From positions 1-28,161 of the IMG/VR virus record IMGVR_UViG_3300021425_000136: a stretch of DNA of 28,161 nucleotides. One strand, 5' to 3'. The DNA comes from a virus. The notes beneath the pieces were generated by a model. It saw only the letters and a list, made by a program, of their open reading frames with translations. It had not been told where the DNA came from and searched no databases. The position numbers and the translations under genes were made by a program. Of this stretch, positions 1 through 28,161 are shown piece by piece (position 1 is the first letter of the stretch; each line of letters starts with the position of its first letter).

Positions 1-2
1 CC

Positions 3-113
3 TTTGAACACCTTATTCATATGTTTCTTTGCTGTCTTGCTGGTCTAGGTATCGGCACCCTCGCTGTATGGGGATATCAAAAAATTAAAGAAAACAAAAA
101 CCACAATCCATAA
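3..113 (+). CDS. C-terminal fragment of a small membrane protein (5' end outside window)
   Basis: An open frame enters from the left edge and ends at TAA 111-113, giving 36 visible residues. A hydrophobic Leu/Gly/Ala-rich stretch (FLCCLAGLGIGTLAVWGY) is followed by a Lys/Asn-rich tail, as expected for a single membrane-spanning micro-protein with a cytoplasmic basic end. An in-frame ATG at 21 could be the true start, in which case the gene would be complete at about 30 residues. It is followed at once by a hairpin and a strong promoter, so it is probably the last gene of the preceding transcription unit. No family is recognised. Coding status is plausible, not certain. Confidence 0.45.
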   Translation, partial: FEHLIHMFLCCLAGLGIGTLAVWGYQKIKENKNHNP

Positions 114-147
114 GTTTTGTAAAAATTGTAACACATTTTACAAAACT
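113..147 (+). terminator. AT-rich hairpin after the upstream unit
   Basis: A perfect 12-bp inverted repeat pairs AGTTTTGTAAAA (113-124) with TTTTACAAAACT (136-147) across an 11-nt loop. It sits between the stop codon at 111-113 and the promoter at 150. It is low in GC and lacks a clean T-tract, so it may be a weak terminator or an operator-like palindrome next to the promoter. Confidence 0.5.
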
Positions 148-149
148 GA

Positions 150-178
150 TTGACTATATAGAATGTAAGGTCTATAAT
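150..178 (+). promoter_or_regulatory. Near-consensus sigma70 early promoter
   Basis: TTGACT (150-155), a 17-nt spacer and TATAAT (173-178) match the bacterial housekeeping promoter in 11 of 12 bases with ideal spacing. T4-like phages use host sigma70-type promoters for early genes. The predicted start, near 185, falls at the first base of the structured leader, so this promoter most likely drives the leader and the micro-genes to 1010. Confidence 0.8.
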
Positions 179-184
179 GACCAC

Positions 185-256
185 ACGTTCATCCCATTCG
201 CCATTTGCGAATAGCGAATGAGACGCAAGTAAGTCGCGGAACGGAGCGTTCATCCT
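185..256 (+). promoter_or_regulatory. Structured 5' leader resembling a glutamine riboswitch (glnA / Downstream-peptide type)
   Basis: The leader begins CGTTCATCC (186-194) and ends GAACGGAGCG (239-248). CGTTC 186-190 can pair with GAACG 239-243 to close the element. Inside lie the hairpin CATTCGC 195-201 / GCGAATG 214-220 and the unpaired block GACGCAAGTAAGTC (222-235). From memory, this order (GUUCAUCC, a variable hairpin, GACG-AAGUA, GAACG) is that of the glnA and Downstream-peptide RNAs, which bind glutamine in cyanobacteria and sit before short ORFs. The ribosome site GGAG (243-246) lies in the closing helix region, 10 nt before ATG 257. CGTTCATCC recurs at 247-255 and offers a competing partner for GAACG, a possible switch. 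No covariance search was possible. Confidence 0.7.
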
Positions 257-451
257 ATGTTATCATTAACATTAATCTTTTTTAGTCATATCCAACCTGA
301 GCTTTTTCTTAGGTGCGAAGACTATCTTTGGTTAAAACAGGGGTTGGAAGAGAGTAGTCTTTTCACACCTGCGGAAAAGTTGGATATCACCCTTCATTGG
401 ATGGAACATACTAATCCCACCTGTTTTGATAACAAGGACGCAAACGACTGA
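257..451 (+). CDS. Small protein under riboswitch-like leader (64 aa), hypothetical
   Basis: A 64-residue protein with a hydrophobic N-terminus (MLSLTLIFF) and an acidic, Trp/Cys-containing remainder. Translation would start at ATG 257, 10 nt after GGAG (243-246) in the structured leader. It does not resemble the cyanobacterial glutamine synthetase inactivating factors IF7/IF17, whose genes are the usual targets of such leaders, so its function is unknown. If the leader senses glutamine, the protein should act on host nitrogen metabolism or be needed at a particular nitrogen status. That is inference from position only. The reverse strand is also open here (332-613), but without leader or promoter support. 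Confidence 0.6.
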   Translation: MLSLTLIFFSHIQPELFLRCEDYLWLKQGLEESSLFTPAEKLDITLHWMEHTNPTCFDNKDAND

Positions 452-493
452 AGGAACGGGAATTAACATTCTCATTTCTTTAGGAGTAAACCG

Positions 494-640
494 ATGAATC
501 TTCTTAACCTTTACAGCAACAACACTTCTTATCGTGGCATCTCTTATGATCCCCATTCTAAGAAGAAAGTTGAAACCCACACCGTTCTTGAAACCTATCG
601 TGGTGTCAAGCACGAGGAAAAAGTGGAGGTTGCAAAATGA
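494..640 (+). CDS. DUF4278-like micro-protein (48 aa)
   Basis: Starts at ATG 494 behind a good ribosome site (TAGGAG 481-486) and ends at TGA 638-640. The product is basic and carries two Tyr-Arg-Gly motifs: TSYRGISYDP at residues 11-20 and ETYRGVKHE at 33-41. Repeated YRG motifs with following aromatic and charged residues are the hallmark of DUF4278, a family of unknown function found in cyanobacteria and cyanophages. The next gene starts inside its stop region (ATGA overlap at 637-640), so it belongs to the same early operon. The family assignment rests on motif recognition and is moderately secure. The function is unknown. Confidence 0.65.
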   Translation: MNLLNLYSNNTSYRGISYDPHSKKKVETHTVLETYRGVKHEEKVEVAK

Positions 641-756
641 AGAACGTAGTTAAAGCAAATTGGCTCTCTGTCATCAAGGCAAAACAAGTCAAAGAACAGA
701 AACTACATCAAGCCCAACTCTGCATGGCAGGTCTCTGTCAGGTAGGTAAAAAGTGA
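637..756 (+). CDS. Small basic hypothetical protein (39 aa)
   Basis: ATG 637 overlaps the stop of the upstream YRG gene (ATGA) and the frame closes at TGA 754-756. The 39-residue product is Lys/Gln-rich and probably helical in its middle (IKAKQVKEQKLHQAQL), with two Cys near the C-terminus. No family is recognised. The tight overlaps on both sides are the main evidence that it is translated. Confidence 0.45.
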   Translation: MKNVVKANWLSVIKAKQVKEQKLHQAQLCMAGLCQVGKK

Positions 757-839
757 TTGCTTTGATCGCTGGTATTGTCGGTGGATCAACAGCATTCATG
801 CTCATAATTTATGCTGAAGTACTATTATTGAGCAGGTAA
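753..839 (+). CDS. Very small single-span membrane peptide (28 aa, GTG start)
   Basis: GTG 753 overlaps the upstream stop (GTGA), and the frame ends at TAA 837-839, one base before the next ATG. The 28 residues are almost wholly hydrophobic (VIALIAGIVGGSTAFMLIIY, then AEVLLLSR), a textbook single transmembrane helix with a positively charged end. Such micro-membrane proteins are common in early cyanophage gene clusters. The function is unknown, and the short length keeps confidence modest. Confidence 0.4.
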   Translation: MIALIAGIVGGSTAFMLIIYAEVLLLSR

Positions 840-1010
840 ATGGAAAACTATGTCTATCATCATGATGACATGGATAAAGATAATAGGCCGCCTGCTTGCT
901 ATCAATTAACATATAGAGGTTGCAAGTATTGGTCTTGTTATCGTATACATCTAAGAGAATGGTTCGAAAAGATGATGTCTTTTCAACCAATACTTAACAG
1001 GAGGGGTTGA
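840..1010 (+). CDS. Small protein with a YRG motif (56 aa)
   Basis: ATG 840 follows the upstream stop directly and the frame closes at TGA 1008-1010, inside the terminator loop. The product has an acidic, His-rich start (YVYHHDDMDKD), then YQLTYRGCKYWSCYR at residues 21-35, then a basic end. The LTYRGCKYW segment resembles one copy of the DUF4278 YRG repeat, so this may be a single-repeat relative of the 48-aa protein two genes upstream. Two Cys and one Trp beside the motif are notable. It is the last gene of the early operon. Confidence 0.5.
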   Translation: MENYVYHHDDMDKDNRPPACYQLTYRGCKYWSCYRIHLREWFEKMMSFQPILNRRG

Positions 1011-1025
1011 TCCCCTCCTTTTTTT
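999..1025 (+). terminator. Strong rho-independent terminator
   Basis: AGGAGGGG (999-1006) pairs perfectly with CCCCTCCT (1012-1019) across a 5-nt loop and runs into seven T (1019-1025). It closes the early micro-gene operon. The loop contains the stop codon of the preceding gene. Confidence 0.9.
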
Positions 1026-1035
1026 GTGTTAAAAT
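1007..1035 (+). promoter_or_regulatory. Candidate sigma70 promoter embedded in the terminator
   Basis: TTGATC (1007-1012) lies in the terminator loop, and TAAAAT (1030-1035) follows after exactly 17 nt. This gives 4/6 and 5/6 matches to the -35 and -10 boxes. It would restart transcription for the 51-aa gene and thyX right after the upstream unit stops. The -35 match is weak, so this is tentative. Confidence 0.4.
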
Positions 1036-1056
1036 AGACAGAGAATAGACATAAGT

Positions 1057-1212
1057 ATGGACAAAGAAAAACTCAAACTTATTGTAAAAAATCTCAAATC
1101 TCTTGTAGAAGTTTTAGAATCTGAAGTGTACTCTGATACTCGGAGATATTTGGATCCATCTCTACATGATTATGATGAAATTTTTGAAGACGACGACGGC
1201 TACCCTGACTGA
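1057..1212 (+). CDS. Small acidic hypothetical protein (51 aa)
   Basis: ATG 1057 opens a 51-residue frame ending at TGA 1210-1212, eight bases before thyX. The N-terminal half (KEKLKLIVKNLKSLVEVLES) is an amphipathic, Leu-heptad-like helix. The C-terminal half is acidic (YDEIFEDDDGYPD). No family is recognised. Its place between a terminator/promoter and thyX suggests it is the first gene of the thyX transcript. Confidence 0.55.
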   Translation: MDKEKLKLIVKNLKSLVEVLESEVYSDTRRYLDPSLHDYDEIFEDDDGYPD

Positions 1213-1219
1213 GAATTAA

Positions 1220-1852
1220 ATGACTGTTAAACTTGTAAGCGTTACTCCTGATGCAGAACAGACAATGGCGTATGTTGCCCGTGTCTCTAATCCCAATAAT
1301 CAGGAAAATCCCAACTACGCAAAGCTGTTGGGTTATTGTATTAAACATAATCACTGGTCTGTGTTTGAACAGAGTTTTATGACTCTGGAGATTGAGACTA
1401 CTCGTGGTCTGGCGGCTCAGATCTTGCGTCACCGTTCTTTCACTTATCAAGAGTTTTCGCAACGTTATGCTGATTCTTCCTTACTCGCAGAGACGATCCC
1501 AGTCCCCGAACTTCGCCGTCAGGATACCAAGAATCGTCAGAATTCTATTGACGACCTAGATCCTGAGTTTGTAGCATTGTCACAAAGACAGATTGATACC
1601 TATTTTAAACAGGGTATGAGTCTGTATCAGCACCTGCTTGACAATGGTGTGGCAAAAGAGTGTGCTCGTTTTGTGCTTCCTCTGGCGACTCCTACTCGTC
1701 TTTATATGAGTGGTTCTTGCCGTTCTTGGATCCACTACATCCAACTGCGTTCTGCTAACGGAACTCAGAAAGAACATATGGAAATCGCAGAACAGTGTAA
1801 GAAAATCTTTGCGGAACAGTTCCCTACAGTTGCTGAAGCTTTGGAATGGTGA
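1220..1852 (+). CDS. thyX: Flavin-dependent thymidylate synthase ThyX
   Basis: A 210-residue protein with the ThyX signature RHRx7S at residues 70-80 (RHRSFTYQEFS, then QRY). This is the site that binds FAD and dUMP in the family. ThyX makes dTMP from dUMP using methylene-tetrahydrofolate and reduced flavin and needs no separate dihydrofolate reductase. Length is normal for the family and the frame looks intact from MTVKLVSVTP. Marine cyanophages commonly carry thyX where T4 has the unrelated ThyA type (td). It supplies dTMP for phage DNA synthesis and sits upstream of phoH and the replication genes. Spacing to the 51-aa gene is 7 nt, so they are probably co-transcribed. Confidence 0.95.
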   Translation: MTVKLVSVTPDAEQTMAYVARVSNPNNQENPNYAKLLGYCIKHNHWSVFEQSFMTLEIETTRGLAAQILRHRSFTYQEFSQRYADSSLLAETIPVPELRRQDTKNRQNSIDDLDPEFVALSQRQIDTYFKQGMSLYQHLLDNGVAKECARFVLPLATPTRLYMSGSCRSWIHYIQLRSANGTQKEHMEIAEQCKKIFAEQFPTVAEALEW

Positions 1853-1882
1853 TATATACAATGTCCCATACAAAAGTGTAAT

Positions 1883-2062
1883 ATGTATTACCAAAGTGAT
1901 TCACTTTCTAAAGACAACGCTCCTACTGTTTGTACTATTGTTGACGTAAAAGGAGATAAGTTTATCGTAGAATATGTGGAAAATGGAAAATTTTTAAGAA
2001 AAGAAATTAATCCAGATCAACTTAAAAAACTAGACTATTCTGAGCAAGATATTAGTCAATAA
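1883..2062 (+). CDS. Small hypothetical protein (59 aa)
   Basis: ATG 1883 opens a 59-residue frame that stops at TAA 2060-2062. The sequence alternates polar and hydrophobic residues (CTIVDVKGDKFIVEYVENGKF), suggesting a small beta-rich fold, with a Lys/Leu tail. It lies 30 nt after thyX. No family is recognised. Its stop codon overlaps a late-promoter-like octamer. Confidence 0.5.
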   Translation: MYYQSDSLSKDNAPTVCTIVDVKGDKFIVEYVENGKFLRKEINPDQLKKLDYSEQDISQ

Positions 2063-2065
2063 ATA
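2058..2065 (+). promoter_or_regulatory. Candidate T4-type late promoter octamer
   Basis: AATAAATA differs from the T4 late -10 octamer TATAAATA only at the first base. It lies 23 nt before the next ATG (2089), a sensible distance for a short leader. AT-rich DNA gives many such matches, so confidence is low. Confidence 0.25.
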
Positions 2066-2088
2066 ATTTATATTGAATTCATAACAAA

Positions 2089-2337
2089 ATGGCGACTTAC
2101 CCCGTAGTGAATACAAAAACTGGAGAACAGAAAGAAGTGGAAATGAGTGTCCACGACTGGGACCAGTGGAAAGAAGACAACCCCGATTGGACTCGTGATT
2201 GGTCTGATCCGTCAACTTGCCCATCTCCAGGTGAAGTTGGTGAGTGGAAAGATAAACTCATCAATCGTAATCCGGGATGGAATGATGTACTTGCGAAAGC
2301 AGGTAAAGCTCCAGGTTCTACTGTAAAGAAACTCTAA
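2089..2337 (+). CDS. Conserved small hypothetical upstream of phoH (82 aa)
   Basis: An 82-residue protein beginning MATYPVVNTKTGEQKEVEMS, then a Trp/Asp-rich core (HDWDQWKEDNPDWTRDWS) and a basic C-terminus. The opening pattern (short beta strand, N-T-x-T-G-E, then strand) resembles the start of phage FmdB-like regulatory proteins, but the Cys pairs of that zinc ribbon are missing (only one Cys, in STCPSPGEV), so that assignment is not made. It ends exactly one base before phoH, so the two are co-translated. The function is unknown. Confidence 0.7.
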   Translation: MATYPVVNTKTGEQKEVEMSVHDWDQWKEDNPDWTRDWSDPSTCPSPGEVGEWKDKLINRNPGWNDVLAKAGKAPGSTVKKL

Positions 2338-3093
2338 ATGGCAAGACAAAGAAAAACTTCTGGCAACATTGGAATTGGAATGAGCGCAAAACAAATGCGT
2401 CGCAAAAAACCAATCAATACTGAACTTATGGTGGATATTTCTCCACTGACCGATAATCAAACTAAGTTTTTTGACGAATACAAAAAAGGAAAAAACTTGT
2501 TTGCTTATGGTTGTGCTGGTACGGGTAAAACTTTCATTGCTTTATACCACGCTCTCAAAGATGTTCTTGATGAAAAAACTCCTTATGAGAAAGTCTATAT
2601 TGTTCGCTCTCTAGTATCTACCAGAGAAATTGGTTTCCTCCCCGGAGATCATGAAGATAAGGCTGCACTTTACCAGATTCCATATAAGAACATGGTTAAG
2701 TACATGTTTGAACTTTCTTCAGACTCTGATTTTGAAATGTTATATGGTAACCTCAAGGCACAAGAAACAATTTCATTCTGGTCAACTAGTTTTATTCGTG
2801 GCACTACTCTCGATAACGCAATTGTATTGGTCGATGAGATGCAAAACTTGAACTTCCACGAACTTGATAGTATAATTACACGTATTGGTGAAAATAGTAA
2901 GATTATGTTCTGTGGTGATGCCACTCAAACAGACTTGCAAAAAACCCATGAAAAAAATGGGATTCTTGATTTTATGAAAATTATTCGTGCAATGGAATAT
3001 GATTTTTCCACTGTTGAATTTGGAGTTGATGATATCGTTCGTTCTGGACTTGTCAAAAACTACATTGTTACTAAGTTGGCTATGGGTATGTAA
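2338..3093 (+). CDS. phoH: PhoH-like P-loop ATPase
   Basis: A 251-residue PhoH-family NTPase with Walker A GCAGTGKT (residues 58-65), Walker B AIVLVDEMQN (161-170, with DE at 167-168) and a GDATQTDL sensor-like segment (193-200). PhoH proteins are near-universal in T4-like cyanophages. Their biochemical role is unsettled (RNA/DNA helicase-like or phosphate-stress-linked). The gene begins directly after the stop of the 82-aa ORF. The C-terminus, LVKNYIVTKLAMGM, is notable because its last part, DNA included, recurs at the end of the next gene, which suggests an insertion at the original phoH 3' end. No phosphate (pho) box is visible upstream. Confidence 0.93.
   Translation: MARQRKTSGNIGIGMSAKQMRRKKPINTELMVDISPLTDNQTKFFDEYKKGKNLFAYGCAGTGKTFIALYHALKDVLDEKTPYEKVYIVRSLVSTREIGFLPGDHEDKAALYQIPYKNMVKYMFELSSDSDFEMLYGNLKAQETISFWSTSFIRGTTLDNAIVLVDEMQNLNFHELDSIITRIGENSKIMFCGDATQTDLQKTHEKNGILDFMKIIRAMEYDFSTVEFGVDDIVRSGLVKNYIVTKLAMGM
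3049..3074 (+). repeat. Direct repeat, copy 1 (phoH 3' end)
   Basis: This 26-nt stretch encodes LVKNYIVTK in phoH and matches 4239-4264 in 24 of 26 positions; the differences are at 3063 and 3072. After it, both copies end in GGTATGTAA (3085-3093 here), with nine extra bases between the two parts in this copy. Confidence 0.85.
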
Positions 3094-3098
3094 CAAAC

Positions 3099-4274
3099 AT
3101 GAATGTTTTAATACTAACCCCCGATGCAGTGGGTAGCACTTTACTACAACGAGTGTTAACTATCTACATGCAGTTACATGAGTTTGATCGTCCAGTAATT
3201 AATTTACACGAACTAACTAACGGGCTTGAAAAATATTACAGTGTTGATTTCAACCAAGAAATTCTCAGTAAAAGACAAGTTAAAGAGTGGGGTTATTATC
3301 AAAGTCTTGAAGAAGTAGTGCAATTGTTAGACAGTGTAAGTCACTACAAAACTTCTAGACTAGCACAATATCACATATTAAATCGTCAAGATCCTATACA
3401 TCAACAGGTACCATTTTATCGATACCTAGACAACAATTTTTTTATTATTGCGTGTCGTCGGCACAATATTTTTGAACATGCTCTTAGCATGAGTTTGAAT
3501 AAGATTACAAAAAAATTAAATGTCTTTGACCATGAAGAAAAAATAGATACATTTGCTGACATATATTTGAATCGTGTCACAATTGATCTTCGTGTGTTCC
3601 TATATCAACTGCACCGATATAGTGAATATATTAAATGGAGCAACGATCACTTTAATATTGGCAGTTTTTTTTACTATGATCAACATTTAGAAAATATTGA
3701 ACAATATATTTTAAATTTGCCAGTGTTCAACAGTCAACGAAACAAAATTACCTGGGAAAAACAATTTGGTATTAATTTTCACAACTGGAATAGAATGCAT
3801 CATATTCCTAGTAACATTGGAACTTTGTTATCATCCCCAGACGCAATTAAAACTCTGTTAACTTATAAGAAGACATCGGATGATGGTCAGTTGATGACAC
3901 TGAATAAATCAGCTAAACAATTGATTGTCAGTAAGTCTGATCCTGCAACCATACAATTTTTAAATCATCATCAACAAGGATTTAAAAATGTTAATAGTGC
4001 TATTGAAAAAATGTGTAAACTAGATGTAATGATGTCGCCACCACCTATTAAGAAACAGACACTTGCTGAAAAAATGCACATAATTAATAATTTCAGTGAG
4101 TGTTTGAAATTATACAACAAGTGGATTGATAAACATCCAGATCTAGGTCAACCGTTGTCCGATGATGATCTACAATCTCAAGCCTATAAAGAACATACGT
4201 CTTGGAATTCTTTTAATACTCAGGCTGTTGACAAATTTCTTGTCAAAAACTATATTGTTACCAAAGGTATGTAA
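3099..4274 (+). CDS. Sulfotransferase-like protein, probable insertion after phoH
   Basis: A 391-residue protein. The N-terminus NVLILTPDAVGSTLLQRVL (residues 2-20) has the strand-loop-helix and GSTLL pattern of the 5'-phosphosulfate binding loop of PAPS sulfotransferases. CRRHNIFEHALS (119-130) resembles the family's R-x(n)-S 3'-phosphate motif. The rest is His/Asn/Gln-rich with no second domain recognised. If active, it would transfer a sulfuryl group from PAPS to an unknown acceptor. The last twelve residues, FLVKNYIVTKGM, copy the end of PhoH, and the stop overlaps the next ATG (TAATG), as expected if phoH once abutted the exonuclease and this gene was inserted between them. Enzymatic identity is inferred from motifs only. 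Confidence 0.6.
   Translation: MNVLILTPDAVGSTLLQRVLTIYMQLHEFDRPVINLHELTNGLEKYYSVDFNQEILSKRQVKEWGYYQSLEEVVQLLDSVSHYKTSRLAQYHILNRQDPIHQQVPFYRYLDNNFFIIACRRHNIFEHALSMSLNKITKKLNVFDHEEKIDTFADIYLNRVTIDLRVFLYQLHRYSEYIKWSNDHFNIGSFFYYDQHLENIEQYILNLPVFNSQRNKITWEKQFGINFHNWNRMHHIPSNIGTLLSSPDAIKTLLTYKKTSDDGQLMTLNKSAKQLIVSKSDPATIQFLNHHQQGFKNVNSAIEKMCKLDVMMSPPPIKKQTLAEKMHIINNFSECLKLYNKWIDKHPDLGQPLSDDDLQSQAYKEHTSWNSFNTQAVDKFLVKNYIVTKGM
4239..4264 (+). repeat. Direct repeat, copy 2 (3' end of sulfotransferase-like gene)
   Basis: The second copy of the phoH tail sequence, in the same reading frame, 1190 nt downstream of the first. It is followed by GGTATGTAA (4266-4274), which overlaps the exonuclease start. 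It probably marks the original phoH-exonuclease junction. Confidence 0.85.
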
Positions 4275-4945
4275 TGTTTATTCATTTAGATTATTTGAAA
4301 GAAGAAGTTGATTTAGAAGCACAAAGTATCGAAGGGACTCGTTTTTACAAAGTTCCTTCTGGCAAGTTATATCCTTCTATTACTTCTATCACAAGTTTTT
4401 ACGGTAGAAAAAAGTTTATTGAATGGAGAAAAAAAGTAGGAGACGAAGAAGCTAATCGCATTACTCGGATCGCTACTGATAGGGGAACCAAATTCCATGA
4501 TCTTGTTGAGAAGTATATGCTTAATGAGAACGTAGATGATTATGATCCACTACCAACAACTAAATTCCTTTTTCTTAAAGCTAAACCATATTTGGACCGT
4601 ATAAATAATATACATGCTTTAGAAAAGTCACTTTATAGTGATTACTTAGGGCTTGCGGGTCGCGTAGATTGCATCGCGGAATACGAAGGAGAACTCGCAA
4701 TCATTGACTTCAAGACTTCAAAGAAAATCAAACCAGAAGAGTGGATTGAAAACTACTTCGTTCAGGAAGTAGCCTACGCTTGCATGTATTATGAAATGAC
4801 TGGAATATCAGTCAAAAAATTGATTACCATTATGGTAGCTGAAAATGGAGAATGTTTTGTTTATGAAAAACGCAACAAAGATCACTATATTAAACTTCTT
4901 ACCAAGTACATCAGAGAGTTTGTCTCTCACCACACACAAGACTAA
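4274..4945 (+). CDS. PD-(D/E)XK exonuclease (RecB/MGME1-like)
   Basis: A 223-residue nuclease with the motifs of the RecB-like PD-(D/E)XK superfamily in order: GTKFHDLVE (71-79, conserved His), GLAGRVDCIAE (126-136, acidic metal ligand D132), LAIIDFKTSKK (141-151, catalytic D145-x-K147) and VQEVAYACMYYE (163-174, the QxxxY motif). This layout is close to mitochondrial genome maintenance exonuclease 1 and to exonucleases annotated in cyanomyoviruses. It probably degrades ssDNA or DNA ends in recombination or host DNA breakdown. Start ATG 4274 overlaps the upstream stop, and gp33, gp59 and gp32 follow, placing it in the replication/recombination block. Confidence 0.88.
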   Translation: MFIHLDYLKEEVDLEAQSIEGTRFYKVPSGKLYPSITSITSFYGRKKFIEWRKKVGDEEANRITRIATDRGTKFHDLVEKYMLNENVDDYDPLPTTKFLFLKAKPYLDRINNIHALEKSLYSDYLGLAGRVDCIAEYEGELAIIDFKTSKKIKPEEWIENYFVQEVAYACMYYEMTGISVKKLITIMVAENGECFVYEKRNKDHYIKLLTKYIREFVSHHTQD

Positions 4946-4949
4946 ACCT

Positions 4950-5213
4950 ATGCCAAAACATACGGAAGATGTAAACTCACTCATAAAAGAAAAGTTTCTC
5001 TGCCAATCTAAGTTTGCACAGGATATTGAAAATCTTGTTATAAGTTCGAAAATCAATTACATAGAAGCAATAGTAACCTATTGTGAAGAAAATGAAATTG
5101 AAATTGATTCTGTTTCAAAACTGATTTCGAAACCACTGAAAGAGAAATTAAAACACGAAGCAACTCAACTAAACTTTTTGAAAAAAACAAGTCGTGCTAA
5201 ACTAGTATTCTAA
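4950..5213 (+). CDS. 33: Late promoter transcription accessory protein gp33
   Basis: An 87-residue protein starting MPKHTEDVNSLIKEKF. The pattern DVNSLIKEKFLCQ, then YIEAIVTYCEENEIEI, then LISKPLKEKLKHEATQLN fits the cyanophage gp33 family. gp33 is the T4 co-activator that links RNA polymerase to the sliding clamp and, with gp55, turns on late genes. ATG 4950 is preferred over the in-frame upstream ATG 4845, which would lie deep inside the exonuclease gene. The order gp33 - gp59 - (small genes) - gp32 matches the T4 33-59-32 cluster, which supports the assignment strongly. The stop overlaps the gp59 start (TAATG). Confidence 0.82.
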   Translation: MPKHTEDVNSLIKEKFLCQSKFAQDIENLVISSKINYIEAIVTYCEENEIEIDSVSKLISKPLKEKLKHEATQLNFLKKTSRAKLVF

Positions 5214-5803
5214 TGACGCCAATAGAGGTATACAAAACGTACCTGGCATTCAAGAATCATTTCACTAAACCAAACTACGACTACTTTCAATATTGCGGGA
5301 AGTCTAGAGCTTCAAAAGAATCGTTCAACAAAAGGAAAGATCGTTACTTCTTTGAACGAATGTCTCGTCAGAAATCTGATGATGAGATCAAACAGTACTT
5401 CCTTGCAAATTTTGTAGAATGTGATGATCCCTCTAAACTGTGGATCGGTGAAATTATTGAGTCAGGTGAACAGAATTATTCTAACTGGTTAAAGAGATCC
5501 CAAAGTCTTTACTATATGTTCAAGACTGAGGCTGAGGTCTTTGTGCATAAAGAAACCTTTGAGGATCTATTTACCGTCAAGGGTTCGTCACATCCAGAAA
5601 TTCTTAAAAAATATTTACAAAAAGGTATATCCATAGAAACCCTTGTTATAATGGATATGATCCTAAAGTTTTCTAAAAATTTTGACAAACAATTACTAGA
5701 TCCAGTGTGGGAATCCGTCAGTTTACGCATCAAGAAATACAAATCTTTCCTAAATATTGACAAGGAAAAGTATACAAAGACACTGAAGGAGATAGTATTG
5801 TGA
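5213..5803 (+). CDS. 59: Loader of gp41 DNA helicase, gp59
   Basis: A 196-residue, Lys- and aromatic-rich protein close to the length of T4 gp59 (217 aa). Recognisable family blocks are EVYKTYLAFKNHF (5-17), KRKDRYFFERMSR (41-53; T4 has a similar KRRDKYFFQKLS), LWIGEI (76-81), KETFEDLF and the LVIMDMILKF helix. gp59 binds forked DNA coated with gp32 and loads the replicative helicase during recombination-dependent replication. It is flanked by gp33 and, two genes later, gp32, as in T4. Start ATG 5213 overlaps the gp33 stop, and its own stop overlaps the GTG start of the next gene. Confidence 0.9.
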   Translation: MTPIEVYKTYLAFKNHFTKPNYDYFQYCGKSRASKESFNKRKDRYFFERMSRQKSDDEIKQYFLANFVECDDPSKLWIGEIIESGEQNYSNWLKRSQSLYYMFKTEAEVFVHKETFEDLFTVKGSSHPEILKKYLQKGISIETLVIMDMILKFSKNFDKQLLDPVWESVSLRIKKYKSFLNIDKEKYTKTLKEIVL

Positions 5804-6132
5804 GTGGATTTTTTCAATCCGAAATCGTAAGAGAATCCATCAAAGAGATGGAACAACTGCAACAACAAATCATAGAAGAAACTTTCAAAGCTCCTATGAT
5901 GAGTAAGGAGGAAAAAAGAAATCATGTTGAATTGATGAGAACTTTTCTTGAGAAACAAAAGAACTTATATTTCCGAGTTTCTCTATCAGATGATCCAGAA
6001 GCATTAGAAATGAAACAAAGAATCCAGGATGCTGCAGAGTTTCTTGGATTTCAAGGTGATAACATTAATGAACTATTCTCCGAAATGGAGAACACCTTAG
6101 ATCGTTTAGATAAAATCGCAGAGATAGAGTAA
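5800..6132 (+). CDS. DUF1825 family protein
   Basis: A 110-residue, mostly helical acidic protein with a GTG start at 5800 overlapping the gp59 stop. The N-terminus SGFFQSEIVRESIKEMEQL and the later blocks FRVSLSDDPEA and FLGFQGDNINELFSEMENTL match the DUF1825 pattern (GFFdSEIVq..., LSDD, FG..p..lFdqM..TL). This family is known essentially from cyanobacteria and their phages and has no assigned function. Its conserved position between gp59 and gp32 suggests a link to replication or to early-late control, but that is inference. Confidence 0.8.
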   Translation: MSGFFQSEIVRESIKEMEQLQQQIIEETFKAPMMSKEEKRNHVELMRTFLEKQKNLYFRVSLSDDPEALEMKQRIQDAAEFLGFQGDNINELFSEMENTLDRLDKIAEIE

Positions 6133-6133
6133 A

Positions 6134-6403
6134 ATGACATCACACTACAAGATCACCTCTTCATATTGTTATCACGAAGGTGAAATTGTAGATATGTTTT
6201 TCATAAATGGAATTCCTTTTACATTTGATGACATTCCTGTAATAATGCAAGATGATCCATATGTTCAATGCGAAGCAAATAATAATTATTCTTACACAAC
6301 TGAAGATATGTACCGTTGGTCAAACTATTTGATTGACGAAGAGTGCCATCCACTTTTATTCGAGATGGAACTGGCAAATCCAGAGGAAATGCCACGAGAC
6401 TAG
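6134..6403 (+). CDS. Hypothetical protein upstream of gp32 (89 aa)
   Basis: An 89-residue acidic protein, Tyr-rich (e.g. NNNYSYTTEDMYRWSNYL), with a beta-like N-terminus (YHEGEIVDMFFINGIPFTF). It starts one base after the DUF1825 stop and ends just before the gp32 promoter. No family is recognised. Clean packing in the operon and normal codon use suggest a real gene. Confidence 0.65.
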   Translation: MTSHYKITSSYCYHEGEIVDMFFINGIPFTFDDIPVIMQDDPYVQCEANNNYSYTTEDMYRWSNYLIDEECHPLLFEMELANPEEMPRD

Positions 6404-6406
6404 GGC

Positions 6407-6435
6407 TTGACATCCCTTCTTGCACCTTGTAAGAT
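6407..6435 (+). promoter_or_regulatory. Sigma70 promoter of gp32
   Basis: TTGACA (6407-6412), a 17-nt spacer and TAAGAT (6430-6435) give a perfect -35 and a good -10. The predicted start near 6442 gives a leader of about 40 nt that ends with the ribosome site GGAGA (6471-6475) before ATG 6483. A dedicated early promoter fits the high demand for single-strand binding protein. Confidence 0.75.
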
Positions 6436-6482
6436 AAAGTCGTCCCAAAGGCCAAATCCCAACAAATACGGAGAATACAAAC

Positions 6483-7412
6483 ATGTCTTTTGCTGATCTT
6501 AAGAAACAGTCCCGTGCTGGTTCGTTGACTGATAAACTGATCAAGAAAGTCGAAAAACTGAATAGTGGAGAAGGTGGTGCTGATGACCGCTTCTGGAAAC
6601 CCGAAGTCGATAAGGCTGGTAACGGTTATGCAGTGATCCGATTCCTTCCTGCGCCTGAAGGATGTGAACTTCCCTGGGCACAAGTCTGGAGCCATGCGTT
6701 CCAAGGCCCTGGTGGTTGGTACATCGAGAACTCCCTGACCACGATGGGTCAGAAGGATCCTGTGTCCGAACACAACCGTGTTCTGTGGAACAGTGGTTCT
6801 GATCATGATAAGGAGACTGCTCGTAAACAGAAACGCAAACTCTCCTACTACGCCAACATCTATGTGGTGAGTGATCCTGCACACCCTGAGAACGAGGGTC
6901 GTGTGTTCCTGTACAAGTTCGGTAAGAAGATCTTTGATAAGATCACCGAAGCAATGCAACCTCAGTTTGCAGATGAAGAAGCCATCAACCCCTTTGACTT
7001 CTGGGCTGGTGCGAACTTCAAACTGAAGATTCGTAAGGTTGAAGGTTACTGGAACTATGACAAGTCTGAGTTCGATCGTGTCGAACCTCTGATGGATGAT
7101 GATGATAAACTGGAGAAGATCTATAACAACCTGAACGATCTCAATGAGTTCAGTGACGCTAAGAACTTCAAGACCTATGAGGAACTGAAGAAGCGCCTAG
7201 ACTATGTTCTGGGGGTCCGTGGCACGCCTAAGACTCAAGACCCTGAACTGGTCGCTGAAGAGGAACAATGGGAGGCCGAACGTCGTGGAGAGTCCACTCC
7301 TCAGCGTTCTACTCCTTCTTATGAAGCACCCAAACCGGTTTCTCGTGTTGAGGAAGATGATGAAGATGCAGATGATGCGCTGAGTTACTTCCAACGACTC
7401 GCCGAGTCCTGA
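6483..7412 (+). CDS. 32: Single-stranded DNA binding protein gp32
   Basis: A 309-residue protein with the gp32 plan: a basic N-terminal cooperativity region (MSFADLKKQSRAGSLTDKLIKKVEKL), an OB-fold core with blocks YAVIRFLPAP (50-59), WSHAFQGPGGWYIENS, YYANIYVVSDPAHPENEGRVFLYKFGKKIF and DFWAGANFKLKIRKVEGYWNYD, and an acidic C-terminal tail (VEEDDEDADDALSYF) for partner contacts. It coats ssDNA and coordinates replication, recombination and repair. The T4 zinc site (one His, three Cys) is not kept: only one Cys is present in the whole protein. A strong promoter, GGAGA ribosome site and UUCG terminator make it a separate, highly expressed unit. Confidence 0.93.
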   Translation: MSFADLKKQSRAGSLTDKLIKKVEKLNSGEGGADDRFWKPEVDKAGNGYAVIRFLPAPEGCELPWAQVWSHAFQGPGGWYIENSLTTMGQKDPVSEHNRVLWNSGSDHDKETARKQKRKLSYYANIYVVSDPAHPENEGRVFLYKFGKKIFDKITEAMQPQFADEEAINPFDFWAGANFKLKIRKVEGYWNYDKSEFDRVEPLMDDDDKLEKIYNNLNDLNEFSDAKNFKTYEELKKRLDYVLGVRGTPKTQDPELVAEEEQWEAERRGESTPQRSTPSYEAPKPVSRVEEDDEDADDALSYFQRLAES

Positions 7413-7420
7413 TTTATTGG

Positions 7421-7448
7421 TCCCCTACTTCGGTAGGGGATTTTTTTT
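7421..7448 (+). terminator. UUCG-loop terminator after gp32
   Basis: TCCCCTAC (7421-7428) pairs with GTAGGGGA (7433-7440) around an exceptionally stable UUCG tetraloop, then eight T (7441-7448). It terminates gp32. The convergent minus-strand gene ends inside the same hairpin. Confidence 0.95.
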
Positions 7449-8669
7449 ATCTAGATAAGTTTTCCAAACATTTGATAGTTCTGGAAAAGTTTTGATAGTA
7501 TTCTCATTTCGTATGGTATCAAGATGAATCATCTGTTTAACAAAATCTGGTATCAGGTGATCATCTTCAGCAAGATCAATGTATTTGATTAATGATTCAA
7601 AAGAAGAAATCATATCATTAGAAGCTTTATTTGGAATCAAAAATTCGTTAATATGATTTTCTATATTTTTCTTTGCTCTTCTTTTAGTTTCTTTATCAAG
7701 AATCCAAACAGAAAGATTTTGTGGTCCATGAAGAAAATTTAAATAGAATTTATTAATGTCAGACATCAATCCCTCTTTGTATAAGGTTTGGTGTAAAGTT
7801 ACAACATCAAATATGTTTAGTGCTTGAACGGTACAATCAAACCTTAACTGATGGGTTTTAGTTCTATTGACAAAGACTTCATTAAATTGCCTTACATTTG
7901 ATACGAAGGTTTCCCATTTAAATCCATTTCGTATCAACTCTCCTCGTTTGCCAACACCATCTACACTAGTGCATACAAATACATTTTGAAATTTATCCCA
8001 AATATCAAAGATGTGGTGTTTTTTATATTTTAATACACTGAAGTTTGTACTATAGTTTAAATAGAAATCGTCCTTTTTATGCCTTCCCAGTTTCATTAAC
8101 ATGATAATCATCATGTAATGTTCTTCCGTTATCAGAGGTTCTCCACCAGAAAAATAAAGATGATTTACTTTTTCTACATGTGGTTTGATACGATCAAAAT
8201 TTATTTTTGCAAAATTATTATGAATCGAAAGTTTACCATTCGTTTCAAATTCTATACTTGAACTGGAAGAAGGACAACAAGTTCTGCACTTGAAATTGCA
8301 TTTATTTCCAAACTTAACATCCCAATGAATAAATCCCAGTTCGTTCACTGAGTAGTCTTCATTGGTATTGTAGATATAATTTGATCCGTGCTCAAACAAA
8401 CTGTCATTGAAAATTTGTCTCAATGATTGTTGACCAGATAACTCTTTTTGATAACAAGTTATACAAGAATTTACTGGTCTTTTTTCGACCATATTTTTTC
8501 TTATTTCTTTGATCTTATCATTGTTCCAAAGTTCTTCAATATTTTCTTGAAGGACATTTCCAATAACTTCTGTTGATGCACAACACGGTTGCACGTTGCC
8601 ATTTTGATTAATGTTTAGACTTAACCAAGGAGCTACACAAAAAACTTTACTGTTTGGATCAATTTTCAT
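7425..8669 (-). CDS. Radical SAM protein with SPASM/twitch-like Cys cluster
   Basis: A 414-residue enzyme. The canonical radical SAM motif CNFKCRTC (CX3CX2C; C124, C128, C131) is followed by LYFSGGEPL (171-179, the SAM-binding GGEP motif). A second Cys set lies at the N-terminus: FCVAPWL (C11), NVQPCCAS (C29, C30) and NSCITCYQ (C69, C72), as in twitch/SPASM-type proteins that hold an auxiliary iron-sulfur cluster. Such proteins modify peptides or make small metabolites, and the substrate here is unknown. It lies leftward at the end of the gp4-gp48-gp53 unit, 20 nt after gp53. Similar genes occur in cyanomyoviruses. Its stop codon lies within the gp32 terminator. Confidence 0.85.
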   Translation of the reverse strand: MKIDPNSKVFCVAPWLSLNINQNGNVQPCCASTEVIGNVLQENIEELWNNDKIKEIRKNMVEKRPVNSCITCYQKELSGQQSLRQIFNDSLFEHGSNYIYNTNEDYSVNELGFIHWDVKFGNKCNFKCRTCCPSSSSSIEFETNGKLSIHNNFAKINFDRIKPHVEKVNHLYFSGGEPLITEEHYMMIIMLMKLGRHKKDDFYLNYSTNFSVLKYKKHHIFDIWDKFQNVFVCTSVDGVGKRGELIRNGFKWETFVSNVRQFNEVFVNRTKTHQLRFDCTVQALNIFDVVTLHQTLYKEGLMSDINKFYLNFLHGPQNLSVWILDKETKRRAKKNIENHINEFLIPNKASNDMISSFESLIKYIDLAEDDHLIPDFVKQMIHLDTIRNENTIKTFPELSNVWKTYLDKKNPLPK

Positions 8670-8686
8670 AATATATTCAAGTAATT

Positions 8687-8694
8687 TACTTATA
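8687..8694 (-). promoter_or_regulatory. Candidate late octamer before the radical SAM gene
   Basis: On the minus strand this reads TATAAGTA, one mismatch from the T4 late octamer TATAAATA, overlapping the gp53 stop and 17 nt before the radical SAM start. It could give the gene its own late promoter. Weak evidence. Confidence 0.3.
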
Positions 8695-11029
8695 CACCAC
8701 TCAATGCGGGATTATATGTTGACTTTAAGGTATCCGATACGTAGTATTTCGATTGTGGATCATACTTCATAATATTTCTAAGATCATCAATAACTAATGG
8801 CAAATACTCAGGTCTCAAAAGCAATATTTTTCTCTTTTCGTCATTTAGTTTACTTTCATAATCATAGTTTGTAACTGGGAAAGAACTTGCAGAACCACTT
8901 ACTCTAATTATGGAAGAAGAACCTGGATCGAAGTACTGCAATTCTTCTGTAATTTTCTCTTGCCAGTCAGTACCATTCCATTTCCACGTTTTGTTATTTT
9001 GGAGATGAAGGTCACCAATTTCCACATTAACAATATCGTCTGGTTCACTAACAATTCTAAAGTATGGAGAATTTACATAATTAGATCCACCATTAGTAAC
9101 CACAATGCTGGAGATTCCAGTATTTGAGTTCATCTGTACAGTGAATGAGGCAGTCTTAGAAATTGGAGCAGCGTCTATCGTTATCGTTGGAGCAACGGTG
9201 TATCCAAATCCAGCATTCGTTATTGTTATTGATGTGACTATTCCAGATACATTTATGAAACTTTCTCCCGTTGCAGTTACTGCTGGATATGGAGAAGAGA
9301 AAATAATTGTTGGACTTACTGTATAACCGATTCCAGAGTTGATAACAGTTACTGTAGATACACCACTATTCGTGACAGTAGATGAAGCTTCTGCTACTGA
9401 ATCCAATCTGTATTGGAATAATTTATCTGTATTTCCACCTATACTTCCAGCAACTAAAACCTCTTTTCTATCCGATTTGACGTATACATCTACAGGATCT
9501 GCTATTTTGTCCCCAATATAGTAATTTGTAATATAACTTCCACTAGAAAGATCCCATGGAGTTGATAAATCAAATTCTAAAACTGACTGCAATGTAGAAC
9601 CAACTGCAAATAGTTTGGAACCATCTTCAAAGAAAGTAAATCCAGCTACTTCATCTTCTCCACTAAGTCCAGTTATGTTTAGATTTCCAGATGAAGCTCC
9701 AATGCTTGAAAGATCCCATGCTGTCGATAGATTATATTGATGAACGGTATCAGCACCAGAGATATTTAATATGTAAACAACCGTCCCATCGGACTTTAAT
9801 CTAACTGCCCCTGGTTCTGGAATAGGAAGTGATTGAGATACCGTTGCAGTAGATATATCCCAGTTAGTTGAAAGTGTATACTTAACTAGACTATAAACAC
9901 CACTTAATCCACCACAGACAAACATATATTGTCCATCTGCACTGAAATCAATTCCTGTTGTGTAACTAAAATTCGTACTTACATCGAGACCATTTACAAA
10001 AGAAAGAGTAGTTACGTTCCATGGAGTAGACAAATCATATTCATTAATTAAGGTTGAACCAAATAAACTTGAAGAATATACTTTACTTCCATCTGACTTT
10101 ACATACGCACCTTCTACAGAACTCCCTATAGTTGTGCCTCCAATGGAAACATATGTTCCAGAAGCAAATACAATCGGTGGGAAAGAAAACTGTATTGTTG
10201 GAGAAGTTAATCCATAACCAACTCCAGACTCTAAATCTACAATTGATGTTACTTGACCACTTTCATCAATTACACACGATGCTGCGGCACTGACAGAAGT
10301 TGGAGGACTACTAAAGGTGACATTTGGTGCCTCGTTATATCCTACGCCACCATCTAAGTTTACTATAGTTGTTACATAGTAGTTGTTTATTACGCATTCG
10401 GAAGTCGCATCTGATGTTGCAGGCGGAGCGGAAAGATATACAGTTGGTGTTGTATTATATCCTTGACCACTGTTTTCAATGTAGGCACCAACAATAGTTC
10501 CACCTGTTCCAACTAATGGGAGTAGACTTGCTCCAATTCCTGCTGATGTAATTGCTGGGAAAGTGATTCCAGGAGGAACTGAGGTTATTGTTTGATACTC
10601 TGGTGCTTTATAAAAAGACTCATCAACTATTAGGTTTCCTGGTAGTACTAATCTTTTGTAAGAATCATAAACAGCGATTGTTTCGTAGTGATGTATTCCA
10701 GTATATGCTTGGTCTCCATATTTGTCTTCTAAAAATTTACCAAGAGAATTTTCATCTAAAGGCCATTGAGAATTTAAATCTATAATATTATTCGTTATTA
10801 AAATTACCCAATCTAGTTCCGCATCTTCATAAAATCTTTCTGCAATTTGTTCTGGTCTTTCGTTTCCAGTGATGGAATAATAATTAAATGCAGAGACTAC
10901 AGAAACTACGTCGTCTCTAATCTTTGCTCTTTTGAATAGATTTTTAACAATAGTAACCTCATCATTGGACAATTCATTTTTTGTCCTGTTGTTAATTTCA
11001 ATATTTGGTAATTCGTTGAAGTATCCCAT
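8690..11029 (-). CDS. 53: Baseplate wedge protein gp53 with large inserted repeat/propeller region
   Basis: A 779-residue protein, about four times T4 gp53 (196 aa). The gp53 core is visible at both ends: ERPEQIAERFYEDAELDWVI (57-76; T4 has a similar PEELANAIYGNPQLYWVL) and YESKLNDEKRKILLLRPEYL (724-743) leading to IDDLRNIMKY. Between them lie GxGY modules (about 183-285 and 560-662, e.g. INSGIGYTVSPTIIF) and a five-blade beta-propeller-like array (about 308-545) with repeats of SDG...V...Y.LST.WD.S. gp53 joins baseplate wedges into the hexagonal plate. The insert would decorate the plate and could bind host surface or other fibres (inference). It belongs to the leftward late unit, one base after gp48. 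Confidence 0.85.
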   Translation of the reverse strand: MGYFNELPNIEINNRTKNELSNDEVTIVKNLFKRAKIRDDVVSVVSAFNYYSITGNERPEQIAERFYEDAELDWVILITNNIIDLNSQWPLDENSLGKFLEDKYGDQAYTGIHHYETIAVYDSYKRLVLPGNLIVDESFYKAPEYQTITSVPPGITFPAITSAGIGASLLPLVGTGGTIVGAYIENSGQGYNTTPTVYLSAPPATSDATSECVINNYYVTTIVNLDGGVGYNEAPNVTFSSPPTSVSAAASCVIDESGQVTSIVDLESGVGYGLTSPTIQFSFPPIVFASGTYVSIGGTTIGSSVEGAYVKSDGSKVYSSSLFGSTLINEYDLSTPWNVTTLSFVNGLDVSTNFSYTTGIDFSADGQYMFVCGGLSGVYSLVKYTLSTNWDISTATVSQSLPIPEPGAVRLKSDGTVVYILNISGADTVHQYNLSTAWDLSSIGASSGNLNITGLSGEDEVAGFTFFEDGSKLFAVGSTLQSVLEFDLSTPWDLSSGSYITNYYIGDKIADPVDVYVKSDRKEVLVAGSIGGNTDKLFQYRLDSVAEASSTVTNSGVSTVTVINSGIGYTVSPTIIFSSPYPAVTATGESFINVSGIVTSITITNAGFGYTVAPTITIDAAPISKTASFTVQMNSNTGISSIVVTNGGSNYVNSPYFRIVSEPDDIVNVEIGDLHLQNNKTWKWNGTDWQEKITEELQYFDPGSSSIIRVSGSASSFPVTNYDYESKLNDEKRKILLLRPEYLPLVIDDLRNIMKYDPQSKYYVSDTLKSTYNPALSGV

Positions 11030-11030
11030 T

Positions 11031-12497
11031 TTAGTAACCTATTGATGTGTCGGAAACTGCGCTTAGATCATTTCTACCAGCTGCAACTGAAGACTGATAA
11101 TCTTGATCGTAGATTGGTTCCAATTCACAAAAACTTAGTTTCATTGTTGTAGCAATTGGCTGACCTTTTTCATAAGCTGCCCAAATACCATTTGGTGTAT
11201 AATTACAAGCAAAGTCTTTTAGTGCACATGTCTTAAATCTATTTACACCTTCAATGAGTTGTGTTTTTTCCGTCATATACTCTAATTTGAAAACATTTGG
11301 TGTTCCCAGGAAGAATGATGATGCACCAGACTTTCCTTTTCTCTTTTTCGCTGCCATTCCTTGTTTAAAGAATCTTATAATTCTTCTGATTTCTCTTGCT
11401 TCTTTCTCACTTCTAGCAGTAAGTTGATAATCAAATTCAAAAGTCCTTAAAGTAACTCCATTAAACAATAACTCTGTATTAGAGTTTGGAATAATGCCTG
11501 CACCTCGAGCAAGAATAGACTCAGCTTCAACACCATATCCACCCATTTTTAAAAGTTTTGAAGCAAATGATGGACCAGCTAATAGAGCCAATTCTTGCGA
11601 TATTGCTCCGGTTGTTATTAACTTAGTTAGGTTATATGTAACCACACCAGCTCCAGCATTACCAACAAGAGCACCTAGGGCAGCGGCAATACTAGTACCA
11701 GCCATATCGTTCAGGGTTGATGCTGTTGCTGCTGCAGAAAGAGCATTCATACTGTCTGCTTGCCAATCTACGCTGTTTTTATCAGCAACTGTTTTTGGCA
11801 TAGGAAGAAATACCATACCAATTTTTTGTTTTGCAGAAAAATCAGATTCTCTTGGTATTCCTCCCGACAAAATCTTTCTAGGATCACCGAAAACTGCTCC
11901 GGCTCTTGGTGGTTTATATCTATATTGAGTTATTTGAAATGTGTCCTGTCTCAATACGTTCAAATCTAATGGATACGACATTGGTGTTGCAAATATTGTT
12001 GTAGCATTATCTACACCAAATGCATCTCCATTGACAGCAAGGGCCTTTGCTTCATCTTCTAGATTTCCGATTACACTTAAAACGTTTGCAATACCACCAA
12101 AAGGTCCATTATTTACACCACCAGTACCTCTTCCTTGACCGTTATTTGATGACGTTGGATTGCTATTGGGAGTTGAAGATGTTTCTCCAGCTGGACTATT
12201 ATTCTTTACCCATGGGGGAAGCACGGCATTCTTTGCATTTCCGCCGATAGAAGTGTGAGATTTTTTTACAAACTCTATAGTATTTGAGTGAACAATCTCA
12301 AGAGTTTGAGGATTAATATTCAGAGAATTTCCTGCAGGAGTCCAATTACCATCTTTGTAAATTGGTAAAGTAGTTGCAGAAGCATTAGTGTCGATGATAA
12401 TTACTTCCCCAGTTGTTGGATCATACTTGAGATCATAGTTGACCCCATTATGAGTTAAGACATATTCATTTGACTTGTTTATTTTTTGAAGTGCCAC
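11031..12497 (-). CDS. 48: Baseplate tail tube cap gp48
   Basis: A 488-residue protein. The C-terminal half has the gp48 pattern: NTELLFNGVTLRTFEFDYQL, then ARSEKEAREIRRIIRFFKQG, then FKLEYMT and FKTCALKDFACNYTPNGIW, a tube-like fold that caps the baseplate hub and starts the tail tube. The N-terminal ~130 residues are extra relative to T4 gp48 (364 aa) and include a short YDLKYDPTTGEVIIID domain and a Ser/Asn/Gly linker. An Ala/Gly-rich hydrophobic patch follows mid-protein. It is adjacent to gp53, and both are baseplate proteins. The start ATG abuts the stop of the upstream 175-aa gene. Confidence 0.82.
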   Translation of the reverse strand: MALQKINKSNEYVLTHNGVNYDLKYDPTTGEVIIIDTNASATTLPIYKDGNWTPAGNSLNINPQTLEIVHSNTIEFVKKSHTSIGGNAKNAVLPPWVKNNSPAGETSSTPNSNPTSSNNGQGRGTGGVNNGPFGGIANVLSVIGNLEDEAKALAVNGDAFGVDNATTIFATPMSYPLDLNVLRQDTFQITQYRYKPPRAGAVFGDPRKILSGGIPRESDFSAKQKIGMVFLPMPKTVADKNSVDWQADSMNALSAAATASTLNDMAGTSIAAALGALVGNAGAGVVTYNLTKLITTGAISQELALLAGPSFASKLLKMGGYGVEAESILARGAGIIPNSNTELLFNGVTLRTFEFDYQLTARSEKEAREIRRIIRFFKQGMAAKKRKGKSGASSFFLGTPNVFKLEYMTEKTQLIEGVNRFKTCALKDFACNYTPNGIWAAYEKGQPIATTMKLSFCELEPIYDQDYQSSVAAGRNDLSAVSDTSIGY

Positions 12498-13025
12498 TTA
12501 AGATTTGCTCCAGGCTTTATGATTTGGATAAGGTTGTCCTCTGGAATCAACAAATTTTTCAGTAGGCAATAATGCAACGGAGGGCCAATCTTTTTCTGGA
12601 ACTCTTAAGAATCCTCCACTAACTCCAGAAAAGAAATAACGATGTATAGTATTGCGAGGTATACCTATGGTACTGCCATTATTTATTAGTCCTTTTGCAA
12701 CTCCTTCTCTTATCTTTCTATTGAGATAGTGTAAATTCGTACCAATGAAGTATCCAGCGTTGTAATTTACTTCAGTAATATAAGTCAACGGTTGTGTATC
12801 ATAGAATGGAAGTCCAGGAGTTTGTGCTCCATAAATGAAGAAATATAATTTACCAACTTCTATTCCACCCGTATCTATTTCATTAATATTGAATTGTTCA
12901 AGTTCACCAAGATACTGTCTAAGTTCTCCAGTATAAGTGTCACTCTTGACATTCTTTCCTTTAAATTTTTTGATTAGATCGTATCCGAAACCTTCTCCAG
13001 GTTGGAATATGCCGTCGAAACTCAT
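12498..13025 (-). CDS. Conserved structural-block hypothetical protein (175 aa)
   Basis: A 175-residue protein with a central VGKLYFFIYGAQ segment, then LPFYDTQPLTYI, then NAGYFIGTNLHYLNRKIR and, near the C-terminus, FLRVPEKDWPSVALLPTEKF. The succession of an aromatic strand, Y-D-x-x-P-L, G-x-N-x-H-Y-L and L-P-x-E-x-F seems familiar from other T4-like marine phages, where it is unassigned. ATG 13025 overlaps the gp4 stop (ATGA), so it is translationally coupled to gp4. It may be a virion or head-tail assembly component. The function is unknown. Confidence 0.75.
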   Translation of the reverse strand: MSFDGIFQPGEGFGYDLIKKFKGKNVKSDTYTGELRQYLGELEQFNINEIDTGGIEVGKLYFFIYGAQTPGLPFYDTQPLTYITEVNYNAGYFIGTNLHYLNRKIREGVAKGLINNGSTIGIPRNTIHRYFFSGVSGGFLRVPEKDWPSVALLPTEKFVDSRGQPYPNHKAWSKS

Positions 13026-13465
13026 ATTCCTAGATCCTCCTCGGTCATTATTTTAAATTCATAGTTACGATCATCACAATATTCTTTTGCAGCTTCCCAC
13101 TTCGCTTGATTGACTACCCAAGTTTGAACTTTATGCGCCCATGCTTTTGTTCTTTTTTTGGGATTCTGTTCAGGCATTACCACCTGATTTTTTGGTTTGA
13201 TTTCGATGACCATTACCCTAGTTTTACCAGTTTTATCTTTATATTTTACAAAGAAGTCTGGGAAATATCGATGGTACCTATTATCAAGAGGCGAACGATA
13301 AGGAATCCAAAACTCTTCAGATTGCCATTGGTTTACGTTTTCATTTAAATCACAGTATCTCATAAACTTTCGTTCCCAAAGAGAACGATAGATGATATTA
13401 GTCGGGTCACCCTTATATTTTTTAGGATTTTCTGGTTTGTATTTTCCTTTATAACTCATATACAT
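13022..13465 (-). CDS. 4: Head completion protein gp4 (nuclease-like)
   Basis: A 147-residue protein matching T4 gp4 (150 aa). Blocks are KPENPKKYKGDPTNIIYRSLW (10-30; T4 has KYRGDPTKITYRSNW), QSEEFWIPY (49-57), HRYFPDFFVKYKD and VMVIEIKPK, then VNQAKWEAAKEYCDDRNYEF. The D...E-x-K arrangement (PDFFVKY, then IEIKPK) is that of a PD-(D/E)XK nuclease. In T4 gp4 is needed to finish heads before tail joining. ATG 13465 has an AAGGA ribosome site 8 nt upstream (minus strand), better placed than the in-frame ATG at 13459. It is the first gene of the leftward late unit, behind a perfect late octamer. Confidence 0.92.
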   Translation of the reverse strand: MYMSYKGKYKPENPKKYKGDPTNIIYRSLWERKFMRYCDLNENVNQWQSEEFWIPYRSPLDNRYHRYFPDFFVKYKDKTGKTRVMVIEIKPKNQVVMPEQNPKKRTKAWAHKVQTWVVNQAKWEAAKEYCDDRNYEFKIMTEEDLGI

Positions 13466-13484
13466 AGTATAGATCCTTAAGAAA

Positions 13485-13492
13485 TATTTATA
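13485..13492 (-). promoter_or_regulatory. Perfect T4-type late promoter octamer for the leftward unit
   Basis: The minus strand reads TATAAATA, identical to the T4 late promoter -10 element, 20 nt before gp4. The predicted start falls about 14 nt before ATG 13465. It fits the presence of gp33 in the window. No equally good octamer is seen for the divergent gp54-like gene. Confidence 0.7.
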
Positions 13493-13493
13493 G

Positions 13494-14453
13494 ATGGCTG
13501 AGAAATTCAGACCAGATTATGAAAGTAATAGGTATAGAGTAGATCCCATCTATGCTAGAATGACCCTTCCAAGAGGAACTAATGATGGAAGGGGCTCATT
13601 ACCTGGTGTTCAGGAATTGTTTGGTGAACTTTCGCAAACATCACAATTCAAAGTAACATTGCATTTGGGGGATACATATCCAACCGAGAATTCCGATACT
13701 AATGTTAATGCGTGGTTAGTAAGTTGTGGAGTTCTTGGTTCTAACCTTTTTAATGGAAATAATTCTGATTTGAACAGTCTTCGATATGAATTCATGTGTC
13801 ATGAAGCAACTTTACCGGGATCAAATCTTGGCACATTTGAAGAACCTGGATCTAGACAGGGATTAACTGAAAAATTTGCGACAAGTAGAACTTTTAGTAG
13901 ATTCTCATTACAATTTTATGTTGATGCTGAATATGGAATTGTTAGATTGTTTGAAGAATGGATGAACTTCATTAACCCACTATATGATACTTCAATCGGT
14001 AGAAAACGATCTGGAGATCCTAGAGGTGGAGTAGGACAGTTTGACAATAATCAGATTTTTAGATTTAGATATCCAGAAACATATAAAAGAGAAATTTCTA
14101 TTACTAAGTTTGAAAGAGATATGTTCTATAATCAAGGAAAAGGTGAATTTTCAAGAACACCTTCGATGATGACATATAGGTTTTTAAATGCATTTCCAGT
14201 GCAATTGACCGCTATTCCATTATCATATGATACAAGTAACATAACTGTAACTACAGTTGAATTTGAATATGATAGATATGTAACTTTGAATCATCAAGGA
14301 ACTGGAAGTACAAATGAATTTCCTAGTGATTTCTTAGATCAACTTAATGATGCTCAAAGAGTATTAACTGCAAGACCACTAGTAACATTTTCAAGTGGAG
14401 AACAAAGTAAAGGACAATTTTCTGGTTCGAATCCCGACCTAGGACTACAATAA
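13494..14453 (+). CDS. 54: Baseplate tail tube initiator-like protein (gp54-like)
   Basis: A 319-residue protein, the length of T4 gp54 (320 aa). The C-terminal half has the tube-type fold pattern: FSRFSLQFYVDAEYGIVRLF, FEEWMNFINPLYD, REISITKFERD and a closing YRFLNAFPVQLTAIPLSYDT with VTTVEFEYDRY, shared by tail tube and tube-initiator proteins. gp54 sits on gp48 and starts tube polymerisation, and gp48 lies in the divergent unit. The start ATG 13494 lacks a strong ribosome site, and the upstream 28 nt hold the late promoter of the opposite strand. A gp19-like tail tube protein is the alternative, but the baseplate context favours gp54. Confidence 0.68.
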   Translation: MAEKFRPDYESNRYRVDPIYARMTLPRGTNDGRGSLPGVQELFGELSQTSQFKVTLHLGDTYPTENSDTNVNAWLVSCGVLGSNLFNGNNSDLNSLRYEFMCHEATLPGSNLGTFEEPGSRQGLTEKFATSRTFSRFSLQFYVDAEYGIVRLFEEWMNFINPLYDTSIGRKRSGDPRGGVGQFDNNQIFRFRYPETYKREISITKFERDMFYNQGKGEFSRTPSMMTYRFLNAFPVQLTAIPLSYDTSNITVTTVEFEYDRYVTLNHQGTGSTNEFPSDFLDQLNDAQRVLTARPLVTFSSGEQSKGQFSGSNPDLGLQ

Positions 14454-14456
14454 ATA
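14449..14456 (+). promoter_or_regulatory. Candidate late octamer before gp26
   Basis: AATAAATA overlaps the gp54-like stop and lies 25 nt before ATG 14482. The same CAATAAATA string occurs at 2057-2065, also over a stop codon. One mismatch to TATAAATA. Tentative. Confidence 0.3.
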
Positions 14457-14481
14457 AATTCAACTGATTATATAATTTTCA

Positions 14482-15210
14482 ATGCCATTACCAACTATTG
14501 CTACACCGACTCATGAACTTGAGTTGCCTTCTACAGGAAAAAAAATTAAATACAGACCATTTCTGGTAAAAGAAGAGAAAATTCTAATCTTAGCTTTAGA
14601 GAGTCAAAATGTAAAAGATATCACTCTCGCAATAAAATCCGTTCTAAAGGATTGTATTTTAACAAGGGGAGTGAAAGTAGAGGATTTGCCTTCGTTTGAT
14701 ATTGAATATCTTTTCTTAAACATTAGAGGCAAATCAGTAGGAGAGGCTATAGATCTAATTATAACTTGTTCTGATGACGGAGTAACTGAAGTTCCTGTCA
14801 AAATTTATGTTGATGAAATTCAGGTTCAAAAAGATCCAGAACATAGTCCTGAGATAAAATTAGATGACAAAATTGCAATTAAGATGAAGTATCCATCGTT
14901 GGATCAGTTTATCAAAAACAATTTTGATTTTTCTGCGACGGAATCTTTATCTACGATTGAACAGTCATTTGATATTATTGCGTCATGTATAGATGCAGTA
15001 TTTACTGCTGAAGAATCTTGGGCTGCAGCCGACTGTACTAAAAAAGAATTGATTCAATTCATCGAAAGTATGAACACTGAACAATTCAAAAAGATTGAAA
15101 AGTTCTTTGAGACGATGCCTAAGTTGTCTCATACCTTTGAAGTAACAAATCCAAAGACAAAAGTAAAGAGTAGTGTAACGTTGGAGGGATTAACCAGTTT
15201 TTTCGGTTAA
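14482..15210 (+). CDS. 26: Baseplate hub assembly protein gp26
   Basis: A 242-residue protein beginning with a short strand and the block ELPSTGKKIKYRPFLVKEEK (14-33), then SVLKDCILTRGVKVEDLPSF and DIEYLFLNIRGKSVGEAIDL. This is the conserved core of the T4 gp26 / T4-type baseplate family. T4 gp26 is 208 aa. The protein acts in assembly of the baseplate hub. The next gene is gp51-like, as in T4, where 26 and 51 are adjacent. Spacing is 2 nt. Confidence 0.85.
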   Translation: MPLPTIATPTHELELPSTGKKIKYRPFLVKEEKILILALESQNVKDITLAIKSVLKDCILTRGVKVEDLPSFDIEYLFLNIRGKSVGEAIDLIITCSDDGVTEVPVKIYVDEIQVQKDPEHSPEIKLDDKIAIKMKYPSLDQFIKNNFDFSATESLSTIEQSFDIIASCIDAVFTAEESWAAADCTKKELIQFIESMNTEQFKKIEKFFETMPKLSHTFEVTNPKTKVKSSVTLEGLTSFFG

Positions 15211-15212
15211 CA

Positions 15213-15398
15213 ATGGCTCACATGCAGTTGGAGTCATATTATAGAATTAATTTTGCCCTAATGCAGTACCATAAATACTCATTGACTGAGGTTGAAAATA
15301 TGATGCCTTGGGAAAGAGACATTTATCTTGCTTTGTTAAAACAACATATTGAAGAAGAAAACGAAAAAGTAAGACAGGCAGCAAACCGTGGCAATTAA
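15213..15398 (+). CDS. 51: Baseplate hub assembly catalyst gp51-like
   Basis: A 61-residue helical protein with the block HKYSLTEVENMMPWERDIYL followed by ALLKQHIEEENEKVRQAA. The S-x-x-E-x-E-N-M-x-P-W-E-R-D-I-Y pattern is typical of the gp51-type hub assembly chaperones in T4-like phages, where the cyanophage version is short. Adjacency to gp26 supports the call. Its end overlaps the GTG start of the next gene by 11 nt. Confidence 0.7.
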   Translation: MAHMQLESYYRINFALMQYHKYSLTEVENMMPWERDIYLALLKQHIEEENEKVRQAANRGN

Positions 15399-17136
15399 AT
15401 CAGCAATTAATCCAGGAAAAATGGTCGCCCAGAGACCGGGAACCATTTCTGGTGCTGTAAATTTTCTCGGAGGAGGTTCTCCCTTAGGAACATCAGTTGT
15501 TACATCTGCAGCTAATAAAATAGTAGGGTTTCAACGAGGTGCTGGAGCCGCTGTTGCACCAAGAGTTCCCGATCTAGGTTCCATAATTCAAACTTTATCT
15601 AGTAATATACTTTCAAACGTTGAAAATAAATTTGCATCTGCAAATCAAACTATACAACAAGTAATTCAAAATAATTTTGCTGGACAACTTGGTCAATTCA
15701 GAAATCAAGTACAAGAGGCAGTTTCCAATCCACCAAGTAAAATATTATCTAATTTCTTAGGTCTTTACAAAAATGCAATCGAATATATTCGATTTTTGGG
15801 CGACAGAAAAAATGTAAAGAGACTGGGTGATAATATAAAAGCCTTACAAGGAGTATTTACAGAATCTTTTGAAGTTGCAATATTAATAAGACAGACTATC
15901 AAAAAGATAGTCAAACAGCTCTCAAATTTGCCGAGAGCTAGATCTGGTCCAGGAGGATTAAACTTAGATGTTAGAGTTCCTGGTGGACCATTAAAGAGAT
16001 CATTACCAACTAAAAGAAATTTAGCAAAAATGGCAATGATTGGTACTGGACTCGTTGGAGCTGGTGCAGTGGGATCCCAAGTAATCAATGCCATCTCTAC
16101 ACCAAGAGAAACTGCACAAGAAGTTGTCTCAGATTCATCAATGATACCACAAGAAGTGTTGTTTAGATTCACAGAAATACTGAATAGATTTGATAGAGCT
16201 TTACAGTCATTCCGATCCCCAAGTTCTAATCAGGGATCAATGCCAGTTCCTTCACCAAGCATGTCACCTGATGATAAAAAAGAAAAAACTTCATCAGATT
16301 CTTCATCTTCAGGAGCAGCTACTGCTGCTCCAGATTTAAAAACTGCCATTAGACAATTAGAATCTGGTAACAATTATGGTGCTACCTTTAAAGGTTATCT
16401 AAGTGGTTTCTCAAGAAAAGATGAAGATATTACTAAGATGACTATTGCTGAGGTAGTTCAATATCAAAAAGATTATATTGCCCATCAGAAAGCACTGGGT
16501 ATTCCTGAAGATAAGAGAAGTGCTGCGGTTGGTGCATATCAAATGCTTTATCCAGATACTGCTGCTCAAAAATTAGGAATATCTTTAGACTCTAAGTTTG
16601 ATAAAGAAACTCAAGATAAACTATCTCAATATTATTTGAATGTTGCTGGATATCAAGATTGGAAAGCAGGAAAGATAACGGATGCAGAGTTTAATGATAG
16701 ATTGGCAGAACAATTTGCATCAGTTAAAAAAGTAAGTGGAGTTGGTGCATATGATAATGATGGTTTGAATAAGGCATATGGAAATATTATGCCTGTTCTA
16801 CAGAAAGAAAAGAGTGGAGTAACAACTCCTGTCACGTCTGCAACTACTTACACAACTATAGAAGAAGCGATAAGATCCTCTTCAAGTCCACAAGAAGTAA
16901 TAGACAATATTATAACACAAGTATCAAAACCAGTTGCTTCTGGTGGTTCACAACCACAAGTGAATATTGTACCTATAACTTTAGGTACACCCCAATCAAA
17001 TAGTGGAACAGGAATGAATGTAGGATCTTCACCTTCCTCATCTGGAGGATCTCAGGTTCCGTTCCTTTCTTCATCTAATGAAGATAACTTCTTCACAATG
17101 TTATCAAAAGTTGTTTATAACATCGTAGACGGATAA
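15388..17136 (+). CDS. Large tail/hub protein with lysozyme-like domain (582 aa)
   Basis: GTG 15388 overlaps the gp51 end, and the stop overlaps the next ATG (TAATG). The N-terminal ~300 residues are helical, with Gln/Asn-rich segments and a Gly/Ala hydrophobic patch (MIGTGLVGAGAVGSQVI, 217-233), then a Ser/Pro linker. Residues ~316-470 form a lysozyme/transglycosylase-like domain: IRQLESGNNYGATF (321-334, probable catalytic E325) and SAAVGAYQMLYPDTAAQKLG (378-397), the E-S-G-N ... G-A-Y-Q-x pattern of phage muramidases. It would cut host peptidoglycan during tail penetration. It may take the place of gp29/gp28 or the gp5 lysozyme. A tape-measure role is possible, but the length is not decisive. 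Confidence 0.75.
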   Translation: MAIKSAINPGKMVAQRPGTISGAVNFLGGGSPLGTSVVTSAANKIVGFQRGAGAAVAPRVPDLGSIIQTLSSNILSNVENKFASANQTIQQVIQNNFAGQLGQFRNQVQEAVSNPPSKILSNFLGLYKNAIEYIRFLGDRKNVKRLGDNIKALQGVFTESFEVAILIRQTIKKIVKQLSNLPRARSGPGGLNLDVRVPGGPLKRSLPTKRNLAKMAMIGTGLVGAGAVGSQVINAISTPRETAQEVVSDSSMIPQEVLFRFTEILNRFDRALQSFRSPSSNQGSMPVPSPSMSPDDKKEKTSSDSSSSGAATAAPDLKTAIRQLESGNNYGATFKGYLSGFSRKDEDITKMTIAEVVQYQKDYIAHQKALGIPEDKRSAAVGAYQMLYPDTAAQKLGISLDSKFDKETQDKLSQYYLNVAGYQDWKAGKITDAEFNDRLAEQFASVKKVSGVGAYDNDGLNKAYGNIMPVLQKEKSGVTTPVTSATTYTTIEEAIRSSSSPQEVIDNIITQVSKPVASGGSQPQVNIVPITLGTPQSNSGTGMNVGSSPSSSGGSQVPFLSSSNEDNFFTMLSKVVYNIVDG

Positions 17137-18965
17137 TGGCAGATAAAATAACTTCCCCTCTTTTGGGACCACTAAACAATATAGTAAAGATTAATAGAAC
17201 GAAGTCTCAAATGAGAACCACTCAGACTTCGCTTCAAAATTATCTTAGATTTATGGAAATTGAGACCAAAAAGGTCAAATCTATACAACTTCCATCGAAG
17301 AGAAAGATAAAAGATTTGCAAACATTGAATATTGCTTCATCATTTGGCAATGCAGGTAGTTTGTTATCTTCATTATTTTCTGGTGCTTTAGACGTTGGTG
17401 GATTTTTGGGTGAGTTTTTTGGTAGAGGAAAGGAAGGCGGAAAACCAATACCAAAAACAAAAGGTTTTAAGATTGGAGGAATAAAAGCTTTAGGAATTGC
17501 TAACGCTGCGTTTGCTGGATTAGATTTTGCCACTGGACTTGCAGAAGGAGAATCTGTAGGAAAATCTGCTGCTGGATCTGGTGGTGCTTTAGCTGGTTCC
17601 CTTCTTGGTGGTGCAATAGGGCAAGCATTAATTCCTGTGCCTGGATTGGGATTTATGGTTGGAAGTATGGCTGGTAACTTCCTTGGAGGTTACTTGGGCG
17701 ATAGAACATATGAAGCAGTGACTGGGGAGGGAAACCAGAAAAAAGAAGAATTAGATCGTAGACTTAAAGCTCAAGCAGAGGAACAAAGATCACAATCACA
17801 AACCGGAATTTCTTTCACAGATGTTGTAAATCAATTTGGACAAACAATAAACAATTTTGAAAGATTTGTTTATGAATCTTTTGCAGGTATGGCAAATGCT
17901 TCTGCCAGTGCCACTGGACAAGAACAAAATTATGAACTTGGTGCGGATTATCCAGATCAACAACAAGGTGCTGGAGAAAAAACAGGAGAACTTTCGGATA
18001 TTATAGCTACTGGAGGAAAATCTCCAAGTCAAGTTATTAAAACAAGTGGATTTGGTTTTCGTTGGGGAAGAGAACACCGAGGTAACGATTATGCAGGAAG
18101 AGGAGTTGACAATGAACCAATTAGTGTCATTCAACCTGGAAAGGTAGTTTATGCTGGTGCATTAGGTACAGCAGGAAACGCAGTTGTTATTGACCATCCA
18201 GATGGTTCAACAACAAAGTATTTCCACTTAGCTAATGGATCCATATCCGTAAGTCAAGGTCAACAAATCAAACCTGGTCAAGTTATTGGTGTTGTGGGTA
18301 ATACTGGAAGATCTACGGGAACTCATCTACACTTTGAAATTTGGAGAGGGGGTAAGGCGATAGATCCAAGTGGAGACGCGGACAACTATTTCAGATTTGG
18401 TGGAAGTGTTCAAGTAAAGGTACAGAAAAAAGAAGATAAAACGCCACCCCCGTCACCAAAACCAATGACGGAGGATGAATTTCATGCCGCAAGAACTGAT
18501 CGTGACGTTAGCGACAAAGCTGACATTAGAGTAGGAGACACGGAGAATTATAAAGATTATTTAAAATATTTTGAAGAGAATAAGAATAAAATCGCAGCTG
18601 CAGAAGCCAAACAGACAACCGCAGATGAAATAACTCCAGAAACAAAAAGTTCTTTCCAATCCAGAAGAGAAAGTAGAGGATCTGGTTATGTTCCACCAAG
18701 TGCTTCAGTAAGAGCAGATGAAAGTCAATCAAGAACTCAACCACAAGCCACTCAGAAAATACAACAATATCCATCATACAATGCACCAAGAGAGACTATT
18801 ACCATAATGCCCATAATAACTCCACCAGGAGCACAACAAAGACCTATGATTATATCTGCGGGAGGTGGTAAACAAGTTAGCATACCCGCAGGTAATTCGT
18901 CTAAAGGTGAAGTGTTAAATAATGTAGTAAAGAGTATGCTTTTAACAAACTTGTCTGGAAGTTAA
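17136..18965 (+). CDS. Large tail/hub protein with M23 peptidase domain (609 aa)
   Basis: ATG 17136 overlaps the previous stop. Residues ~140-190 are a Gly/Ala-rich hydrophobic region (GGALAGSLLGGAIGQALIPV) like those in tape-measure and membrane-penetrating tail proteins. Residues ~303-415 form a LytM/M23 zinc endopeptidase: H314-x3-D318 (HRGND), YFHL (H364) and HLHFE (H397, H399), with the G-N-T-G-x-S-T-G-T-H-L-H-F-E signature intact. The C-terminal region is Glu/Gln/Ser-rich and low in complexity. M23 enzymes cut peptide cross-links in the wall. Together with the preceding lysozyme-like protein it attacks both glycan and peptide. It may be the tape measure (gp29 role). That is inference. 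Confidence 0.85.
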   Translation: MADKITSPLLGPLNNIVKINRTKSQMRTTQTSLQNYLRFMEIETKKVKSIQLPSKRKIKDLQTLNIASSFGNAGSLLSSLFSGALDVGGFLGEFFGRGKEGGKPIPKTKGFKIGGIKALGIANAAFAGLDFATGLAEGESVGKSAAGSGGALAGSLLGGAIGQALIPVPGLGFMVGSMAGNFLGGYLGDRTYEAVTGEGNQKKEELDRRLKAQAEEQRSQSQTGISFTDVVNQFGQTINNFERFVYESFAGMANASASATGQEQNYELGADYPDQQQGAGEKTGELSDIIATGGKSPSQVIKTSGFGFRWGREHRGNDYAGRGVDNEPISVIQPGKVVYAGALGTAGNAVVIDHPDGSTTKYFHLANGSISVSQGQQIKPGQVIGVVGNTGRSTGTHLHFEIWRGGKAIDPSGDADNYFRFGGSVQVKVQKKEDKTPPPSPKPMTEDEFHAARTDRDVSDKADIRVGDTENYKDYLKYFEENKNKIAAAEAKQTTADEITPETKSSFQSRRESRGSGYVPPSASVRADESQSRTQPQATQKIQQYPSYNAPRETITIMPIITPPGAQQRPMIISAGGGKQVSIPAGNSSKGEVLNNVVKSMLLTNLSGS

Positions 18966-18966
18966 T

Positions 18967-20256
18967 ATGGCAAATCCGTCTCTAAGTAATCTAAAATATA
19001 ACAGTGTAATAATATCTTCTTTAGACAAATCTAAAAAGATTGATTTGACTAATCAAATTCTTTTTGCAGATTATTATGAGGACATTTTGTCACCTTGTAT
19101 AACTATGACTCTTCAGGTGACATCACAATATTCAATCTTTAATGGATTACCAATACGTGGAGGAGAAGTAGTCACATTTGATGTTTCTAGTTACAGTGGA
19201 GACTTCAAAATAGAAACATATGTCTACAAAGTTAGTGGTATAGTTGCTGATGGTAGTAAAGAAATGTTTACTTTACACCTAGTTTCCAGAGAAGGATTGA
19301 CTAATGAGACTGCTAGAGTTCAAAAAAAATATCAAAAGAAACCCATAAATGAGCATGTCACTGCCATTTTGAGAGATGTATTAAAGACCAATAACTTTAA
19401 GTCTGAGAATATAGAGAAAACATCTAATACTCTTTCTTTTATTGGAACACTAAAAAAACCATTTACAGTTTTAACCTGGTTGGGACCAAAGTCTGTACCA
19501 TCCACAAGTAACTCTGGAAAAAATGGAACAAAGGGAAAGGGAGTTACTGGATTTCTTTTCTATGAAAATATTGATGGATTCAACTTCAGAAGTATTGATA
19601 CACTAGTTTCTTCGACTAAATCCCAGTCTTCAAGTTCGGATAAAGAATCTATTTTTAAATATACATATACTCCAGTTATTGAAGACAATAAAGAAACAAA
19701 TCTATTGTCGATATTAAACTATAATTTTGAGAAGAATATAGATTTAATGAAGGCTTTGCGGGTTGGAATGTACTCGAATGTAACATATTTTTATGATATT
19801 TACACAAATCGGGTAGATGGTGTAACATATAAAATGACTGAAGAGATTAAGTCCAAACTGGGTGGTGAAGGTAAACTAAATTATCCTAAAGAATTTGGTG
19901 ATAAACCTTCACGAATACTCTTCAGAACAAGTGATGTTGGTGTAAATGACGAAGCTGGTGATCAATCAGATTCTGGTAGAGATGTAATAGATATGGCGAA
20001 GTCATTTTCTCGTTACAACCTACTGTTCACGCAGTCACTAAATATGGTAGTACCATTAAACGTCAAACTTAAAGTTGGTAGCATAATTTATGCACAATTT
20101 CAAAAAGTAGATGCGTCACAATCGGGTGAAGTAGATGAACAACAAAGTGGAAATTATCTCATTAAAGAGTTAAGACATCACTTTGAAGGCGGACAAATGG
20201 TAACATCTCTCAAATTAGTAAGAGATTCTTACGGTCTTTACGGTGCAAAACAATGA
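18967..20256 (+). CDS. 27: Baseplate central hub protein gp27
   Basis: A 429-residue protein (T4 gp27 is 391 aa). The opening strands (YNSVIISSLDKSKKIDLTNQ, then ILSPCITMTLQVTS and GGEVVTFDVSS) and the end (SGNYLIKELRHHFEGGQMVT, then SLKLVRDSYG) are typical of gp27-type hubs, whose trimer forms the pseudo-sixfold base of the tail tube and holds the gp5 spike. The gp5-like gene follows one gene later. The start is two bases after the M23 gene, and the stop overlaps the CP12-like start (ATGA). Confidence 0.85.
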   Translation: MANPSLSNLKYNSVIISSLDKSKKIDLTNQILFADYYEDILSPCITMTLQVTSQYSIFNGLPIRGGEVVTFDVSSYSGDFKIETYVYKVSGIVADGSKEMFTLHLVSREGLTNETARVQKKYQKKPINEHVTAILRDVLKTNNFKSENIEKTSNTLSFIGTLKKPFTVLTWLGPKSVPSTSNSGKNGTKGKGVTGFLFYENIDGFNFRSIDTLVSSTKSQSSSSDKESIFKYTYTPVIEDNKETNLLSILNYNFEKNIDLMKALRVGMYSNVTYFYDIYTNRVDGVTYKMTEEIKSKLGGEGKLNYPKEFGDKPSRILFRTSDVGVNDEAGDQSDSGRDVIDMAKSFSRYNLLFTQSLNMVVPLNVKLKVGSIIYAQFQKVDASQSGEVDEQQSGNYLIKELRHHFEGGQMVTSLKLVRDSYGLYGAKQ

Positions 20257-20465
20257 AAAACATAGACGATCACATTTCTAAGGACAGAGAAATTCTTGAA
20301 GATCCAACAATTTCTCCACAAGCCCGCAGACACACAGAACAAGAATTAGCTGATCTAGAAGCATATAAAGAAAATCATCCTGGTGAGGAACATGATCCCA
20401 CACCACTAGAACTCTATTGTGATACACATCCAGATGCTTCAGAGTGTAGAGTATACGACGACTGA
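20253..20465 (+). CDS. cp12: CP12-like protein (C-terminal GAPDH-binding module)
   Basis: A 70-residue acidic protein. The C-terminus PLELYCDTHPDASECRVYDD (51-70) matches the end of cyanobacterial CP12: a Cys pair spaced C-x8-C followed by the R-V-Y-D-D tail that in CP12 binds GAPDH. The N-terminal Cys pair and the AWD_VEEL core of full CP12 are absent; instead there is a helical stretch (QARRHTEQELADLEAYKENH). CP12 joins GAPDH and phosphoribulokinase in an inactive complex and shuts the Calvin cycle, and cyanophage CP12s are thought to push carbon to the pentose phosphate pathway. Translation is coupled on both sides, to gp27 (ATGA) and to gp5-like (TGATG), so it should be made late with baseplate proteins. 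Confidence 0.8.
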   Translation: MKNIDDHISKDREILEDPTISPQARRHTEQELADLEAYKENHPGEEHDPTPLELYCDTHPDASECRVYDD

Positions 20466-22708
20466 TGATTGAAGAATCCCTATTAAAATCCAACTTTGTT
20501 GGTAAAGATGGTTTTGTCTGGTGGGTTGGTCAAGTCGCTGATCCAAAAGTTTGGCGAAATGAAAAGACACGAGTTCTTGCCGAAGATAAAGCATGGGGAT
20601 ATAGATGTAAGGTAAGAATTGTTGGATATCATAGTTTTGATAGAAATGAACTAGATGATGAAGAGTTGCCATGGGCACATGTTTTAACAAGTGCCTCTGA
20701 TGGTGCTCCCGCTCAAGGTGGATTTGGACAAACTCCTTTGCTTGTTGGTGGAGAGTCTGTGGTTGGTTTTTTTCTCGATGGGGATGAAGCTCAACAGCCT
20801 GTTGTAATGGGATGTTTTCATAGAAGTCCAATGGTAGTAAACGTAGATAATCCAAATCCATTTGAACCTTTTACTGGTGCTAAAGGAAATTTAAGCACTG
20901 GTGCTACAAGACAAAAGAGACCAGACAAAACAGAGGTAAAAGAAGTTCCACAGTCAACTGGCAGTGGATCTCAATTTACCATGCAGAGCAACCCAAGTTT
21001 TGGTGTCGATGATGGTAGTTTAAATTTAGATCCAGACTGGAAAGGACTTACACCAAACACTTCTAAAAATGCTGGTGCAGTATGGGATCAATCTTTTACA
21101 ATAGCTCAAGACAAATTATTCTATGATACTGCTGCAGAAATATCTTTTTTATCCGCATTTGATAAAGAAGGTCGAGTATCAAATGATAATGGATGTAGTC
21201 AGAATATAATAGGATCTATTACCGCAACTCTTCAAAACTTTATAAAATTTGTTAATGGTTTAGAGTCAACTGCTTTTGGATTTATAGATCCTCTTAGAAA
21301 TAAGATAGTAGATATTAAAGGCCAAATAAGAAAAGTTGCAAGACTAATAGCTTCGTTGATGAAATTTACTATCAACGGAATGCGAGATAATATATTTCAA
21401 CTGGTGGGATGTTTATTCAGAGGAATTTCAGCAACTCTACCACAACCAATAAAACTTCCCATATCAGAGGCAACTAAAAATATACTAGACTTGATCTTCT
21501 GTATTTTTGAAAAATTATTTGGTCCTATCTGGGAATTTATTGCAAAGTTATTGGAAGGAATGGTGGGAAAATCACCCAATATTCCTAGATGTGCTGCAGA
21601 AGAAACGGTGGCAGCACTCATTGCAAAATTGGCAGATATGGTTGATGGAGCATTATCAACTGTAATGTCAGGACTTGATTGGTTAGCAAATGGTATTGGT
21701 CAGGTTGGGAATTATATAAGAACAGGACTTAATTATATTCAACAAATTGTTAGTTTCTTAGATTGTGATGCTCTAACTTGCGGACCTATCGTTGCTTGGG
21801 ATCCATTTGAAGGTGTAAATCTACCCAAGAATGATGATTGGGTTAAAGTATTAGATAAGGTAGATCTTCTTGGATCAACTGAAGAAAGTATCGACCTCGC
21901 TATTGGATTTCTGTCAGTGTTTGGATCTTCAGATACTCCATTCAAAGATTGTAGGAAACGTATAGTAAATCCATCAACACAAGAAGACGCTCCACCTATA
22001 CCATTAGGATCAAGATATTATAAATGTATTCCTCCAGAAATAATAATAAATGGTGATGGAATAGATGCAGAAGCCAAAGCTGTCGTTTCTATTTTAGATG
22101 GTTCCATACTAACAATTAAAGTTATAAATCCTGGAAAAGGATATACCCAACCACCATCTATAAACATAGTAGATAATACAAGATATGGAAGAGGTGCAGC
22201 AGCTAAGGCAAGTATTAATGCATCCGGTGAAATAGAATCAATAGTAATAACAGATAGAGGATCTGGTTATTGTCCAACGGATTTAAACGAAATCATTACT
22301 GGATTGGGAATAACTTCAATCGGTGTAGGTGGAACAACAGTAATTCTTCCAACAGGAGGAGGTGGCGGTGTAGGTGGAGTTTCTACAGTTCCTGTTGGTA
22401 TTGTCACATCAATCTTTATAGACAGACCAGGTATAGGATACACAAGTGGAGATGTCATTAATGTTGGGGGATGTTCATACTCTCCTGTAGTATCTCCAAG
22501 TGGTGGAATTATTAGTGTAGTTTCTTCAGAGTGTTCTCAGGAGTTTATTGACTATCCAGAGGTCACCATAAATAGTAACACTGGTCAAGGTGCTCAACTT
22601 TATCCAGTGGTGAACTACCTACCACAGTTCGTAGTAGATAATGATTTCATTGGAGAAAGTAGAGTGGGTATTGGCACAACAATTATAAATGTGGTACAGT
22701 GCGTATGA
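20465..22708 (+). CDS. 5: gp5-like baseplate hub protein: OB-fold, no lysozyme, GxGY repeats
   Basis: A 747-residue protein. Residues 1-~120 match the gp5 N-terminal OB-fold (FVWWVGQVADP, YRCKVRIVGYHSFDRNELDD, ELPWAHVLTSASDGAPAQGG, VVGFFLDGDEAQQPVVMGCF), which in T4 seats on gp27. No lysozyme motif follows. Instead a long hydrophobic helical region spans ~235-435 (e.g. LDLIFCIFEKLFGPIWEFIA), then beta modules with GxGY signatures (VINPGKGYTQPPSINIVD, ITDRGSGYCPTD, IDRPGIGYTSGDVINVGG) and a Gly-rich turn. The T4 gp5 beta-helix needle seems to be encoded by the next gene. It is thus a re-built spike protein. The start overlaps the CP12-like stop. Confidence 0.8.
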   Translation: MIEESLLKSNFVGKDGFVWWVGQVADPKVWRNEKTRVLAEDKAWGYRCKVRIVGYHSFDRNELDDEELPWAHVLTSASDGAPAQGGFGQTPLLVGGESVVGFFLDGDEAQQPVVMGCFHRSPMVVNVDNPNPFEPFTGAKGNLSTGATRQKRPDKTEVKEVPQSTGSGSQFTMQSNPSFGVDDGSLNLDPDWKGLTPNTSKNAGAVWDQSFTIAQDKLFYDTAAEISFLSAFDKEGRVSNDNGCSQNIIGSITATLQNFIKFVNGLESTAFGFIDPLRNKIVDIKGQIRKVARLIASLMKFTINGMRDNIFQLVGCLFRGISATLPQPIKLPISEATKNILDLIFCIFEKLFGPIWEFIAKLLEGMVGKSPNIPRCAAEETVAALIAKLADMVDGALSTVMSGLDWLANGIGQVGNYIRTGLNYIQQIVSFLDCDALTCGPIVAWDPFEGVNLPKNDDWVKVLDKVDLLGSTEESIDLAIGFLSVFGSSDTPFKDCRKRIVNPSTQEDAPPIPLGSRYYKCIPPEIIINGDGIDAEAKAVVSILDGSILTIKVINPGKGYTQPPSINIVDNTRYGRGAAAKASINASGEIESIVITDRGSGYCPTDLNEIITGLGITSIGVGGTTVILPTGGGGGVGGVSTVPVGIVTSIFIDRPGIGYTSGDVINVGGCSYSPVVSPSGGIISVVSSECSQEFIDYPEVTINSNTGQGAQLYPVVNYLPQFVVDNDFIGESRVGIGTTIINVVQCV

Positions 22709-23271
22709 CAGAACAACCGAAAGAATATTCAAGAAAGTATCCTGGATTTGAAGTAAAATCTGGTACTCCTGATGCTGCGGGTAAAAAAATAGACTATGCT
22801 GTATTCACAGACAATGGTCAAGGATTTGAATATACTGTAGAAGGAAATTATTATGAACGTTGCGACAAAACATCATATGAATTGTGTGGTGCAGAAATAA
22901 CAGATGAGAAACAACCTGCGAAAGTAATAAAGGCCTCTAACGGAAATATTAATATTGAAGCTCCAGGTGGAGAAGTTATTATAAAAGCCAAGAGTATAAG
23001 ATTAGTCGCTGAAGATGGACAGGGTGAGATAACACTGACTGCATTAAAAGCAGCTGCGATTACTGCCCCTGTTCAGACTTTTAAGGGTGCAAACTCCAAC
23101 ACTGTCATGACAAATAGTCTTTCTCTTGGTGCTCAAGTTGTAGAGTCAAGTGGAAATATTCAAAACAGTGCAAACTCTGGAGCAGATGACACCGAATCAT
23201 CTATACTGAATAAACTGTTAAAAATTAATGACAAGTTTAAAAAGTTCCTCAAAGCATGTCTTGGAGGTTAA
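22705..23271 (+). CDS. Spike/needle-like protein (gp5 C-terminal-type)
   Basis: Starts at ATG 22705 overlapping the gp5-like stop (ATGA); GTG 22699 in frame is an alternative giving 190 residues. After an N-terminal domain comes a beta-repeat stretch: SNGNINIEAPGGEVIIKAKS, then IRLVAEDGQGEITLTALK and AAITAPVQTF. Repeats of this kind (N-I-x-I-x-A-x-G-x-V-x-I) form the triple-stranded beta-helix or prism of phage spike tips, as in gp5 C-terminal needles. The C-terminus is a charged helix (ILNKLLKINDKFKKFLKAC). Its place right after the OB-fold gene suggests that gp5 has been split in two here. Confidence 0.65.
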   Translation: MTEQPKEYSRKYPGFEVKSGTPDAAGKKIDYAVFTDNGQGFEYTVEGNYYERCDKTSYELCGAEITDEKQPAKVIKASNGNINIEAPGGEVIIKAKSIRLVAEDGQGEITLTALKAAAITAPVQTFKGANSNTVMTNSLSLGAQVVESSGNIQNSANSGADDTESSILNKLLKINDKFKKFLKACLGG

Positions 23272-23274
23272 ATT

Positions 23275-24135
23275 ATGCCCGTACAATCAGTCAACTACGT
23301 TGGTGATAAACTGGTAGTTGGTCCACTAGATTATTCTTTCATACCATTAGTTCCATCTATTCCAGGCACAACTGTGTTAAATGGACCTGTCTGGATGGGA
23401 GTGGGAACACCAATTCCTACTGCAACGTGTATGATAGGACCTGGACTTACAACTCCAATTTCATTGCAAGTCACAGGAATTTCAAACATTCTGGGTATAC
23501 TTAATGTTGGTGCTATTGGAAATTTTACTGGGTTAAATATAAAACTTGGTGCAACTTTACGAAATGCATTGAGTTTAACATCCGGAATAAATGTAAAATC
23601 ATCATTGAATACTGGATCAGCAATAAACGTATTTAATTCAGTTATAGTCGATAAAACCTGTACTGCTACAAAATTTATAGGTGACATCACAACAACTATT
23701 GGCATTAATCCACAAACTGTTGCTGAGATAACATTAGCAAAAGCTTTACCAGCAAAACCATTCGATATCAAACATCCAAACAAACAAGGACATCGTTTGC
23801 GTCACGTTTCCTTGGAAGGTCCAGAGATTGGTGTATATTATAGGGGAAAATTAGAAAACAATAACGTTATCAATCTGCCAGAATACTGGAATGGTTTTGT
23901 AGATCCAGAAACAATAACGGTTCAACTTACTCCTTTTGGATCATATCAAGAACTATTCGTTGAAAAGATTGAATGGGGAAGAAAGGTTATTATAAAAAAC
24001 AGAGAAGGAAGTGCCATAAATTGTTATTATACCATTCAGGCTGAAAGAAGTGATCTAGATAAATTAATAGTAGAGTATGAAGGAGAATCTCCAAAGGATT
24101 ATCCCGGTCAAGATTTTATAGGAGTCAATAGATAA
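23275..24135 (+). CDS. Tail fibre/tip-like structural protein (286 aa)
   Basis: A 286-residue protein. The N-terminal half is Thr/Ile/Gly-rich beta structure with short repeats (e.g. ISNILGILNVGAIGNFTGLN). The C-terminal half begins KPFDIKHPNKQGHRLRHVSL and continues EGPEIGVYYRGKLENNNVINL and EYWNGFVDPETITVQLTPFG. This P-F-D-I-x-H-P ... G-x-R-L-R-H ... E-G-P-E ... Y-x-R-G pattern recurs at the C-termini of tail fibre or structural proteins in many marine phages. Its position between the spike and a coiled-coil structural gene in the late operon supports a virion role. The exact part is unknown. Confidence 0.65.
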   Translation: MPVQSVNYVGDKLVVGPLDYSFIPLVPSIPGTTVLNGPVWMGVGTPIPTATCMIGPGLTTPISLQVTGISNILGILNVGAIGNFTGLNIKLGATLRNALSLTSGINVKSSLNTGSAINVFNSVIVDKTCTATKFIGDITTTIGINPQTVAEITLAKALPAKPFDIKHPNKQGHRLRHVSLEGPEIGVYYRGKLENNNVINLPEYWNGFVDPETITVQLTPFGSYQELFVEKIEWGRKVIIKNREGSAINCYYTIQAERSDLDKLIVEYEGESPKDYPGQDFIGVNR

Positions 24136-25856
24136 TGGCTACAGGAATAGGTACTACAGCTTCACTATCAACTACTAGTGGAGTCTCCGATGCTTCGGTT
24201 TATATTCAAAGAGCTTTAGGACTAAGTACTTCAACATCATCTAAGAAGACTGTAAGAATTATTGACTCCATGAAGAGTGAAATTGAGTCGAAAAAACAAC
24301 AGTATGAACAAATTAATGATTTATTATTATTACTTGATCTTGATTTGGATATGTATTCTGAACTCATATTGAATATAGATGAAAAAATACCCACACCAAT
24401 CCAAGAAATAAACACAAAAATTACTTCTGTTCAAGATGCATATAGAAACAGAGTAAATATTGGATGTAAAAATGATTTACATTGGGTATTGCAATCTACT
24501 AAAACTGTAAGTGGGATTGATACTCTCGGAAATCCTTTCAGTAAAAACTATTCTACTTATAAGACTGAGAAGATACCATCAGAATACAGACAAATTAATT
24601 ACTATGGAGCAAAATATTATAAAAGACCGAAAGATCGTGATTATGGATCTAGTGCAGTAAAAGAAATTCCCAGTGCTTCTGTAGGAATAGGTAGTACATA
24701 TATGGTCTTATTGGACTCAACTACAGATTCAACTGGATTTAGAATCTTATCAGGAATTCAGACTGGAGATACTATAACAGATTCTATTGAACTGCCAATT
24801 ATCTTTACAGTTGGAGATTTACCCGAAGTAGTTGGATTTGGATCAACTTCACTTTTGGGAATAAGTACGACATTTGGTGGATCTATTTCTTTTGGATCAA
24901 CAATTCTTGCATATGCAGGCGTCAACACTACTTCGGGAATAAACACTGGAGATCCAATATGGAGAACAGGAATTACTTCTACTGATAGTGTGGTTGTTGG
25001 ATTCGGTACAACTACTATCTCCATATCTGGCATTAACACTCTAGGAGTTGCAACTACTTTCGAAATTGATACAACATCAATAATCCTAAGTAAACCCGCA
25101 ATAGCTTCCACAAGTGAATCCATTTTCAACGTTGGAATTTATACTTCATATCCAACAATCTTTATAAGCGAAACTTCTGCAAGTGGAACTGATGATGATA
25201 ACTTCTTTGTAGTGAGGCAAACAGGTAGTGCAGAAAACTTTGACCCAGTTACAAATGGAGAAAATCCTGTAGAAGTTGGACTTGTTAAAGACTCAAACAA
25301 AACTGGTTATGGACACGTAATCTCATTGATTAACAATGGAAGTCCAGATGTAACAAAGACTTATACAGAAGATGTTGATCCAGAACCGTCTGTTGGTGCT
25401 GGATTTGCTTTCTATTATGAAGGAAATGAGTCTTGGCCAGGAATAAATGTACCTGTTCTCGGAGGTGTTGGGGGAACCAGTGTTGTTGGATATACTTTTA
25501 CTTATGCAAATGAAGGACAAACACTAACTACATTAAGTGGGGTTGGCGTAACGACTCCTTCGACAGGTATTGCTTATACAGGAACTAGTGCGTTAGCTCC
25601 GAGTGCTGGTACATGTGCCGCTGCTGATGCCGCAATTTCAACCGCCGAATCTGAATTGGAGTCAATAAAAAATACAAATATACCAAAGATTAATGATTAC
25701 ATTACTAAAGCTAGAACATTAAGAACAATAAGAGATAGCAAACAAAGCAAAGCATGGGCGTATAGGAGAGGTAGAGGTGCAATAAATAATGATATTAAAG
25801 AATTAGAGTCGGATATTGGAACTTTAGAAGACTTAGATTTGGATGAATTTGAATGA
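24135..25856 (+). CDS. Virion structural protein with terminal coiled coils (573 aa)
   Basis: ATG 24135 overlaps the previous stop (TAATG). Residues ~45-95 form a coiled coil (SMKSEIESKKQQYEQINDLL, then a Leu/Asp heptad run). The centre (~185-460) is Ser/Thr/Gly-rich beta sequence with recurring G-[IF]-G-S-T and G-I-x-T strings (VGIGST, VGFGSTSLLGIST, ISFGST, VGFGTTTISISGINTLG). The C-terminus is again helical (AISTAESELESIKN, DIKELESDIGTLEDLDLDEF). Helix-beta-helix layouts of this size in this operon position are typical of baseplate or fibre structural proteins of cyanomyoviruses. No T4 homologue is recognised. Confidence 0.65.
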   Translation: MATGIGTTASLSTTSGVSDASVYIQRALGLSTSTSSKKTVRIIDSMKSEIESKKQQYEQINDLLLLLDLDLDMYSELILNIDEKIPTPIQEINTKITSVQDAYRNRVNIGCKNDLHWVLQSTKTVSGIDTLGNPFSKNYSTYKTEKIPSEYRQINYYGAKYYKRPKDRDYGSSAVKEIPSASVGIGSTYMVLLDSTTDSTGFRILSGIQTGDTITDSIELPIIFTVGDLPEVVGFGSTSLLGISTTFGGSISFGSTILAYAGVNTTSGINTGDPIWRTGITSTDSVVVGFGTTTISISGINTLGVATTFEIDTTSIILSKPAIASTSESIFNVGIYTSYPTIFISETSASGTDDDNFFVVRQTGSAENFDPVTNGENPVEVGLVKDSNKTGYGHVISLINNGSPDVTKTYTEDVDPEPSVGAGFAFYYEGNESWPGINVPVLGGVGGTSVVGYTFTYANEGQTLTTLSGVGVTTPSTGIAYTGTSALAPSAGTCAAADAAISTAESELESIKNTNIPKINDYITKARTLRTIRDSKQSKAWAYRRGRGAINNDIKELESDIGTLEDLDLDEFE

Positions 25857-26596
25857 CCAAGGTAGCTGTGTATGGAGATAGTTTTGCACATCGACATGAC
25901 GGTTGGCCTAGTTATCTTGAAAAATTGATGAAAGCGGAAATTACTCTCTTTGGTGTTTCCGGAAGTTCAGTAGCGTATTCATACCATAAGTTTTTAGAGA
26001 CTCACGAAAAATTTGATTTAGTATATTTTTTTTGGACAACTCATGATAGGAGTTGGTTAATTTCAACAAAAAACAGTATATTTAATACTCTTCGCAGTGA
26101 TTTAATACATTACACCAGTTTTCAACCACATTGGGACATAAAAGATACTTTTAACCTCCATAGACAAAAATATAATTCAAATCTCACCGATGATCTAAAA
26201 AAATTTATATCTAATGAAAAAGAAAATTGCCAATTGTATCCAGATAAAAATTTTATAAGTGTTTTTGCTATGAGAGATAGTGTTAAATTAAGGAGACCAG
26301 ATTGTATCAACATATCAACCATGGATGAAATTCAAATGGTAGGAACAAAATTAAAAAAAAGTTTTGTGGGAATGGGAAATATACAAAAACAGGACATGAT
26401 GCAATTTTCTTCAAAATTTTTGGATGAAGATAGAGATAAAAGACCGAATCATTTAACTATTAAACAAAACAAAGAATTTGCAGCATATCTGAATCTATCG
26501 AAAGAAGGTAAAGTTGATTTGAATAAAACATTCAAAAATCCCTCAAAATATTACAGTATGTCAAAGACCTTCGAGGAGTCTGGATTTATCGGTTGA
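25853..26596 (+). CDS. SGNH/GDSL hydrolase-like protein
   Basis: A 247-residue protein starting MTKVAVYGDSFAHRHDGWPSY. The block VAVYGDSF is the GDS nucleophile motif of SGNH hydrolases, followed by GVSGSS (block II-like G) and, at the C-terminal side, RPNHLTIKQN, which supplies the catalytic His. Such enzymes deacylate or deacetylate lipids and glycans. The Asn block (usually GxND) is not clear, so activity is uncertain. ATG 25853 overlaps the stop of the structural gene (ATGA). Its stop lies inside the next promoter. It could trim host surface glycans as part of the tail, or act in the cell. Confidence 0.65.
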   Translation: MTKVAVYGDSFAHRHDGWPSYLEKLMKAEITLFGVSGSSVAYSYHKFLETHEKFDLVYFFWTTHDRSWLISTKNSIFNTLRSDLIHYTSFQPHWDIKDTFNLHRQKYNSNLTDDLKKFISNEKENCQLYPDKNFISVFAMRDSVKLRRPDCINISTMDEIQMVGTKLKKSFVGMGNIQKQDMMQFSSKFLDEDRDKRPNHLTIKQNKEFAAYLNLSKEGKVDLNKTFKNPSKYYSMSKTFEESGFIG

Positions 26597-26621
26597 CAAA
26601 CCGAATCCCATCGTGTACTAT
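26593..26621 (+). promoter_or_regulatory. Sigma70 promoter of the right-hand small-gene cluster
   Basis: TTGACA (26593-26598) overlaps the SGNH-gene stop codon. After 17 nt comes TACTAT (26616-26621). A perfect -35 with a 4/6 -10 predicts a start near 26628, 18 nt before the first ATG. No terminator separates it from the late operon, so both transcripts probably run through. Confidence 0.6.
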
Positions 26622-26645
26622 GGATGTGTACCAATCAAATGACCA

Positions 26646-26822
26646 ATGATCACTGACCGCGAGACTATCAAATCTCTCTGGGAACTCCATGAAGACACCG
26701 CAGAATATTTCTGCCATGAAAATTTCCCCATGAGTGGTGAACTTTACTGGACTATGGTAGAATGTTTTGCAACTGCAAAACTCGCAGAACTTCGTGGTGA
26801 GGTGACTTCCGATGACGTATGA
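26646..26822 (+). CDS. Small hypothetical protein (58 aa)
   Basis: ATG 26646 opens a 58-residue acidic frame ending TGA 26820-26822, overlapping the next gene by 11 nt. The product (MITDRETIKSLWELHEDTAE, then YFCHENFPMSGELYWTMVEC) looks helical, with several Trp and Cys. It is the first gene behind the sigma70 promoter. No family is recognised. Confidence 0.6.
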   Translation: MITDRETIKSLWELHEDTAEYFCHENFPMSGELYWTMVECFATAKLAELRGEVTSDDV

Positions 26823-27213
26823 AGCAGAAGTACAATTTAAGTTTGACTCTACATTCACTCCCTCTTATGGATGGGATACTGATGATTACATTCCTGAAGA
26901 GCATTACCTGATCACTGCACCTGCTGCTGATCTCAATGCCAAACAGTATTTCAAACTGTTTGAGAAGTTCATGCTCTGTGTAGGTATGACTCCAGCATCT
27001 ATTCGTTCTGGTGCTATGTCACTGGTCTTCAATGATTACACTAATGAAGAAGACCAACGTAAGGTCTGTAAAGAGTATGAATTGACCATGGATGAGGACC
27101 TGGACAAGAAGTTTGAGGAATGGAAAGTTCGTGATGAAGAGTGGGCGCAACTCAAAAAAGGTCCTATGGGCACCGTAGAAGAATTTGAAGATAGTGCAAA
27201 TGGAGTATCATGA
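26812..27213 (+). CDS. Hypothetical protein (133 aa)
   Basis: A 133-residue acidic protein. The N-terminal half (AEVQFKFDSTFTPSYGWDTD, then YIPEEHYLITAPAADLNAKQ) appears beta-rich, followed by helices (YFKLFEKFMLCVGMTPASIR) and a Glu/Lys/Trp C-terminus. No family with a function is recognised. It overlaps both neighbours and sits in an early-type cluster, where such proteins often act on host targets. Confidence 0.7.
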   Translation: MTYEAEVQFKFDSTFTPSYGWDTDDYIPEEHYLITAPAADLNAKQYFKLFEKFMLCVGMTPASIRSGAMSLVFNDYTNEEDQRKVCKEYELTMDEDLDKKFEEWKVRDEEWAQLKKGPMGTVEEFEDSANGVS

Positions 27214-27485
27214 TGAAACTCATCAACTTTAAATATCGTTATGACTTTGGACATGATTGGTATGTTCAAATCTTTACTATTAAAGGTTGGTCACTACTCC
27301 AAGTATCTGTAAGTTGGAATGACTATCCATCCTGGCCTTATGCTCACTTATCAGTTGGATCTAACGGAATGTTGAGTATTTTATTCTGGGTGTTTAAGTT
27401 TGGAATGGATATAGATATTTTATCCAGAACTTGGAAATGGGATCGTATTGATATTGATATTGATTCTGGGAGTTATCCAGCGTGA
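27210..27485 (+). CDS. Aromatic-rich hypothetical protein (91 aa)
   Basis: A 91-residue protein very rich in Trp, Tyr and Phe (YRYDFGHDWYVQIFTIKGWS, then WNDYPSWPYAHLSVGSNGML), ending in an alternating Asp/Ile run (WDRIDIDIDSGSYPA). ATG 27210 overlaps the upstream stop (ATGA), but ATG 27213 has better spacing from GGAG (27202-27205), so the first Met may be dispensable. It seems to be a compact beta protein. No family is known to me. Confidence 0.65.
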   Translation: MMKLINFKYRYDFGHDWYVQIFTIKGWSLLQVSVSWNDYPSWPYAHLSVGSNGMLSILFWVFKFGMDIDILSRTWKWDRIDIDIDSGSYPA

Positions 27486-27718
27486 CTGAAGAATACGGAC
27501 ACATTTCTGATGCATTTGATAATCTACCAGAAGAGGAACTTCTTATGACTGAAGACATTCAAATGCCTAATGGTGATTTTCTAAAGAATTATCCAGATGT
27601 CACCCGTGTTGAGGTGATTGGTAAAAACCGAGAATACATCCGTTATGGATGTTCTAATGTCCAAGTAAGTCTTCAAGACGATGGAAGAACTTTGAAGGTA
27701 TTTGCGAATTATGACTGA
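27482..27718 (+). CDS. Small acidic hypothetical protein (78 aa, GTG start)
   Basis: GTG 27482 overlaps the upstream stop (GTGA) and has GGGAG 9 nt before it. An in-frame ATG at residue 22 (MTEDIQMPNGDF) with an AGAGGAA site upstream is an alternative start. The body TRVEVIGKNREYIRYGCSNV, then QVSLQDDGRTLKVFANY, suggests a small beta sheet. The function is unknown. Confidence 0.6.
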   Translation: MTEEYGHISDAFDNLPEEELLMTEDIQMPNGDFLKNYPDVTRVEVIGKNREYIRYGCSNVQVSLQDDGRTLKVFANYD

Positions 27719-27863
27719 CGAACAAATTACAATGCTCCGTCGTCTCATCCAAGATGAGATTGAATGTGCCCAGATTGATGGATTTGAGCACGGACAATGG
27801 GGATGGGCAGAGAAACAACTTGATGAAGGTTGGAAACAATTTCAGGAGAGTTTCAATGACTGA
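27711..27863 (+). CDS. Small hypothetical protein (50 aa)
   Basis: ATG 27711 lies 8 nt inside the previous gene, and the frame ends at TGA 27861-27863. The product (MTDEQITMLRRLIQDEIECA, then a GFEHGQWGWAEKQLDEGWKQ segment) is an acidic helical protein with several Trp. A GAAGG ribosome site lies 12 nt upstream. It shares the M-T-[DE]-E opening with the two following genes. Confidence 0.5.
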   Translation: MTDEQITMLRRLIQDEIECAQIDGFEHGQWGWAEKQLDEGWKQFQESFND

Positions 27864-27867
27864 AGAA
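27845..27867 (+). repeat. Translation-start repeat, copy 1
   Basis: This 23-nt block is identical to 28015-28037. It spans a GGAG ribosome site, the ATGACTGA start/stop overlap and the first codons (M-T-E-E) of the following gene. Confidence 0.85.
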
Positions 27868-28029
27868 CAATTAGATTCTCTCCGTTTCAAACTTGGTGGT
27901 GACTGGTATGACACTTGGTGGCTAACAATTGATGAAAGATTTGATCCTATGCCATTAGGATTTGGTGAACCAACATTCTTTGATCTCATCAACAAAGGAT
28001 GGTTAGAAATGTATGGAGAGTTTCAATGA
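27856..28029 (+). CDS. Small hypothetical protein (57 aa)
   Basis: ATG 27856 follows AGGAG (27844-27848) by 7 nt and overlaps the upstream stop. The frame is open further up to an ATG at 27754, but that start would lie deep in the previous gene and has no comparable ribosome site. The product contains GGDWYDTWWLTIDERFDPMP and FFDLINKGWLEMYGEFQ, Trp/Asp-rich and probably compact. The function is unknown. Confidence 0.55.
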   Translation: MTEEQLDSLRFKLGGDWYDTWWLTIDERFDPMPLGFGEPTFFDLINKGWLEMYGEFQ

Positions 28030-28037
28030 CTGAAGAA
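28015..28037 (+). repeat. Translation-start repeat, copy 2
   Basis: The second identical 23-nt block, 170 nt downstream of the first, at the start of the last gene. It again joins a ribosome site, the upstream stop and the M-T-E-E codons. Confidence 0.85.
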
Positions 28038-28161
28038 GATAAGTATGCTCTCAAAGAGTTTATGCGTGGTGCTGGTGTATTTGCTGCTACCGCTGCTATC
28101 CTTATTACTGTTTTGATTGTACTTGCTTACTTTGCTGCAGGTGAAAAACCAATCACTGAAT
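28026..28161 (+). CDS. Small membrane protein, 3' end outside window
   Basis: ATG 28026 overlaps the previous stop, and the frame stays open to the window edge (45 codons seen). A charged start (MTEEDKYALKEFMRG) is followed by a long hydrophobic helix (FAATAAILITVLIVLAYFAA) and a polar continuation, i.e. one transmembrane span with the N-terminus probably inside. No family is recognised. Confidence 0.6.
   Translation, partial: MTEEDKYALKEFMRGAGVFAATAAILITVLIVLAYFAAGEKPITE

Follow-up and report, generated by a model that had tools for sequence, protein, structure and literature searches.

Glutamine riboswitches of cyanobacteria have DUF4278 genes as their main partners; IF17, a factor that inactivates glutamine synthetase, has DUF4278 as its N-terminal domain, and a switch of this kind in Prochlorococcus raises the expression of its gene when nitrogen is in excess (PMC6316151). 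T4-like cyanophages have been stated to carry glutamine riboswitches (PMC9964418, PMC9602691), and those of phages have been discussed for Melnitz-like phages (PMC9004378). Riboswitches are usually conceived as leaders placed before genes; in the element described here, a gene would itself be part of the sensor, so that sensing of the ligand, folding, and translation of that gene would have to compete for one RNA. The literature searched, which reached few subscription papers, yielded no account of a gene lying within a riboswitch aptamer. Structured RNAs with a gene in a loop are represented by group I introns, which carry ORFs in peripheral loops; these are ribozymes and mobile elements, whereas the present element is kin to metabolite switches, and the start and stop ends of its gene are predicted to pair within the sensor's own helix.

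The closest relative is the class I glnA RNA (RF01739), with which the element shares the core (CGUUCA - P2 - GACG.AAGUA - P3 - GAAGGAACG), the three-way junction and a DUF4278-type gene downstream, and from which it differs in holding a whole gene in the P3 loop (in relatives also in the P2 loop) together with an extra inner hairpin and a P2-like helix. Likeness to the class II Downstream-peptide RNA (RF01704) lies in the CGUUCA..GGAACG framework, a J strand with a distant partner and the association with short ORFs; class II, however, has its own J consensus and its J pairs just after P1, whereas the partner here comes after the gene and is then followed by the class-I word. Ordinary class-I phage monomers (L060, L109 and others) have the same core and the same kind of downstream gene, but nearly all are without a nested gene, the exceptions being L544 and L556.

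The window, meaning the whole stretch of DNA analysed, is a 28,161-base IMG/VR virus record whose relatives in the phage collection belong to the T4-like cyanophages, family Kyanoviridae. An initial annotation had described positions 185-256 as a glutamine-riboswitch-like leader in front of its 64-aa target. This leader is real and conserved far beyond chance, but it is a 5' half only; that half had been correctly seen, and the matching 3' half on the far side of the gene (437-458) had been overlooked. Taken as a complete aptamer, 185-256 is rejected, since the loop E GAA and the 3' strand of P3, both beyond the 64-aa gene, are missing from it. Judged on sequence comparison, the entire element, from a T4-like cyanophage, is quite probably a glutamine riboswitch of class I (glnA-type) that has been split open around a complete gene. 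The designation as a glutamine riboswitch is supported and that as a leader before its target gene is not: the 64-aa gene is enclosed by the aptamer, and what follows the complete aptamer is the DUF4278-like gene at 494-640.

The finer claims about the 5' half agree with the sequence. The strong promoter placed exactly at the leader start is present as TTGACT/TATAAT, the latter 7 nt before CGTTC; the 9-nt repeat is CGTTCATCC, found at 186-194 and again at 247-255; the conserved block is GACGCAAGTAAGTC at 222-235; GAACG stands at 239-243; and GCGAAT is duplicated (207-212 and 214-219). Two alternative partners had rightly been proposed for this GAACG, and RNAalifold predicts the equivalent of 239-243:247-251 in 32 relatives. 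A -10 box is present at most loci, usually ending 7-8 nt before F1, and the transcript is expected to start at about 184-186, with the first P1 strand. The features of the locus are collected in Table 1.

Table 1. Features of the composite element and its flanks in the window (positions of the window; RNA helices and functions as predicted)
Feature	Position	Strand	Basis or remark
Sigma-70-type promoter	150..178	+	TTGACT (150-155), 17 nt spacer, TATAAT (173-178); sequence
P1 5' strand CGTTC (copy F1)	186..190	+	RF01739 alignment of compact relatives; RNAalifold
P2 hairpin, slot 1	192..223	+	Covarying stem in relatives; slot statistics
T_A: GACGCAAGTA - JA - C - GGAACG	222..243	+	Presumed loop E strand AGTA = 228-231
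JA, P3 5' strand AGTCG	232..236	+	Pairs with 445-449 across the gene
Inner hairpin GAACG-GAG-CGTTC before nested gene	239..251	+	RNAalifold consensus; sequence
F2, second CGTTCATCC copy	247..255	+	Begins 10 nt before ATG
P2' 5' strand TCCT	253..256	+	Pairs with AGGA 435-438, closes slot 2 around the gene
Nested gene, 64 aa, PHROG 13397	257..451	+	Hydrophobic N-terminus, Cys20, Cys56
P2' 3' strand AGGA	435..438	+	Stem kept across ORFs; permutation test
T_B: GACGCAAA - JB - GAA - GGAACG, aptamer 3' half	437..458	+	
JB, P3 3' strand CGACT	445..449	+	Pairing with JA in 99 loci
CTGAAG, proposed off-state strand	448..453	+	Can pair with CTTTAG 478-483 over Shine-Dalgarno AGGAG 482-486
GAA, presumed loop E strand opposite AGTA 228-231	450..452	+	RF01739 consensus alignment in relatives
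P1 3' strand GAACG	454..458	+	RF01739 alignments, RNAalifold
DUF4278-like small protein, 48 aa, presumed regulated gene	494..640	+	PF14105, phrog_5049

The two halves were brought together by comparison of relatives: a first set of 120 loci was gathered by pattern and compared for the order of its conserved words, and the set was then enlarged to 251 composites, in 226 of which both ends are present. The word order is fixed, running from F1 (CGTTCATC) through insert 1 to T_A (GACGCAAGTA-JA-C-GGAACG), and after 2 to 8 nt from F2 (CGTTCATC) through insert 2 to T_B (GACGCAAA-JB-GAAGGAACG); in the window, the 3' half reads GACGCAAACGACTGAAGGAACG (437-458) and overlaps the end of the 64-aa gene. 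The core of the leader is common to 426 phage records, and the arrangement is widespread in cyanophages, with hundreds of records. That it escaped notice is most likely due to covariance models not reaching across a gene, and the arrangement suggests hunting for genes within other known riboswitch classes. A scan of genome contigs for the inner-hairpin pattern gave, among the matches listed, chance-like occurrences scattered over unrelated bacteria.

The RF01739 consensus has AAGUA before P3 and GAAGGAACG after it; T_A has the former part and T_B the latter, so that only the composite is complete. The class-I junction words GACG.AAGUA and GAAGGAACG, together with P1, P2 and P3, are all present in the window (186-190/454-458, 192-223, 222-236, 445-458). 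P1 (186-190:454-458), P2 (192-223) and P3 (232-236:445-449) are thus predicted to form a class-I three-way junction that encloses the 64-aa gene. The position of the P3 loop would hold the inner hairpin (239-251) and the P2-like helix (253-256:435-438), with the gene in the loop of that helix. AGTA at 228-231, opposite GAA at 450-452, is taken to be a loop E motif, and this GAA overlaps the stop codon TGA (449-451).

In the Rfam covariance check proposed in the initial annotation, both families match the window site and both remain below threshold (RF01704, 15.7 of 33 bits; RF01739, 14.9 of 35 bits, with the 5' half only). With RF01739, no match in the window bridged the P3 loop with its roughly 210 nt; it is because of these that the composite stays below the cut-off, and the window copy is therefore classed as a variant of RF01739, not a plain member. 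Six compact composites, loci in which both inserts are short (hairpins instead of genes), exceed the RF01739 cut-off of 35 over their full length: L017 (43.6 bits), L095 (42.9), L337 (42.3), L072 (40.3), L083 (40.2) and L394 (39.6). In the alignments listed, P1 is formed by F1 and the last GAACG, and the P3 loop holds 38-48 nt. The cut-off of RF01704 (33) is passed by unit A of one compact relative (L083, 35.7 bits). The class-II pseudoknot, in which J pairs with the strand directly after P1, was not found, JA covarying instead with JB after the insert, where GAAGGAACG follows. Kinship with glutamine riboswitches was rightly recognised; lack of both a match above threshold and compensatory changes had been named as grounds for abandoning it, and this check does not refute it, since compact relatives exceed the cut-off and compensatory changes are plentiful. 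Sub-threshold matches to SymR, mir-19 and other Rfam families were rejected as chance.

Covariation across the gene supports the same architecture. JA and JB (P3) form standard pairs at 495/495 positions in 99 short-type loci and covary with the gene between them, the co-changing types being AGTCG/CGACT, AATCG/CGATT, ATTCG/CGAAT, AATCT/AGATT and AGTCA/TGACT; in the longer JA/JB types, the pairing includes one or two mismatches that recur. The observed P3 pairing was reached by 0/20,000 shuffles for ORF loci and by 8/20,000 when only distinct pairs were counted, sequence kinship being ignored in both. For P2' across ORFs, where the window has only 4 bp, the fourth pair is Watson-Crick in 28/35 distinct ends (12.4 expected; 0/5000 shuffles, kinship ignored), and the P2 stem of slot 1 is weaker, 79/5000 shuffles reaching the observed mean stem with kinship again ignored. 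P2-type stems kept across genes include TCCTATG..AATAGGA, TCTTATG..CATAAGA, TCCCATG..CATGGGA and TCCGAAT..CATCGGA. The variety of Watson-Crick types is a stronger argument than the shuffles, which ignore relatedness.

In 32 compact composites, RNAalifold recovered P1, P2, the inner hairpin and P2' unguided, and the named structure reached 96.4% paired cells with a covariation score of 0.235, versus 0.013-0.074 for slid versions. P1 and the inner hairpin are invariant (nearly all CGTTC/GAACG) and hence without the covariation that would settle the partner of P1; the assignment of F1 with the last GAACG as P1 rests on class I homology, Infernal, RNAalifold and deletion variants, and is to that extent a prediction. 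The minimum-free-energy folds of the window and of the compact locus L017 (8336-8422) differ from the composite structure, which in L017 has -25.7 kcal/mol against -28.0 kcal/mol for the minimum; thermodynamic folding alone misses the composite model and was not relied on.

An alternative reading of the same words is that of two tandem aptamer-like units, one at 186-243 and the other at 247-458, which would have a P1 each and be joined by a kissing JA:JB interaction, unit A being class-II-like and controlling the 64-aa gene. F1 and F2 are identical, as are both GAACG copies, so that F1 can pair with 239-243; on compact loci, RF01739 gives 31-37 bits to unit B alone and 27-28 bits to unit A alone, and unit A of L083 passes the RF01704 cut-off (35.7 bits against 33). 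Against these points stand the division of the class-I core, with unit A lacking GAA and unit B lacking GUA so that a complete loop E exists only in the composite, the preference of Infernal for the full composite in six loci and of RNAalifold for the nested topology, the retention of class-I topology in L530, L503, L552 and L544, and the folding energies of L017 (-18.6 kcal/mol for the tandem fold with JA:JB uncounted, against -25.7 for the nested one), which together make independent tandem units unlikely.

Considerably less probable is an RNA whose structure serves to protect or process the early transcript, or to bind a protein, without sensing a metabolite: nested ORF RNAs are indeed unusually folded, but the element shares its conserved core with a proven glutamine aptamer and is followed by a DUF4278 gene, the known partner of that aptamer (PMC6316151). 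An incidental or ancestral RNA resemblance, with the conserved halves serving as recombination borders for the exchange of small ORFs at the DNA level, would explain why the same protein family occupies slot 1 in L571-L577 and slot 2 in the window, its stop codon adapted, and why the slots interchangeably hold a hairpin or an ORF; it is hardly credible as the sole account, because the covariation of P2, P2' and P3, the promoter at P1 and the conserved riboswitch target downstream require an RNA function. Cassette exchange may nevertheless occur in addition to that function. The preferred reading remains that of a single class-I riboswitch opened around a gene.

Comparison shows the insert to be coding, with a dN/dS of about 0.2 for the window's protein family. 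In a protein-first search, the ATG lay exactly 10 nt after an F copy in 26/26 homologous genes with an upstream flank, the homologs occupying slot 1 in some cases and slot 2 in others. Nested proteins are mostly 45-75 aa long, have a hydrophobic N-terminus and a conserved pair of cysteines, and belong to PHROGs 13397, 504 and 6471, which are without known function; AlphaFold models the window protein as mostly helical, confidence being high only at about residues 21-50. The aptamer strand itself supplies the last codons of the 64-aa gene (DAND-stop). Nested ORF RNAs fold better than codon-shuffled copies (mean z -2.33, versus -1.01 for control coding pieces; n=90 each), and the window RNA at 257-451 does so much better (z -3.07), as one would predict were compactness needed to bring the two ends of the gene together. 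In L596 (Synechococcus phage S-RSM4), the annotation places the start of the nested gene later, and in the S-RIM32, S-H35 and S-B64 records the gene is unannotated.

The regulated target is likely the gene at 494. Its product matches PF14105 (DUF4278) with an E-value of 2.5e-5, at 25.0 bits vs a cut-off of 25.3, and phrog_5049 with 1.3e-13; the PF14105 cut-off is exceeded by the corresponding downstream gene of L115, and a YRG (DUF4278-type) small protein is the next gene in 217/219 loci. CTGAAG and CTTTAG can form 6/6 pairs with one G-U, and an A-C combination in this pairing occurs in 0 of 97 loci with comparable sequence; the expression-platform pairing lies above shuffles over all loci and is weak on distinct pairs, kinship being ignored. 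By analogy with the cyanobacterial relatives, the ligand would be L-glutamine and the element an ON switch, with which the pairing of CUGAAG is consistent. Further downstream, a terminator-like sequence is seen at 985-1030 (GGAGGGG..CCCCTCC, then a T run), which may mark where the early operon that starts at about 184 ends.

A two-way metabolite switch is proposed tentatively, at somewhat less than an even chance, in which folding would shut the enclosed gene by tying its start to its stop and open the next gene, translation would keep the parts of the sensor apart, and P2 and P3 would serve as interchangeable cassette sites. The RNA would begin at P1. With the aptamer folded and its ligand bound, the nested gene would be off, its start region being held in the inner hairpin and the P2' helix, and CUGAAG would be tied up in P3 and loop E, leaving the Shine-Dalgarno sequence of the DUF4278 gene free and that gene on. 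In the unfolded state, ribosomes would read the nested gene, stop within the aptamer strand (TGA 449-451) and hold the aptamer open, and CUGAAG could pair with CUUUAG over the Shine-Dalgarno sequence of the DUF4278 gene. With the start region in a hairpin and helix and the stop codon in P3 and loop E, a translating ribosome and a folded aptamer would be mutually exclusive; the outcome would be a reciprocal switch between two small phage genes that reads host nitrogen status. The direction of this proposed switching rests on the ON behaviour of the cyanobacterial relatives and on a weak pairing argument. A possible substitute for reciprocal control is plain translational coupling, with the terminating ribosome melting the helix over the next gene's Shine-Dalgarno sequence. 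If the proposal is true, marine phages would read the nitrogen status of their hosts directly, and the response would be aimed at a protein family related to IF17.

Insert lengths are bimodal, either hairpin-sized or gene-sized with almost nothing between. Among the 226 composites, slot 1/slot 2 contents are hairpin/hairpin in 77, hairpin/ORF in 77 (the window type), ORF/ORF in 43 and ORF/hairpin in 29; slot 1, a hairpin in the window, holds an ORF in about 30% of relatives. In the first 136 loci, the long inserts are ORFs whose ATG lies 9-21 nt after F, nearly all at 10-11; of the long inserts in general, nearly all have their ATG 9-13 nt after F. These ORFs end at T_A or at most 11 nt from the T_A start, or mostly inside T_B, so that the aptamer strand writes their last residues (..DAND or ..DAKAD).

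Natural variants agree with the class-I assignment. In L530, L503 and L552, JA and JB form a plain P3 hairpin; L544 and L556 are ordinary class-I monomers with their own P3 hairpin, a 63-aa gene in P2 and a DUF4278-type gene downstream. The class-I monomer pattern (L060, L109, L453-L566) occurs at 117 places in viral contigs, with a YRG gene downstream in 97, and most such monomers have a different expression platform, with GGAAAC..GTTTCC around the ribosome site. A three-link chain is present at L115:6504-6824, consisting of a hairpin slot with T_A of the GCCGACTC type, a gene slot with a second T_A of the GTCAC type, and a hairpin slot with a TGACT-type T_B, its JB being matched by the second JA only. 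The variant composite at L511:4076-4160 combines a unit A with GAAGGAACG and a unit B with GTACGCCGACTGAAGGAACG, and is perhaps an intermediate between monomer and composite. The contig of the compact composite L017 also carries a PhotoRC-II RNA (L017:1021-1116, 57.1 bits).
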